The notes under the pieces are model-generated. The model did not search any database, was not told where the DNA came from, and saw only the letters and a program-made list of their open reading frames with translations. Below are positions 1 to 64,000 of a stretch of DNA of 64,000 nucleotides, piece after piece. The DNA lies in contig JALTBN010000043.1 of assembly GCA_027075325.1 (NCBI GenBank), positions 1,634 through 65,633 of the forward strand, written 5' to 3'. Both the position numbers and the translations under genes were made by a program. Position 1 is the first letter of the stretch; each line of letters starts with the position of its first letter. The stretch comes from Thermococcus sp. (GTDB taxonomy: Archaea; Methanobacteriota_B; Thermococci; Thermococcales; Thermococcaceae).

Positions 1-2
1 CC

Positions 3-2543
3 ATAGCGGCCGGAAACGACGGTCCGACCACCAACACGGTGGGCTCACCCGGCGACGCAGACCTCGTCATAACCGTAGGTGCATTCCGCTCAAGCTACCT
101 CTGGAAGACTCTTGCTCCATACCTTTACGGTATTAATTCCCCGATTGAAGGAGTCGCAAACACAGTTACAGGCTTTTCAAGCAGGGGACCGAGAATGGAT
201 GGCCTTCTCGACCCGGACGTCATAGCCCCCGGTGAGATGATATTCTCAAGCCTGCCCCTCTACTACACCGTCCTAAACGACAACCCCTATGAGTACTACG
301 GCATCTGGGACGGAACCAGTATGGCCACCCCGCACGTCAGCGGCGCGGTTGCCCTCCTGATAAGCTACGCCAAGGCCCACGGCCTGAACTACGACCCGCT
401 CATGATAAGGCGCGCCCTTGAGATGGGTGCAATGCCTGTCGAGGAAGCCACCCCGGTAGATCAGGGCTTCGGTCTCATCCAGGTGGAGAACTCAATTAGA
501 ATCCTCCAGAACCTCAGCAGTGAACCAACCACATACATCTACGGAGGAACCACCTGGACTGGCTTCAAGAACGAACTCGGAGAAAAGAAGATACCTTTGA
601 GCCCCGCCTATGTAGAATTCAACAGCTACTTCTACAACCTCGGTCTCCCCTACCTCTACCGCGGTGTCTACATCAGGAACGAGTTCCCGGAGAGCGTACC
701 GCTCTACTTCTACCCGATGGGCTACTATCCAGGATACGGCCTTGACGACATCCCCGCCACCACATACCGGATAAGCGCCAGCGATAGCTGGATAATACCC
801 ATGGCCAGCGACGTGGTGGCCGGCAACGGAACGCTCGGTGCATTCTCGATCCAGATCGACTACTCCCAGCTACAGCCCGGACACATCTACGTCGGCTTCG
901 TCTATATTGACAACCCAAGCACGAGCTACGTCGACGGTTTCATCCCGGTCATAGTTGACATGCCGATGAACCCGAACGGCGAGAGCCACGCCGCACTGAG
1001 CGACACGGCCCTTCCAGGCGTCGCCAAGCACTACTACTACCAGGTCGCTCCGGGTACCAAAGAACTCCGCGTTACCCTCCAGGTGCCGCTCGACGAGAAC
1101 GGAACTCCGATGGGCAGGACGACCCTCATGATAGCCAAACCCGATGGAGAGGTCGCGGCTGCCTACGTACCACACTACTGGTTCGTTGGCCCAGGACTAC
1201 CGGAGTACACCTGGGTGATCAAGGACCCCGAACCCGGCACATGGGAGATAACGGCCTACACCAGCACTTTCACCAAGCTGAGAACTAACTACAGCGAGTC
1301 CCACTACACTATAACTGTCAACTCGGTGTCAGTAACCCTGAGCCCCAAGATTGTAAGGGTTGACTCCAGCACTCCAGGAGTCCTCCACGCTCCAGTGCAG
1401 ATAACCAACAAGAACTACGGAACCTTCGTGGCCCAGCTCTCGGGCATGGGAATGGGAAGACTGGACACTGCCAGGGCCATGGTCCGCAACGTCAGCCAGG
1501 ACGACTGGGACGTCATTGGAGTTATCCCCGTCACCTCAAACGACTACTACCTCAGGGTGGGCATAACCCAGCCAGAGGATCCGAACGCTGACCTCGACCT
1601 CTACGTATTCTACTTCCCGACTTATGAAGATCTCGTGAACTTTACCAACTACGTGCTCTACACAGACCAGATTGGCCCGACCGCTTACGAGTCGTTTGAG
1701 AAGTTCATGCCCGCGCCTGGATACTACCTCATAGCGGTCTACGGCTATGACACCGTTGGTTACAACCCCATCCACTACGTGTTCTACTGGCAGATACTGG
1801 GGGACAACGGTGACGTAACTGCCGCACCAAGCAACATCGTCGTCCCGAACAACGACGCCAGGGCCGCCTACCTGAACATTAAGGTTCCGGATGATGGAAC
1901 CTACCTCGGTGTTGTAAGCGTCAAGGATGCTGTAACGGGAGAGGTCCTCGATTACTCCCCGATAATAGTCCAGGTCGGTCTTCCGAAGATGGGCATCATA
2001 GCATACACTAAAGAGCCGATAACCATCGGACAGCCAGCCAAGATAGAGCTAATCGCCTACGATCCTGAGACCATGACGAGCATAACAAACGGAACCACGG
2101 AGTTCATAATAAACGGAAAGTCCTACTACACCGACAACGGTGTTCTTGAGTTCTACTACACCGCTAAGAGCCTTGGAGACAGGCTAATCGTCAAGGCAAT
2201 CAACCCGTACTACCAAGACGCCGCGGCCGTCTTCACTATCCAGGAGCTCGACAAGAATGCCAAGTTCAGGTACTACGAGGAACTTTACACCAACGAAGCC
2301 GCAGAGTACCAGCAGCTTCTGAGCACAGCCCAGCAGGTTCTCCCGCCACGGTACTACACCATAGTCAGAATTGTCACCGGAAGGTATGACAGCATGGCCC
2401 ACTACTACTACCTCAAAGCAGAGAACCTCGCGGGAACCAACATCGTCCTAGCCGAGCACTACATGAAGGTGGCGTATACCCTCGAGAAGAAAGCCAACTA
2501 CATACTGCAGGTGTTCATAGAGAGGTTTGGAAGGGGCGAGTGA
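3..2543 (+). CDS. Subtilisin-like (S8) secreted serine protease, C-terminal part; 5' end lies outside the window
   Basis: Frame is open to the window start (IAAGNDGPTTNTVGSPGDA...). Oxyanion-hole motif AAGNDGP and catalytic Ser motif GTSMATPHVSG, followed by long beta-rich C-terminal domains. Confidence 0.93.
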   Translation: MAAGNDGPTTNTVGSPGDADLVITVGAFRSSYLWKTLAPYLYGINSPIEGVANTVTGFSSRGPRMDGLLDPDVIAPGEMIFSSLPLYYTVLNDNPYEYYGIWDGTSMATPHVSGAVALLISYAKAHGLNYDPLMIRRALEMGAMPVEEATPVDQGFGLIQVENSIRILQNLSSEPTTYIYGGTTWTGFKNELGEKKIPLSPAYVEFNSYFYNLGLPYLYRGVYIRNEFPESVPLYFYPMGYYPGYGLDDIPATTYRISASDSWIIPMASDVVAGNGTLGAFSIQIDYSQLQPGHIYVGFVYIDNPSTSYVDGFIPVIVDMPMNPNGESHAALSDTALPGVAKHYYYQVAPGTKELRVTLQVPLDENGTPMGRTTLMIAKPDGEVAAAYVPHYWFVGPGLPEYTWVIKDPEPGTWEITAYTSTFTKLRTNYSESHYTITVNSVSVTLSPKIVRVDSSTPGVLHAPVQITNKNYGTFVAQLSGMGMGRLDTARAMVRNVSQDDWDVIGVIPVTSNDYYLRVGITQPEDPNADLDLYVFYFPTYEDLVNFTNYVLYTDQIGPTAYESFEKFMPAPGYYLIAVYGYDTVGYNPIHYVFYWQILGDNGDVTAAPSNIVVPNNDARAAYLNIKVPDDGTYLGVVSVKDAVTGEVLDYSPIIVQVGLPKMGIIAYTKEPITIGQPAKIELIAYDPETMTSITNGTTEFIINGKSYYTDNGVLEFYYTAKSLGDRLIVKAINPYYQDAAAVFTIQELDKNAKFRYYEELYTNEAAEYQQLLSTAQQVLPPRYYTIVRIVTGRYDSMAHYYYLKAENLAGTNIVLAEHYMKVAYTLEKKANYILQVFIERFGRGE

Positions 2544-2696
2544 GCCCCCATCCACTTCCATTCTTTTTTAAGCTTTCAAAGTTCATCCCCTTTTGAGCTG
2601 CAATGCCCGATATATCCAATACCCATCAGAAGAGCCAAAACGACGGGGAAAATTGTATTCAAGGTTAAAAAGTATTAAAATTTGGGCACCTTCCGC

Positions 2697-3290
2697 TCAA
2701 ACCGAAATTCTCACCCTCTGGGCAACGCCCCTCTCAACGAGCACCTTTGCAAGTTCACGGGGAAGGACAACGAGATCTCCGGCGGATATTGGACCGTACT
2801 CCTCAAGGCGAGGATCCAGGATCGATGGAAGGTCAACCGACACGATGTAGGCTTCCCTGATCGGTTCAACCTCGCTTGATAATGGCTCCCCTTCTGAAGG
2901 TGGCTCCTCCTGAACGACTTCTTCCGTTACCGGAACCTGTATTTGCATTCTCCCAAACTCCTCACGTTCCGCAAAGGCCTTGAGAACGAGAAACAGCTTT
3001 CTCTCCTCCTCAACTAGATCTCCGGGAGAGCCAGAGCCGGTGAACACCATGTCAACCAGTTTATGGAGCCTGAGCCGGATTATCTCCCTCATGAGGGCTC
3101 CGGCTATCTTAAGCTGTTCTAGGTAGAGCCCCTCTTCCAGCTCTTCACCGCGCTCTCTGGAGTTCTCAGCCCCAATTTTAAGGGCTTTCATCAGACTGTC
3201 AAAATCCTCATAGAAAGAGTCCTCAATCTGAGCGAGATCCTGGGCTGAGAGCTCCGCCTCAAGCATCTCCCGGAGTTTGATTATGTCCAT
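2697..3290 (-). CDS. DNA replication GINS complex subunit GINS51 (Gins15)
   Basis: Helical A-domain followed by a C-terminal B-domain (DLPSILDPRLEEYGPISAGDLVVLPRELAKVLVERGVAQ). Located directly after PCNA as in other Thermococcales. ATG 3290 has GGTGA upstream. Confidence 0.85.
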   Translation of the reverse strand: MDIIKLREMLEAELSAQDLAQIEDSFYEDFDSLMKALKIGAENSRERGEELEEGLYLEQLKIAGALMREIIRLRLHKLVDMVFTGSGSPGDLVEEERKLFLVLKAFAEREEFGRMQIQVPVTEEVVQEEPPSEGEPLSSEVEPIREAYIVSVDLPSILDPRLEEYGPISAGDLVVLPRELAKVLVERGVAQRVRISV

Positions 3291-3339
3291 TGCTTTCACC
3301 GTTCAAAGGCCTCTCAAAATCAAGGAAAAGAAAATACAA

Positions 3340-4089
3340 TCAGTCCTCAACGCGGGGAGCCAGCAGGAACGTCAGCTTTCCTTCATCGCGTATGTAATAG
3401 TCCATCTGAAGGGGCATTTCGTTGCCAAAGCGAACGGTAACCTCGTCGGTCTTACCTATGCCCTTCACCATGTCGGCAAGATAGCTTATTCCATAGGCGC
3501 TCCTGGTCTCTTCCTGGACTTCCAAGTCAAGCAGGCCTTCATCCTCGAGGGTGAGCTTTATCTCAACCTCATTGGTCTCCCCCTCTGCCCTCATAGCGAA
3601 CTCATTCTCCTTCGCCATGAACTTTATGGCATCGCTGACGAGAGAGGCGTCTTTTATGGCCTCCTTGAGAACCTCACCGAGGAGAACGACCTTGGCCGTG
3701 AAGGGAAGTTCCGGAAGGTCGAGTTCAAGCTCCTCTACGTCTATGAGCGGAAGCCGGAAGGTTCTCTTGGCGGTTCCCTCAAAGGTTATTTCAAGGAAAC
3801 TCTCATCGCCCTTCCTGAGGATGAGTGTGTCCTTTCCTTTCCCGCGTTTGAGTATCTTCTTGAAGTGGTCCATGTTGACCCCGATGGTTTCCCCCTCTTC
3901 AACCTCATACTTTGAGAATATGCTCTGCGGGAGGTTGAGGTCTATTAGAACGACCCTGCTGGGGTCCATAGCGCGCATTCCTATACCCTCTTCGGTGACC
4001 TTGAACGCGGCCTCATCGATAAGGTTGCTGGCGGTGGCTATCAGGTCAGCAAACTCCTTGGCATCGTCAAAAACGATTTCAAACGCCAT
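3340..4089 (-). CDS. pcn: DNA polymerase sliding clamp (PCNA)
   Basis: MAFEIVFDDAKEFADLIATASNLIDEAAFKVTEEGIGMRAMDPSRVVLIDLNLP; C-terminal LAPRVED; canonical archaeal PCNA. Confidence 0.97.
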   Translation of the reverse strand: MAFEIVFDDAKEFADLIATASNLIDEAAFKVTEEGIGMRAMDPSRVVLIDLNLPQSIFSKYEVEEGETIGVNMDHFKKILKRGKGKDTLILRKGDESFLEITFEGTAKRTFRLPLIDVEELELDLPELPFTAKVVLLGEVLKEAIKDASLVSDAIKFMAKENEFAMRAEGETNEVEIKLTLEDEGLLDLEVQEETRSAYGISYLADMVKGIGKTDEVTVRFGNEMPLQMDYYIRDEGKLTFLLAPRVED

Positions 4090-4091
4090 CT

Positions 4092-4265
4092 TCACCCCTC
4101 CTTATTGTCCCTCAGTACCTCAAGCATCAACCTAACCCTCTCTTTTCCCCGGAATAAATAAGCTTTTCCGTTGTCAACATCGGGAACCCTGCGGTAGGCT
4201 TCCTCAAGCTCCTTTAGTGCCTTCTCCACCAGCCGCAGGACAACTTCACGCTCCAGCTCGCTCAC
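4092..4265 (-). CDS. Small conserved protein between TFS and PCNA (about 57 aa)
   Basis: GTG start at 4265 overlaps the TFS stop (GTGA); VSELEREVVLRLVEKALKELEEAYRRVPDVDNGKAYLFRGKERVRLMLEVLRDNKEG. Confidence 0.6.
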   Translation of the reverse strand: MSELEREVVLRLVEKALKELEEAYRRVPDVDNGKAYLFRGKERVRLMLEVLRDNKEG

Positions 4266-4594
4266 TCGTAGGCCCTCCAGACGTAACCACACTTGGTGCA
4301 CTTGTAGAATATCGTGCTCGGCTCGTCTCCGGCCCTCGTCTGCATCTCCCACCAGTATGCGGTGTCGTTTCCACACTTGGGACACGTTACGTGGGCTATC
4401 GGAAGAGTCTTGACGTCCTTATCCACCACGACCACCTGCTCATCAGGCTTGTGCTCGACTTTCTGCTTGATGACGGTTTTCTCCTTGTCCTTCTCCTCAT
4501 CAAAGGGTTCCTCATAACCACATACCCTACAGACCCACACCTTGCGCTTCCTGTCGGGGAGCATGAGGTTACCACACTTCGGGCAGAACTTCAT
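4262..4594 (-). CDS. Transcription factor S (TFS; RPB9/TFIIS-like zinc protein)
   Basis: Two zinc ribbons: MKFCPKCGNLMLPDRKRKVWVCRVCGYEE and CPKCGNDTAYWWEMQTRAGDEPSTIFYKCTKCGYVWRAYE. The upstream extension in the ORF track is spurious. Confidence 0.95.
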   Translation of the reverse strand: MKFCPKCGNLMLPDRKRKVWVCRVCGYEEPFDEEKDKEKTVIKQKVEHKPDEQVVVVDKDVKTLPIAHVTCPKCGNDTAYWWEMQTRAGDEPSTIFYKCTKCGYVWRAYE

Positions 4595-4667
4595 CTTCCA
4601 CACCTCCAGCCGGTGGTTGGGTATGTGGGAAGGGAATAAAAAGGTTTGTGAATAAATCAGTGTGGTG

Positions 4668-4919
4668 ATGAGTATGCCGGGTGAAGTAGACGTTTTTGAG
4701 CTCGCGAGGAAGTACCACTCGGAGCTGAAGGTGGAGGAGCCAAGTCTCGCAACCCTTGCCGCCGAGCTTTTTGGCGACCTGGGGCTGAAGTTCAAGGAAT
4801 TCCTTGAAAAGGAGGGCTACTCACTTACAGGGGCTAAATTCCTGGACTACGACAAAAGCCTTGTCCTAAGTGTCATGAAAGGCAAAGAAAGCTATGAGAT
4901 AGTCCTGAGAAAGACCTGA
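4668..4919 (+). CDS. Conserved hypothetical protein
   Basis: Compact ORF (ATG 4668 or 4674) with a GTGATGAG start context, divergent from TFS. Confidence 0.6.
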   Translation: MSMPGEVDVFELARKYHSELKVEEPSLATLAAELFGDLGLKFKEFLEKEGYSLTGAKFLDYDKSLVLSVMKGKESYEIVLRKT

Positions 4920-4965
4920 GGCAAATTTTTAACCCCTGGTTTTGAACCTTTTGTGGTGATATGGA

Positions 4966-6291
4966 ATGAAGAAAACGGTGGTTATCATAGGCGGTGGAGC
5001 GGCCGGAATGAGCGCGGCCTCCAGAGTTAAGAGGCTCAAGCCGGAGTGGGACGTCAAGGTTTTCGAGGCAACGGAATGGGTGAGCCACGCCCCCTGCGGC
5101 GTTCCCTACGTCGTCGAGGGAATAGCAGAGAAGGAAAAGCTCATGCACTACCCGCCGGAGGTCTTCATCAAGAAGCGCGGCATTGACCTGCACATGAGGG
5201 CGGAAGTTATCGAGGTCGAGCAGGGAAAGGTTCGCGTCAGGGAACCAGATGGAGAGAAGAGCTACGAGTGGGACTACCTCGTCTTCGCAAATGGGGCTTC
5301 GCCAAGGGTTCCTCCAATAGAGGGCATGGACCTGCCCGGAGTTTTCACCGCCGACTTGCCCCCCGATGCGGTTGCCATAAGGGGGTACCTGGAGAAAAAC
5401 CCCGTTGAGAACGTCGTCATCATCGGTGGTGGCTACATAGGTGTCGAGATGGCAGAGGCCTTCGCGGCCCAGGGCAAGAACGTCACGCTGATAGAGAGGA
5501 ACGAGAGGATCATGGCCAAGGCCTTCGACAAGGAAGTCACGGACGTCCTTGAAGAGGAAATGAGGAAGAGGCTGAACCTAAGGACGCAAGAGATAACTCT
5601 CCGCATCGAGGGCAGAGAGAGGGTTGAGAAAGTCATCACGGATGCCGGCGAGTACAAAGCGGACCTCGTCATCGTCGCGACCGGCATAAGGCCGAATGTT
5701 GAGCTTGCTAAGGAGATAAGCGTCAGGATAGGCGAGACTGGAGCTATATGGACGAACGAGAGGATGGAGACCAGCGTAGAGAACGTTTACGCCGCTGGGG
5801 ATGTGGCTGAGACGAGGCACCTTATAACGGGAAGGCGCGTCTGGATTCCGCTGGCTCCAGTGGGAAACAAGATGGGCTACGTGGCCGGTAGCAACATAGC
5901 CGGGAAGGAGATCCACTTCCCCGGTGTTCTCGGAACGAGCGTCACCAAGTTCTTCGACGTGGAGATTGGAAAGACCGGTCTCACCGAGGCAGAGGCGATG
6001 AAAGAGGGCTACGACGTCAGGACGGCGTTCATAAAGGCCGGAACGAGGCCCCACTACTACCCCGGTTCGAGGCCGATATGGCTCAAGGGTGTAGTCGACA
6101 ACGAGACGAACAGGCTCCTCGGCGTCCAGGCGGTCGGTGCCGAGATACTGTCGAGAATAGACACCGCCGCAGCAATGCTCATCGCTGGCTTCACCACGAA
6201 GGATGTCTTTTTCACGGACCTGGCCTACGCGCCGCCCTTCGCCCCGGTCTGGGACCCGCTCATAGTCCTCGCCAGGGTTCTGAAGTTCTGA
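4966..6291 (+). CDS. CoA-disulfide reductase / NAD(P)H oxidase family flavoprotein
   Basis: Dinucleotide motif [20 protein letters not shown]; active-site Cys in [12 protein letters not shown]-terminal dimerisation domain ending [22 protein letters not shown]. Confidence 0.93.
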
Positions 6292-6370
6292 AATCCCTTC
6301 TCTTCTGTTTTTCCTGAGTTTGGAAAAAACTTAATAAACGGCTTTTACGTCCAACGGCTAGGTGGTGCAG

Positions 6371-7822
6371 ATGGCGGGTAAAGTTAAGAGGGAAAAGTGG
6401 AGCGAGAATTTCAGTGAATGGTACAACGAGCTTATTGAGACGGCCGGAATCCAGGATAAGCGCTACCCCGTCAAGGGTATGAATATCTGGCTGCCGTACG
6501 GGCTTAAAATCATGCGCAACATCGAGCGCTTCATCCACTCCGAGATGGAGAGAACCGGTCATGACGAGGTTCTCTTCCCCGCGCTCATTCCGGAGACCGA
6601 GTTCCAGAAGGAGGCAGAGCACATAAAGGGCTTCGAGGACGAAGTCTATTGGGTCACACACGCAGGTTTAGACCCGCTCGACGTCAGGCTCATCCTTCGC
6701 CCCACGAGCGAGACGGCAATGTACTCCATGTTCTCGCTCTGGATAAGGTCGCACGCCGACCTGCCCTTCAAGGTCTATCAGATAGTCAACACCTACCGCT
6801 ACGAGACCAAGCACACGAGGCCGCTCATCCGCGTGAGGGAAATCAGCAGGTTCTTTGAGGCCCACACGGCCCACGACAGCTATGAGGACGCCGAGAGGCA
6901 GATAAAGGAGGACCTTGAGATATTCGACAGGCTCGCGAAGTTCCTCGCGATCCCCTACATTATATCAAAACGCCCGGACTGGGACAAGTTCCCTGGAGCT
7001 TACTACTCCCTCGGCGCCGAGGTCATGATGCCCGACGGCAGGACTCTCCAGATAGGCACGATGCACAACTACAGGCAGAACTTCGCGAGGGCCTACAACA
7101 TCCAGTACGAGACGGAGGAAGGAGAGCACGAGTACGCCCACCAGACGACATTTGGAATGAGCGAGAGGCTTCTCGCGGCTGTTATGGCTATCCACGGCGA
7201 CGACAACGGCCTCGTCCTGCCCCCAACGATAGCGCCGATACAGGTCGTTATCGTGCCGATTCCAAAGAAGGACGCAGAAGCAGACGTCTTCGCCTACGCG
7301 AGGGAGATAGCGGAGGAGCTGAGGAACGCCGGAATCCGCGTCCACGTCGATGAGAGGGACATAAGGCCCGGCAGAAAGTACTACGACTGGGAGCTGAAGG
7401 GAGTTCCACTGCGCATAGAGGTCGGCCCGAGGGACATTGAGGGCAGAAAAGCCGTCCTTGCCAGGCGCGACACCCTCACCAAGGAGGTCGTTGAAAGGGC
7501 AGAGATAGTCGAGGCCGTCAGAAAGACCTTCGACGCGATAATAGAGAACCTCTACAGCCGTGCGAGGGAGTTCCTTGAGGGCCACATCAAGCGCGTTGAT
7601 ACCATCGAGGAGGCCAGAGAGGTCTTCGAGGACAGGAGGGGGGTTGTCGAGATTCCCTGGTGCGGCGAGGAGGAGTGCGGCCTCAAGATGGAGGAAGAAC
7701 TGGACGCCAAAATGCTCGGCATTCCCTACCCAGAGGAGAATGCCAAGGCACCGGAAGGGAAGAAGTGCCCGGTCTGCGGCAGGGAGGCGAAGTTCATAGC
7801 GAGGTTTGCAAGGACTTACTGA
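6371..7822 (+). CDS. proS: Prolyl-tRNA synthetase
   Basis: Archaeal Pro[71 protein letters not shown]-terminal Cys-rich zinc domain and terminal ARTY. Confidence 0.97.
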
Positions 7823-7848
7823 TTTTCTTTTCCCAACAGTATACTTTT

Positions 7849-7893
7849 GGGTAATTTACTCCCGAGTAAATTACTCGCGGGTAAACTATGGTT
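7849..7893. promoter_or_regulatory. Tandem 15-bp palindromic repeat, candidate operator for the carbamoyltransferase gene
   Basis: GGGTAATTTACTCCC / GAGTAAATTACTCGC / GGGTAAACTATGGTT in direct succession; CGAGTAAATTACTCG is a perfect 15-bp palindrome. Confidence 0.6.
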
Positions 7894-7907
7894 CGGAGGG
7901 CGCTCCC

Positions 7908-9521
7908 ATGATACTCGGAATTCACGACGGCCACGACGCTGGGGCGGTTCTCATCGATGGGGAGAAGATTTTCGCGGTGAACGAGGAGCGCTTAAACAGG
8001 ATTAAGAAGTACCGCGGCTTCCCGGAGCTGAGTGTGAGAAAGGTTCTTGAAATGGCCAACGCCTCTCCTGAGGACGTTGAGGTAATAGCCGTTGCCGGAG
8101 TTTTCAGAAAGCTTTCCCGCCTTAAAGAGCTTGAGGCCAACCTCAAAGCCCTCTTTGGGAGAGACTTCAAGAGGAAGGTCCTCTTCGTCGAGCACCACCT
8201 CGCCCACTCCGCTTCCGCCTATTACACATCTGGCTGGCGTGACGCCCTCGCCGTAAGCATAGACGCGGCCGGTGATGGGTTGAGTTCGTCGGTTTACGTT
8301 GCGAGAGACGGCGAGATGGCCAGAATCGCCCAGAGCACCTATGTCGATTCCCTCGGCGACTTCTACGCCTCGATTACCGAGCTTTTAGGATTCAGGCCGA
8401 TGCGCCACGAGGGCAAGGTTATGAGTTTAGCCGCCTATGGAAAGCCCACCTACGATTTGAGCACGATAATCGAGCTTAACGGCCTCAGCTTCGACAACCA
8501 CCTCGGCGTCATCGGCGTCGAGGCCACTAATGAGCTAGCGGGACTGTTTGGATACCCCCTCTCAAGAGCCAAGGAAATAGCGAACCAGATGAAGCGCGGA
8601 AAGCTCGACGGTGAACTCCAGGAAAAAGCGATAGAGATAGCGGCCAGCGCGCAGGCCCACCTTGAGAAGCTGGTTGAGGAACTGGGCCTCAAATTGAAGG
8701 GCTACGGCCTCCCCGTGGCCTACGCAGGGGGAGTTGCCCAGAACGTCAAGGCCAACGTCGTTCTGAGGCACGTTCTCGGCGATGATAAGCTATGGATCTT
8801 CCCGGCCATGGACGATGGAGGTTTAGCATTCGGGGCGGCGATTTTCGTTAAGGCCCAGATAGAGAGGCTGGATGGAAGGTGGAGGCCCTTCAAGCTGGAG
8901 CACGTTTATCTGGGGCCTGCCTACGGGAGGGAAGAGGTGGAGGATTTCCTGAGAGCTGAAGGGGTCGAGTACGAGGAGGTGGACGTTCCCTCCTTCGTTG
9001 CGGATATCTTAGTAGAAGGAAAGCTGGTCGGCTTTTTCCAGGATAGAATGGAGTTCGGGCCGAGGGCCTTAGGAAACCGCTCCATTCTGGCAGACCCCAG
9101 AGAAGAGAGCGTGAAGGAGGGGCTCAATGTCGCACTGAAAAGAGACGTCTTCCAGCCGTTTGCACCGTCGATTCTCTGGGAAAAGGCCGGGGAATACTTG
9201 GAAGACCTTGAAGGCAGGCCTAACGAGTTCATGACGATGAGCTATGAAGCGAGCGAAAGCTTTAGAAGGGAAGCACCGGCTGTTGTTCACATCGACGGCA
9301 CCACGAGGCCACAGGCCGTCAGAAGGGAGGTGAATCCCACGTATTATTCGATAATTAAAGAATTCGAGAAAAGAACGGGACTCGGCGCGGTGCTGAACAC
9401 GAGCTTCAACATGCACGGCGAGCCAATAGTCTGCTCACCGAAAGACGCGCTGAGAACCTTTAGGGAGGCAGGGCTGGACGTGCTGATCGCTGGAGAATTC
9501 GCCGTCTTCGCCGGAGGGTGA
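7908..9521 (+). CDS. NodU/CmcH-type carbamoyltransferase
   Basis: MILGIHDGHDAGAVLIDGEKIFAVNEERLNRIKKYRGFP; EHHLAHSASAYYTSGW; DRMEFGPRALGNRSILADPR; NTSFNMHGEPIV. The N-terminal extension in the ORF track is the operator repeat read through. Confidence 0.93.
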   Translation: MILGIHDGHDAGAVLIDGEKIFAVNEERLNRIKKYRGFPELSVRKVLEMANASPEDVEVIAVAGVFRKLSRLKELEANLKALFGRDFKRKVLFVEHHLAHSASAYYTSGWRDALAVSIDAAGDGLSSSVYVARDGEMARIAQSTYVDSLGDFYASITELLGFRPMRHEGKVMSLAAYGKPTYDLSTIIELNGLSFDNHLGVIGVEATNELAGLFGYPLSRAKEIANQMKRGKLDGELQEKAIEIAASAQAHLEKLVEELGLKLKGYGLPVAYAGGVAQNVKANVVLRHVLGDDKLWIFPAMDDGGLAFGAAIFVKAQIERLDGRWRPFKLEHVYLGPAYGREEVEDFLRAEGVEYEEVDVPSFVADILVEGKLVGFFQDRMEFGPRALGNRSILADPREESVKEGLNVALKRDVFQPFAPSILWEKAGEYLEDLEGRPNEFMTMSYEASESFRREAPAVVHIDGTTRPQAVRREVNPTYYSIIKEFEKRTGLGAVLNTSFNMHGEPIVCSPKDALRTFREAGLDVLIAGEFAVFAGG

Positions 9522-9628
9522 AAGGCAGGTCTTAAACATTCTTTAATGCATATTTTCGTGCTTTAATGTTCGTCTTTTCGTTAAGGTAAGGTTATAAACA
9601 TCGCCGAGAATGGAGAGCGGTGATGCTC

Positions 9629-10798
9629 ATGGCGCTGAGCGACAGACTTGAGCTGGTTAACCCTTCTGAGATAAGGAAGCTCTTCGACCTTGCCCAGGGT
9701 ATCGAGGGATTAATCTCACTCGGGATAGGCGAGCCTGATTTTGACACTCCAGAACACATCAAGGAGTACACAAAGGAGGCCCTCGATAAGGGAATGACCC
9801 ACTACGGTCCCAACGCCGGCCTGCCAATGCTCCGCGAGGCGATAGCGAAGAAGCTCAGGGAGCAGAACGGCATTGATGCCGACCCGAAGACGGAAGTGAT
9901 GATACTCACCGGTGCAAACCAGGCCTTTCTTATGGGTCTCGCAACGTTCCTGAAGGACGGTGAGGAAGTTCTCATTCCGAGCCCAATGTTCGTCAGTTAC
10001 GCTCCGGCGGTTGTCCTCGCGGGCGGGGAGCCCGTTGAGGTACCTACCCACGAGGAGAACGAGTTCCGCCTTTCCGTTGACGATTTGGAGAAGCACGTCA
10101 CCGAAAAAACGAGGGCGCTCATCATAAACACCCCCAACAACCCCACCGGTGCCGTTCTCACGAGGAAGGACGTTGAGGAGATAGCCGACTTCGCGGTAGA
10201 GCACGACCTCATAGTTTTCAGCGACGAGGTCTACGAGCACTTCGTCTACGACGGCGTTAAGAATCACAGCATAGCCTCGCTCGATGGCATGTTCGAGAGG
10301 ACGATAACGGTGAACGGCTTCTCCAAGACCTTTGCCATGACGGGCTGGCGTCTCGGCTTCGTCGCTGCTCCTTCATGGGTGATAGAGAAGATGACCCGCT
10401 TCCAGATGTACAACTCCACCTGTCCGGTAACGTTCGTCCAATACGCGGCAGCTAAGGCACTGGAAGACCCCAGAAGCTGGGAGGCAGTTGAGGAGATGCG
10501 CAGAGAGTACGACAGGAGGAGGAACCTCGTCTGGAAGAGGCTTAACGAGATGGGCCTCCCGACGGTCAAGCCAAAGGGAGCCTTCTACATCTTCCCGCGC
10601 ATTAAAGACACCGGCCTCACCGACCACCAGTTCAGTGAGCTGATGCTAAAGGAAGCCAAGGTTGCGGTCGTTCCGGGAAGCGCTTTCGGAAAGGCCGGCG
10701 AGGGCTACATCAGGATAAGCTACGCAACAGCCTACGAGAAGCTTGAGGAAGCCATGGACAGGATGGAGAAAATCCTAAGGGAAAGGAAGCTCGTTTGA
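9629..10798 (+). CDS. PLP-dependent class I/II aminotransferase (aromatic/aspartate aminotransferase family)
   Basis: MALSDRLELVNPSEIRKLFDLAQGIEGLISLGIGEPDFDTPEHI; NTPNNPTGAVLT; Lys motif SKTFAMTGWRLGF. Confidence 0.93.
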   Translation: MALSDRLELVNPSEIRKLFDLAQGIEGLISLGIGEPDFDTPEHIKEYTKEALDKGMTHYGPNAGLPMLREAIAKKLREQNGIDADPKTEVMILTGANQAFLMGLATFLKDGEEVLIPSPMFVSYAPAVVLAGGEPVEVPTHEENEFRLSVDDLEKHVTEKTRALIINTPNNPTGAVLTRKDVEEIADFAVEHDLIVFSDEVYEHFVYDGVKNHSIASLDGMFERTITVNGFSKTFAMTGWRLGFVAAPSWVIEKMTRFQMYNSTCPVTFVQYAAAKALEDPRSWEAVEEMRREYDRRRNLVWKRLNEMGLPTVKPKGAFYIFPRIKDTGLTDHQFSELMLKEAKVAVVPGSAFGKAGEGYIRISYATAYEKLEEAMDRMEKILRERKLV

Positions 10799-10799
10799 T

Positions 10800-12545
10800 T
10801 TAAACCTCTATTTTTCCTTCCATCAACTTCCTCGTAGTATCATCGAGCATGTCCATGAACTCTTTTTCGGTCTTGAAGGGCCTTTTGGATAGTATCTGGA
10901 CCGATTTTTTCTTTCCCACTCCTGGAATGTACTGAAGCACCTTTGAGCTCTCCCTGTTCACATTAATCGGCACAGGAATTCCGGTTATGCTCCTGAAGCC
11001 GTGGTCGACTATGAGGACGTCGTAGAAGCGGTTTAGTGGAATCTCCTTTGGAATCCCGACGATGAGTGGATAACTGCCTATCTGCCTGCCATACGTGAGG
11101 CCGTTGTCAAAGACCTCAGCGCGGACGTCCCTCAGGACAGTCCCCACCGGAACCACCCTCTTCAGCATCGGTAAGTCGATCTCGTGCCTTATCTTGTACT
11201 TATAGTGCTGGATGAGCTTCTTGTGTTTTTCCGTCTTCACCCTCTCCCTCATGTGCCAGAGAGGCGTCCCCGGGAAGACAACAACCTGGCGGATGTTTAT
11301 CCTCCTGACCATCAGCCCGTCATCGAGGAGCCTCCTTAGGAACTGGAAGGTGAGCTCGTAGCTCTTTTTGGTCTCACCGGGCAGGCCGAAGATGATGTTT
11401 ATGCCCGGAAGGAGCCAGGGCATGCCGTTGGGGCCTCTCCTTCCACCGACCTCGTTGAGTATCCTAACGGCCTCGTAGGTCTCCTCGGCGGTGGCGTTGA
11501 GGTTGTTGAGCTTTGCCACCCTTGGATCGGCGCTCTCAAGACCAAAGGCCACAACGTTACCCGGCGTTCCGTACTTTACGATGGCCTTAGCTATTCTGAT
11601 ACCCTCCTCCGGATAGTTGGCTATGACAGCGGGATTCGCGTTGTCCACATGGAGAGTTTTAACGTCCGGAGCCACGGAGCGGATTCCACGGAAGAGCCTC
11701 TCTATTGCATCTGGATTTGGAATCGGAACCCTCCCGTTCGGCTTCGCCCTGTATGAGAAGATGCAGCTCTGCCTCCCAACGCGGAAGTGCCTCACGCCAA
11801 GGTCGTAGAGGGCCTTAACTTCAGCAACGACGTCCTCGACCGGCCTGTCCTCAACCCTGCGATAGCGGACGGGCTCGGTGCAGAATGAGCAGCCGCCTAT
11901 GCCCATAGCCTTGGGACAGCCGCGCTGGGTTTCTATCTCCACTATGACGAAATCAGGATAATCCGGGAACTGCCTGACCACCTCAGCCCCAATAATTGCA
12001 TAATTCCTTAATTCAGCATAAGTCCTGAAGCGGAATGGGCCGGCATCCTTTGGATTGGTCAGGTAGTCGAAGAGAAACGCCTCCAAGTCGCCGTAGACAA
12101 CGTGGTCAAAAACACTCTGGGCCAGCTGGAGCTCCCTGCTCGTTATTTTGATGCCGCCCATGCTCGCGGAGCCCATGAAAGCGGGACCACCAAGGATTTT
12201 CTCCCCCTTAAACTGCTTTATGAATCTCGCCACCTCTTCAACGCTTCCCGGAACTGCGGAGAGGTACTTGCCGGGAGTGTGTAGGCCGCCGATGTACACT
12301 ATCAGGTCGGCCTTCTCAAGAATCTCCCGCGTTTTTGGGAAGTTGGGGGTCTTGTTTTTGCTCTCTATCCCCTCCCCCCCAAGGAAAGCCGCCCGGAGGT
12401 CGTCTATCGTGAGGTAAAAGATGGACACATCCGGTCTGGCTTCCTTTACCGCCCCGTAAGCGTAGCGGGGGTAAATACCGAGGTAAGGTGGAACCCCTAG
12501 ACCGGCCGGTTCATCCGTGTAACCGTCAACTATGGCAACTATCAT
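10800..12545 (-). CDS. Radical SAM protein with C-terminal helix-hairpin-helix
   Basis: Cys cluster QRGCPKAMGIGGCSFC; GLPGETKKSYELTFQFL; C-terminal VLQYIPGVGKKKSVQILSKRPFKTEKEF. Confidence 0.88.
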   Translation of the reverse strand: MIVAIVDGYTDEPAGLGVPPYLGIYPRYAYGAVKEARPDVSIFYLTIDDLRAAFLGGEGIESKNKTPNFPKTREILEKADLIVYIGGLHTPGKYLSAVPGSVEEVARFIKQFKGEKILGGPAFMGSASMGGIKITSRELQLAQSVFDHVVYGDLEAFLFDYLTNPKDAGPFRFRTYAELRNYAIIGAEVVRQFPDYPDFVIVEIETQRGCPKAMGIGGCSFCTEPVRYRRVEDRPVEDVVAEVKALYDLGVRHFRVGRQSCIFSYRAKPNGRVPIPNPDAIERLFRGIRSVAPDVKTLHVDNANPAVIANYPEEGIRIAKAIVKYGTPGNVVAFGLESADPRVAKLNNLNATAEETYEAVRILNEVGGRRGPNGMPWLLPGINIIFGLPGETKKSYELTFQFLRRLLDDGLMVRRINIRQVVVFPGTPLWHMRERVKTEKHKKLIQHYKYKIRHEIDLPMLKRVVPVGTVLRDVRAEVFDNGLTYGRQIGSYPLIVGIPKEIPLNRFYDVLIVDHGFRSITGIPVPINVNRESSKVLQYIPGVGKKKSVQILSKRPFKTEKEFMDMLDDTTRKLMEGKIEV

Positions 12546-12587
12546 GTTGAACGATGAATCGGAGAAATTTAAAAGAGTAGCGCAAAC

Positions 12588-13511
12588 TTACCGGAGGAGA
12601 TAGAGGAAAACTGCATATATGCCCAGGAGGAGAGAGCCCGTCTTTCTGCCCACCCTGTTGTTGTTTTTAAGTGAGACGGTGAGGATAAAAACGGAGAGAA
12701 GCGTCAATGGAAGGGCAACGTGAAACATCTTCCCAGAGACTTTAATGGGCCGTATAATGGCGGATACACCAATTACAAGAAGGATATCGATGATATCTGC
12801 CCCTATCATGTTCCCAACACTTATGTTGGGGAGCTTCTTCATAACGGAGGTCAGGGAGTTGGTGAGTTCCGGCAGGGAGGTTCCTATCGAAACAATCGTC
12901 AGTCCAATAACTGCCTGGGAGATTCCCGCAGCCTTCGCAAGCTCAACAGCACTGTTAACAACGAGTTCAGCGCCGGCTATGACAACTAGGCCGGTAATAA
13001 AGAGGATGGCCGTCTCTTTGGCGGCATTTCCGCGGCCCTCCGATTCCAGCTCCTCCAGGGACATGTGCCTTTTGTAGAGGTAGTAGAGGAAGAGAGCGTA
13101 GAGCACAACCAGCGTAATTCCGTCCAGCCTGCTTATAATGCCATCCCACATAAGGATGCCTAAGTAACCCGTGATTCCCAGGAGGAAGAGGGAGTTCTGC
13201 CATGCCACCTCATCCACATTGAGGGGCATTATCATGGAGGAGAGGCCCAGTATAAGGGCAACGTTGGCGAGGGCACTTCCGAGGGCGTTTCCGAGGGCTA
13301 TGTCGCTGTTGCCATTGTAGGCAGAAATCGTTGATACAGTGAGCTCAGGTAGCGTGGTGGCAACGCTCGCGAGGACGAGGGCAATGAAGAACTCGCTTAC
13401 TCCAAAGCTCTTCGCCACCGCCGTCGCGGCCTCAACGAAAAGGTCGCTTCCCTTTACCAGAAGCGCCAGCCCTACCACAAACACACCTGTTATAACGATT
13501 AGGGATTCCAC
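12588..13511 (-). CDS. Calcium/sodium antiporter (CaCA family, YrbG-like)
   Basis: Two alpha-repeats: GNALGSALANVALILGLS and GLTIVSIGTSLPELTNSLTSVMKKLPNISVGNMIGADIIDILLVIG; multiple TM segments. Confidence 0.9.
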   Translation of the reverse strand: MESLIVITGVFVVGLALLVKGSDLFVEAATAVAKSFGVSEFFIALVLASVATTLPELTVSTISAYNGNSDIALGNALGSALANVALILGLSSMIMPLNVDEVAWQNSLFLLGITGYLGILMWDGIISRLDGITLVVLYALFLYYLYKRHMSLEELESEGRGNAAKETAILFITGLVVIAGAELVVNSAVELAKAAGISQAVIGLTIVSIGTSLPELTNSLTSVMKKLPNISVGNMIGADIIDILLVIGVSAIIRPIKVSGKMFHVALPLTLLSVFILTVSLKNNNRVGRKTGSLLLGIYAVFLYLLR

Positions 13512-13512
13512 C

Positions 13513-14028
13513 TCATTCCACCTCTCCTCTTTCCTCTCCCTCCCTCTCGCCGGAGGACTCCATCTTTATAACGTAGTCCGCGGCGTTCTGGAGTGCTGCG
13601 GAGAAGCCGGGGTCAACGCCTATAACGACGGTCTCCTTCCCCTGGCGCTTGGCCTCGATTATAATCGGAAGAAAGTCCGCGTCCCTCGATGCCAGGGCCA
13701 GGACCTCCACGTCAGAGTCGTGTATCATCTCCATGGCCTCGATGGCAACCCTGACATCGGTATCCCCCGCAACTATAACGGGCTCAAGCCCCTGATTCAC
13801 CACTGCCTCTATGAGGCCCTGGGGAGCGTACTGGTTGAGAATAACCTTTGCAATGCGGACATTTCCAATCCTCCGCAGGGCTTCAACTATGTCCTCCAGC
13901 TTTATCCCAAATTCCTTGCGGAGGATGTTGGGACCATCAACTATGAGGCCAATCTTCTTGGAAGGAACTTCCTTTTCCTCCCCCTCCTTCTCGCTTCTCC
14001 TGAGTATCTTGAAGAGCTTCTCCTTCAT
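13513..14028 (-). CDS. NYN/PIN-like domain protein (TIGR00288-type), acidic residues retained
   Basis: [15 protein letters not shown]...[12 protein letters not shown]...[25 protein letters not shown]. Confidence 0.85.
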
Positions 14029-14537
14029 TCTTCCTCACCGCCCAGGACTATGGCGTAGTCGGCCGCGTGTTTCAGCGCAGCAGAAAAACCGGGCTCCACT
14101 CCAATGACGACCGTCTCCTTGCCCTTCTCCTTTGCCTTCAGGATAACGGGCAGAAACTCCGCGTTCCTGGTGGCCACGGCTATGACATCGATGTGGGGGT
14201 TGTATATCTCCTTCATGGCCTCAACTGCCAGTTTTACGCCGGTTTCGCCAGACACTATGAGGGGCTCAAACCCCTGATTCGAAACGGCCTCTATGAGACC
14301 CTGTGGAGCGTACTGGTTGAGAATAACCTTAGCAACGCGTATGTCCCCTATTTCCGACAGGACGTCGACCAAATCCTCAAGGCGGATTCCGAACTCCTTC
14401 CTCAGGATGTTGGGACCATCTATTAGGAGGGCTATCTTCTTTCCCCGCGAAACCTTACGTTTCATCTGACCGATGATTCTCATCCCGTTCCGTGTCATCG
14501 ATACTATCCTTTCCCATCCGCCTGCCATGGCTGTCAC
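14025..14537 (-). CDS. NYN/PIN-like domain protein, paralog of the next gene with substituted acidic residues
   Basis: [15 protein letters not shown]...[12 protein letters not shown]...[29 protein letters not shown] overlap with the following gene. Confidence 0.85.
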
Positions 14538-14591
14538 CGGTGTTAAAATGGTAACACTGGAAGTTGAGGGAGGGGCTTAAAAAATTTGGCC

Positions 14592-17039
14592 TCAACTCCT
14601 GAGCACGCGCTTGTAGTAGTACCAGAGCCCCCTGATGATGTCCCTGAGTTCTATCATCGTGAAGGTTTCACTCCGTCCAATGAGCTTCGCCGTCTCCTCC
14701 CAGCTGTGGGCCTGCAGAACCCGGTGGATAAGGATCTTCATCTGCCGCTCATCGAGGTAGGGCTTCATCCAGCCGTCGAGGAAGTAGAGCTTGACTATCG
14801 GCTTCACGGCATCAACAACCGTGTCATAGGTCAGGACCTTGCCTGTGAACGCGTCCAGCCTCTTCTTCTGGGCCTCAGTTAGATAAACGGGATAATCCAC
14901 CGCCTCCCCGAAGGGGGTCTCGAAGAGCCAGCGCACTATTCCCGGCTCAACGTCCCTGTGGGTGTCGCAGAGCCACTCGGTTAACCTAATGCGAAACTCG
15001 TCGTTGGCCTGGCGTATGAGTTTCTTCGCCCTCTCGCTTATTGGCTTGAGGACTATCGCTGTAAACTCACCGCTGACGGGGTTTCTGGCCGGGCTTAGGT
15101 GAACGACCGCGAAGCCGTTTCTGACCCAGAAACGGGCCAGCTCCTCACTTGCCCCAAAACCCGAACCGATCCAGTCGAAGCCTTTCTCACGGGCTTCCTT
15201 CTCAAGGAGTTCGAGGGCTCTGCTTCCCAGCCCCATATCCATCGCGTCCGGATGGGTGGCTATCCTGACTATCCTGTACCCCTTAAGCCGGGCGAACTCC
15301 TTCATTATGTGATGCTTGACCATCATGTCCGGGATGATGTTCCCGCGCGGCTTGTAGCCCCTCAGCATCTTTTCCACAACTTTTTTAGGTATATCCCCCT
15401 CCCTAGCTATCTGAACGGCGGTTACTATCTTTCCGTTCTTAAGGCGGAGCACCCTCGCCTCGTGATGGGGTGCATCGGCTAAAAGCGCTACATCGCTCGG
15501 CCTGTTGCGGTAGTGGGCTAAGATGTAGATTCCAACGAAGTTCCTCAAATCCTCCCTGTCGTGCTCGAACCAGTCATCAAGGTCCGGCTCCTCAAAGTAG
15601 ACCTCCCTGTTCCTTATGAGCTCGTAGTCCTCCTCCGTGAGCTCGACCGGCTCCGCATCGAGGAGGAGGACATCGAAAAGCCACTTCTCAATGGGGTCGT
15701 GGTCGGCGTAGCGGATGGGCTCGTCCATGTGAAGCTCCCTAAAGGCCCTCTTCTCGCGGGCCTTTTTGAGGAACTTGACGGAGAATCCCCTTCCGGCGCC
15801 CTCGTATCCGTGGATGGTTGAGGAGTAGACGACGCGCGGCTTGTTTAGATACCTGTGAAGGATTGGAACGTGAATTCCGGCCGCCTCGTCCACGATATAA
15901 AGGTCCGCATTTTTCCTGTAGCCATCCGCCGGACGGAAGTAGTTCATGGAGATTCTCCCGGCGCGTATCCCTGTTATGAGACCATTCTCCTCACGGAGCA
16001 CTGGGGCCATACCAAGCCGCTCAAAGGCCCTCGCCGCAAAACGGAAGAGCGACTGGACGTTGTCAGGTTCGGGGGCAGTTATCACAACTTCCGTTCCTCC
16101 GCCCATTGCCATGGCCAGACCAACCGCGGCTATTCCCACGGAGACGCTCTTTCCACGGCCCCTGTCGGCCGTTAGAACCAGCATGCCCTCTTTCTCAACG
16201 AGGTCTTCGAAGGCCTTGAGAACCTCGACCTGCCCCTCTGTGAGGGCCATCTCATAGAGCTCGCGCGGGAAGAGGGTTTCCTCGGGGATCTCAACGCCTT
16301 TCCTGCCCTTTATCTTAGCCTGACTCTTGGCCCTCTTCGGCCCCTTCCGAACCTTTCCCGCTTCTGTTATTATGTATACTCCCTCATGCTCTGTGAACTT
16401 CCGTATGAGCCTCCTGTTGAAGCGCTTCTTCACGTCGTCTATCGTGTAAGGCGGCGTAACGAGGCTCTTGTGAAAGCCCGTCCACATGTCTTTCCACTTC
16501 TTGAAGGGATGCGCGAGGATGAATATCAGCCCGCCGCCCCTGACCGTCTCGATGATCCTGCCCAGGTCGTTTGGGGAATAATCATAGCTCATGTCCAGGA
16601 TAAGAAGGTCGTAGGTCCTTCCGAGGATGTCGCGGGTGTGTTTGAAGGTTACAGCCTTCACCTCGGCGTTTCCGCCGGCGAGGACGTCGAAGTGCTTTCT
16701 GAAGGCCTCGTAGCGCTTTCTGCCAAAAGTCTCCTCACCCAAAGCATCGGTGGCGTAGAGAACCTCTATTGAATCCTCGCCTTCATCTCTCAGGCGCTTC
16801 TTCATCAGCCCGTCGAGAACATCACCAAGAACCCTCGCGGAAGCGCCCGCAAGAACCCCCGCTATTTCAGCCTTTCTCTCAGTGTCGCCCTCAATTACTA
16901 TCATTCTCCGGTGAAACTTCTCAAGCGCCTGAGCGAGGGCAGTCTCAGTGAGCTTAAGAACCCCATCCTTAACCTTCTCGCTCTTGGCGTAATCTCTCAC
17001 TTCCTTATCAAAGCGGACCTTAACGGTCACGGCCGCCAC
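14592..17039 (-). CDS. tmcA: tRNA(Met)/RNA cytidine acetyltransferase TmcA (NAT10 homolog)
   Basis: DUF1726-like N-terminus, RecD-like helicase module (LTADRGRGKSVSVGIAAVGLAM, DEAAGIHVPILHRYL) and GNAT module (HPDAMDMGLGSRALELLE). Confidence 0.95.
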   Translation of the reverse strand: MAAVTVKVRFDKEVRDYAKSEKVKDGVLKLTETALAQALEKFHRRMIVIEGDTERKAEIAGVLAGASARVLGDVLDGLMKKRLRDEGEDSIEVLYATDALGEETFGRKRYEAFRKHFDVLAGGNAEVKAVTFKHTRDILGRTYDLLILDMSYDYSPNDLGRIIETVRGGGLIFILAHPFKKWKDMWTGFHKSLVTPPYTIDDVKKRFNRRLIRKFTEHEGVYIITEAGKVRKGPKRAKSQAKIKGRKGVEIPEETLFPRELYEMALTEGQVEVLKAFEDLVEKEGMLVLTADRGRGKSVSVGIAAVGLAMAMGGGTEVVITAPEPDNVQSLFRFAARAFERLGMAPVLREENGLITGIRAGRISMNYFRPADGYRKNADLYIVDEAAGIHVPILHRYLNKPRVVYSSTIHGYEGAGRGFSVKFLKKAREKRAFRELHMDEPIRYADHDPIEKWLFDVLLLDAEPVELTEEDYELIRNREVYFEEPDLDDWFEHDREDLRNFVGIYILAHYRNRPSDVALLADAPHHEARVLRLKNGKIVTAVQIAREGDIPKKVVEKMLRGYKPRGNIIPDMMVKHHIMKEFARLKGYRIVRIATHPDAMDMGLGSRALELLEKEAREKGFDWIGSGFGASEELARFWVRNGFAVVHLSPARNPVSGEFTAIVLKPISERAKKLIRQANDEFRIRLTEWLCDTHRDVEPGIVRWLFETPFGEAVDYPVYLTEAQKKRLDAFTGKVLTYDTVVDAVKPIVKLYFLDGWMKPYLDERQMKILIHRVLQAHSWEETAKLIGRSETFTMIELRDIIRGLWYYYKRVLRS

Positions 17040-17078
17040 CTCCCGGATAAAAGGGAGAAGGGGGATTTAAAAAGATAG

Positions 17079-17981
17079 CTAGGAACAGGTTAGGTTAAGG
17101 GTGCTTTTCAGGGACTCAATCTCATTTTTCGTCAGCTTTTGGGAGAGAAAATCAACAACCTCACAGGAGGCATTGTGGTCATCTTTCCTTATGTGATCTA
17201 CGGCCCCATCCCAGAAGTCGTCATAATCTGGATGGAGCTCAAGTAGGCCGCATTTCCCGGTTTGTCCAGAGTACGAATTTTCCCCTAGGCCAACGTGTTT
17301 TAGAACGTACACAAGACCCTCCACCGTCGGCAGGAACACGAGAAGGGCCAGCATTAGGGCGAGAATGAACCTCACCGGTCCGCTGGAGATTCTTACCTTC
17401 CCAACGAGGATCAGCCACAGGAAGATCGCCCCGATGATAACGAAGCTTACCAGGGGCGCTACAAGAATGTTCTTGAACTCCAGAATGAAGTTTTTCAGGG
17501 AAAGCAGGGTGCTCAATGGGGGAGAAGGCCTGAAGGCGACTTCCGTGATGTTATTTCTGCCGTAGTTCTGGAGGGCTTTGAAGGTGAAATACTCTATTTC
17601 CAGGGCCCAAAACCTTTCCTCAACCTCCTCAGTGCTCCCGTTGTTGAGAACGGCCCTTAAGTCCCCAACCAGACCGCTTAGTCTATTACCCGATGAGTTG
17701 AGATAAATCTCGTACAGCCAGTTGCGGTGTCCATACCTCCCCTCAACAAGGATCTCGGACACATCCCCATGGGTGCCTCTGTAGCCAATGGCCCGGTCTA
17801 AAATGTCATTCGGCGGCAGAAAGGAGACTGTTTCCAGATTATAAACTTCCAGGCTGTAATTGCAGGGGAGGGATTCAGCGTGTTCCCCCGCTTTATGGAA
17901 GGCCACCCACTGAATCAGGGATATCGTGAGCATGGCGAGGAGTATTCCTGCAAGAAGCTTGGCCACGGGCTTCATGGGCAT
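17079..17981 (-). CDS. Hypothetical membrane protein
   Basis: N-terminal TM/signal segment, extracytoplasmic domain with N-glycosylation sequons, then TM segments. Confidence 0.7.
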   Translation of the reverse strand: MPMKPVAKLLAGILLAMLTISLIQWVAFHKAGEHAESLPCNYSLEVYNLETVSFLPPNDILDRAIGYRGTHGDVSEILVEGRYGHRNWLYEIYLNSSGNRLSGLVGDLRAVLNNGSTEEVEERFWALEIEYFTFKALQNYGRNNITEVAFRPSPPLSTLLSLKNFILEFKNILVAPLVSFVIIGAIFLWLILVGKVRISSGPVRFILALMLALLVFLPTVEGLVYVLKHVGLGENSYSGQTGKCGLLELHPDYDDFWDGAVDHIRKDDHNASCEVVDFLSQKLTKNEIESLKSTLNLTCS

Positions 17982-18146
17982 AACTTCGAGAGAGTATTTA
18001 TTTACTTTTCGGTTTGTTATGTTCCTGTGTAATCGACAATAGAATTCTATGAAGTGAGCCCAGTATTATCCAGACCCGACTTTATAACTTATATCGAAAC
18101 GCTAAGCTTTTATACGAAAAAGATCGAATTGATTCGGTGATTCTAA

Positions 18147-20045
18147 ATGGCGAAAGGTCTGACTGAGAAAGACCTCAGAAAATTCAAGCTCGTCGGGAAC
18201 ATCGACGCCTTCAAAAGAAGGCTCGTCTTCCAGGTGACGGAGATAAGCGTTGAGAAAGACGACTACTTCTCAAGGCTCTACCTCTACGACGGCAGAAAAG
18301 CCAAGCCTTTCACCTCTGGCAAAAAAGATGGAAATCCGCGCTTTTCGCCGGACGGGAAGCTCGTGGCCTTCACCTCCAAGCGCGACAAGGAGAGCAAGGA
18401 GGCCGAGCTCTACATCATCCCCACCGACGGGGGAGAGGCGAGGCTTTTAGCGAAGTTTAAGTACGGAATAGGGAACATCCGCTTCACGGAGGATGGAAAG
18501 GGCATAGCGGTCGTTACACCAATAGACGTTGAGAAGAAGCCCAAAGATGATGTCCACGTTATCATGGAGATTCCCTTCTGGTTCAACGGAATTGGCTGGG
18601 TCTACGGCAAGAGGAGCGTCGTTTATCTAGTTGATGTTGAAACCGGGAAGAAAAAACGCCTGACACCGAAGAACCTCGACGTAAGCCAGATCCGCTTCCA
18701 CAATGGCAAGCTCTACTTCATCGCTCAAGAAGACCGCGAGAGAAAGCCGATGGTCAGCGACCTCTACGTCCTTGAGGGGAGGAGGGCAAAGCGCCTAACC
18801 CCCGGAAAGTGGGACATCTCCGATTTCATCCCACTCGATGATGGAACCTTCATCCTCAAGGCCAACACCCGCGAGCGCGGGATTCCTACCAATGCGCACA
18901 TCTACCACTACAACCCAGAGACCGGCGAGATAAGGAAGCTCACCAAAGACCTCGACCGCTCGGCCTACAACTCCCTCAACTGCGACGTTAGGGGAAGCCA
19001 GAGGGCCGAGCTGGTCTTCAGGGATGGCTGGATCTACTACGTCGCCACGGACGGGCCGAGGGCGAACCTCTTCCGCGTGAACCTCGACGGAAAGATAGAG
19101 CGCGTTGTCGGTGGAGACAGGAGCGTCGAGAGCTTTGCAATCGGCGACTACATAGCCTTCACCGCCCAGGACGCCGTAACCCCGACGGAGCTCTACGCTC
19201 TGAGGGACGGGAAGGAGAAAAGACTAACCGACTTCAACGGCTGGATTGAGGAGTACACCCTCTCGAAGCCCGAGCACTTCAAGGTTAGGGCCAGCGATGG
19301 CGTTGAGATAGACGCGTGGGTCATGAAGCCCGTTGACTTTAAACCCGGAAAGAAGTATCCCGCGGTTCTGGGGATACACGGCGGGCCGAAGACGGCATAC
19401 GGTTATTCCTTCATGCACGAGTTCCACGTTTTGACTGCCAAAGGCTTTGCGGTAATCTTCTCCAATCCCAGAGGAAGCGACGGCTACGGAGAGGAGTTCG
19501 CCGACATTAGAGAGCACTACGGCGAGAGGGACTACCAGGATCTGATGGAAGTCGTTGATGAGGCGGTTAAGCGCTTCGACTTCATTGATCCGGAGAGGAT
19601 AGGAGTCACCGGCGGCTCCTACGGCGGATTCATGACGAACTGGATAGTCGGACACACCAAGCGCTTTAAGGCCGCGGTAACCCAGCGCTCCATCTCCAAC
19701 TGGACGAGCTTCTTTGGAACGACGGACATCGGCTACTTCTTCGCCCCGGACCAGATAGGCGGCGACCCCTGGAGCAACACAGAGGGCTACTGGGAGAAGA
19801 GCCCGCTGAAGTACGCGCCGAACGTGGAGACGCCGCTCCTCATAATCCACTCGATGGAGGACTACCGCTGCTGGCTCGCTGAAGGCCTTCAGTTCTTCAC
19901 CGCGCTGAGGTACCTCGGAAAGACGGTCGAGCTGGCACTCTTCCCGGGCGAGAACCACGACCTCAGCAGGGGCGGGAAGCCGAAGCACAGGGTTAAGAGA
20001 TTGGAGCTGATAACAGGGTGGATGGAGAGGTGGCTTAAGGGTTAA
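18147..20045 (+). CDS. S9 family peptidase (acylaminoacyl-peptidase / prolyl oligopeptidase type)
   Basis: Beta-propeller N-terminus; Ser motif GVTGGSYGGFMTNWIVGHT; C-terminal His in FPGENHDLSRGGKPKHRVKRL. Confidence 0.95.
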   Translation: MAKGLTEKDLRKFKLVGNIDAFKRRLVFQVTEISVEKDDYFSRLYLYDGRKAKPFTSGKKDGNPRFSPDGKLVAFTSKRDKESKEAELYIIPTDGGEARLLAKFKYGIGNIRFTEDGKGIAVVTPIDVEKKPKDDVHVIMEIPFWFNGIGWVYGKRSVVYLVDVETGKKKRLTPKNLDVSQIRFHNGKLYFIAQEDRERKPMVSDLYVLEGRRAKRLTPGKWDISDFIPLDDGTFILKANTRERGIPTNAHIYHYNPETGEIRKLTKDLDRSAYNSLNCDVRGSQRAELVFRDGWIYYVATDGPRANLFRVNLDGKIERVVGGDRSVESFAIGDYIAFTAQDAVTPTELYALRDGKEKRLTDFNGWIEEYTLSKPEHFKVRASDGVEIDAWVMKPVDFKPGKKYPAVLGIHGGPKTAYGYSFMHEFHVLTAKGFAVIFSNPRGSDGYGEEFADIREHYGERDYQDLMEVVDEAVKRFDFIDPERIGVTGGSYGGFMTNWIVGHTKRFKAAVTQRSISNWTSFFGTTDIGYFFAPDQIGGDPWSNTEGYWEKSPLKYAPNVETPLLIIHSMEDYRCWLAEGLQFFTALRYLGKTVELALFPGENHDLSRGGKPKHRVKRLELITGWMERWLKG

Positions 20046-21207
20046 ACCTGCTAATCCTCTCCTCTATCTCTTTAATCCCCTTCTCTTTTTCTGCGCGGAA
20101 CTTTCCAACGCATCTCCTCTGAGCCAGGTAGAGAAGCCCGAGAGTGAGGGGCAGGACGGATAGAACCGACGTGTCCGGTCTAAAGAGATAACCAACAACG
20201 AAGGCAAGGAGAACGTTGAGAACAAAAATGCCCTCCACTCTGAGAGTTTTTATTATCCAGTCGCCCAGGAAGGAGACCACGAAAACCGCAATCACCATCA
20301 TCCAGATCCATGCATCTTCTCCAACTAACCTTTGAGGATACATTGTCAAAATCCACGGGAACCACCCTAAGCCAGAGCAGAAGGTCAGCTTCAGCCGTTT
20401 CAGCTCGCGGAGTGGCTTTTTGTGGGCGACCATTTCCACAGAGTACGAGTGCACGCCCGATAGGTAAAAGAGCAGCATCGCCAGAATAGCGCCTATTCCC
20501 CAGCCAACGGCCATATCTCCCTTAAAGTGTTCTCCAGAGCCGAGGAAGTGGAAGAGAAGGCCCGAGATGATGTCGTAGCTCATTATGATAAAGAAACCCG
20601 TGATTGAAACTGCGGAGGCTATGACAAACAACTTTAGCTCAATCCCCCTCCTTCCGAGGACGTATAAAGCCACCCCAATGCCTCCGATAAACACAAGAAT
20701 AAGCAGTGCCATCAGAAAAACGTTTTCCAGGTACTTCCTGATTATGGCCCCAAGTCTTGGCCTCCCGTTGACGAAAATTCTCACAGCTATGTTCTCGCTA
20801 CTGCCGTTTTCGTGGAGCACCGTGAAGGTGAAGACGTTTTCCTTTCCCAAAAACATCCACTCCAAGTCTCCCATGAATGGGCCCTCATACTCGTAGGTTA
20901 TTCTGGAGAGCGCATCCGGGAGGGGTAGCTTTAGCGCCGCGGGAGACGTGAACCAAAATGGTTTACCAGGCCATGCAAATCTTGATTCGTCGTTCTGTTC
21001 CACATAGATAGTAACCTCATCTGGTTTGAGCTTGACCCCATTAACTGAGCTGACGTAGGCTGCAACTCTTTCCCTTTGGCTGGAGTTTATGGTGCAGACC
21101 AGGTATCCATTATCTACGTTCGTCCTCTGCGGGCAGTCTATCGTTGCACCGCTGGCGATAGGAGCCAATAAAAGGAGCATGAAAAAGATGAGCAAGAGCT
21201 TCTTCAT
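20035..21207 (-). CDS. Secreted/membrane protein of unknown function (family A, member 1)
   Basis: Signal peptide MKKLLLIFFMLLLLAPIASG-ATIDC..., extracytoplasmic domain with KENVFTFTVLHENGSSENIAVRIFVNGRPRL, multiple TMs. Confidence 0.75.
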   Translation of the reverse strand: MKKLLLIFFMLLLLAPIASGATIDCPQRTNVDNGYLVCTINSSQRERVAAYVSSVNGVKLKPDEVTIYVEQNDESRFAWPGKPFWFTSPAALKLPLPDALSRITYEYEGPFMGDLEWMFLGKENVFTFTVLHENGSSENIAVRIFVNGRPRLGAIIRKYLENVFLMALLILVFIGGIGVALYVLGRRGIELKLFVIASAVSITGFFIIMSYDIISGLLFHFLGSGEHFKGDMAVGWGIGAILAMLLFYLSGVHSYSVEMVAHKKPLRELKRLKLTFCSGLGWFPWILTMYPQRLVGEDAWIWMMVIAVFVVSFLGDWIIKTLRVEGIFVLNVLLAFVVGYLFRPDTSVLSVLPLTLGLLYLAQRRCVGKFRAEKEKGIKEIEERISRFNP

Positions 21208-22427
21208 TCACTCTCCTCCAGCTTTCTCTGCTTTATCACCCTGTCGAACCTTTCTAAAAGTTCTTTAACCTCAGGACTTCTCTGGAACACGGATAACTCC
21301 TCAATACTCGGAGCGCTCTCGATTTTAGAAACAACAAGGTAGGGATGCAGAAAGGCCATTGCCAGAAAAATCGCGCCGAAGACAACGTCGGGGTTGAGGA
21401 AAAGGACTAAGACAGATGCCGCGACCAGCGACACCGGAAGGGCGAGTTTTCTCATCAACTCGTTGATCCTCGGCTCCTTGTTAATGAGGAAGAGGAAGAA
21501 AAAGAACAGCACTCCAAAGGGCATCAGCTTGAAATTCAGCGGCCAGCCTCCAAGCGGCACGATGGCCAGAGGCACCCATTCCATCCCCGTTAGAGGAGCC
21601 TCTCTGATGATGTAGGGATGTCCGCTTCTCTCGGCGTTCCTCACGAACAGAAGCCACTCAAGCGTTAAAAAGACGAGAACCACTGTCAGGATGTAGAGAC
21701 TTATGTCGTTCACGATGCGCAGTGGCGTGGCCAGAAAATAAAACAGCCAGGGGATCACGAACAGCTCACCTCCGCGGAAAAGAAAGGCCCCTGTCACTGC
21801 GAACCCGGCCCTGGATGGCTGAGGGGGCCTTGGTCTACCATCTCGGGGAGTTTCCAGCGATCTTCTCTCGGTTTCTAATCTCACAGGTTTTGAGACGAAC
21901 CAGAATATGAGAAAAACACCGGTTAGGATTATCAGTGCGAAGAAAACTTCAGGCAAAATCCCGTTCTCCCAGGGATATGGAACCCTGCCAGAGATGTAAA
22001 CCGTTACGTCCTGCTCTTCGGTCTTTCCGTTTCCATTGAGTATTTCAAACGTCAGAACGTTTTCCTTGTTATAAAGGACCCAGTAATGGTTCGATCCGAG
22101 CCGGATCTTCCCGGCAAACTCCCTCATTGTGCTTTTGAGGTCCACTGTGAAGTTGAAAGGAACTATTAAGTAGGCTCCTCCCGGATTGGTCGTTATGGTT
22201 TGGTTCCATCCGATGAGATGTCCGGTTGCCTCGATGTTGGAAGAAGCTACAGCGACACCATTTAAGGACTCTAAGTAGAGTCTAACACTCTCGTTCCCCG
22301 TTCCAACGAGAGTACACTTCAACTTGAGACCAGGAGCGGACACATGATTATCGCAAGTGATCGTCGCCCCAGCAACGGCCGGGGCAATCAGGAGCATTAT
22401 CAGGATTACCGCAATTGCCGTCCTCAT
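21204..22427 (-). CDS. Secreted/membrane protein of unknown function (family A, member 2)
   Basis: Signal peptide ...APAVAG-ATITC..., KENVLTFEILNGNGKTEEQDVTVYISGRVPY, TMs; overlaps the next gene by ATGA. Confidence 0.75.
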   Translation of the reverse strand: MRTAIAVILIMLLIAPAVAGATITCDNHVSAPGLKLKCTLVGTGNESVRLYLESLNGVAVASSNIEATGHLIGWNQTITTNPGGAYLIVPFNFTVDLKSTMREFAGKIRLGSNHYWVLYNKENVLTFEILNGNGKTEEQDVTVYISGRVPYPWENGILPEVFFALIILTGVFLIFWFVSKPVRLETERRSLETPRDGRPRPPQPSRAGFAVTGAFLFRGGELFVIPWLFYFLATPLRIVNDISLYILTVVLVFLTLEWLLFVRNAERSGHPYIIREAPLTGMEWVPLAIVPLGGWPLNFKLMPFGVLFFFFLFLINKEPRINELMRKLALPVSLVAASVLVLFLNPDVVFGAIFLAMAFLHPYLVVSKIESAPSIEELSVFQRSPEVKELLERFDRVIKQRKLEESE

Positions 22428-22487
22428 TTAAACTCCCAGACAGTCGCAACATAAAACTTTTTAAAGTTATCTCCAACATACAGCACC

Positions 22488-23666
22488 ATGAAAAAAACAG
22501 CGACCGCCGGAATCGTTCTCCTACTGCTCCTGTTCAGTTTGAGGAGTGTTAGTGCGAGCGATATGGGAAGGCACGACAATATTACCGTTGCATGTTCCCA
22601 GGTAAAGCTCGTGGGCACCTGGGATGAGTTCACGGGATTTTACACTAAGATTGGGGGCAACTGCAGTGCCTTTCTCGTGAACCCTTTCAACGTGAGCGCA
22701 AGGTACAATCATACCGAGTGGTTTGATCTGGACGGTTACCCCCGGGACTACTCCCACGTTGACGTAGGTTATCCACTGTTTGACTTCCCAAGGGTATGGG
22801 TTAAGCCCGGGGAGATCCTTAGAGGAAACGTCTCAATTCAAGGCTGGATTTTTGGGATTGAAGGCCTGTTTGAAGTGCTTCGTGCCGGCAACATTAGGCT
22901 AACCGGTGTGGGAAGCTTAGCTATGATAACCAAGGAAGAAAATAGTGCCACCCCCGTCTTTGTAGATTTCAGGCTTGGGCTAAACCCCAAGGTTGCAGTG
23001 GACTGGAAAACCGTCGTTCCAGTAACCTCTGTGCTCCTCTTTCCCTTTGTGTGGTTCGTTGCTGGAATTTTATTCTCACTTCTAAACAGGAAGAGGGAGG
23101 ACAGAGCCTGGGGATGGGGGCTTTTCACATCGTACAGCATGATGTGGGCCGTTCTCGGCAAGATAATAACCGCTCCGAGTCCAAGAACCCAGCTCATTGC
23201 CGCCGCTTCCCTAGAGTCGCTTATCCTGGCACTGTGGGTTTCCATAGCAAACAGGACGACACCCGAAAAATCAGGGAATATAACAAGGTTCATGGGGAAC
23301 GCCGTCCTGCTCTTCCTTGGGCTGTCGATTTTGATGGCGTTCGTTGGGGGTTATCTCGAAGGAAGCTCGGATGTAACGGGAGGGGTACTCTTTCTGGTTG
23401 CTATCTTCGTGATGTTGTCATATTATGCTACTGATAAAGCGATTAGGGAAGAGGAAGTAAAGGGGAAGATCCCAAGAATATACACCCCTCCTCTGGGTAT
23501 TGCGCTGTTCTTTTTCGCCTACCCTGTGGCAGTCGTTTTCTGGTTGATTGGATGGAGCACCGGTCTGGAAGTGCTTCTGGCTATTACAGTACTGTTCTTT
23601 ACAATCGGCCTGTGGCTCGTGAGAAAAGCGGAAAACGGTGAGGGAATGAAGCCTCAAAGCGTGTAA
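22488..23666 (+). CDS. Secreted/membrane protein of unknown function, divergent from the family A pair
   Basis: Signal peptide [24 protein letters not shown], extracytoplasmic region with paired Cys, six or more TM segments. Confidence 0.72.
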
Positions 23667-24115
23667 TCTAAAACCTTCCCCGCTTCCTCGATGTGCTCGG
23701 GATAGACGTTCTTGATCTCCGGATGGAGAGCCTTGATGACCCTTCCGACGAGCACGAAGAGGGTTCCAGTTATTGTTGGAAGCTCGTTGACTACCTCCTC
23801 CTCAAGCGGAATGTCGCCGGGTATCTTCTTGAGGACGTACTTCCTGATGGGCTCCATCCCAACCTTCTCGTCCTCTATGACCGCCCTGAAGAGGTTCATG
23901 CTGTTCTTGAAGCCCTTGGTTATGGGTATGTGCCTGAGCTTTATTGTTTCGGAGCGCTCGGCCTTGGCGTTCTCGTAGGCGACCTCAAAGAGGTCTGCGA
24001 GCTTCTTCTCGACTATCTCCATCATCTCCTCGGCGCGCGGCTTGATGACCGCGAGTTCGCACGTCCTCTCAAGGATCTTCCGGAGCTGTGGGTAGGGTAT
24101 CACCATCTCCGCCAT
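23654..24115 (-). CDS. DUF1931-type double histone-fold protein
   Basis: [69 protein letters not shown]...[53 protein letters not shown] before ATG 24115. Confidence 0.8.
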
Positions 24116-24225
24116 GTTATCACCTCCCTGTCTCGTTTTCCCATGCCAATTTAGTAACTTTAGGTATTTAAAATTTTCGGCGCAACACTTAAGTTTCACG
24201 GCGCGCAGATTCACCGGGTGAGGGT

Positions 24226-26124
24226 ATGAGATTGATCAGAGTCACCGCACTCATTGCTCTCATGGGGATAATCATAGGGGCATCCTGGGCTCATGGCCTA
24301 ATCGTATCCGAGTATGGAGTCCATTTATACGGCACCGAGAAGTCCGACTCCTTCTCCGCGGTTGCAGCGGCCCCAAACGGGGATGTGATCCTCGGGGGCC
24401 AGAGTTCGTACCTAGGAGTTCCCCTTCCCTGGCTGGTGAGAGTTGACAGGTACTGCAACATCATCTGGTCCAAGGTCTACAAGTTCAACGGGACCGTAAC
24501 CAGAGGAAAGATAAGAGCCCTCGTGGTGGATAAGGAAGGCAGCATAATCGCAGGGGGAACGATCGAAGATGCACATGGTCAGGAGCTCATAGTGATGAAG
24601 CTCGACGGGAATGGTACCGTACAGTGGTCGTACGGGTACAGAGTGGGTGAGATGGGTATACTCGGGAGTATAGGGGAAGACGACAACGGGAACGTTCTGG
24701 TAACCGGTTTCAGCCCGAGTACAGGTGGGATAATCCTCCTCAGGCTGAACCCATACGGCAACGTTATCTGGTCAAAGAAGCTGAGCTGCGGGCCCACGGG
24801 GATTTTCCACGCAGCAAAAGTCAGCCCCAACGGAGAAATCCTTCTCGCATACGTGAACGGGAGCGACCTGGTCCTAACGAGGCTGAAGAGCAGCGGCTCG
24901 GTTTCATGGGCAAGGGTGTACCGGGGTGCTCTGTTCGGGGACGTGAGCGGGATTGAGGGCAGCAAAGGCGGACTCATCGTAACGGGTTCTACTATTGACG
25001 GGGACGTTTGGGTGATGGAAACCGACCTCAATGGAAACCTGAAGTGGGCCAGGATTTACTCGACGCCCAACAACGATGAATCCATTGGTGTGGTCGAATC
25101 AAGCAAAGGCATCTTCATCGTCGCATCATCGTACAACTCCACAAGAGCAGGAACGTGGGTCTTTGAAACTGATGCCCGCGGTGAAGTCTCCCGGAGCGCC
25201 ATTTACGGCTGGGGAACTCCCTCCAGCGTCACCGGTGATTACGGGAAGCTTCTAATCGCGGGAACCACCACAGAATTCCACAGTTTCAGGGAGAGCGACG
25301 GCATGCTCATGAGCCTCCCCCTGAACGGAGCTATCATAGATGGAGGAAAACCAAACGAACCGGCAGTTTTTAACCCGGTGAATAAAATCAAAGTCGATAG
25401 CACTGCTCTCTCCACAGAATTCACACCCGTAAACACCACCAGCCTGAACCCCCTGCCAGAGAAAGTCTGCCTGACAGTTCCGGTTGTCCTCAGAATTTAT
25501 CCTCCACTCTCAAAGGGCTCTCCAGGAAGGGTGTACGTCGACGGGAGCTACGCAAGTCCAGCATTTAACGAAACACACCTCTCTCTGTGCCCAGGGAAGC
25601 ACGAACTCGTGGTAAAGAGGAGCGGCTACTTTGACTACGTAAGCACCCTAAACGTGGTGGCTGGCTGGGAAAACGTGCTCATGATACAGCTCTCCAAAAA
25701 GCCGGAGGAGAATGGGGAGCTCCTCATAGACTCGACCCCTGAGGGTGCAGCCGTATACATAAACGGGACATTGATGGGCCTCACACCCCTCAACATCACC
25801 CTCACCAGAGGGAAGTACTCGATCAGGATAACAAAGGAAGGCTACATGGGATACTCAACCGAAGTGTATCTCCCCAGAAACGGAAGCATCGAAATCAACG
25901 CCCGGCTCCAGCAAATCGAAGCAAAAACGAACTCGACCACAACAACTGCGAGCACAACGGAGTCAGTCTCCCACACAACAAAATCCAGCACGTCTGCACC
26001 CGCAACAACTGAAACGGGGAGCCCATCGACGAGCACATCCCGGAAGGGAGGTGGTGGAATCTGCGGACCAGCACTCATCGCGGCCTTAGCACTGCTCCCC
26101 CTGCTGTGGAGGCACCGGCCGTAG
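24226..26124 (+). CDS. Secreted PQQ/beta-propeller-like protein with PEGA domains and CGP-CTERM sorting signal
   Basis: Signal peptide; repeated propeller blades ([13 protein letters not shown]..., [11 protein letters not shown]...); PEGA-type repeats ([46 protein letters not shown]); Thr/Ser linker; C-terminus [25 protein letters not shown]. Confidence 0.88.
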
Positions 26125-26185
26125 AAACTCTTTTAACGGAGGGAGTTTAGGTATCCCAGACGTAAAAGGGCGCAAGGTGATTGGG

Positions 26186-27994
26186 TTGTGTGGAATAATC
26201 GGATACATTGGGGACAGAAAAGCGTGCGACGTTATAGTAAAGGGCCTTAAACGGCTCGAATACAGGGGTTACGATTCTGCCGGAATCGTCACGGGAGATG
26301 GGAAGAAGCTGGAAATCAGAAAGGGCGCTGGAAGGATGGATGAACTCACCAGGAAGCTCGGTTTCCTTGAGATGAAGGGGAACAGGGGTGTCGGCCACAC
26401 CCGCTGGGCCACCCACGGCGTTCCAAACGACATCAACGCCCACCCACAGACTGACTGCACGGGGAAAATTGTTCTCGTCCACAACGGCATCATAGAAAAC
26501 TTCGCCGGGCTTAAGGAGGAGCTCATCAAAAGGGGCCACACCTTCAAAAGTGACACTGACACGGAGGTTATAGCCCACCTCATCGAGGAGGAGCTCAAAT
26601 CTTCCAAGAACTTTGAGGAGGCCCTGAGAAAAGCCCTCAAAAAGCTTAAGGGGTCCTTCGCCCTGGCAATAATTTACGCGGACGAGCCGGACAGGCTGTA
26701 CGTCGTCAGAAACGAGAGCCCGCTGGTCCTTGGAATTGGCAACGGGGAGATGTTCGCCGCAAGCGACGTGCCGGCGTTTCTGGAATATACCAGCAGGGCT
26801 GTCTTTCTGGACGATGGAGAGTATGCAATCCTGACCAGGGACTCTTACGTTGTAAAAAGACTTGATACTGGCGAAGCCCTCGAAAAACCCGTCCATGAGA
26901 TAGGATGGACCCTGGAGATGGCAGAGAAAGCAGGCTATCCCCACTTCATGCTCAAGGAGATTTACGAACAGCCGAGGGCCATCAGGGACGCCATTCACGG
27001 TAACAGGGAGATCATACGAACAGTTGCGGAGGAGATAGCGGACTACGATAGGATAATCTTTGTCGCGATGGGAACCTCGTACCACGCGGCCCTCGCCGGG
27101 AAGTACCTTCTCCAGCGTCTGGCAAGGAAGGTCCCAATAGTTGAGGAGGCGAGCGAGTTCAGGTACGAGTTCAAGGATTTGATTGACGACAGAACCCTCA
27201 TAATAGCAATCACCCAGAGCGGGGAAACCGCCGACACACTGGCGGCCATGAAGCTGGCGAAGAGCAGGGGCGCCAAAGTTCTCGCCATCGTCAACGTTGT
27301 TGGCAGCATGGCAACGAGGATAGCAGACCTGACACTCTACACCCACGCAGGCCCTGAAATCGGTGTCGCCGCAACGAAGACGTACACGACCCAGCTCACA
27401 GTCCTCACGATGCTCGCAATAGAACTTGCAAAGGTCCTAAAAACGGCTGACGATGGTTACCTGAAAAAACTCGAAGACCAGCTCTCAAAGGTCCCTGAGA
27501 CAGTGGAGCGGGCTTTGAAACACGATGAGTCCCTGGGAGAGCTCGCCGAGGCCCTAAAGGACAGGAAAGACTTCTTCTACATCGGAAGGGGGATAGGAGT
27601 TCCAACGGCCCTTGAAGGGGCCCTCAAGCTTAAGGAGATAAGCTACATCCATGCGGAGGGCCTCAGCGCGGGGGAGCTCAAGCACGGCCCGCTGGCCCTT
27701 CTGGAAGAAGGCGTCCCCGTTGTGGCAATAAACCCAACCGGAAGGGTCTTCGATAAGATGGTGAGCAACATTGAGGAGGCCAGGGCAAGGGGTGCGATGA
27801 TAGTTTCCCTCTCTGACAGGGGGGAGATGCGGGAGGTGTCTGACGTCCTAATCGAGATGCCGGAGGTTGACGAACTCCTCAGCCCTGTAGTTTACGTTGT
27901 CCCGCTCCAGCTCCTCGCGTATCATATGGCCGTGTTGAGGGGCAACGACCCCGACAAGCCGAGGAACCTGGCTAAATCCGTTACCGTTGAATGA
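26186..27994 (+). CDS. glmS: Glutamine--fructose-6-phosphate aminotransferase (isomerizing), probable TTG start
   Basis: [33 protein letters not shown]; two SIS domains; C-terminal [12 protein letters not shown]. The N-terminal nucleophile Cys follows TTG 26186, with GGTGA at 26176-26180. Confidence 0.95.
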
Positions 27995-28008
27995 AGGGGG
28001 TATGGATT

Positions 28009-31000
28009 ATGGTCAAGACGGATGTCAAGAAAAAGCGAAAAAAGGAAAAGTTTGAGAAGAAAAAGACCCACCAGGAGTCAGAGAGCATAAAGAAGCTTGC
28101 AGGGTGGTATCCAAAGCTGAAGACCTACGGGCTGGCACTCATAGTCCTTATTGCAGCCTACTATGGCTACCTGATGAGAGCCAAGAGCGCTAGGCTCAAA
28201 TACTTCATCGATCCTGATACGTTCTTCCACTACGAGATGTTCAGGCAGGCCGTCCACCACGGCGTCCCAAGCTATTTCCAGTTTGCGGACCCGCCTACAG
28301 GAATTAAAGTCGGAGGAAACGCTGGAATCTACGTAATCCCGGCCAAAGTTTACAACCTGATATTCAGCCACCTCGGCTATTCAGAGCTCCACTTCTTCAA
28401 GATATGGACACCCCTGGTCGCCGCCATAACCATCATCGGAATCTACCTCCTGGGAAGGAAGCTTCACTCGGAGTGGACCGGCTTTTGGGCCGCGCTGTTC
28501 CTGGCGTTCTCCTACGCCAACTACACGAAGACATATTCCGGAAACGCAAGGGGTGAGGCACCGTTCCTGATGTTCTTCGTCTTCGCCATACTCTCAATGG
28601 CTTACTACCTCGATACCAAGGTGGACTATAGAAACCTCTTCAAGGAAAAGAACGGGCTCCTGAAGGTCACATGGGGCATCCTTTTCGTCGCCTTCAGCTG
28701 GCTCTTCATGATAAGCTGGGGTGGAAGCCAGTTCGGTATCGGTGTCCTCCTGCTCTTCATGGCCCTGCACTCGATAGTTCTCTTCACCTTCGGAAAGATA
28801 AAAGAGCTCAGGCGCTTTACGATTGAGTTTTACTCCGCGATGCTGCTCGTCCTCCTGGGAGGCCTCTACCTGGCGAACGTTCCCCTCATAAGCTACAAAA
28901 ACTTCCTGGTGTTCTCCCTTGAAGTCTACGCGGCAATCCTTGTTCTCAATCTGGTGATGCTCTTCGGCGGCAGGATGGGCCTCAACTACTCGGACAAGAC
29001 CCACAGGCTCGGCACAGTTACGGGCATCGGCATTTTGGGCTTCCTGGGCGCGTACCTTTACTACGGCCCGGATCTGAAGAAGTTCATGGGAGGGGCATAC
29101 CAGTCCAACCCGCTCTACCAGACCGTTGCCGAGCTCGCCAAGACCCACTGGGCGGACGTTAAGAACGCCTTCAGCATCCACTACGTCCGCGGTGTTGGAC
29201 AGGACGGAAGCCTCTACATCCTATCCCTCATCGGGTTCAGCATACTGCTCCTCAGGATGTTCTGGAAGTATTACAAGGGAGACGCGACCGGCTATAAGGA
29301 GATGTTCCTGGCTGTGTACTACGGCGCCGCTACGTACCTCCTCTGGAGCGCGGTCAGGTTCAGCTTCCAGGCATCAGGTGCTGTTATACTCCTGGCGGGT
29401 CTCTTCCTTGGGGAACTCATCGTTATCATTGAGAGAATGAAGGACAGCGCCGGAACGAAGGCCCTCTACGCACTGGTGATAATCCTCCTCTTCCTGCCGC
29501 TACCGTTCATAGGCGCCAGGGACGTCAGCACACTCGCAAACGCCCAGGCCAAGAGCGAGGCCGTCCCCTCCAGCTGGCAGAACACCCTCCTGTGGATGAG
29601 GAACAGCACGAACCCGCTCGACAGCGCTACCAGCTGGTGGGACTACGGCTACTGGATTGAGTCGAGCCTGCTCAGCCACCGCAGGAGCTCCACCGACGGC
29701 GGACACGCTTACGACAGGAGGTATATACTTGCAAAGTTCTTCTCGCACAGCGGGAACGCTGGAGAGGTAGATTTTGAAGCTTGGGAGCTCAACTATCTCC
29801 TCGCCTGGCAGAGCGATATATTCAAGTTCAACGCCATAAGCTACCTCGGCGGAGCCATCACGTACGGCGAATACCACGGAACTTCCATGTTCATGCTCGT
29901 TGGCTCTCAGTACGGCTCAAGGATAGGATTCGACAACAAAACGAAGACGTACTACGTTCAGGTCATGTACTCGGCCACTCAGGCAAGGAACTACATCCCG
30001 GAGATGGTGGTTAACCTGCAGAACAACGGCGTCTTAAACCAGAGGAACCACAACCTGCCCGGTGCCCAGCTCATACCCTACGTTCTCTACGTCTACCCTG
30101 GAGGGTGGGGGATAATGGCGTACGATAAGATAGCCTTCAGCAACTTCGTGCAGCTTGCCTTCGGGGTCACCAACCCGGAGGACATAACGGACTCCCTCAA
30201 GCTCCGGGCCAACTTCAGGCTCGTTAAATCGACCGGAGACCTCAACACATACAAGTTTACTCCCTTCGGAGTTTACAGGATGGACGTACTGGTCAACGGG
30301 ACGGCCTCAAACGACACCTGGATCCCGATATACACATCCTTCATGGGCAAGGGCAGACTCGAACTCCGGGAGGGGAACACCACCGTTCCGCTGCTCGGCA
30401 ACCACACCTTCAAGCTCTACGTATCGGCCTTCGGAAGGGACGTTAAGAACGCCACGCTGCTGTTCGAGGCCTACAGGAACGGAACCCTCGTGAGTAAGGA
30501 AATCCTCGCCAGGAACCTCTACATAAACCACCTGAACGAGACCCCTATCACAGTCAGCATCGACGTTCCAAACGCCACCAGCTATAGAATGGTGCTCATC
30601 CAGGAGGGACCCGTTGGAGTTCTCGACGGCCCGGTTAAGGTCAACGGAAGGGAGGTCAACCCGAGCTTCCCGATTGCACCTGGGAAGAGCGGGGACCTGA
30701 GCCTAACAGCTGCCTTCAGGAAGGATTACAACAACGTCAACCTCACCCTCCGCGAGAGCATCGTCTATTACGTTACACCCAACGGGAGGGACATCTACAG
30801 CGACAAGTTCTACCTCGAACCCCATCAGGACATCATAGGGTACATCCCCGTTAAGAGCCTGAGCGTCAAGGCCGGCGACAATGAGATAACGGCCCACGTC
30901 AGCGTCCCAGCGGATGCATTCACCAAGTTCATCGACGAGCTCAAACAGAAGTACGGCAACAACGTGGTGATATACAGAACGAGGGTTGAGCCCATCTTCC

Positions 31001-31038
31001 TGACCCAGAAGGAGTACGTGATCTGGGAGGGAAGCTGA
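28009..31038 (+). CDS. aglB: Oligosaccharyltransferase AglB/STT3 (protein N-glycosylation)
   Basis: Multiple TM N-terminus with DPDTFFHYEMFRQAVHHG; WWDYG motif (SATSWWDYGYWIES); large C-terminal globular domain. Confidence 0.95.
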   Translation: MVKTDVKKKRKKEKFEKKKTHQESESIKKLAGWYPKLKTYGLALIVLIAAYYGYLMRAKSARLKYFIDPDTFFHYEMFRQAVHHGVPSYFQFADPPTGIKVGGNAGIYVIPAKVYNLIFSHLGYSELHFFKIWTPLVAAITIIGIYLLGRKLHSEWTGFWAALFLAFSYANYTKTYSGNARGEAPFLMFFVFAILSMAYYLDTKVDYRNLFKEKNGLLKVTWGILFVAFSWLFMISWGGSQFGIGVLLLFMALHSIVLFTFGKIKELRRFTIEFYSAMLLVLLGGLYLANVPLISYKNFLVFSLEVYAAILVLNLVMLFGGRMGLNYSDKTHRLGTVTGIGILGFLGAYLYYGPDLKKFMGGAYQSNPLYQTVAELAKTHWADVKNAFSIHYVRGVGQDGSLYILSLIGFSILLLRMFWKYYKGDATGYKEMFLAVYYGAATYLLWSAVRFSFQASGAVILLAGLFLGELIVIIERMKDSAGTKALYALVIILLFLPLPFIGARDVSTLANAQAKSEAVPSSWQNTLLWMRNSTNPLDSATSWWDYGYWIESSLLSHRRSSTDGGHAYDRRYILAKFFSHSGNAGEVDFEAWELNYLLAWQSDIFKFNAISYLGGAITYGEYHGTSMFMLVGSQYGSRIGFDNKTKTYYVQVMYSATQARNYIPEMVVNLQNNGVLNQRNHNLPGAQLIPYVLYVYPGGWGIMAYDKIAFSNFVQLAFGVTNPEDITDSLKLRANFRLVKSTGDLNTYKFTPFGVYRMDVLVNGTASNDTWIPIYTSFMGKGRLELREGNTTVPLLGNHTFKLYVSAFGRDVKNATLLFEAYRNGTLVSKEILARNLYINHLNETPITVSIDVPNATSYRMVLIQEGPVGVLDGPVKVNGREVNPSFPIAPGKSGDLSLTAAFRKDYNNVNLTLRESIVYYVTPNGRDIYSDKFYLEPHQDIIGYIPVKSLSVKAGDNEITAHVSVPADAFTKFIDELKQKYGNNVVIYRTRVEPIFLTQKEYVIWEGS

Positions 31039-31109
31039 GAGCTTCCTACCTATTTTTAACATCTTTTTAGGCCAAATATACCTGACCCAATTTCGGCGGT
31101 TTTGAAATC

Positions 31110-31784
31110 TCACCCAACTTTGACCCCCCTAACGGCCACAAACGCGGCCAGGCTCTTACACCTGGCAGAACACTTTTCATCCACCTTCTCCGCAATCCCC
31201 ATGAACGGCCAGAAGGACGGGAAGAATATAACGCCGGCGCTTTCGACCTCCTGGAACCCCGCATGCATGAGAAGTTCCTCAAGCTCGGCTGGAGTATAGA
31301 AACGGGCGTAGCGGTAGGCCGTCTCAACGAAAAGGCTCTTGAGCCTCTTGAAAAGAAACCATGCGCTCCTCCCGTTCATCGTCCCTATCAGAACCTCCCC
31401 TCCTGGCCTAAGAACGCGGTGGATTTCCTTCACGACCCGCTCTGGCTCGTGGATGAACTCGAACATGGTAACGCTGAGGACGAGGTCAAAACTCCCGTCT
31501 GGAAAGGGAAGGGAATATGCATCGCCCCTGATGCAGTTCAACCCTTTACTCCTGGCCACCCTTATCATTTCCTCGCTCGCATCCAGGCCAGTAACATTAA
31601 AGCCCCTCTTCTTCAGCTCAAGTGTGTAGTTCCCGGTGCCGCAGCCGAGGTCGAGGGCCCTTCCGGACTTCGTCCGGAGCATGGAGAACACAAGCCGTTT
31701 CTCTGTCCTGTCAACGTACCGGCCGGTTTTTGTCAGGTACCATGAGTCATAGCGACCGGCTATTCTGTCGAAGTACTCCGCCAT
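31110..31784 (-). CDS. Class I SAM-dependent methyltransferase
   Basis: ALDLGCGTGNYTLELKKRGFNVTGLDASEEMIRVA; HRVLRPGGEVLIGTMN. Confidence 0.92.
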   Translation of the reverse strand: MAEYFDRIAGRYDSWYLTKTGRYVDRTEKRLVFSMLRTKSGRALDLGCGTGNYTLELKKRGFNVTGLDASEEMIRVARSKGLNCIRGDAYSLPFPDGSFDLVLSVTMFEFIHEPERVVKEIHRVLRPGGEVLIGTMNGRSAWFLFKRLKSLFVETAYRYARFYTPAELEELLMHAGFQEVESAGVIFFPSFWPFMGIAEKVDEKCSARCKSLAAFVAVRGVKVG

Positions 31785-32066
31785 TCAGACCCTCACCTTC
31801 CCCTCTATTGTCAGGGGCTTATCAACTCTGTCGTCTATCTTAAGGCTTATGACGACTCTTTTGGCTCCCGCCCGGAGGATGGCCTCATGGCAGACCCGGA
31901 CGAGATCGAGTATCTCCTCAACGGAACCTTCCACAACGGTTCCCATCGGGCAGACCTGGTATTTGAGACCGCTCTCCTTTATTACACCTATCACCGGCTC
32001 AAGGTACTTCCCAACGCTCGGGCTCTCCGTTCCCAATGGAAAGAGGCAGAGTTCTGCAACGGCCAT
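31785..32066 (-). CDS. MTH1187/UPF0045 family thiamine-binding-like protein
   Basis: MAVAELCLFPLGTESPSVGKYLEPVIGVIKESGLKYQVCPMGTVVEGSVEEILDLV...RVVISLKIDDR. Confidence 0.88.
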   Translation of the reverse strand: MAVAELCLFPLGTESPSVGKYLEPVIGVIKESGLKYQVCPMGTVVEGSVEEILDLVRVCHEAILRAGAKRVVISLKIDDRVDKPLTIEGKVRV

Positions 32067-32075
32067 ACCATCACC

Positions 32076-32750
32076 TCACTCATGCTCCTTCCTCTTCTCC
32101 TCGCGGGCATGAATATAGTCGAGCAGGGGCTGAATCCTCTTCCAGACCTCCGAGATGGGCCCATCCCCGTCAACCCGGACGTAGATGCCTTTGGCCCGGT
32201 AGAACTTTATGATGGGCTCCATGTTCCTGATGTAGATGTGGTAGCGCTTCCTGACGACCTCCTCCCTGTCGTCGGCCCTCTGAATGAGCTTTGAGCCGCA
32301 GACGTCACAGATTCCCGGGACTTTTGGGGGATTGTACTTAACGTGGTAGACGGCACCGCAGTTCGGGCATATCCTCCTCCCGGATATCCTCTCGACGCTG
32401 GTCTCTTCGTCAATGAAAATCTCAAGGGCCAGGTCAAGTCTGATGCCGTGGTCGAAGAGGTAGTTCTCAAGGGTTATCACCTGTTCAGGAGTTCGGGGGT
32501 AGCCATCCAGGATGAAGTTCTCCCTCTGACGCCGGAGCTTTGAGATTATGAGGGTGTTGACTATTGTGTCGGGGATGAGGTCACCCCTCTTCAAGTAGGA
32601 GTCCATCTCAATGCCGAGGGAGCTCCCATTCTCAATCTCAGTCCGGATTATGTCCCCTGAGGAGATATACCTGAGACCGTAGCGCTCCACTATGGTTCTG
32701 GAGTGCGTGCTCTTTCCGGAACCGGGGGGTCCGAATATCAGTATGTTCAC
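32076..32750 (-). CDS. adk: Adenylate kinase (zinc-lid type), GTG start
   Basis: NILIFGPPGSGKSTHSRTIVERYGLRYISSGDIIR; DGYPRTPEQVITLENYL; lid CPNCGAVYHVKYNPPKVPGICDVCG. GTG 32750 is preceded by GGTGAT. Confidence 0.95.
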   Translation of the reverse strand: MNILIFGPPGSGKSTHSRTIVERYGLRYISSGDIIRTEIENGSSLGIEMDSYLKRGDLIPDTIVNTLIISKLRRQRENFILDGYPRTPEQVITLENYLFDHGIRLDLALEIFIDEETSVERISGRRICPNCGAVYHVKYNPPKVPGICDVCGSKLIQRADDREEVVRKRYHIYIRNMEPIIKFYRAKGIYVRVDGDGPISEVWKRIQPLLDYIHAREEKRKEHE

Positions 32751-32800
32751 ATGAATCACCGGCATACTGTTGGAAAGAAAAGTTGAATAACTTTTTGCCC

Positions 32801-33517
32801 TCAAACCGGGCGGAGGGAAACATCACCGTAGAGGATGCGCTTCAGCTCGCCGCCGACCTCAAGGAGCAGCGACCCGTCGTCCAGAACATCCAGGGCCCTT
32901 CCCGTTACGGTGGTTTCCCCCTCAGTAATCCTGACGGTTCTCCCGAGGATAAACGTCCTCTCCCGTAAGCGGGCCATGAGGAGGTCTGGCCTCTCCCTGT
33001 AAATCCTATACCAGACGTCAAGGTGAAACAGAAGCCTCTCCAAAACACGCTCAATGGGAACAGTTTTTCCAAGCTCCATCATCATCGATGTGGCGCTTTC
33101 CCCGAGCTCCTGCGGAATGGGGTTGTTAACGTTCAGGCCTATCCCCAGAATAACGTATTCACTCCCCTTTCCTTCCGTGAGAACACCCGATATCTTCTTG
33201 TTACTGACCCAGACGTCGTTGGGCCACTTTATGCCGCCAGGAATGCCAAAGTCCAGTAGGGTATCCACAACGGCGAGTCCACCGATGAAGACCAGACGCG
33301 GATCGGGTTTTCCGGGTTTTAAGATGGCACTCAGCCACAATCCCCCATCCGGGGATGCCCAGCGCCTTCCAAGCCTTCCGCGCCCGGAACTCTGTCTCCT
33401 GGCAACTACAACGGTCCCCTCCGGGACTTCGAGGGCTATTCTCTTCGCGTACTCATTGGTCGAATCAACCTCCTCAAGGCGTATTATTCTAATCCCCACC
33501 ACTTTGGAGCTATCCAT
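32801..33517 (-). CDS. Biotin--[acetyl-CoA-carboxylase] ligase
   Basis: LEEVDSTNEYAKRIALEVPEGTVVVARRQSSGRGRLGRRWASPDGGLWLSAILKP; GGIKWPNDVWVSNKKISGVLTE. Confidence 0.93.
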   Translation of the reverse strand: MDSSKVVGIRIIRLEEVDSTNEYAKRIALEVPEGTVVVARRQSSGRGRLGRRWASPDGGLWLSAILKPGKPDPRLVFIGGLAVVDTLLDFGIPGGIKWPNDVWVSNKKISGVLTEGKGSEYVILGIGLNVNNPIPQELGESATSMMMELGKTVPIERVLERLLFHLDVWYRIYRERPDLLMARLRERTFILGRTVRITEGETTVTGRALDVLDDGSLLLEVGGELKRILYGDVSLRPV

Positions 33518-33526
33518 TCTCCCACC

Positions 33527-34246
33527 TCAGTAGAGCCGTTTAAGGGCCCTGATTCCAAGGACGAAGAACAGGGCCGAGAAAACCGCCGTCCCAAGGACGG
33601 ATGGGACAAGCGGAGCAACCTCATAGTAATCGAGTATCGAGGAGCGGAGCGCTTCCACGAGATACGTTAGTGGCGTTGCGAGACCAACCGCCAGAAACCA
33701 GCGCGGAAAGAGCGTGAGTGAGGCGATAGCACCGCTTGTGAACATCATGGGCAGACGAATTATGTTGAGCCATGTCATGACGTTTATCGGGTTCTCCACT
33801 ACGAGGGACAACCATATTCCGAACGACGAGAAGCCAAAGCTCCCCAGGGTGATAACGGCAAGGGTGAGGAGGAGACTGTGAATGGGGTAGAGCATGAAGT
33901 GGACCAGAAGGGCGAGGGTAGTGATGCCAACGAAGATTCCAAAGACCGTCCCCACGAGGGCCTTTGCTAGGACTATCTCGCCGTAGCTTACTGGGGTTAT
34001 GAGGAGACGCTCAAAGGTTCTGAGTCTGCGCTCGAATATTATCGAGGACGAGACGAAGGAAGTGGTCGCGAAGAGGACGGATATGGAAACGAGGCCGGGC
34101 GCCAGATGGTCTATGTCCCCAAAGCGAACGACGAAGGCGAGGGTGAACACCAGGGGGAACACCAAACCCCAGCTGATGGAGCCCGGCTTCAGGAGGTACT
34201 CCTTCATCTCCTTGCGCATTATGGCAAGGACCTTCAAAGGGGACAC
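33527..34246 (-). CDS. ABC-2 type transporter permease
   Basis: Six TM segments, ABC-2 pattern (RRLRTFERLLITPVSYGEIVLAKAL); next to the ATPase gene. Confidence 0.9.
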   Translation of the reverse strand: MSPLKVLAIMRKEMKEYLLKPGSISWGLVFPLVFTLAFVVRFGDIDHLAPGLVSISVLFATTSFVSSSIIFERRLRTFERLLITPVSYGEIVLAKALVGTVFGIFVGITTLALLVHFMLYPIHSLLLTLAVITLGSFGFSSFGIWLSLVVENPINVMTWLNIIRLPMMFTSGAIASLTLFPRWFLAVGLATPLTYLVEALRSSILDYYEVAPLVPSVLGTAVFSALFFVLGIRALKRLY

Positions 34247-35169
34247 CCCCCGCAGAGGCTGGGCTTTTCGGAGGAACCCTCTGAAGTGAGTTCGAGGAAA
34301 ACGTCTTCTATGCTCGGGAGCTCTGTTGAGATGTGGAGAACGCGAAAACCGAGGGAGGTTTTAAGCCCCGCAAACTCCTCAAGGAAGGAGTCAACGTCGT
34401 CAACGTCAATCACCAGGTACTCGCCGTCAAAGTGGGGATTATAGGGATCCAGAAAATGAAGGAACTTGGTTGAGAGAGGTTCAACCATTATCCTAACCCT
34501 TACTTTCCCGCCGATGAGCTTCCTCAGTTCGCTCCTCTTTCCCACCGCCACTATCCTCCCCCTGTTGATTATGGCTATCCTGTGGGGCAGCTTTTCCGCT
34601 TCGGCCATGATGTGAGTGGTCAGGAACACCGTCTTCCCCCTTTTGTTGAGGATCCCGATCATCTCGCGTACCTGTCTCGCTGAGCGAACATCCAGGGCCT
34701 TGGTGGGTTCGTCCAGGAAGAGTACCGGCGGATCGTGAACGAGGGCAGCCGCTATGACAGTTCTCCTCTTGAAGCCCCCGCTCAATTTGCCGAACTTCTT
34801 CTTCGCCGGGAGCTGAAACTCCTCTATGAGCCCCTTCACGTTCTCCACCGGAGCACCGTAGAGCTCCGCCATGAACCGGAGGTTCTCCTCAACAGTGAGC
34901 TCGTCGTAGAGGTTGGATACCTCCTGGACCACCCCTATGCTGGCCTTAACTTTCCTCTTCTCGGTTTTAACGTTGTGGCCGTTAACATAGGCTTCTCCTT
35001 CGTCTATGGGGGTGAGGCCCGTTAGCATTCTAACGGTGGTCGTCTTCCCTGCACCGTTGGGGCCGAGAAAGGCGAAGATTTCACCGCGCTTGACCTCGAA
35101 GCTGATCCCGTCCACCGCGGTAAACTCACCGTAGCGCTTCGTGAGGTTCTTCGCCACTATCGCATTCAC
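34234..35169 (-). CDS. ABC transporter ATP-binding protein
   Basis: Walker A FLGPNGAGKTTTVRMLTGL; signature KLSGGFKRRTVIAAALVHDPPVLFLDEPTKALD. GTG 35169 overlaps the upstream stop (GTGA). Confidence 0.94.
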   Translation of the reverse strand: MNAIVAKNLTKRYGEFTAVDGISFEVKRGEIFAFLGPNGAGKTTTVRMLTGLTPIDEGEAYVNGHNVKTEKRKVKASIGVVQEVSNLYDELTVEENLRFMAELYGAPVENVKGLIEEFQLPAKKKFGKLSGGFKRRTVIAAALVHDPPVLFLDEPTKALDVRSARQVREMIGILNKRGKTVFLTTHIMAEAEKLPHRIAIINRGRIVAVGKRSELRKLIGGKVRVRIMVEPLSTKFLHFLDPYNPHFDGEYLVIDVDDVDSFLEEFAGLKTSLGFRVLHISTELPSIEDVFLELTSEGSSEKPSLCGGCPL

Positions 35170-36497
35170 TCTCTCATCTCCCTCCAGGCAACGATGGCAA
35201 TGATAAGCAGGAGGAGCGCAAAAATGACCGAAACGTAACCCCACGGCGAGCTGGAGGAGCCGCTCTCGCCTTTTCCAGCGGGGACGGAGCTTGAGGAGGG
35301 TGAGGCAGGAGGACTCGCTGTCGTAGCGGGGGAAGGCGTGGATGATGTGGGGGACACTGAAGGACTCCCGCTTTGAGAGGATGAAACGGTGCTGGTGGTA
35401 GTGGGCGGAGAGGAGGTCGAGGGGATCGATGTCGAACTGGCAGTAGAAGCGGGCCGGCGGTCAATGAAGTATATCGTCCCCTGACAGTTGACAGTCTCGA
35501 ACGTCCTGTCCGCGACGGCCATGAAGCGACCGCTCCCGCTCATTGCCACGACGCTTATGCTCCTGTTGTCGTCAAACTCCCAGAGAAGCTCTCCATTGGG
35601 AGATATGAAGATGGCCTCCTGTCCACCGCCTCCCGCGAGGAGGTAGCCGTCCCGAATCGCCACGTGCCAGAGGGGGCTGAAGAATGGCAGGCTGTAGGCG
35701 GGCGAGCCGTTGAGGAAAAATGCATCGACTTCCCCGATGTCGCCAACGACGGCCAGATAGTTCCCATCAAGGTCAACATCCCTCACGTAGCCGTCGAAGT
35801 GCTTTTTCCAGATTATTGTGCCGTTGGTTGAGAGAAGGTAGACGTTGGAGGTAACAGCCTCGTCGGTGTGGATGACCAGGACCGCGAGGCGGTTTCCCGA
35901 GAGCGAAATTCTCCAGACCCTTCCACCGAGGCTCTGGTTCCAGAGGCTCTTCCCGCTGATACTGTAAGCACCAACAAGACCAGCATCGTTTCCAAAGTAG
36001 ATGGTTCCTCCGTCAAGGATAGTGCCCCATATTGGGGCCCCGGTGTTCCTCTTCCAGACCAGGCCCGCTCCCCTCTTGAAGAGGTAGAGCCAGCCGTCGT
36101 TGCTCCCGGCCACGAAAGTCTCTCCGTCAGGACTTATGTCGACTGCCCAGACCTGATCCCCTGTCTTGTATTCGAAAAGGGGTTTTCCTCGGGGGGAAAA
36201 GAGCTGCACGAAGAAGCCCTTGGTTCCGGCCACCACGTAATTGTTGTCGCTTATCGCGATGGAGTAGGCGAAGCCCCTGCTTGGAACCTTGTAAACCCTG
36301 CTTCCATTGGGAGAGAGAAGGAGAACGTCGTAGCCGAATCCTGCCGCGGTGTAACCTTCATCGTTTATTGAGAGGGAGAAGACCATACACGCGTCGCTGT
36401 ACGTCCAGGTCCAGGAAGGCTCCGCCGTCGCGTGGGGGGTGAGCAGAATCACCGCCAGAAGGAGTGCGATGAGGAGTACTCTCTTCACTTCTTCCAC
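35166..36497 (-). CDS. PQQ-like beta-propeller protein with Ser/Thr/Pro-rich stalk and C-terminal TM anchor
   Basis: Signal peptide, repeated propeller blades, low-complexity STSSPPTTTSTVSSSQSGSPSVSPTSS stalk, C-terminal TM (YVSVIFALLLLIIAIVAWREMRE); coupled to the ABC genes. Confidence 0.83.
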   Translation of the reverse strand: MEEVKRVLLIALLLAVILLTPHATAEPSWTWTYSDACMVFSLSINDEGYTAAGFGYDVLLLSPNGSRVYKVPSRGFAYSIAISDNNYVVAGTKGFFVQLFSPRGKPLFEYKTGDQVWAVDISPDGETFVAGSNDGWLYLFKRGAGLVWKRNTGAPIWGTILDGGTIYFGNDAGLVGAYSISGKSLWNQSLGGRVWRISLSGNRLAVLVIHTDEAVTSNVYLLSTNGTIIWKKHFDGYVRDVDLDGNYLAVVGDIGEVDAFFLNGSPAYSLPFFSPLWHVAIRDGYLLAGGGGQEAIFISPNGELLWEFDDNRSISVVAMSGSGRFMAVADRTFETVNCQGTIYFIDRRPASTASSTSIPSTSSPPTTTSTVSSSQSGSPSVSPTSSTPSPATTASPPASPSSSSVPAGKGESGSSSSPWGYVSVIFALLLLIIAIVAWREMRE

Positions 36498-36566
36498 CAG
36501 GGAAGAGTTGAAGGGGGCTCTTAAATCGTTAACGGTCGAAGGAAAAACTTAAATCCTCCACGAATA

Positions 36567-36583
36567 TATCACTCCCGGTGATT
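36567..36583. promoter_or_regulatory. TGM-like site (TATCAC-N5-GTGATT) at the fba start, candidate Tgr/TrmBL1 binding site
   Basis: TATCACTCCCGGTGATT matches TATCAC-N5-GTGATA at 11 of 12 defined positions; lies just downstream of a TATA-like aaaacttaaat. Confidence 0.55.
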
Positions 36584-37432
36584 AGTATGGACGCATACCA
36601 GAGCGTTGGTGTTAGGAGAAGGCTGAAGAGGTTCTTCCGCAGGGATGGAAGGGCGCTGATATTCGCGATGGACCACGGTTTCGAGCACGGGCCGACGGAT
36701 TTCGAGCCCGTCTGGGAGCATGTAAACCCAAGGGTCATTGTGAGAAAGGTCATGAGGGCTGGCATTGACGGCGTCATGATGCTCCCCGGCATCGTCAGGA
36801 TGGCCGGGGACGAGGTCAAGCCTGACAGGGGGCTCATGGTAAAACTAACCAGCAAGACCGGCCTGAGGCCGAAGGATGACCAGCTCCTCCAGAGCCAGCT
36901 CGGCTACGTTGAGGACGCGATAAAGCTGGGCGCGGATGCCATAGCTGCGACCGTTTACTGGGGTTCACCACAGGAGGACGTTATGATGCGCCAGTTCGCA
37001 GAGATAGCGAGCTACGCCCATGATTTAGGCTTCCCGGTTGTCCAGTTCGCCTATCCGAGAGGACCGTACATAAACGAAAAGTACGGCTCAAAGGAGGACT
37101 ACCGCGTTGTTATGTATGGGGCCAGGGCGGCGGCGGAAACCGGCGCCGACATGATAAAGACCTACTGGACGGGTTCAAGGGAGACCTTCTCCAGGGTCGT
37201 TGATGCGGCAGCTGGGGTTCCAGTTTTACTCAGCGGGGGCGCAAAGACCGAGAACCCAGTTGACTTCCTGAAGGTAGTTTACGAAGTGATAGAAGCCGGA
37301 GGAGCGGGTGCCGTAGTCGGGAGGAACATCTTCCAGCGCGAAAACCCCGAGCCTATGATAAAGGCCCTCCTCCGCGTGGTCCACAGGAACGAAGAGCCCG
37401 AAGAGGCCGCCAAAGCCGAAGGGCTTCTATGA
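36578..37432 (+). CDS. fba: Archaeal class I fructose-bisphosphate aldolase (DhnA family); translation probably starts at ATG 36587
   Basis: [36 protein letters not shown]...[12 protein letters not shown]...[10 protein letters not shown]...[12 protein letters not shown]. Confidence 0.93.
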
Positions 37433-37460
37433 GCTTCAACTTTTTTTATTCTCGCAGCGA

Positions 37461-38117
37461 TCAGAGCCTCTTCAGCCTGGCCGAGGCCCTTCCATCTTCT
37501 ATCGTTATCTCAGCGTAATATCCCCGGAAGAGGGGGCCCGGATTGACTATCAGGGTCTCCCCAATCCTGTCTATCGACCTGGCCTCGTGAATGTGCCCCG
37601 TCAGAACTAGAGGCGGCTTTTTCTCCTCTATGAACCTCCGGAGGGCTTTGCTGCCGACGTGGAGGCATGAGTGAGTTCTGTCCGCTTTGGTATTGTACGG
37701 TGGGACGTGGGAGAGGATAACGTCCCCCTCGTGGTAGTTGCGGCTCAGGATATTCTCTATCTCATCCTCGCTCAGCTCCCATACTGTGCTGAACGGTGTG
37801 ATGTTGGAGCCTCCGACGCCTACTATTCCAAGACCGTTCACCTCAACCCTCTTGTTATGGGCGCTTATCCGGAGCTCTTCCAGAAAGTCGGGGACATCCC
37901 TCCCGTCACAGTTGCCAAAAACCGCTATAAGAGGAATTCCTCTATCGAGGAGGGGCTCCAAGACTCTTTTCGCAGCCGTTGCGGTTCCAAAGTTCGTTAC
38001 GTCGCCCGCCACGAGTATGAGGTTCGGCGATAGATCCGGGAGAGCTTCCGCCAGCTTACGGCTCATCCTGATGTTCCCGTGGATGTCCGTAACTCCAACA
38101 ATCTTCATGATGACCAC
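37461..38117 (-). CDS. Metallophosphoesterase
   Basis: GVTDIHGN, LVAGDVTN, VFGNCDGRD, LSHVPPYNTKADRTHSCLHVGS, LTGHIHEARSID. Confidence 0.93.
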   Translation of the reverse strand: MVIMKIVGVTDIHGNIRMSRKLAEALPDLSPNLILVAGDVTNFGTATAAKRVLEPLLDRGIPLIAVFGNCDGRDVPDFLEELRISAHNKRVEVNGLGIVGVGGSNITPFSTVWELSEDEIENILSRNYHEGDVILSHVPPYNTKADRTHSCLHVGSKALRRFIEEKKPPLVLTGHIHEARSIDRIGETLIVNPGPLFRGYYAEITIEDGRASARLKRL

Positions 38118-38228
38118 CCCAAACCAATACGAGTGGAGCGTAAAGCTTCTTTAACTCTCCCCAAGATTCTCCACCCCGCAACACTTTTATATTTTCGGAA
38201 CCCTCTAATCACATAATGCAATAATGGG

Positions 38229-39716
38229 GTGACCGAAATGAGAAAGATGTCAATCCTCATGGCCCTGTTAATAACGGGCTATATCCTCGGGATCTGGAAC
38301 TTCCTTTTGATGCCGAAGTACTATCTCAGTTTCGGTCTTAAGGGGTTTCTGGTGTCGCTGATAGCCCTGGGTGCCGGGTTGCTCCTGATATACGGGGAGC
38401 TCGAAGCCACCAAACGGAGCAGGTACCTTATCCATGAGTTCTTCGTTAAGGTCTCACAAACCCCTGCGGTGACGCTGCTTCTTCTCATGTTCCTGCTTGT
38501 CAGCGGTGGGATAACCCTCTACTACTCCTCAAAGGCCCTCCTGCCGGTTTTCAACATTTCCACCCGCGCACTCCTGCCGATGATCTGGGCGGTCATACTC
38601 TTCATCCTCCTGATGCTCGTGATGCTGAAGGGAAGGAGCGTCGAGTTTATCGGGGCACTCTCCATCCTGTTCATACTGTTCGCCATCGTGGCGACACTCG
38701 CCATGCGCTCCGAGGTCTACGGATTCGTCAGGAGCCAAACGGCCCTTCACTACCTCAACGTCCACCGGAGTGCAATCTTCTCGTTTAACCATCCGCTGAC
38801 GGCCCGCGGTGTTGTTTTTCTGTTAGTAACAACGCTCATAAGTCTAGGCCTTGGAACGGGGGTCTACTACGTCATCGGCAGCTTTTCACCGGATGACCTC
38901 GATATGAGGAAGCTCCTCACCACCGTGGTTATCCTGCAGATCTTCCTCAGCTTTGCCGCCGCACTGACCACCGCGTACGCAATAGGAGCCGCTTACCAGA
39001 GCTACGAGAACAGCCAGGCACAGTTTCAAAAGACCAACCAGGAACTTCACAAACTGTTCCTCTCCAATATGAACCCCAACTCTGAGGCATTCAAATCCAA
39101 GTTCCGGGAGCTGAACCAGACCCTCACCAGGATTAACCAGACCCTCACCGATTTCCACAAGGTAGAGGCCTACGCCAGTTCGAGCACTGAAAACCCCGTA
39201 AAGGCCATTGAGACGTTCTACCTGATCCCGAAGATACTCAGGGAAAGCCACCTGAAGGGAGCCTCCACCATAATCTTCCTCCTCATGGGCTCCCTCTTCT
39301 TGGCCGGCTTCACGAGTCTGGTCGTCCTTGTTGAGATAGGAGCACAGATATCAAGCGAAGTCCTGCAGATGAAGCGCGGAAACAGCTTGACCTTTGTGGG
39401 CCTGGCGATAGCGGTGATAGGTTCAATCATGATAGCAGGTGGGATACGGACGATGCTCCTCACCGTCCCACTATCGATTGGGGCTCTCGTAATTGCCATC
39501 GAAGGACTTCCACTCCTGCGCGGCATCTCTCCCGTCAACAAGAACGCCGTCTCCATCGGAGTTATTCTGGCGCTCCTGGTGGGCATACTGAGCCTTGTGT
39601 ACACGTTCAAGCTTGGAGGAATTTACATCGAGCTGGGAATACTCCTGAGCCTGCTGATGTTCGCACCCCTGCTCTTCAACGGGTATCTGATGGGGGGCGC
39701 CAAGCGGGCCCGGTGA
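38229..39716 (+). CDS. Hypothetical multi-TM membrane protein
   Basis: About ten hydrophobic TM segments with a central coiled-coil-like segment ([17 protein letters not shown]...[17 protein letters not shown]). Confidence 0.75.
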
Positions 39717-39780
39717 GTTCCTTCAAAAATTTTTTAAATGGCCTTTCAGACTCCACGTAGAAAGCTTTAAGGAGGTATGG

Positions 39781-40194
39781 ATGATGGGAGACAAGACAAA
39801 GGTTCAGGTCAGCAAACTCAAGCCTGGAAGGTACATCCTCATCGACGGTGAGCCGTGCAGGATAGGCAACATAACCGTTTCCTCGCCAGGAAAGCACGGC
39901 TCCGCAAAGGCGAGGATTGAGGCCGTCGGAATCTTTGACAAGAAGGTCAGGAGTATGGTCAAGCCAACCAGCGCCGAGGTTGAGGTTCCGATTATAGACA
40001 AGCGCGTTGGCCAGATCATAGCCCTCACTCCCGACACCGTTCAGCTAATGGACATGGAGACCTACGAGACCTTCGACGTCCCGATTGAAACCGGCGTCGA
40101 GGACGACATCAAAGGCCAGCTCACTGAGGGCATAACCGTCGAGTACTGGGAGACCCTCGGCAGGATAAAGATCATGAAGCTCAGGGGCGAGTGA
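39781..40194 (+). CDS. eif5A: Translation initiation factor 5A (aIF5A)
   Basis: [48 protein letters not shown]; hypusination loop SPGKHGSAK. Confidence 0.97.
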
Positions 40195-40251
40195 AGCCCT
40201 CTTCTCTTCAGTTTTGAGCAAACCTTTTTAACCAGACTGTTCTCTACTCGT

Positions 40252-40278
40252 TTAGATACACGTCGATAGTGTCTATAG
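40252..40278. promoter_or_regulatory. Imperfect inverted repeat in the MATE gene 5' leader
   Basis: TAGATACAC-gtcgata-GTGTCTATA (7 of 9 arm positions match) between TATA-like cctttttaac and ATG 40289. Confidence 0.35.
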
Positions 40279-40288
40279 AGTGATCCAG

Positions 40289-41650
40289 ATGGAAGACCTA
40301 AGGAAGAGGCTGTGGACTCTTGCATGGCCTGCCATTACCGGCAACATCTCCCAGACCCTTCTGAACTTAGTTGACATGCTTATGGTGGGACACGTTAGCG
40401 CCCTCGCCGTCGCTTCGGTGGGTCTTGGAGGTCAGGTAAGCTGGTTCATGATGCCCATTATGATGGCAGTCTCCATCGGAACGCTCGCTCTGGTGGCCAG
40501 ATTCGTAGGCGCCAGGAATTTTGAGGATGCGGAACTCGTTCTTGAGCAGAGCCTCTACCTCGCGGTTCTCCTCGGGATCCCAGTCCTCCTCTTCGGCTGG
40601 TTCTTTGGCGATGACGTCCTCAGGATAATGGGTGCAAAGGGAGAGCTCCTCTCACTGGCTTACTCATATCTCAAGGTCGTGTTCCTCTTTTATCCCGTCC
40701 GCTTTGTGGCGTTCTCCTTTAACTCAGCCCTGAGAGGGGCGGGAGACACCAAGACCCCGATGAAGCTGGGAATTCTGATGAACATCATAAACGCAGTCCT
40801 GGACTACCTCCTGATCTACGGGAAGCTGGGCTTTCCAAAGCTTGGGCCGGTGGGCGCAGCATGGGCGTCCGGTATAGGGATAAGCATCTCCTTTCTCACA
40901 GGTGGGTACCTTCTTCTGAGCGGCAGGCTTGTGCTCACCCTCCACCCACGCTGGCGCCTTGAGTTTGAAATGGCGAAGAGGATACTCAGGATAGGGATCC
41001 CTGCACTGGTGGAGAGGAGTCTCTTCAGCTTCTACAACTTCCTCTACATGAGCATAGTGACCCGCTTCGGTGACGTCGCCCTCGCCGCCCATCAGATAGG
41101 TCTCAGGGTCGAGAGCATAGCCTACATGCCGGCCTTTGGCTTCAACGTGGCATCTTCCGCACTCGTCGGCCAGAGCCTCGGTGAAGGAAACCCCGAGAAA
41201 GCCGAAAGAACCGTGTACGAGGCCCTCAAGATGGTCACCGCGTTCATGGCGTTTATGGCCTTCATCCTGATAGCGTTCCCAAGGTACCTTGTGATGCCGT
41301 TCCTGAACCCCGGTGATCCCAATTATTCGGAGGTTCTCGGGCTCGCTAGCGTATATCTAATAATAGTTGGAATAAGCGAAATCCCTCTCGGCTGGGTGTT
41401 CGTTCTCAGCGGTTCGCTCAGAGGGGCCGGGGACACGAAGAGCCCGATGTACGTAACGGCCGTCAGCAAGCTCCTCTTCCGCATCATCCCCGCCTACCTC
41501 CTGGGCTTCGGCATCACCTTTGGGTCTCTACACATCCACGGAATGGGTGTAATAGCGGCGTGGCTCGCCATGTCGCTGGAAACCTTCACGAGCGCCGCCA
41601 TGTTCTGGTGGATATTCCGGAGGGGTAGCTGGAAGAGGGTGAAAGTATAG
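40289..41650 (+). CDS. MATE family efflux transporter
   Basis: MEDLRKRLWTLAWPAITGNISQTLLNLVDMLMVGHVSALAVASVGLGGQ; SALRGAGDTKTPM repeated as SGSLRGAGDTKSPM. Confidence 0.95.
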   Translation: MEDLRKRLWTLAWPAITGNISQTLLNLVDMLMVGHVSALAVASVGLGGQVSWFMMPIMMAVSIGTLALVARFVGARNFEDAELVLEQSLYLAVLLGIPVLLFGWFFGDDVLRIMGAKGELLSLAYSYLKVVFLFYPVRFVAFSFNSALRGAGDTKTPMKLGILMNIINAVLDYLLIYGKLGFPKLGPVGAAWASGIGISISFLTGGYLLLSGRLVLTLHPRWRLEFEMAKRILRIGIPALVERSLFSFYNFLYMSIVTRFGDVALAAHQIGLRVESIAYMPAFGFNVASSALVGQSLGEGNPEKAERTVYEALKMVTAFMAFMAFILIAFPRYLVMPFLNPGDPNYSEVLGLASVYLIIVGISEIPLGWVFVLSGSLRGAGDTKSPMYVTAVSKLLFRIIPAYLLGFGITFGSLHIHGMGVIAAWLAMSLETFTSAAMFWWIFRRGSWKRVKV

Positions 41651-41694
41651 GCGGAGGAAGGTTTTTAAACCGCCCACATGAGGGGGACGTGGTG

Positions 41695-42312
41695 ATGGGA
41701 GTGAAGTTCAAGGGAAGGGCCTTCGGCGATACAGCCCGCATCGAGCTCGAAATAATGACATTAAGCGAGCTCAGGTTGGAGGATGTGAAGAACATCGATG
41801 CGGGCTCCCTCAGGCTCGAATTCAGGCCAACCTCCTCGGGTATAAAGATCATCGGCATATGGGAAGGCCCCGTTGAGAAGGCGGGAGAGGGAATAAAGAA
41901 GGCCCTTGAAGAGAGTTCCAAACTCCGTGAGAGGATAATGGGGCGCATAAAGGCCAAAGCCGATTCAATAAGGAGCGCCATGCTCCAGATGGGTTTCCGC
42001 GAGGACGTCGTGGGTTACGGAAGTGCCCTCCGCTTCACCAAACGCATCGGCGACTACGAAATGGCCGTCGTCGTTTCCACTTCCGACAACACCGTGCGGC
42101 TTGAGGTTTACGGGAACGACAGAAAGATACTCAGCCCCGAAATAGAGAGCATCTTCGGCGACGTCGAGGTGGAGGAACTTGAGGTGTACGACCTCGAAGA
42201 CCAGAGCGACGAGAGGCTCGTGATAAACCTGGAGATTCCCAGGAATGAGGAGCGGCCGGAGAAGAGGATAGCCGAGGCCGTTCGGATAATCGAGAACATG
42301 CTCATGGCGTGA
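41695..42312 (+). CDS. Conserved hypothetical protein
   Basis: GTGATGGGA start region; soluble alpha/beta protein with no recognised motif. Confidence 0.7.
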   Translation: MGVKFKGRAFGDTARIELEIMTLSELRLEDVKNIDAGSLRLEFRPTSSGIKIIGIWEGPVEKAGEGIKKALEESSKLRERIMGRIKAKADSIRSAMLQMGFREDVVGYGSALRFTKRIGDYEMAVVVSTSDNTVRLEVYGNDRKILSPEIESIFGDVEVEELEVYDLEDQSDERLVINLEIPRNEERPEKRIAEAVRIIENMLMA

Positions 42313-42411
42313 CCCCCCTTAATTTTTACCCCGTACACGTTAGAACCACATGTAATGTTTCCCTCTGAAAAAGTTTTTAGGGAACAACGTCCTATATAAC
42401 ATTGTGATAGC

Positions 42412-43185
42412 ATGGGCGGCGATGAACCCCTCGGGGAACTCTTCGAGGACCTCCTGCCTGGAACGACGGTGGCGTTCATCTACGAGACGTACTCAACAAG
42501 CTGGGAGCTTCCGCTCCTGATGGTAAAGGAGAGGGTTGAAAAAGGGAGTGCAGCTGTGATAACGAGCTATACCAAGCCCGCAAACCATCTTTTCAGGGAC
42601 TTGAAACTTATGGGCCTGAACGTCCAGAAGGCCATGGAAAACGACCTCCTTTTTATAATAGACATCTTCGGCTCCCGCTACCACCTCCACGAGACGGCGA
42701 AGAACCTGTTCTACCTTGACCAGGTTGATCCGGAAACCCTCAACCCTAAAATCTGGCGTATCTACGAGGAGCACATCTTACCGAAGATAGGAGACAGGCA
42801 AATCCTCCGACTCATCTATCCCCTCCACGGCGTTGTTCAATTCGCGGGGGAAGAACCAACGACAAAGCTGATGAGCCAGGTAATAGCCCGGTACTCCTCC
42901 ATAAGCAGAAGGAGCTCAATGGTTGTCACGCTCAACAAAGACACGGTCTCCAGAAGCTTTACGGCATGGACGGTCGAGCTCAGCGACTACGTCTTCCTCT
43001 CCAGGATATTCCTCGGAAAGGGGAGTATCGAGGAGCACCTCTACTTCCTTAAGGCCCCCATCCCCAACTTTAGACCAGCCGAGTTCATCCTGAAGAAAAC
43101 CGGAAAATCTGGAGGGGAACGCTTCAAAATACAGCGGGTCCACGAGGAAAGGGGGAAAAGAAACGGCGAAAGGCTCACCCTCTGA
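42412..43185 (+). CDS. RecA/KaiC-superfamily-like protein lacking a Walker A motif
   Basis: [62 protein letters not shown] resembles a KaiC core without GxxxxGKT. Confidence 0.6.
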
Positions 43186-45052
43186 ACTTCGGCCTCCTGC
43201 TGAGGAGCAGGGGGAGGGGTCTTCCTTTGTACGGGAAGCCTTCCGTCTGCCTTCTTATCTCCTTGATCAGGTCCTCAAGCTGCATCTCGACCTGCTTTCC
43301 GTCGCTCCTCCTCCTGACGGTGACGGTGTTCTGCTCCTTCTCGTTCTTTCCGACGACAATGATGTACGGCACCCACTCCTTCTCGGCCTTCCTTATCTTC
43401 TTGTTGAGCCTGTCGCTGGTATCGTCAACGTCCGCCCTTATCTTAGCACCCTCGAGCTTGCCGGCAACGTAGAGGGCATAGTCAAGAACGTCCTCGCTGA
43501 CGGGGATGACGCGAACCTGTATCGGGCTGAGCCAGAGCGGGAACATCGGCTTCTTACCCTTGGCCTGGAGCTTGGCCTGCTTTTCAAGGATGGCATACAT
43601 AACGCGCTCAATGGCTCCACTCGGCGAGCAGTGGAGTATGAGCGGGTACTGCTCCTGTCCGTTCTCATCGTAGTAGGTTATGCCGAAGCGCTCGGCGTTC
43701 TCGACATCGATCTGGACTGTACTTAAAGCTGCAGCCTTGTCGAGGTTGTCCACGAAGTTGAACTCGAACTTGAGGATGAAGTAGAAGAACCTCTGGTCCC
43801 ACATCTCTATCAGGACGGGCTTGCCTATTATCCTTGCCAGCTCGACTATGAAGTCCTTGTTGGCCTCCCAGAAGTCCCTTGTAAAGCGTATCGCGACTTC
43901 GTAGTCCTCGGGAGTTAGGCCAACGCCCTTAAGCACTTCCATGCTGAGCTTGTACTGCTTCTTGAACTCGTCCATAGCCTGCTTGAGATCCCTTGCTACT
44001 GTGTGCATATCGGGCATCGTAAAGGCCCTGAGCCTTCTCAGACCGCTGAGCTCGCCGCTCTTCTCGCGCCTGAACGAATAACGGGTCAGCTCATACATCC
44101 TGAGCGGCAGGTTGCGGTAGCTTATGATGGCATCCTTCTTTATGAGGAACTGACCGAAGCAGGCCGCGAACCTTAAGAAGAACTTCTTGTCGCCGCTCTT
44201 GACGACGTACTGCCTCGCGGGGAACCTGTTCAGGTACTTCTCAAGGGCCGGGTGCTCGAAGTCATACATGATGGGGGTCTCAACCTCCATCGCACCGTAG
44301 TCAACGACCTTCTCGGTGACGTACTGCTCGAGGAGGCCCTTTATCAGCCTGCCCTTGGGGTAGTACCGGAGGTTTCCGCCGTCGCTTCCCGGTTCATAGT
44401 CAACGAGCTCCTGTTCCAGCATTATCCTCACGTGGGGCGGCTCCTTGTCGGCTATCCTGTTCTTGTGAATCTCGTAGTTCACAAACTTCTTCAGGTTCTC
44501 GTGTCCCGTGAAGTCGAACTTGTCGACCTCGATAAGCTCGCCCTCAGGCGTGAGGATGTACCAGTAACTCTTCAGCTCCTCCTCCTTCTCAAGGGCTATG
44601 TTGCGTTCCTCCGTGGAGACGGCCTCCTCGGGGACTATCGTTCTGCTGAGCTCGGCCAGCGGGTGTCCCTTGCAGCTCAGCTTGAAGGCCTTGTAGTAGC
44701 CGAACGGGGCGCGCTTGACCTCGAAGCCCTCCTCCTTAAGCTTTTCCTCAACCTTCTGGAGAACCTTGAGGGCTATATCAGGCTTCGCCAGCTCGCTGCT
44801 CAGGTGGGCGAAGGGGTAAACAAATATCCTCTCGGCTTTAACCTGTCCTGCCACGTCCTTGATTTCCGCAACGGCTTTCTCAACGACCTCGTCGGGCTTG
44901 CTCTCGTCGACCTTTTCAACGCTTATGAAAATCGCTAAAACCTCGTCGAGCCTTCCCTTCTTCTGATCTTCGCTTATTGGTTCGGGGTTCTTCAGGGCCT
45001 TGTCTTTGACCTCATATTCGAGGTAGTCCGAGTGTATCAGAAGCATTCTCAT
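43175..45052 (-). CDS. thrS: Threonyl-tRNA synthetase (archaeal type, DTD-like editing domain)
   Basis: [26 protein letters not shown]-terminal editing domain; class II core ([58 protein letters not shown]). Confidence 0.96.
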
Positions 45053-45143
45053 CCTTAACCACCACCATAACATAGGGGGGAATTACTAAAAGTTTTCCCC
45101 CCAGTTTATAAACCTGTTTGAGAGGGAGAGAAAGAGACGCAGC

Positions 45144-46244
45144 TCAGCTTCCCCTCTCCCCCTCGACCTTTATCCTTATCGGCTCCGGGAACCAGTTGAC
45201 CCTCTGCGGGAACGGTATCTCAATGCCCTCCCTATCGAGGGCCTCCTTGATCTTCTGGAGCAGACGGTACTTGGAGCGCAGGAGGTTCTGACCAACCCAT
45301 AGCGTGCTGGGAACCCACGCCCATATTGTTATGTTCACCGAGCTGTCGGCCAGTTCGCTCACATAGACCCTCGGTTCGGGCTCGGCCAGAACCACAGGTT
45401 CTTCATTGAGAACATTGAGGATCGTGTCGATTGCCTTCTGAGCGTCCTCCTTGTAGGCTATCCCAACCGTTATCTCGGCCCTTCTCGCCGGATACTTCTG
45501 GAGGTTGATGATCTCACTGTTGAAGAGCTTCTCGTTTGGAATCCTAACCAGGGTTCCATCCCACCGCCTGATCCTCGTCGAGAGAATCCTTATATCCTCA
45601 ACTATGCCCTCAAAGTCCCCTATCCTCACCGCATCACCTATCTTAAGGGGTTTGTCGAAGTACATGAAAACTCCGGATATGAAGTTGGCTATCACCGTCT
45701 GAGCCGAAAAACCCAGGACGATACCGGTTATCCCGGCCGCTGCTATGACCGTTGACAGCCTGCCGCTGAGCCCCGCTATATCGAGGGCTATGAAGAAAGC
45801 TATTGTAATGACTGTATAGTAGAACAGCTTCGCCTTGACCTGGGTTTCAGGGAGCTTGCTTGGCGGGGTGCGCATTACCATGTAGTCCCTGGACTTCTTG
45901 GCCAGGAGGTAACTGAAGTAGAAAACGAGCAGGGCGGTGAGGAGCGTGCTTATCTCAACGCCCCCAACCTTAAAGGAGAGGCCAAGGGCCCTGACCGCGT
46001 AGACCAAGGCAACGAAGATTGCCATGTTATAGAGCGTTCCGGCGGTGTCTTCGTTGAAGATCCAAACGTAGTTCGTTTCTCTTGATAGCCTGAGGATGTA
46101 GTATCTGAGGAACCGGGCAATTACATAAGCGGCAATCATTATGGCTATGGACTCACCTATCCCCTTGGGGGTTATGCTGAGCACCAAGGGTTTATCCCAT
46201 GCAGATGTCGTCGCAGTTGCGTTCGTGGCATTTACCGGGTTCAT
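45144..46244 (-). CDS. MscS family mechanosensitive ion channel
   Basis: Multi-TM; GITGIVLGFSAQTVIANFISGVFMYFDKPLKIGDAVRIGDFEGIVEDIRILSTRIRRWDGTLVRIPNEKLFNSEIINLQ. Confidence 0.94.
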   Translation of the reverse strand: MNPVNATNATATTSAWDKPLVLSITPKGIGESIAIMIAAYVIARFLRYYILRLSRETNYVWIFNEDTAGTLYNMAIFVALVYAVRALGLSFKVGGVEISTLLTALLVFYFSYLLAKKSRDYMVMRTPPSKLPETQVKAKLFYYTVITIAFFIALDIAGLSGRLSTVIAAAGITGIVLGFSAQTVIANFISGVFMYFDKPLKIGDAVRIGDFEGIVEDIRILSTRIRRWDGTLVRIPNEKLFNSEIINLQKYPARRAEITVGIAYKEDAQKAIDTILNVLNEEPVVLAEPEPRVYVSELADSSVNITIWAWVPSTLWVGQNLLRSKYRLLQKIKEALDREGIEIPFPQRVNWFPEPIRIKVEGERGS

Positions 46245-46246
46245 GT

Positions 46247-46891
46247 TCACCACCTCATGAGAAAGTTAGGAAGCGCATCGCCCGGTCCTACGGGGGTAAG
46301 GCCATCCTTTGGAGCCTTTCCGGTGTTATTGACCTCAGGAACGTGATTTTTCAGCGTAACGATGATGAGGGGATAGTAGGCCCTCTCCTGGGTGTAATAC
46401 ATAGCAGAGTTCCATATGGGAACTACAAGTTTCCCCAGGTTTTTCCACTCTCCAGAAGGATTTGAAATTATCATCTTAAGCACTCCCATAGAATCCGGCT
46501 CATTCGTCCTGAAGCTTCCCACATGATATCTCGCGATGGCGCCGGCCTCTATCGTGCCGTAGAGTGCGTACTTCTCCCTGGAAACCTGAAACCTGTCAAC
46601 GGGGGTTCCACCTACCTTCACCTCAACCTCCACGGGCGCATCAACGAAACCCGGAAGGGAATCCTTCGGGGGAACAACGAGGGGTTCACGGAATTTCACC
46701 ATGAGAAGCCTCACGCCGTAACCGATGGCAGGGGCAGGCAGAACGTTAAGCTTCTCCCCATCTTTGATCTTTATAAGCTTTTCAACATCTTCCCTCCGAT
46801 ATCTAACCAGACCGGGGGAATCCTCAAGGAGGTGGATTTTAGTGTCCCCTATTTTTATGAACCGGGTTTTGAGCTCGTGCTCACCAAACAT
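46247..46891 (-). CDS. DUF432 family protein
   Basis: FIKIGDTKIHLLEDSPGLVRYRREDVEKLI...VKFREPLVVPPKDSLPGFVDAPVEVEV; next to MscS. Confidence 0.75.
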   Translation of the reverse strand: MFGEHELKTRFIKIGDTKIHLLEDSPGLVRYRREDVEKLIKIKDGEKLNVLPAPAIGYGVRLLMVKFREPLVVPPKDSLPGFVDAPVEVEVKVGGTPVDRFQVSREKYALYGTIEAGAIARYHVGSFRTNEPDSMGVLKMIISNPSGEWKNLGKLVVPIWNSAMYYTQERAYYPLIIVTLKNHVPEVNNTGKAPKDGLTPVGPGDALPNFLMRW

Positions 46892-46981
46892 GGTTATACT
46901 TTAGTGTCCAACCAAATTTAAGGTTATCGCGGTGCAAAGGCTTAAAAAATCCAGACAAAAATTCAATGAGAGGTGAGGAGG

Positions 46982-47569
46982 ATGGAGGAAAAGAAAAAAG
47001 CGAGCGAAGGACAGCTCGTTCTTCCAGGGGACTACCTCGGAGTCATCGAAGAATACCTACCGGGGGAAGGCGTTAAAGAAGAAAACGGGGAGCTCATAGC
47101 CACACGGACGGGTAAAGTAAGGATTGACCCTGAGAGGATGGAGATTCACGTTGATCCGGTTACGGATGTCCCACCCCTTCCAGAGGTCGGGGACATAGTC
47201 CTGGGACGCATCATTGAGGTAAGAGGACAGAACGCCCTGGTGGAGCTGATAAGCATAGAGGGAAAGAAAGGGCGGGATATAGCCACCTCCAGGATTGCAG
47301 GCATACACGTTTCACAGGTTAGAAACGGTTTCGTGGAAGACCTCACGAAGGAGTTCCGCATAGGCGACATAGTGAGGGCAAGGGTAATATCCAACGAGAA
47401 GAGTCCCATCCAGCTCACCACCAAAGCTCCTGACCTGGGGGTGGTCTACGCCCTGTGCTCAAGATGCAGAACCCCCCTGATAAGACGCGGGAACCAGCTC
47501 ATCTGCCCGAAGTGCGGCAACGTTGAAACAAGGAAGCTCTCCACCCTCTACCGCAAGCTGGTGGTCTGA
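46982..47569 (+). CDS. Archaeal exosome subunit Csl4 (S1 domain plus zinc ribbon)
   Basis: LPGDYLGVIEEYLPGEGVKEENGELIATRTGKV; S1 domain GDIVLGRIIEVRGQNALVEL; zinc ribbon CSRCRTPLIRRGNQLICPKCGNVETRKL. Confidence 0.94.
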   Translation: MEEKKKASEGQLVLPGDYLGVIEEYLPGEGVKEENGELIATRTGKVRIDPERMEIHVDPVTDVPPLPEVGDIVLGRIIEVRGQNALVELISIEGKKGRDIATSRIAGIHVSQVRNGFVEDLTKEFRIGDIVRARVISNEKSPIQLTTKAPDLGVVYALCSRCRTPLIRRGNQLICPKCGNVETRKLSTLYRKLVV

Positions 47570-48217
47570 ATGGCAAGGGCAAAGCGGGTGATAACGATAC
47601 ACGTAAGGGACGAGCGCGAAAAGGAGGAGTTCATGCGGGAGCTTCAGAGGCTGAACCTCCCAGCGTTCATATACGTCCACGGTAAACTCGATTCAATCAA
47701 AATAAACGTCCAGGGAACTAAGGACGAGATAAGGGAGGCCATCGGAAAAATACGAGCGATCCACAACAGGGTAAGGGCAAAGCTCTCCCCCGACAGGGGT
47801 GGCCTCTACCACTACGCTCCAGACGACCTCTTCAGGGACGCCGGAACCAGCGTATCAATTCCCATAATCGTCAAAACCCTCGAACTGATGGGGGAGACGG
47901 TGAGACTGAAGGAAGACGGGAGCGAGATAGTATCATCCGTCCCGTGGGAGGAGCTCGTGAAAATCGTTAAAAACCTGGGGGAGACCCTCTCAGAGATCTC
48001 CCTCCAGACCACAAGGCAGATAAGGGAGGTCGTCCTTCCCGTCTCCGTGGCCTTTGGGATGGAGCCGGAAGACGTTCTCAACCTCCTCGTGGAGCTCGGC
48101 GCAGCTGAATGGAAGGAGGATAAGTTTAAATACGAACTCGTTAAGAACAAGGAGCATGCCCTGGAAATGCTGATACGTCATCTTGAGGAGGAAGAAGGTG
48201 ATAGCGATGAAGATTGA
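47570..48217 (+). CDS. DUF2067 family protein
   Basis: Start is one base after the csl4 stop; sits between csl4 and rpo11. Confidence 0.75.
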
Positions 48218-48494
48218 GGTCATAAAGAGGGAGGGGAACACACTTGAGTTCTACCTTGAGGGAGAAGATCACACGTTCGCAAACCTTCTCGTGGAAACCC
48301 TCCACGAGGACGAGCACGTCAAGTTTGCGGCCTACTCCATAGATCACCCTATACTCATGGCCAGGAAGCCGAGGTTCAAGGTCATCACCGACGGAGAGAA
48401 AAAGCCGGAGGAAGCCCTTGAAAAGGCCGCTCAGAAGATATTCGACAGGGCGAGAGAAGTGCTGGATGAATGGAACACTGCCACAAGCTCCTGA
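48207..48494 (+). CDS. rpoL: DNA-directed RNA polymerase subunit Rpo11 (L)
   Basis: [63 protein letters not shown]. Confidence 0.95.
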
Positions 48495-48548
48495 ACCTTT
48501 TTATTCTACGGCGGAATTTTTTTAAAGGTATGGAGTACATTTTCAAAC

Positions 48549-49889
48549 ATGAATAAGTTGAAATTCAAAGGTTCCATTGAGCCGGTACACGCCCTTATCG
48601 CGGTCATCGCCGTTGCCCTGCTGGTGAGGGTTTACCTTGCCCCGTTCTCCACCGGCAGCGACATCCCCCAGTTCTACGGTTTCGGGAATACCATGCTGCA
48701 CCATCCCCTTAACTTCTACGCCTACGCCTCGGGAGACCACTGGAACACGGAGGGGTGGCCATATAACTGGCCCTACGTATACGGCCCGGTCCTCGCTTAC
48801 CTCCTGGCCTTCCTCCGCCTCCTGGGAATTGGAAACATCAAATATTTCTGGGACTCCAGCGGGTATCACGTCTACATCGCCCGTTCGTGGGTGGTGGCTG
48901 TTAAATCGCTCTTCATCGCGGCGGACATAGGCATAGCCGTGGTTCTGTATGCGTACACCTGGAGAAAACTCAAAAACGGATGGGCGGGGGTTCTCCTCGC
49001 GGCCCTCTACCTTTTCAATCCGATGGTGATATACGTCTCGTCGATATACGGAATGTTCGACGGTATAGCAACCATGTTCTTCCTGCTGGCCATGTATCTC
49101 CTCAAAGCCGGAAACAAAAAGCTCGGTTACGCCCTCATAGGATTCAGCCTCGCAGTCAAACACACCATTCTCTTTCCCGCATTAATAATCATGTGGGACG
49201 CTTTCCTCAAAGGAAAATGGAGGGGCATTGCAGAATCTCTAAAGCCGTTCCTGGCCGGTGCCCTCATACCCTTCGCTCCGTTCCTCCTCAAGCCCTCATC
49301 CCTCATGAAAATCCCGAAGTTAATGCGCGGGATGGAGCCCGGCTATACGTATCCCATCTCGTACAACCTCAACGGAATAGTGAGCCTCCTGACGTACGTG
49401 CACGATAAAGCGGGAATAGACACGACATTCTACATGAAGCACTGGTGGCTCTTCTCTCTGGCTGCCCTCGGGGCGGTTCTCATCATCCACTCAAAGACCA
49501 GAAACATCGAGCTGTCGGTGGCGCTCTCATATGCCGCGTTTCTCCTGACGTACTGGCGTGTTAACACCCAGTATACCCTTCCGTTCTTCGCTTTTATGAC
49601 TCTCGCCCTAGTTTCATCGGACTGGCCCACCCGCGTCGTTGAGGTACTCGCAGGGATTCCCCCCGCGTTATGGCCGGTAATGTTCCCGACGAGCTTCTGG
49701 TTCCACGTCCATTTTGAGAACCCAAACTGGAACATGGTAAAGTTTATCGACCGCCACACACTCATGGTCTTTGACACGTGGCCCTTCGTTGAGCTCTCCC
49801 TGACCTTCACGTTCCTGCTCTTCGCGTTGATTGTATGGGCTCTCGCCACAGCCCTGTCCGGAGGATGCAAAAATGGAGAACCTGCCTGA
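48549..49889 (+). CDS. Multi-TM glycosyltransferase-like protein (GT-C/GT87-like)
   Basis: STGSDIPQFYGFGNTMLHHPLNFYAYASGDHWNTEGWPYNWPYVYGP; acidic residues after TM1 and about ten TMs. Confidence 0.75.
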   Translation: MNKLKFKGSIEPVHALIAVIAVALLVRVYLAPFSTGSDIPQFYGFGNTMLHHPLNFYAYASGDHWNTEGWPYNWPYVYGPVLAYLLAFLRLLGIGNIKYFWDSSGYHVYIARSWVVAVKSLFIAADIGIAVVLYAYTWRKLKNGWAGVLLAALYLFNPMVIYVSSIYGMFDGIATMFFLLAMYLLKAGNKKLGYALIGFSLAVKHTILFPALIIMWDAFLKGKWRGIAESLKPFLAGALIPFAPFLLKPSSLMKIPKLMRGMEPGYTYPISYNLNGIVSLLTYVHDKAGIDTTFYMKHWWLFSLAALGAVLIIHSKTRNIELSVALSYAAFLLTYWRVNTQYTLPFFAFMTLALVSSDWPTRVVEVLAGIPPALWPVMFPTSFWFHVHFENPNWNMVKFIDRHTLMVFDTWPFVELSLTFTFLLFALIVWALATALSGGCKNGEPA

Positions 49890-50280
49890 GGGGATAACCT
49901 ACGAAAAGGATTTCAGAGACAAGGGGCTGGCCACCCTCGGCGACTCACTGGCCAACTTCATCTACTCCGTCGCCCTGAGTGAGTACACCGGGAAACCCAC
50001 TGGGGGAAGGGTTCCGAACGCGGCCTTTGCCATAGCCCTGGAAAGGGCAGGCTTAAAGGACATAATCCCCCGGAGAACGGACAAACACGGAAAGGGGGAT
50101 ATAGCTGAGGCCCTCCTGGCGTACGCCTGGCTCCAAGGGGAAATAAGCGTGGAGGAGGCAGCAGGGATACTATCCCACAACTTTACGGACGACGTCCTTC
50201 ACAGGTACAGGAACAAAGAAGCCCTTGGAAAAGCCCTGGGGGAGCTGTTCAAAGTTATAAAAGAGCGGCTCGGCCTCTAA
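49873..50280 (+). CDS. Ribonuclease III family protein (catalytic domain only, no dsRBD)
   Basis: YEKDFRDKGLATLGDSLANFIYSVALSEYTGKP...KHGKGDIAEALLAYAWLQGEISVEEAAGIL; GDS and D-x-x-EAL RNase III-like motifs. Confidence 0.75.
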   Translation: MENLPEGITYEKDFRDKGLATLGDSLANFIYSVALSEYTGKPTGGRVPNAAFAIALERAGLKDIIPRRTDKHGKGDIAEALLAYAWLQGEISVEEAAGILSHNFTDDVLHRYRNKEALGKALGELFKVIKERLGL

Positions 50281-50846
50281 ATCTTCGGTTTCAGTACCCC
50301 TTTCCTCTTCAACCCCTCGTACGCCCTTCTGAGGGCTTCCCGTATAATGTACCGCTTGTTCATTCCACCGAGCTTTCGGGCGGCCCTTCGGAGGCTTCCT
50401 GAACGGAGGAAGAGTTCAAGGAGTCTCCTATCCTCTTCGGGAAGGTCAAGGTATTTCAGGGCCTTCTCCGCTATTTCCAGCGGGGTGTTGCCTTCGTATG
50501 CATAGTCAGAGGAAGTTGGGGGTCTCTCGAACTTTTCAACGAGTCTAAAGCGTATTACATGGGCTGGTGAGTCGGGCAAAACTTCCTTATAATGGGTTTT
50601 GAGTGCGTTGAGGAGTTCCTTTCTGCTTGAGAATCCGTCCAGGAAGGCGTCCTCCTCCGTCAGCTCGCCCACAGGTTTGCTCTCGATGCCCTCAATCACA
50701 GCCCTCCCGATGGCGTAGCCACCGGAATGTATCACCACCTCATCCCCTTCCTCAAGGTTGGGCCGCCTTCCAAGCCTGACCGTCGCCCTCTTCCGCCCGC
50801 TTAGTATGGCCCTGGCGTACCTTCCGTCAAACTCAAGGTGCTTCAT
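50277..50846 (-). CDS. ASCH domain protein with C-terminal helical (HTH-like) extension
   Basis: AILSGRKRATVRLGRRPNLEEGDEVVIHSGGYAIGRAVIEGI...SSRKELLNALKTHYKEVLPDSPAHVIRFRLV. Confidence 0.82.
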   Translation of the reverse strand: MKHLEFDGRYARAILSGRKRATVRLGRRPNLEEGDEVVIHSGGYAIGRAVIEGIESKPVGELTEEDAFLDGFSSRKELLNALKTHYKEVLPDSPAHVIRFRLVEKFERPPTSSDYAYEGNTPLEIAEKALKYLDLPEEDRRLLELFLRSGSLRRAARKLGGMNKRYIIREALRRAYEGLKRKGVLKPKI

Positions 50847-50850
50847 GCTA

Positions 50851-51204
50851 TCACCTTTTAGGACCCAGGAGCTTGAACCTTATGGCTATTACCCCGTAGC
50901 GGTTCTCCTTCCACTTTGGGTAAAGGCCGTGAAAGCGCTTCAGGGCCCTCTCAAACCCCGGATCGTCGGGGAATATCTTCGCTATCGGCTCCTCCCTGAG
51001 GGCCTGTCTGAATGTCTCGTAGCGCTTGACCCCCGTAACGACCGCAGGAACCTCATCATTAAATATTATCTTGTCCCCTGGCTTTATATCCCTGAACTGT
51101 GGATAATTCGCCCTTACTTCAATCCTCTTCTCACCGGACTTTATGTAGTCCAGGTATTCCTCACGAACTCTCAGTCGGTACACTTTCATGCTCATCCCAG
51201 CCAT
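50851..51204 (-). CDS. ASCH domain protein
   Basis: [61 protein letters not shown]...[11 protein letters not shown]. Confidence 0.82.
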
Positions 51205-51260
51205 AATCCGGGGGAAACTTTTAAATCTAATCGAAGCGAAATTAATCCGGAGCTGATAAT

Positions 51261-51443
51261 ATGATCAAAGTGAGAGGATACAGGCGGGCCCAGAGTGCCA
51301 TTGAATACCTCTTCATGCTTGCGGCGGCGCTGATACTCGTGGCCATCGCGCTGAAGGCAGTCATGGACAGCACTGACTACCTGGAAAAGAACGTCTCGAA
51401 CTACACCAGCGTTGTCAGGAAGAAGATTCTTGAGAACCTGTGA
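51261..51443 (+). CDS. Small pilin-like protein with class III (type IV pilin) signal peptide
   Basis: [33 protein letters not shown]; QxSxExxxL motif followed by a hydrophobic helix. Confidence 0.87.
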
Positions 51444-51465
51444 ATGCTTCTTTGGGGATGGTACC

Positions 51466-52695
51466 ATGCTGGCTTATGAGGCAGTTGTCCTCATCGTTGG
51501 TTCCATCATGGGGATTCTAACGTCATACACCGATATCAAGACCGGTTTCATCTTTGACAACCATGCTTTTCCCCTCTTGGGCATAATCGAACGCATTAGA
51601 GGAGCGACAGAGGAAGGAGAAGAGGAGGAACTTCCCCTCCCCCAGTGGGTTGGAAAGGTTATTGTTCCGGCAGCTGAAATCGGGATTCTCCTCTACCTTT
51701 ACCTCGGGCTCAGCAAAGGAAGCATTCTCCTGGCCTTATCGGGTTTAATAGGGCTGATTGTTGGCTTTATCCTAGGCATGGTTCTCTACTACGCCGGGGC
51801 GTGGGCCTCTGGAGATGTCGTGGTTCTGGCGGCCTTCTCAGCGCTCCTGCCCCTCCCCCTGAGCTATGCGAGGGTGGTGGCTCCATACGAAAGCACCTAT
51901 CCCCTTTACCCACTTTCTATCCTCTTCAACAGCATCCTCGCAGTTTTTCCGTTCCTCTTCTTTTACGCACTCGGCGTCCTCCTGGTGAGGAAGGAAACGG
52001 AGGAGCTCAAGGCAGTCTTCACCGAAGGGCTCACTTTGACTCTGGAGGTCTCTCTGTGGATAATGGCCGGGATAGGGTTGGCTATAGTCCTCGAGAACCG
52101 CGGGATTGCACTCAACCCGGTAATTAAGTACCTCCTCACTCTGGCCATCATAGCAGTGTTCGGGAAGTACAAGAAGGCGGGAGACGCAGTGGGTCTCGCC
52201 GTACTGGGATACCTCATCTACGCGGGTGGCGCCGATGTAGTCTACGCTTACGGGAAGCTCTTCGCGGTTCTGTACGTCTTCAAGGTGTTCTTCTCGGTCG
52301 TTAAGGTTCTCCGCAAAAAGGCCCTCGTGGAGGAGGTTCCCGTGGAGGAGCTCAGGGAATGGGATATACTGGGGGAGACAATATACATCAACGGAGATGA
52401 CATCGTCCGCGACAGGCGTGATTTCTTCGAGGTTCTGAAGGAGGCTGTGCTCTCCGGGAACTTAAAGGCCCTCTCAGGCACCCAGCGGGACGTTATAGCA
52501 TCCCCAAGCGCTGAGGGACTCAGTGGGGAGCAGATAGAAAAGCTCAAAGAATTCGTCCGCGAAGGGAAGCTGGAAAACAGGTTTCTCAGAAAGAAGTCGA
52601 TGCCCTTCGCACCCAGCATCTTCCTCGGTTTTCTCATCTCGGCCCTCTGGGGCGACATCTTCTGGTGGCTGATACTTAAGACGGCAGGCCTCTGA
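51466..52695 (+). CDS. A24 family prepilin peptidase (FlaK/EppA-like)
   Basis: MLAYEAVVLIVGSIMGILTSYTDIKTGFIFD; second Asp motif YYAGAWASGDVVVLAAFSALLPL; multi-TM. Confidence 0.88.
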   Translation: MLAYEAVVLIVGSIMGILTSYTDIKTGFIFDNHAFPLLGIIERIRGATEEGEEEELPLPQWVGKVIVPAAEIGILLYLYLGLSKGSILLALSGLIGLIVGFILGMVLYYAGAWASGDVVVLAAFSALLPLPLSYARVVAPYESTYPLYPLSILFNSILAVFPFLFFYALGVLLVRKETEELKAVFTEGLTLTLEVSLWIMAGIGLAIVLENRGIALNPVIKYLLTLAIIAVFGKYKKAGDAVGLAVLGYLIYAGGADVVYAYGKLFAVLYVFKVFFSVVKVLRKKALVEEVPVEELREWDILGETIYINGDDIVRDRRDFFEVLKEAVLSGNLKALSGTQRDVIASPSAEGLSGEQIEKLKEFVREGKLENRFLRKKSMPFAPSIFLGFLISALWGDIFWWLILKTAGL

Positions 52696-52773
52696 AAGGG
52701 TCGGGGAAGGGCGTGCTCATCACACATCAGCAAAGCAAAAGCTCGTCATCCCCCTTCTCTTCCGTTGTGGGAA

Positions 52774-53397
52774 TCACCCCTCAATGAGACCACGGATTAT
52801 CTCAACGACCTCTTGAAGGCTCTCGACAACGTGGTCCCCCTCAACACCTTCGTGTGGGTTTATGGCTATGCTGACGTCTGCCTCACTGAACATTGCTATG
52901 TCGTTGTAGCCGTCTCCAACGGCGACCGTGAGCTCCGGCTGCAACTTCTCCTTCAGGCGGCGGAGAATTGGTCCCTTTCCAGTGAAATCTACGTGGGGAT
53001 AAACCTCACCAGTTAGAACCCCATTCTCATCAAAAACGAGCTCGTTAGCGAACACGTAATCCGCCCCAAGCTCCCGCCCCACCCTGCTCGCAAGGCACAT
53101 CAAGCCGCTGCTCAGAATGGCGGTTTTAAATTCGTTTCTCCTCAGGAACTCAAAGAGCTCCTCCGCCCCCTCCATGTACTCAACGGATTGCACCCACTCC
53201 AGTATCTCCTCCTTCAGGTGTCCCCTCCACAGGGAGGCATCCAGTCTGGCCCACGTTGCGTAGTCGATTTCACCGTCGAAGAACATCCGGGCATACTCGC
53301 TGCCCTTGTTCCACGTTCCAAATCGCTTGTGGAGCTCCACCCATCCCGAAACGGATTTAACGAGGGTTCCCTCAAGATCGAAAGCCGCCAGTCTCAT
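52774..53397 (-). CDS. HAD family phosphatase (SerB-like)
   Basis: AFDLEGTLVKS, TAILSSGLMCLASRVGRELGADYVFANEL, VAVGDGYNDIAMFSEADVSIAINP. Confidence 0.93.
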   Translation of the reverse strand: MRLAAFDLEGTLVKSVSGWVELHKRFGTWNKGSEYARMFFDGEIDYATWARLDASLWRGHLKEEILEWVQSVEYMEGAEELFEFLRRNEFKTAILSSGLMCLASRVGRELGADYVFANELVFDENGVLTGEVYPHVDFTGKGPILRRLKEKLQPELTVAVGDGYNDIAMFSEADVSIAINPHEGVEGDHVVESLQEVVEIIRGLIEG

Positions 53398-53473
53398 ATT
53401 CTCACCTCATCCCATTGAGCCCACCCGTTTATAAACCTCCCGCGGGATATAACTTAAATATCCAAACACCGTA

Positions 53474-54208
53474 GTGGTCACGGTGAAAAAGGTGGTATAC
53501 GTCGGTGAGATATTAAAGACTCTCGAACGTGTTCCCTCCGGAATCCAGGGGCTGGATGAGATCATAGGCGGGGGCTTTCTTCCGGGGAGGGTTTACCTCA
53601 TCACGGGGCCGCCGGGAAGCGGTAAAACCACCATCGGGGTTCAATTCCTGGTGGAAGGTGCAAAAAACGGGGATAAAGGTACGTTCATCTCCCTGGTTGA
53701 GAACCCCAAAATCATAGTGCAGGACATGCTACGCTACAATTTTGGCCTGTTAGGGTACCTCCAGTCCAAGACTATAACCTTCCACGACCTCGGAAGCAGG
53801 CTCCTGCGCACCGAATACCGCCTCACCTGGAACGAGCTCTTCAACACGATTCTCCAGATAATCGACGAGGAAGGGGCAAAGAGGGTTGTTATTGACTCCT
53901 TCACATCTATGGAACACCTCGTTAAAGATCCCGATAACAAGCGCTGGGCGCTGGGACGGTTCATTAGGGCCCTCCAGGAACTGGAAATCACAACACTGAT
54001 AACGTCGGAGATGCTCCAGGGTGACGCATACACAGATGAACACTACCTCACCGACGGCGTCATAGTGATACATCACTTCATGAGGAATTACCAGATGGTG
54101 AGGGCCATCCAGGTGCTGAAAATGCACGGTGTACCCCACGACAGCAACATGAAGAGGGTAAGGTTCACGGATGATGGAGTGAGGGTCTACCAGGAGGCCC
54201 CGTTCTGA
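53474..54208 (+). CDS. KaiC/RecA-superfamily ATPase (single domain)
   Basis: RVPSGIQGLDEIIGGGFLPGRVYLITGPPGSGKTTIGVQFLVEGAKNGDKGTFISLVENP; KRVVIDSFTSMEHL. Confidence 0.93.
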   Translation: MVTVKKVVYVGEILKTLERVPSGIQGLDEIIGGGFLPGRVYLITGPPGSGKTTIGVQFLVEGAKNGDKGTFISLVENPKIIVQDMLRYNFGLLGYLQSKTITFHDLGSRLLRTEYRLTWNELFNTILQIIDEEGAKRVVIDSFTSMEHLVKDPDNKRWALGRFIRALQELEITTLITSEMLQGDAYTDEHYLTDGVIVIHHFMRNYQMVRAIQVLKMHGVPHDSNMKRVRFTDDGVRVYQEAPF

Positions 54209-54218
54209 GGTGGTTATA

Positions 54219-54671
54219 ATGGGGAGAAAAAACGGAATTAAAGCTAAAGAAGAGGTTCGCGAACTCCTTGAGGAAGCCTACAACCTGGGCTACTTCATGG
54301 GCTATGGAGGGCACAGTGACTGGGTTGGTTGGGCCAGGGAGCAGAGAGAAGGACTGTACAAAAAAGCAGAGGAGCTGGGTGTTTACCCCCTCGTGAAGGA
54401 TGCCTACGCCAGGGGAAAGGAGGACGGCGCGAAGAAAAGGGAGGAGGACATTCACCTGGGACTCATAGAAAAGGGCAGGATAACCGAGGAAGTCAAGGCA
54501 AAGCCTAAGATATCCGCTCCCCCGGAGAGAACCGCCGAACCTGCAGAAGAGAAGATTAGAGCGGAATTCGCTCGCTTCCTTCAGACAACGAAGCTCGTTC
54601 TCCCGCCTGAGTTTCTGGATACGCTTAAGCACCTTGAGCTGCCCAAAATGCTGAAGCTGGGGGAGGAGTAA
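54219..54671 (+). CDS. Conserved charged helical protein in the KaiC operon
   Basis: MGRKNGIKAKEEVRELLEEAYNLGYFMGYGGHSDWVGWAREQREGLYKKAEELGVYPLVKDAYARGKEDG. Confidence 0.72.
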   Translation: MGRKNGIKAKEEVRELLEEAYNLGYFMGYGGHSDWVGWAREQREGLYKKAEELGVYPLVKDAYARGKEDGAKKREEDIHLGLIEKGRITEEVKAKPKISAPPERTAEPAEEKIRAEFARFLQTTKLVLPPEFLDTLKHLELPKMLKLGEE

Positions 54672-54672
54672 G

Positions 54673-56370
54673 TTGAGCATGGGAAATTACACAAAGGGAG
54701 CCAGAATCAGCACGGACAGGGTACTACACGATATTGGAGAGATAACTCAGTTCCACAGGATACAGGGCTCAAGAGAGCTCGTTGAGGCCGTTAAATACAT
54801 CGAGGAGGAGCTCTCTGCATGGGGTATCGAATCAAAACGGCTCGACAGAACGTACGATGGAAAGAGCTTCTACCTGACGCTCAGGAGTCCAATAGCCTGG
54901 AACCTCATCAGCGCGGAGCTTGATTGGGACGGGAGAAAGGTTACATCGGATGAAACACCCTTGATGGTCATGGCCCACTCCCCACCGGGGGAAGGGGAAG
55001 GAAGCGTACTCCCTATACTTCGAGAAGAGGACTGGAAACGGGCGGAGGGAAAAATCGTCCTCGCTGGAAGGAACTGGAGGGAAGCCTACAGGAGGGCCAA
55101 CGAGGAGGGAGCCGTTGCTTTTATCGCTTACCGTAAGGGAACGGGGACCGCTTTTCCCTACATAGGACTCTTCCTGAGCAAAAAAGACCTGGAATGGGCC
55201 GGAATCCCCGCCCTGACAATACCGGAGGCCTGGGCCGATGAGATCATCGAGAAATCGCTCTCCGGCTCGGAAGTTCTCGCCAGATTTGCAGTTCAAACCG
55301 AGACTCCTCCCCAGGAGCGTCTTCCAATCCTCCAGGCGACGATTGGAGAGCCGCCCTTCATAGTATTCACCGCCCATATCTGCCACCCAAAGCCGGGAGC
55401 CAACGACAACGCCTCCGGAAGCGCCATGCTGATGGAACTGGCAAGGGTTCTAAGCAGCACCTGGAATGAGTCCTATCGCTTTGGCTTCTCGTTCCTGTGG
55501 GTTCCCGAATATTATGGTACACAGGCTTTCTTTGCCGGAGACCTCAACCTCAAGGATTATTACGCCGGATTTAACCTCGATATGATTGGGGGGAGCCAGG
55601 ACCGCTCCGGTTCGACTGTAATGGTGATAAGAACACCATTATCCCGGTTTTCAGTTGTTTCGGGTGTTCTCGAAAGGGCCCTTGAGTTGACGAACGTCTC
55701 AGAGAGCAGGGGCCTGACTGGGGAACCCCTACCCGCTGTGAAGCTCAAGGCGTTCCCCTACGAGATGGGAAGCGACCATGATGTCCTAAACTTCTTCGGG
55801 ATTCCCTCGGTAATGCCGATAACTTGGCCCGACAGGTTCTATCACTCAAGCGCGGACACCGTGGAGAAGCTCAGCCTTGACACAATCAAAATCATCGGAA
55901 ACGCCGTCCTCTCATCAGCCCTTTTCCTCGCAGAGGCGCCCTCAAAAGAACTGGAGCGCTTCTCCAGAGGCTATGCCATGAAGTACCTCGGGGAACTCTC
56001 AATGGAACGCGAAACAGAGGTTGCGGAAAAACTGGTCATGATGGGACTGGCGCGGGACTCGGAGTTCCTGGGAATGAAGCTTGGACACAGGTTTAATGTG
56101 GAGCCCTGGCTTGAGTGGGCTCTCAGGGGGAGGATAGGAGAGGATATAGTGGAGCTCAGAGCTGGGGAGCACCTCTATGAGTTCAAGGAGCTAACGAAGG
56201 GCAGGGAGACAATCGTCCACCTCCACGAACTGATAATGCTCGGAGAACTCCTGCCGGAGGAAAAAGCTTATACAGCCCTGAAAGAGGAATATGGAGAGAT
56301 AAGGGTAGAAAAGCTCAGAAAACTCGTAGAACTGACGGAGAAGAGCGGTCTGGTAAGGTGGAAAGATTAA
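54673..56370 (+). CDS. M28-like zinc aminopeptidase, DUF4910-type with PA-like domain; start codon uncertain
   Basis: FTAHICHPKPGANDNASGSAMLMELARVL; WVPEYYGTQAFF; GFNLDMIGG; FYHSSADTVEKL. Confidence 0.85.
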   Translation: MSMGNYTKGARISTDRVLHDIGEITQFHRIQGSRELVEAVKYIEEELSAWGIESKRLDRTYDGKSFYLTLRSPIAWNLISAELDWDGRKVTSDETPLMVMAHSPPGEGEGSVLPILREEDWKRAEGKIVLAGRNWREAYRRANEEGAVAFIAYRKGTGTAFPYIGLFLSKKDLEWAGIPALTIPEAWADEIIEKSLSGSEVLARFAVQTETPPQERLPILQATIGEPPFIVFTAHICHPKPGANDNASGSAMLMELARVLSSTWNESYRFGFSFLWVPEYYGTQAFFAGDLNLKDYYAGFNLDMIGGSQDRSGSTVMVIRTPLSRFSVVSGVLERALELTNVSESRGLTGEPLPAVKLKAFPYEMGSDHDVLNFFGIPSVMPITWPDRFYHSSADTVEKLSLDTIKIIGNAVLSSALFLAEAPSKELERFSRGYAMKYLGELSMERETEVAEKLVMMGLARDSEFLGMKLGHRFNVEPWLEWALRGRIGEDIVELRAGEHLYEFKELTKGRETIVHLHELIMLGELLPEEKAYTALKEEYGEIRVEKLRKLVELTEKSGLVRWKD

Positions 56371-56702
56371 TCGCCAGAGATTTCAGTCTCAAGTTCATCT
56401 ATTTTTTTCAGGAGACTGTTCTTTATTCTCTCAAGAAGTTCGCGGGGGGAGGTGGCGGTGTAAACATAGCCGAGCCACCCCTGCTCAACCAGCTTTCTCT
56501 GGAGAATTCCTTTCCGATACAGGTTGAGGACGTGGGCTCTAACGGAGCGCTCGCTTATTCCAAGCTCCTTTTGAATCTCGGTTATCCTCATGGGGCGCTT
56601 CTTCTCCAGGAGGAGGCGGTATACCCTGAGCTCCCCTTTCTTTAGTCCCATGACCCGCAGGATTCCCTCCAGTTTTTCGTATACGTCCTCTTTAGCACCC
56701 AT
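56367..56702 (-). CDS. Winged-helix transcriptional regulator
   Basis: KGELRVYRLLLEKKRPMRITEIQKELGISERSVRAHVLNLYRKGILQRKLVEQGWLGYVYTATSPRELLERI. Confidence 0.87.
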   Translation of the reverse strand: MGAKEDVYEKLEGILRVMGLKKGELRVYRLLLEKKRPMRITEIQKELGISERSVRAHVLNLYRKGILQRKLVEQGWLGYVYTATSPRELLERIKNSLLKKIDELETEISGD

Positions 56703-56854
56703 GATTTCGCCCCTATGAAAATAGGATTTCATACCTCTTAAAAACTTTGCGTCATTCCCCACCGATATTGGAAGTTACCTGAAATATTTTTAATTTATGT
56801 GGCAACTTTTCAAAAATATCACCAAAATCTGAGCTAAATTGGCAATTATGTCAA

Positions 56855-57022
56855 TGTGGGCCGGGTACAGAGGCCCGCGTTCATCGCTCGCGCGGGTGGA
56901 TGCTCCCGGCCCTGTGGGCTCGGCGTGAGCACTCCCCGCTCACAAAACCCGATGCCTTGCGGGGGCGGATTAACCGAGCCCATGAGGAGACGGAATGTCC
57001 CCTCACTGTCGGCAGAGTGGGG
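56855..57022 (-). ncRNA. Candidate H/ACA guide RNA (two or three stem-loops, each followed by ACA)
   Basis: Minus strand: stem GGGCCGGG (56912-56905)/CCCGGCCC (56865-56858) then ACA (56857-56855); stem GGGCTCGG (56981-56974)/CCGAGCCC (56923-56916) then ACA (56915-56913); K-loop-like GA...AUGA in the first hairpin; TATA-like TTTTTAAG at 57042-57035. No plausible ORF; GC-rich island in an AT-rich intergenic region. Confidence 0.72.
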
Positions 57023-57051
57023 TGGAAAAGAGAGCTTAAAAAGGTAGAGGT

Positions 57052-57519
57052 TCACTCGATCGGGAGTTCCATGTCCTCTTTGTGGGCCTTTAGAACCACC
57101 ATCGTATGTGTGGATTCAACACCCTCTATGTCTCCTATTCTGTCCAGAAAGTCGTTCAGCTCATCGCTGTCCTTTGCGCGGATCTTGACTATCATGTCGT
57201 AGTCTCCGGTGGTCTCGTAGACTTCAACTATCTTGGGGTACTTTCGGAGCTCCCCTGCGACGTTGGCGTACATCCCGGCCTTAGCTTTTATCAGAACGAA
57301 CGCCAGCATACCAAGCCCTATCGATGCCGGGTCAAGGAGGATAGTGAAGCGCCTTATGATGCCCTTTTCTTTGAGCTTCTTTATCCTCTCGTATATCGTG
57401 GACTCAGCCAGGTCCACTTCCTTGGAAATCTCTCTCAGCGGCGTTCTGCTGTTCCTCTGGAGTATCATGAGAATTTTCTTGTCAATTTCATCGAGACCTC
57501 CTCTCACTGCAATCACCAC
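57052..57519 (-). CDS. Lrp/AsnC family transcriptional regulator
   Basis: LDEIDKKILMILQRNSRTPLREISKEVDLAESTIYERIKKLKEKGIIRRFTILLDPASIGLGMLAFVLIKAKAGMY...VYETTGDYDMIVKI. Confidence 0.96.
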   Translation of the reverse strand: MVIAVRGGLDEIDKKILMILQRNSRTPLREISKEVDLAESTIYERIKKLKEKGIIRRFTILLDPASIGLGMLAFVLIKAKAGMYANVAGELRKYPKIVEVYETTGDYDMIVKIRAKDSDELNDFLDRIGDIEGVESTHTMVVLKAHKEDMELPIE

Positions 57520-57648
57520 TAAAAATTTTCGAAAGCATATATAAACCTGCCGATTTTTAGGGAGAACTGGTAACGACCCAGCTGAAAGTCAGCCACATTA
57601 TCTTTATAAAACGCCGGACCCCCATAGGTTCAGAGCAGGGTGGTGAAC

Positions 57649-58815
57649 ATGCCAACGAACGTGACGGCAGAGTACTTGACAGCGGAGGAGGAGTACCACA
57701 GGGCCAAGACGATTCCGGAGAAGATAAGGGCACTGGAGAAGATGTACGCCACAGTTCCAAAGCACAAGGGAACCGAGAAGCTCAGGCTCCAGATAAAGAG
57801 GAAGCTCGCCGAGCTCAGAAAGGAGCTTGAGAAGCAGAGGCAGATGAAGAAGGGCGGTGGTGGCCCGTCGATAGCCGTCAGGAAGGAAGGTGCCGCCCAG
57901 ATAGTCTTGGCCGGCCTCCCCAACGTCGGCAAAAGCTCTCTGCTGAAGGCCCTCACGAACGTCGATGCCGATGTGGCCGACTACGCCTTTACCACGGTCC
58001 AGCCCGTTCCGGGCATGATGCACCACAAGGACGTTCAGATACAGCTCGTCGAGGTTCCCGGCCTCGTTGAGGGAGCCGCCCTCGGAAAGGGCATGGGACC
58101 ACAGCTTTTGAGCGTGATAAGGAACGCTGATGCGATAGCCATCGTTGTGGACCTCTCAAAGGACCCCGTTAAGCAGATGGAGACCCTTCTGCGCGAGTTT
58201 GAGAGGGCGGGGATAAAGGTCAACAAGCGCCGCCCCAGGGTTGAGGTAAAGAGGACTGCCATGGGTGGCATAGTGATCAACGGCGTTGAGAACATAAAGG
58301 GCGACGTGAGCGAGGTCATGAAGATACTCCGCGACGAGAGGATTCACTCGGCGGAGCTGACGGTAAAGGAGCCTGTAACGCTGGAGGAAATTGCGGATGC
58401 CCTTGATGAGAGCCTCGTCTGGCGCAGGGCCATAATCATAGCCAACAAGGGCGACGCCCCCAGCAGTAAGGAGAACTATGAGAAGCTGGTTAAAGCCTAC
58501 GGCGACCGCTTCAAGATAATCCCCGTCTCGGCTAAGAGGAAGATACAGCTCGACAAGCTGAAGGACGAGCTTTATGAATTAGCGGGAATAATCAGGGTTT
58601 TCACGAAGAGCCCCGGCGAGGAGCCGGCGTATCCGCCCGTGCCGCTCAAGAAAGGCTCGACGGTTATGGATTTGGCGGAGAGGATTCACAAGGACTTCGC
58701 CAGGAACTTCCGATACGCGCGCGTCTGGGGCAGGAGCGTCAAGTTCCCGGGCCAGAGGGTCGGTCCGGATCACGTGCTTGAGGACGGGGACATAGTGGAG
58801 ATTCACGCCAGATGA
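57649..58815 (+). CDS. OBG/DRG-family GTP-binding protein with TGS domain
   Basis: IVLAGLPNVGKSSLLKALTNVDADVADYAFTTVQPVPGMM; VEVPGLVEGA; C-terminal TGS GQRVGPDHVLEDGDIVEIHAR. Confidence 0.95.
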   Translation: MPTNVTAEYLTAEEEYHRAKTIPEKIRALEKMYATVPKHKGTEKLRLQIKRKLAELRKELEKQRQMKKGGGGPSIAVRKEGAAQIVLAGLPNVGKSSLLKALTNVDADVADYAFTTVQPVPGMMHHKDVQIQLVEVPGLVEGAALGKGMGPQLLSVIRNADAIAIVVDLSKDPVKQMETLLREFERAGIKVNKRRPRVEVKRTAMGGIVINGVENIKGDVSEVMKILRDERIHSAELTVKEPVTLEEIADALDESLVWRRAIIIANKGDAPSSKENYEKLVKAYGDRFKIIPVSAKRKIQLDKLKDELYELAGIIRVFTKSPGEEPAYPPVPLKKGSTVMDLAERIHKDFARNFRYARVWGRSVKFPGQRVGPDHVLEDGDIVEIHAR

Positions 58816-59304
58816 TTAGTCTTCCTTTGGTACCGGTTCCGGCCTGATTACCTCTATTATTGGAATCCCCTCGAAGTCCTTGTCCAACGTTGCGATTCTC
58901 CTTATCCCCGCGGACACCATTGCTCCCAATATCTTGGCGTCGTGGAGGAGCAGACCGTATTTCTCGGCAACACTGAGGGTGAGGAATATGTCAGGGTCTT
59001 CGATTATTTCTATTCCGTGAGTTCCGATGAATGAGAGCACGAGTTCTGAGGCTTCCCTGAGAAGGGCTTTTCCTCCATCCTCTTTTAAGAAACGCTTAAG
59101 CTCGTGCAGGCTTTTAATTCCCTGAGAGGCTGCCTTCCTTCGGAGGGTAACGTAAACGCACTCGTCTACCACCGTCTCAGAAATCACGGGGTTCTTGGCC
59201 AGTGAAAAGGCCTTCTCAGCCTCATCTGTTAGTTCGGTCTCAAACAGCAGGTTGAGAATGACGTTACTGTCCAGAAAAGTCCTGGTACTCCTGTAGATAC
59301 TCAC
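58816..59304 (-). CDS. PIN domain protein (VapC-like toxin)
   Basis: RTFLDSNVILNLLFETELTDEAEKAFSL...LSVAEKYGLLLHDAKILGAMVSAGIRRIATLDKDFEGIPIIEVI. Confidence 0.87.
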   Translation of the reverse strand: MSIYRSTRTFLDSNVILNLLFETELTDEAEKAFSLAKNPVISETVVDECVYVTLRRKAASQGIKSLHELKRFLKEDGGKALLREASELVLSFIGTHGIEIIEDPDIFLTLSVAEKYGLLLHDAKILGAMVSAGIRRIATLDKDFEGIPIIEVIRPEPVPKED

Positions 59305-59458
59305 GAAGCTCCCTCCATGATGCTTTTTCCCGTTTCGGCTCCTGCTTTTTCAGTGCGAGCAATTTCAATGTTTGGGCACGCGCGAATATCTCGGCCAATT
59401 CGCCGACCAATCTCTCATCGATTCCCTCTGGAACCTTCACCCTGAGGGTTACGTCCAT
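59264..59458 (-). CDS. Putative antitoxin paired with the PIN protein
   Basis: MDVTLRVKVPEGIDERLVGELAEIFARAQTLKLLALKKQEPKREKASWRELREYLQEYQDFSGQ; overlaps the PIN gene by about 41 bp. Confidence 0.75.
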   Translation of the reverse strand: MDVTLRVKVPEGIDERLVGELAEIFARAQTLKLLALKKQEPKREKASWRELREYLQEYQDFSGQ

Positions 59459-59506
59459 TTTTATCCACCTAAATGGAGTTGTCAGCGAGTTTGATAACTT
59501 TTTCGT

Positions 59507-59875
59507 CTACCCGCAGAACGGCCCCTTACAGCTCCTTCCCTTCTTCCCGACCATTGCGTCGAGGGAGTACTCCTTTCCGTCGAGGCTGTCCATTATCAGC
59601 TTCTCGCCGTCCTTCTCGTATATCCAGAAGACCTTGTAAGCCCGCCCGTGCCTGACGACCTCTATCCTCGGAAGCCACCACGAGATCACGCGGGAGTTTC
59701 CCCAGATTACGGCGCTCTCGAAGGCCTTCTTCTCGGCCCCCTCGTAGTCGACCAGCGGCTTCATGACCTTCTTCTCCTCGACGTCCCACTCGTGGAGGTC
59801 GATGAAATCATCGCCCCTCTCGGCGCCGAGGCGGTATAGGTCTACGTAGGCAAAGTAGTCGAAGACCCAGACCAC
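59507..59875 (-). CDS. Conserved hypothetical protein
   Basis: MVWVFDYFAYVDLYRLGAERGDDFIDLHEWDVEEKKVMKPLVDYEGAEKKAFESAVIWGNSRVISWWLP. Confidence 0.65.
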   Translation of the reverse strand: MVWVFDYFAYVDLYRLGAERGDDFIDLHEWDVEEKKVMKPLVDYEGAEKKAFESAVIWGNSRVISWWLPRIEVVRHGRAYKVFWIYEKDGEKLIMDSLDGKEYSLDAMVGKKGRSCKGPFCG

Positions 59876-59897
59876 GAAGGAGGGGGCAATAGTTGGA

Positions 59898-60176
59898 ATG
59901 GCCTACGGTCTGATCAGCGAGGTCATCTTTGAGGCCAAGATATACGGTTGGGCCTTCAATCCCAACGCGCCGGGCATCTGGAGCACCATCGGTGGCTGGT
60001 TCAACGGCGTTCCAGTGTTCTTCATCAACTTCTTCATAATGCTCTTCGTCATCATAATCATCAGCCTCCTAACAAAGCCGCCTGAGGACATCGTCAAGCT
60101 CCACGAGGAGATATTTAGGAAGGTGCCCATCGAGACCGGCAGGAAGAGCGTCACCGAGACCAGGGCCAAGAGCTAG
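59898..60176 (+). pseudogene. Remnant of the C-terminus of a sodium:solute symporter (SSS family)
   Basis: IYGWAFNPNAPGIWSTIGGWFNGVPVFFINFFIMLFVIIIISLLTKPPEDIVKLHEEIFRK resembles the last TM and tail of SSS permeases; no upstream transporter body. Confidence 0.6.
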
Positions 60177-60208
60177 GTCGAGAACGTCGTCGAGTTCGTT
60201 ACAGCTAA

Positions 60209-60236
60209 AGGGCTTGTCTGAAGCCCTCAACCTTTT
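60209..60236 (+). terminator. Hairpin plus T-run downstream of the symporter remnant
   Basis: AGGGCTT-gtctg-AAGCCCT followed by caacctttttacc. Confidence 0.45.
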
Positions 60237-60260
60237 TACCCATAGAATTTATAAACACTG

Positions 60261-60286
60261 ATGTTCATCCTTATACGAATGTACAT
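60261..60286. promoter_or_regulatory. Paired ATGNNCAT palindromes downstream of the pdh TATA box
   Basis: ATGTTCAT (60261-60268) and ATGTACAT (60279-60286), 18 bp apart, just after TATA-like aatttataaaca. Confidence 0.35.
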
Positions 60287-60331
60287 GAGTGGGGTGGGAA
60301 TATGCAACCGTCGTCTGCTGAAAGAGGATCT

Positions 60332-61795
60332 ATGCGCCTTAATGAACATCCTATTCTAAAGTTCAAACGTGGAAGGAAAGTCACAATATACTTTGAAGGC
60401 CAGCCAATAGAGGCCTATGAAGGTGAAACGATTGCAATGGCACTTCACGCCGCGGGAATCAGGGTGTTGAGCTACAGCGGAGAGAAACACAGACCCAGGG
60501 GGCTTTTCTGTGCCATTGGTAAATGTTCATCCTGTCTTGTAAAGGTAAACGGGATTCCGAACGTCCGCTCCTGCATAACCCTCGTCGAGGACGGCATGAG
60601 GGTGGAGATGCAAAGGGGCAAGGAGGAGCTTCCAAAGACCGCAAAGCCGCCGGCTTGGAAGGACGCGCCGCGTTACACCGCGGACGTCGTTGTGATAGGG
60701 GGTGGCCCCGCTGGTTTGATGGCGGCGATAAACGCGGCCGATGCAGGTGCGAGTGTTATTCTAATCGATGAACAGCCCATGCTCGGAGGCCAGCTCGTGA
60801 AGCAGACCCACAAGTTCTTTGGGAAGAGGGAGCAGTTCGCCGGCGTCAGGGGTGTCAAAATCGCCGAAATCCTCGGAGAGGAGGTCAAGAAAAGGGGGAA
60901 CATCAGGGTATTCCTCGAAACCTCTGCGGTGGGCATCTTCCAGGAGGGAGACGAAAAGCTAGTGACGGCGGTGAGAAAGAACACCGAGCTTTTGGAGTTC
61001 AGGGGAAAGAGCCTCATCGTTGCGACCGGGGCAATGGAGAAGATGATCCCATTTGAGAACAATGACCTGCCCGGCATCTACGGTGCCGGAGCGATTCAAA
61101 CGCTGATGAACACCTACGGCGTCAAGCCTGGCAACAGAGTTTTGATAGTCGGTGCCGGAAATGTCGGACTCATTCTGGCATACCAGCTCATACAGGCGGG
61201 CGTTGAGGTGAAGGCTATAGTTGAGGCGATGCCAAAGGTCGGCGGCTACTTCGTCCACGCGGCCAAGGTGAGGCGCCTTGGAGTGCCCATATTAACGAGG
61301 CACACGATTCTGCGCGCGGAAGGAAAGGAGAAGGTCGAGAGGGCTATCGTTGCCCAGCTCGACGATAACTGGAGGCCGATTCCGGGAACTGAGAAGACCT
61401 TTGACGTTGATATCATAGCCCTCGCAGTTGGTCTCAGGCCGAGCATCGAACTCCTCCACCAAGCCGGCTGTCAGATACGGTACGTTCGCGAGCTTAGCGG
61501 GCACGTTGCGGTGAGGGACGACAGGATGGAGACCACTGTGCAGGGCATCTTCGTTGCAGGAGATTCCGCCGGGATAGAGGAAGCCACTACCGCCATGCTT
61601 GAGGGGAAGATAGCCGGCATAGCGGCCGCGCTGAAAGCCGGCGCGGCATCGCCGGAGTGGCTCAACGAGATAAGGAAAGCCCAGCACGACCTCGACGAAT
61701 TCCGCTCCGGGCCCTTTGGAAAGCACATTCTAGAGGGCATAAAGAAGGCCATGGCAGGCTTTGAGGCCAAGGTGTCCGCAGAGGTGAGAGGATGA
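60332..61795 (+). CDS. pdhA: Dye-linked L-proline dehydrogenase alpha-type subunit (FAD/NAD oxidoreductase with N-terminal 2Fe-2S-like domain)
   Basis: GLFCAIGKCSSCLVKVNGIPNVRSCITLVEDGMRV; VVVIGGGPAGLMAAINAADAGASVILIDEQPMLGGQL; operon order and sizes match Thermococcales PDH A-F-X-B. Confidence 0.85.
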   Translation: MRLNEHPILKFKRGRKVTIYFEGQPIEAYEGETIAMALHAAGIRVLSYSGEKHRPRGLFCAIGKCSSCLVKVNGIPNVRSCITLVEDGMRVEMQRGKEELPKTAKPPAWKDAPRYTADVVVIGGGPAGLMAAINAADAGASVILIDEQPMLGGQLVKQTHKFFGKREQFAGVRGVKIAEILGEEVKKRGNIRVFLETSAVGIFQEGDEKLVTAVRKNTELLEFRGKSLIVATGAMEKMIPFENNDLPGIYGAGAIQTLMNTYGVKPGNRVLIVGAGNVGLILAYQLIQAGVEVKAIVEAMPKVGGYFVHAAKVRRLGVPILTRHTILRAEGKEKVERAIVAQLDDNWRPIPGTEKTFDVDIIALAVGLRPSIELLHQAGCQIRYVRELSGHVAVRDDRMETTVQGIFVAGDSAGIEEATTAMLEGKIAGIAAALKAGAASPEWLNEIRKAQHDLDEFRSGPFGKHILEGIKKAMAGFEAKVSAEVRG

Positions 61796-62310
61796 GTGAG
61801 ATACCACACTTCCTCAGGGAGGGATACCTTACTGTTGATGAACTCTTTGAGATGGCCCCCAGGCCGAACGAGGAGAGGCTGAGGGCGAGGCCGGTGGCAA
61901 TCCCGGAGTGCCCCCAGGAGATACCGTGCACTCCGTGCAAGGAAGTCTGCCCTGTCAACGCGATTAGTATGCCAACACCCAACGACAGACCCGTTGTTAA
62001 TTACGACAAATGCATAGGCTGCTCCCTCTGCGTTCAGGTATGTCCTGGACTGGCGTTTTTCATGGTGCACTACGTCGGGGATAAGGCAAGGATAACGATG
62101 CCCCATGAACTCCTGCCCGTTCCAAAGAGGGGAGACGAGGTTGTTCTCCTCAACCGCGTTGGCGAGCCCGTTGGGAGGGGGAAGGTCACCCTCGTCATCC
62201 CGCGTGAGAAGAGCATGGGAGACACGGCCGTCGTGACCGTGGAAGTGCCGATTGAGCTTGCATGGGAGGTTAGAGCGATTAGAGTGCCGGGGGATGATGG
62301 AGATGAGTGA
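61792..62310 (+). CDS. pdhF: 4Fe-4S ferredoxin-type subunit of the PDH complex
   Basis: CPQEIPCTPCKEVCPVNAIS and CIGCSLCVQVCPGLAFFMV. Confidence 0.85.
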   Translation: MSEIPHFLREGYLTVDELFEMAPRPNEERLRARPVAIPECPQEIPCTPCKEVCPVNAISMPTPNDRPVVNYDKCIGCSLCVQVCPGLAFFMVHYVGDKARITMPHELLPVPKRGDEVVLLNRVGEPVGRGKVTLVIPREKSMGDTAVVTVEVPIELAWEVRAIRVPGDDGDE

Positions 62311-62602
62311 AAACACCAGCGATCCGCGGGAGAAGATAATAATCTGCCGGTGCAACGATGTCACGCTGAAGGAAATAGAGGATCTGATAGATCAGGGAAT
62401 CACGGACATCGAGGAGATCAAGAGGCTGACGCGCATCGGAATGGGCCCCTGCCAGGGTAGAACCTGCATACCCCTCGTAATCAGCATCATCGCAAGGAAG
62501 ACCGGTAAGAAACCGGATGAGATTCCAGTTCCGGCCACGCGCGTCCCGGTCAGACCCGTTATGATGGGGGTTCTCGCGGGGGAGATGGACGATGAAGAGT
62601 GA
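62294..62602 (+). CDS. pdhX: BFD-like [2Fe-2S] subunit of the PDH complex
   Basis: IIICRCNDVTLKEIEDLIDQGITDIEEIKRLTRIGMGPCQGRTCIPLVISIIARKTGK. Confidence 0.83.
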   Translation: MMEMSENTSDPREKIIICRCNDVTLKEIEDLIDQGITDIEEIKRLTRIGMGPCQGRTCIPLVISIIARKTGKKPDEIPVPATRVPVRPVMMGVLAGEMDDEE

Positions 62603-63749
62603 GGCCAAAACAGTTATCATAGGAGGCGGTATCATAGGCCTCTCCATAGCCTACAATCTCGCCAAACTCGGCGAAAACGACGTGGTGGTTCTCGAAAAGG
62701 GCTATCTCGGCAACGGTTCCACCTTCCGCTGCGGAACCGGGATAAGGCAGCAGTTTGGTGATGAGGCCAACATCAGAATGATGAAGCGCTCCGTGGAGCT
62801 CTGGAGCGGCCTCAGCGAGGAACTCGGTCACGACGTTGAGTTCACACAGAGCGGTTACCTCTTTCTACTCTACGACGAGGAGGAGCTTGAGGCCTTCAAG
62901 AGAAACGTTCGCCTTCAGAACCGCTTTGGAGTCCCATCCAGAATAATAACGCCGGAGGAAGCCAGGGAGATAGTTCCCCCCCTGAACACGGATGAGGTGA
63001 TAGCTGCCTCCTGGAACCACACTGACGGCAAGGCAAATCCCTTCAAAGCGGTCTTCGCTTACGCAGACGCGGCAAAGAGACTGGGCGTTGAAATTTACGA
63101 ATACACCGAGGCGAAGGATATCAAAGTTGAAAACGGAGAAATAAAAGCCGTCGTAACGAACCGGGGTGAGATAAAAACGGGACGGGTGATAAACGCGGCC
63201 AACGCATGGGCACCGAAGATAAACGAGATGGCGGGCGTTCCGGTCGATATACCAATCCATCCCTACAAACACCAGGGGGTCAAGACCGAGCCGATAAAGC
63301 CCGGCCAGATAGAGCCGATGGTTATCTCCTTCAAGCATGGCGGCGTTTATCTGACACAGGAGGCCAACCAGGGCGGCGTTATAGGCGGCTACGGCCTCAA
63401 GTACGGGCCAACCTATGATATAACCCCGACCTACGAGTTCCTTCGCGGGGTCAGCTACCGCTTCTCCCAGATTATTCCGGCACTCAAGTACGTGAACGTC
63501 ATAAGAATATGGGGAGGGTTCTACGCCGAAACACCGGATGGAAACGCAACGATCGGTAGGATAAACGAGGTGGACGAGTTCTACATTGCAGCGGGTTTCA
63601 GCGGCCACGGATTCATGCTCGCGCCGGTAGTAGGGGAGGCTATGGCGGAGCTAATAGTTAACGGAAAAACAGACAAGCCCCTTGACTTTTACGATCCTTA
63701 CCGCTTTGAGCGCGGGGAACTCCGCGGGAAGGCCATCCAGATGGGGTAA
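62592..63749 (+). CDS. pdhB: L-proline dehydrogenase beta subunit (DAO-type FAD oxidoreductase)
   Basis: KTVIIGGGIIGLSIAYNLAKLGENDVVVLEKGYLGNGSTFRCGTGIRQQF; GFSGHGFMLAPVVGEAMAELI. Confidence 0.9.
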   Translation: MKSEAKTVIIGGGIIGLSIAYNLAKLGENDVVVLEKGYLGNGSTFRCGTGIRQQFGDEANIRMMKRSVELWSGLSEELGHDVEFTQSGYLFLLYDEEELEAFKRNVRLQNRFGVPSRIITPEEAREIVPPLNTDEVIAASWNHTDGKANPFKAVFAYADAAKRLGVEIYEYTEAKDIKVENGEIKAVVTNRGEIKTGRVINAANAWAPKINEMAGVPVDIPIHPYKHQGVKTEPIKPGQIEPMVISFKHGGVYLTQEANQGGVIGGYGLKYGPTYDITPTYEFLRGVSYRFSQIIPALKYVNVIRIWGGFYAETPDGNATIGRINEVDEFYIAAGFSGHGFMLAPVVGEAMAELIVNGKTDKPLDFYDPYRFERGELRGKAIQMG

Positions 63750-63790
63750 CTCCCTTTCCATTTTCATGCCTATTTTGGGGGTAACAAAAG

Positions 63791-64000
63791 ATGATGAAGA
63801 CGGATGTTCTAATCGTGGGCGGCGGTGCGGCGGGGATAGTGGCGGCACTCACCGCAAAGGACAACTATCCGGATAAAGACGTCACCGTGGTGCGAAAGGA
63901 GGAGAAAACCCTCGTTCCCTGCGGGATACCGTACATATTCGGAACGCTGGGAAGTGTCGAGAAGGACCTCATTCCCGATGACATCCTCAAGAAGAGCGGG
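63791..64000 (+). CDS. CoA-disulfide-reductase-like FAD oxidoreductase, N-terminal fragment truncated by the window end
   Basis: MMKTDVLIVGGGAAGIVAALTAKDNYPDKDVTVVRKEEKTLVPCGIPYIFGTLGSVEKDLIPDDILKKSG. Confidence 0.85.
   Translation, partial: MMKTDVLIVGGGAAGIVAALTAKDNYPDKDVTVVRKEEKTLVPCGIPYIFGTLGSVEKDLIPDDILKKSG

Follow-up and report, generated by a model that had tools for sequence, protein, structure and literature searches.

The window, a stretch of 64,000 nt of DNA from Thermococcus sp., was scanned in full against Rfam and contained a single match above threshold. This match identifies the minus-strand block (56844-57013) as HgcF (Pab35; Rfam RF00058), a box H/ACA guide RNA already known from the Thermococcales; it covered positions 1-168 of 168 of the model with 153.4 bits (gathering score 70) and an E-value of 1.1e-35. 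The RNA itself is already catalogued, and what the locus needs is annotation, not discovery. The original prediction had described the sequence and its coordinates correctly, placing the block at 56855-57022, a few bases off the 57013-56844 given by Rfam. It had called the block unannotated, which holds for the raw window but not for Rfam, and its question whether this matches a known Pyrococcus sRNA was answered by the match to HgcF/Pab35.

HgcF is flanked by two genes on the minus strand, an upstream gene for an Lrp/AsnC-family regulator at 57052-57519 (Pfam AsnC_trans_reg, 8.1e-22, and an HTH_AsnC-type domain) and a downstream gene for a TrmB-like winged-helix protein at 56367-56705 (Pfam TrmB, 4.5e-09). 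The latter is convergent with a plus-strand gene (54673-56370) whose product belongs to peptidase family M28 and also matches DUF4910. On the other side, a plus-strand gene for a TGS-domain GTPase (MMR_HSR1 and TGS, DRG-like; 57640-58815) adjoins a minus-strand gene for a PIN-domain protein (58816-59304), both ordinary by Pfam. Directly past the stop codon of the Lrp/AsnC gene a TATA-like box, TTTTTAAG (57035-57042, minus strand), could be read as the promoter of HgcF itself. As had been claimed, it lies upstream of the RNA, 21 nt before the sequence GCCGAC, and this spacing is identical in the P. abyssi gene; the T-run and AA of the promoter region were near-invariant in an alignment of 64 rows. 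The P. abyssi Pab35 transcript starts 4 nt before GCCGAC (PMC4652768), and the 5' end of the RNA from the window is predicted to lie close to 57017. We consider it almost certain that the block is an HgcF gene with its own promoter, whose two H/ACA motifs guide Cbf5 to uridines of 23S rRNA.

Among 115 genomes of the class, RF00058 was found in 92, with one over-threshold match in each, and all 92 belong to the window's own family; a strong copy was absent from the four other families of the class in the same search. In one of these genomes the match, at 318,231-318,398, coincides with the published coordinates of P. abyssi Pab35. Eight genomes gave a weaker second match; the seven full-length ones are HgcE and not further copies of HgcF, and the eighth is a 58-nt fragment (G078). 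HgcF and HgcG RNAs have been detected in the primary transcriptome of T. onnurineus (PMC5316973).

The HgcF region folded with -86.2 kcal/mol, better than its dinucleotide shuffles (z = -3.99). The alignment comprised the window and 63 relatives, and covariation was counted on its 62 distinct rows: across the 45 consensus pairs, 96.3% of cells held standard pairs, and two-sided compensatory changes were seen in 15, most of which belong to the lower or upper stem of one of the H/ACA motifs. Since the pairs hold and a third of them show such changes, the two long hairpins go far beyond what chance would give. The two long GC-rich minus-strand hairpins with ACA that had been described from the sequence thus found support from the family match, the z-score and the covariation, and the Rfam scan and Thermococcales alignment proposed at the time have both given positive results. 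Open frames of 63-69 aa are present on both strands of the block, yet the family match and the structure-preserving substitutions are confined to the minus strand; they agree with the earlier reading of a minus-strand H/ACA guide, and we give practically no weight to a protein-coding block or one expressed from the plus strand.

H/ACA motif 1 (Pab35.1-like) occupies 56913-56981 on the minus strand and consists of a lower stem, a pocket, a GA stem with a K-turn and the ACA at 56915-56913; covariation, the guide-target scan described below and a published target (PMC4652768) all point to it. Its 3' guide strand, GCUCACG (56924-56930, minus strand), was found by that scan to form seven pairs with 23S rRNA 5' of its target uridine, and the 9-nt pocket strand had a mean entropy of 0.04 bits among the relatives. 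H/ACA motif 2 (Pab35.2-like; 56855-56912, minus strand) has the same layout, with a K-loop in place of the K-turn and its ACA at 56857-56855, and was defined by covariation and the target scan. Both hairpins end in ACA and both pockets lie 14-15 nt from it, within the 14-16 nt required of archaeal H/ACA RNAs; for the hairpin described first, this is the distance that had been claimed. On inspection of the alignment, the UGA and GA elements of the K-turn and K-loop were retained in the relatives, and binding of L7Ae to them is predicted.

Between the promoter and motif 1 lies a simple hairpin, GUGAGGGGAC-AUUCC-GUCUCCUCAU (56982-57006, minus strand), which was recovered when each relative was folded separately. 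It is the hairpin (57006-56982) that the original prediction had listed as a competitor of a third H/ACA hairpin, CCCCACT...AGTGAGGGG, and of the two it is the conserved one. The letters of the third hairpin and its ACA are present, and the methods of PMC4652768 list Pab35.1,.2 and.3. However, its 5' arm was unconserved in 55 upstream contexts, the 12 nt before GCCGAC having an entropy of 1.46 bits, and the hairpin leaves no space for a pocket and a K-turn. Because the TATA-like box stands 21 nt upstream as in P. abyssi, this arm would also lie upstream of the expected transcript start or right at it. PMC4652768 moreover gives 11 motifs in P. abyssi, including Pab40.3, which by our own count leaves two for Pab35. 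A third H/ACA motif at this position is thus very improbable. The conserved hairpin likewise has neither the pocket nor the K-turn of an H/ACA motif. No segment of HgcF is more conserved than the hairpin's unpaired 5' end, the 7-nt GCCGACA (0.02 bits), and the two arms of the hairpin differ, the 5' arm being nearly fixed while the loop and 3' arm are variable (1.08 bits).

The HgcF pockets were scanned against the 23S rRNA of the same genome, which alone was informative for pocket targets. The assembly (G000) gave no 16S match although the 23S gene is present on a 12.5-kb contig, which is likely to be an assembly gap. Published P. abyssi numbering was reached by a single constant offset of 26, with a U at every published position checked, and E. 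coli numbering by an alignment offset for which 2580, situated at the foot of helix 90 (PMC2584109), and U2605 (PMC3919597) served as anchors. For each pocket the best 23S match was a uridine of domain V. Motif 1 matched on both sides of own U2675, GUGAGC[UG]GGUUUAG (P. abyssi 2672, E. coli 2580). Motif 2 matched on both sides of own U2700, GACAGG[UC]GGAUGCU (P. abyssi 2697, E. coli 2605), with a lower-ranked candidate at own U2552, UAACAGAG[UC] (P. abyssi 2549, E. coli 2457), where the duplex is mostly one-sided. The published P. abyssi targets are Pa35.1-L2672 and Pa35.2-L2549, the latter retaining just one pair on one of its sides (PMC4652768), in agreement with the one-sided pairing of motif 2 at own U2552. 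P. abyssi 2697 was not found named in PMC4652768, and U2697 as a motif 2 target is therefore a prediction; its homologue here is an additional candidate for the pocket of motif 2. The target originally predicted for the first-described hairpin fared in part: both of its halves occur in 23S rRNA, but split over own U2700 and U2552 (UAACAGAG-U-C).

On the H/ACA side, L7Ae, Cbf5, Nop10 and Gar1 would assemble on the two motifs, motif 1 would present U2675 to Cbf5 for pseudouridine formation and motif 2 would present U2700 and/or U2552. The identity, fold, conservation and guide-target complementarity of HgcF come from the present analysis, and the P. abyssi literature supplies the transcript and the two targets, 2672 and 2549. 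The guide activity of HgcF in the present organism is a prediction, as is pseudouridine at its targets here, which draws on the work in P. abyssi (PMC4652768).

The HgcF/Pab35 RNAs of Pyrococcus and Thermococcus share with the block the full-length covariance match, the two H/ACA motifs, the 5' hairpin, the promoter spacing and the 23S target sites. The copy in the window differs from known HgcF in nothing essential, the differences being one G-U for a G-C in the antisense pairing discussed below and an 8-bp lower stem in motif 2. HgcE/Pab105 (RF00060) and HgcG/Pab40 (RF00064) are likewise Thermococcales H/ACA guides, but different ones, and the HgcE model scored 21.4 bits on the HgcF locus against a cut-off of 50. 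The same genome carries both HgcE (L031, contig C26) and HgcG (L099, contig C19), and in three relatives (G035, G053 and G082) some 7 kb separate HgcE from HgcF. Pab21/snoR9 (RF00065) is also a compound guide transcript, joining an H/ACA motif to another guide element (PMC4652768); its model reached 21.4 bits on the HgcF locus against a cut-off of 90. The second element of Pab21/snoR9 is a C/D guide, whereas in HgcF no CUGA box follows the antisense stretch of the 5' element: in the 63 aligned copies the sequence directly 3' of it is GKACA.

The near-invariant strand GCCGACAGYGRGG of the 5' element is complementary to own 23S positions 2593-2605, CCUCGCUGUCGGC, over 13 contiguous nt in the peptidyl-transferase region. 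In the window this antisense element, GCCGACAGUGAGG (57001-57013, minus strand), includes the 5' arm of the hairpin among its bases and forms 12 Watson-Crick pairs and one G-U, as against 13 Watson-Crick pairs in the consensus. The 23S site was identical in 14 of 14 sequences from five genera, and 13 of 13 pairs form in all 63 aligned copies, where the variable positions (C/U, A/G and one A/G) switch only between Watson-Crick and G-U pairing. Outside these 63, one copy (G070) has lost the terminal pair and another (G067) lacks the hairpin altogether, and both count against a role of the pairing. The only occurrences of the element GCCGACAGYGRGGGKACA in the rest of the class, with up to one mismatch allowed, were in HgcF and at two stray one-mismatch sites (G040 and G052). 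The antisense is the only 13-nt rRNA match of this kind in P. abyssi HgcF. A scan of the genome's own HgcE for a comparable rRNA antisense gave best runs scoring 18-21 and no 13-nt Watson-Crick match.

When the 18-nt consensus element was shuffled, a 13-nt stretch of Watson-Crick complementarity to 16S or 23S rRNA arose with P = 6.5e-4, and with P = 4.4e-4 for the Pyrococcus version, in a test that was set up after the conservation had been seen. In the window background 23 of 128,000 positions carry such a match, or about 1e-3 per element of equal length, and in the whole shuffled HgcF a 13-nt rRNA antisense occurs somewhere with P = 0.023. The variable positions are also compatible with the pairing of the hairpin itself and, since the rRNA side never varies, it cannot covary with the element; the antisense is therefore a good candidate and not a proven interaction.

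The site at own 2593-2605 lies between the pocket targets at 2552 and 2675. Own 23S 2603-2607, GGCUC, is complementary to 2671-2675, GAGCU, and we take these segments to be the two strands of helix 90, with which the position of E. coli 2580 at the bottom of that helix (PMC2584109) is consistent. On this assignment the pairing of the 5' element reaches three bases into the first strand, and U2675, the target of motif 1, is in the second. The antisense duplex was calculated to be more stable than the hairpin that it would replace, at -28.3 against -15.1 kcal/mol at 37 C; for 85 C the two values were -9.5 and -2.5 kcal/mol. With the duplex favoured and a toehold from which to invade, the 5' hairpin would help to open helix 90 or to anchor the RNP. 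The unpaired GCCGACA would serve as the toehold on 23S 2599-2605, and pairing would then extend into the hairpin's own arm to a total of 13 bp; the duplex would hold the 5' strand of helix 90 open and free the other strand for motif 1, while the element would anchor the RNP on the peptidyl-transferase region.

We put the chance that the 5' hairpin serves as an accessory element, anchoring the RNP on the rRNA or opening the helix, at a little short of even. The alternative is a hairpin that merely acts as a stabilising cap, a protein or processing signal or a transcription-start element, with the 23S match a coincidence, and this is nearly as probable, likewise somewhat below even. It accords with the position of the hairpin at the 5' terminus, some 4 nt from where the P. 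abyssi transcript begins (PMC4652768), with changes at the Y and R positions that likewise keep the hairpin paired, and with the chance level of about 0.02 for a 13-nt antisense in the whole RNA. A cap, however, needs no invariant unpaired GCCGACA, nor would it leave the 3' arm free to vary and the 5' arm not, and the HgcE RNA of the same genome has a 5' sequence unlike that of HgcF. The shuffled-element value of 6.5e-4 speaks against coincidence, as does the location of the site inside the 150-nt 23S region addressed by the two pockets, a point in favour of the antisense that was noticed post hoc. A switch, in which the 5' GCCGA would pair with UCGGU of motif 1, was also considered and is argued against by two copies (L049 and L079) that have CCCG or CCGG for UCGG while GCCGACAG is fixed, as judged by eye.

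The antisense site also lies between own U2588/U2591 and U2606, own U2588 being P. abyssi 2585 and own U2606 being P. abyssi 2603, and so adjoins Psi2603 and is near the orphan Psi2585. In T. kodakarensis, Cbf5-Gar1 can form Psi2607 (P. abyssi 2603) guide-independently, whereas Psi2589 (P. abyssi Psi2585) needs Cbf5, Nop10, Gar1, L7Ae and an RNA that is still sought (PMC6138745), and the antisense of HgcF touches upon this ongoing search. HgcF could itself be the missing RNA, its 5' hairpin placing the H/ACA proteins 5 nt from the uridine: RNA-seq of the active fraction revealed no new H/ACA RNA (PMC6138745), and the pairing of the 5' element begins 5 nt past own U2588 and ends beside Psi2603. 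Yet sRNPs made from six P. abyssi H/ACA sRNAs, with Pab35 probably among them, all failed to make Psi2585 (PMC6138745), and for this reason we rate a direct guide role as improbable. The published mini-substrate (2583-2599) furthermore shares just 6 nt with the antisense site, and the unpaired gap would be 5 nt instead of the usual 2. Pairing of GGGCUCGG by own U2588, taken as a possible other half of a guide, reached 6 Watson-Crick pairs and one G-U of 8, which is at the chance level of such a search, and was rejected.

HgcF may thus be bifunctional, with two pockets and a toehold antisense of 13 bp to the helix 90 5' strand that would open or anchor the rRNA and may contribute to the orphan Psi2585/2589, a combined reading that we advance tentatively and consider slightly less likely than not. 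A role of H/ACA RNPs as rRNA chaperones in archaea and eukaryotes has long been suspected and is still called speculation by a recent review (PMC7991803). An RNA that would pair over 13 nt with the catalytic centre beside its own targets is a candidate for such a chaperone and, if the pairing is real, HgcF would be a case of an archaeal H/ACA RNA that naturally carries an arm dedicated to rRNA chaperoning. In certain yeast box C/D snoRNAs (e.g. snR13) a second rRNA-complementary stretch outside the guide boosts nearby modification (PMC5389607); these are eukaryotic and of the C/D class, unlike the archaeal H/ACA RNA HgcF. No description of a function for the first hairpin of HgcF was found in the searchable literature, to which the primary work of 2002-2008 did not belong, and within that scope the antisense 5' hairpin is possibly a new element. 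A concrete role for this conserved hairpin may be the useful addition made here. The HgcF copy that lacks it (G067; L107, G067:C7:6500-6800) misses the whole 5' hairpin, so that the promoter is followed directly by motif 1, and both of its H/ACA motifs are intact; it is a natural deletion and should be useful for probing the role of the 5' hairpin.
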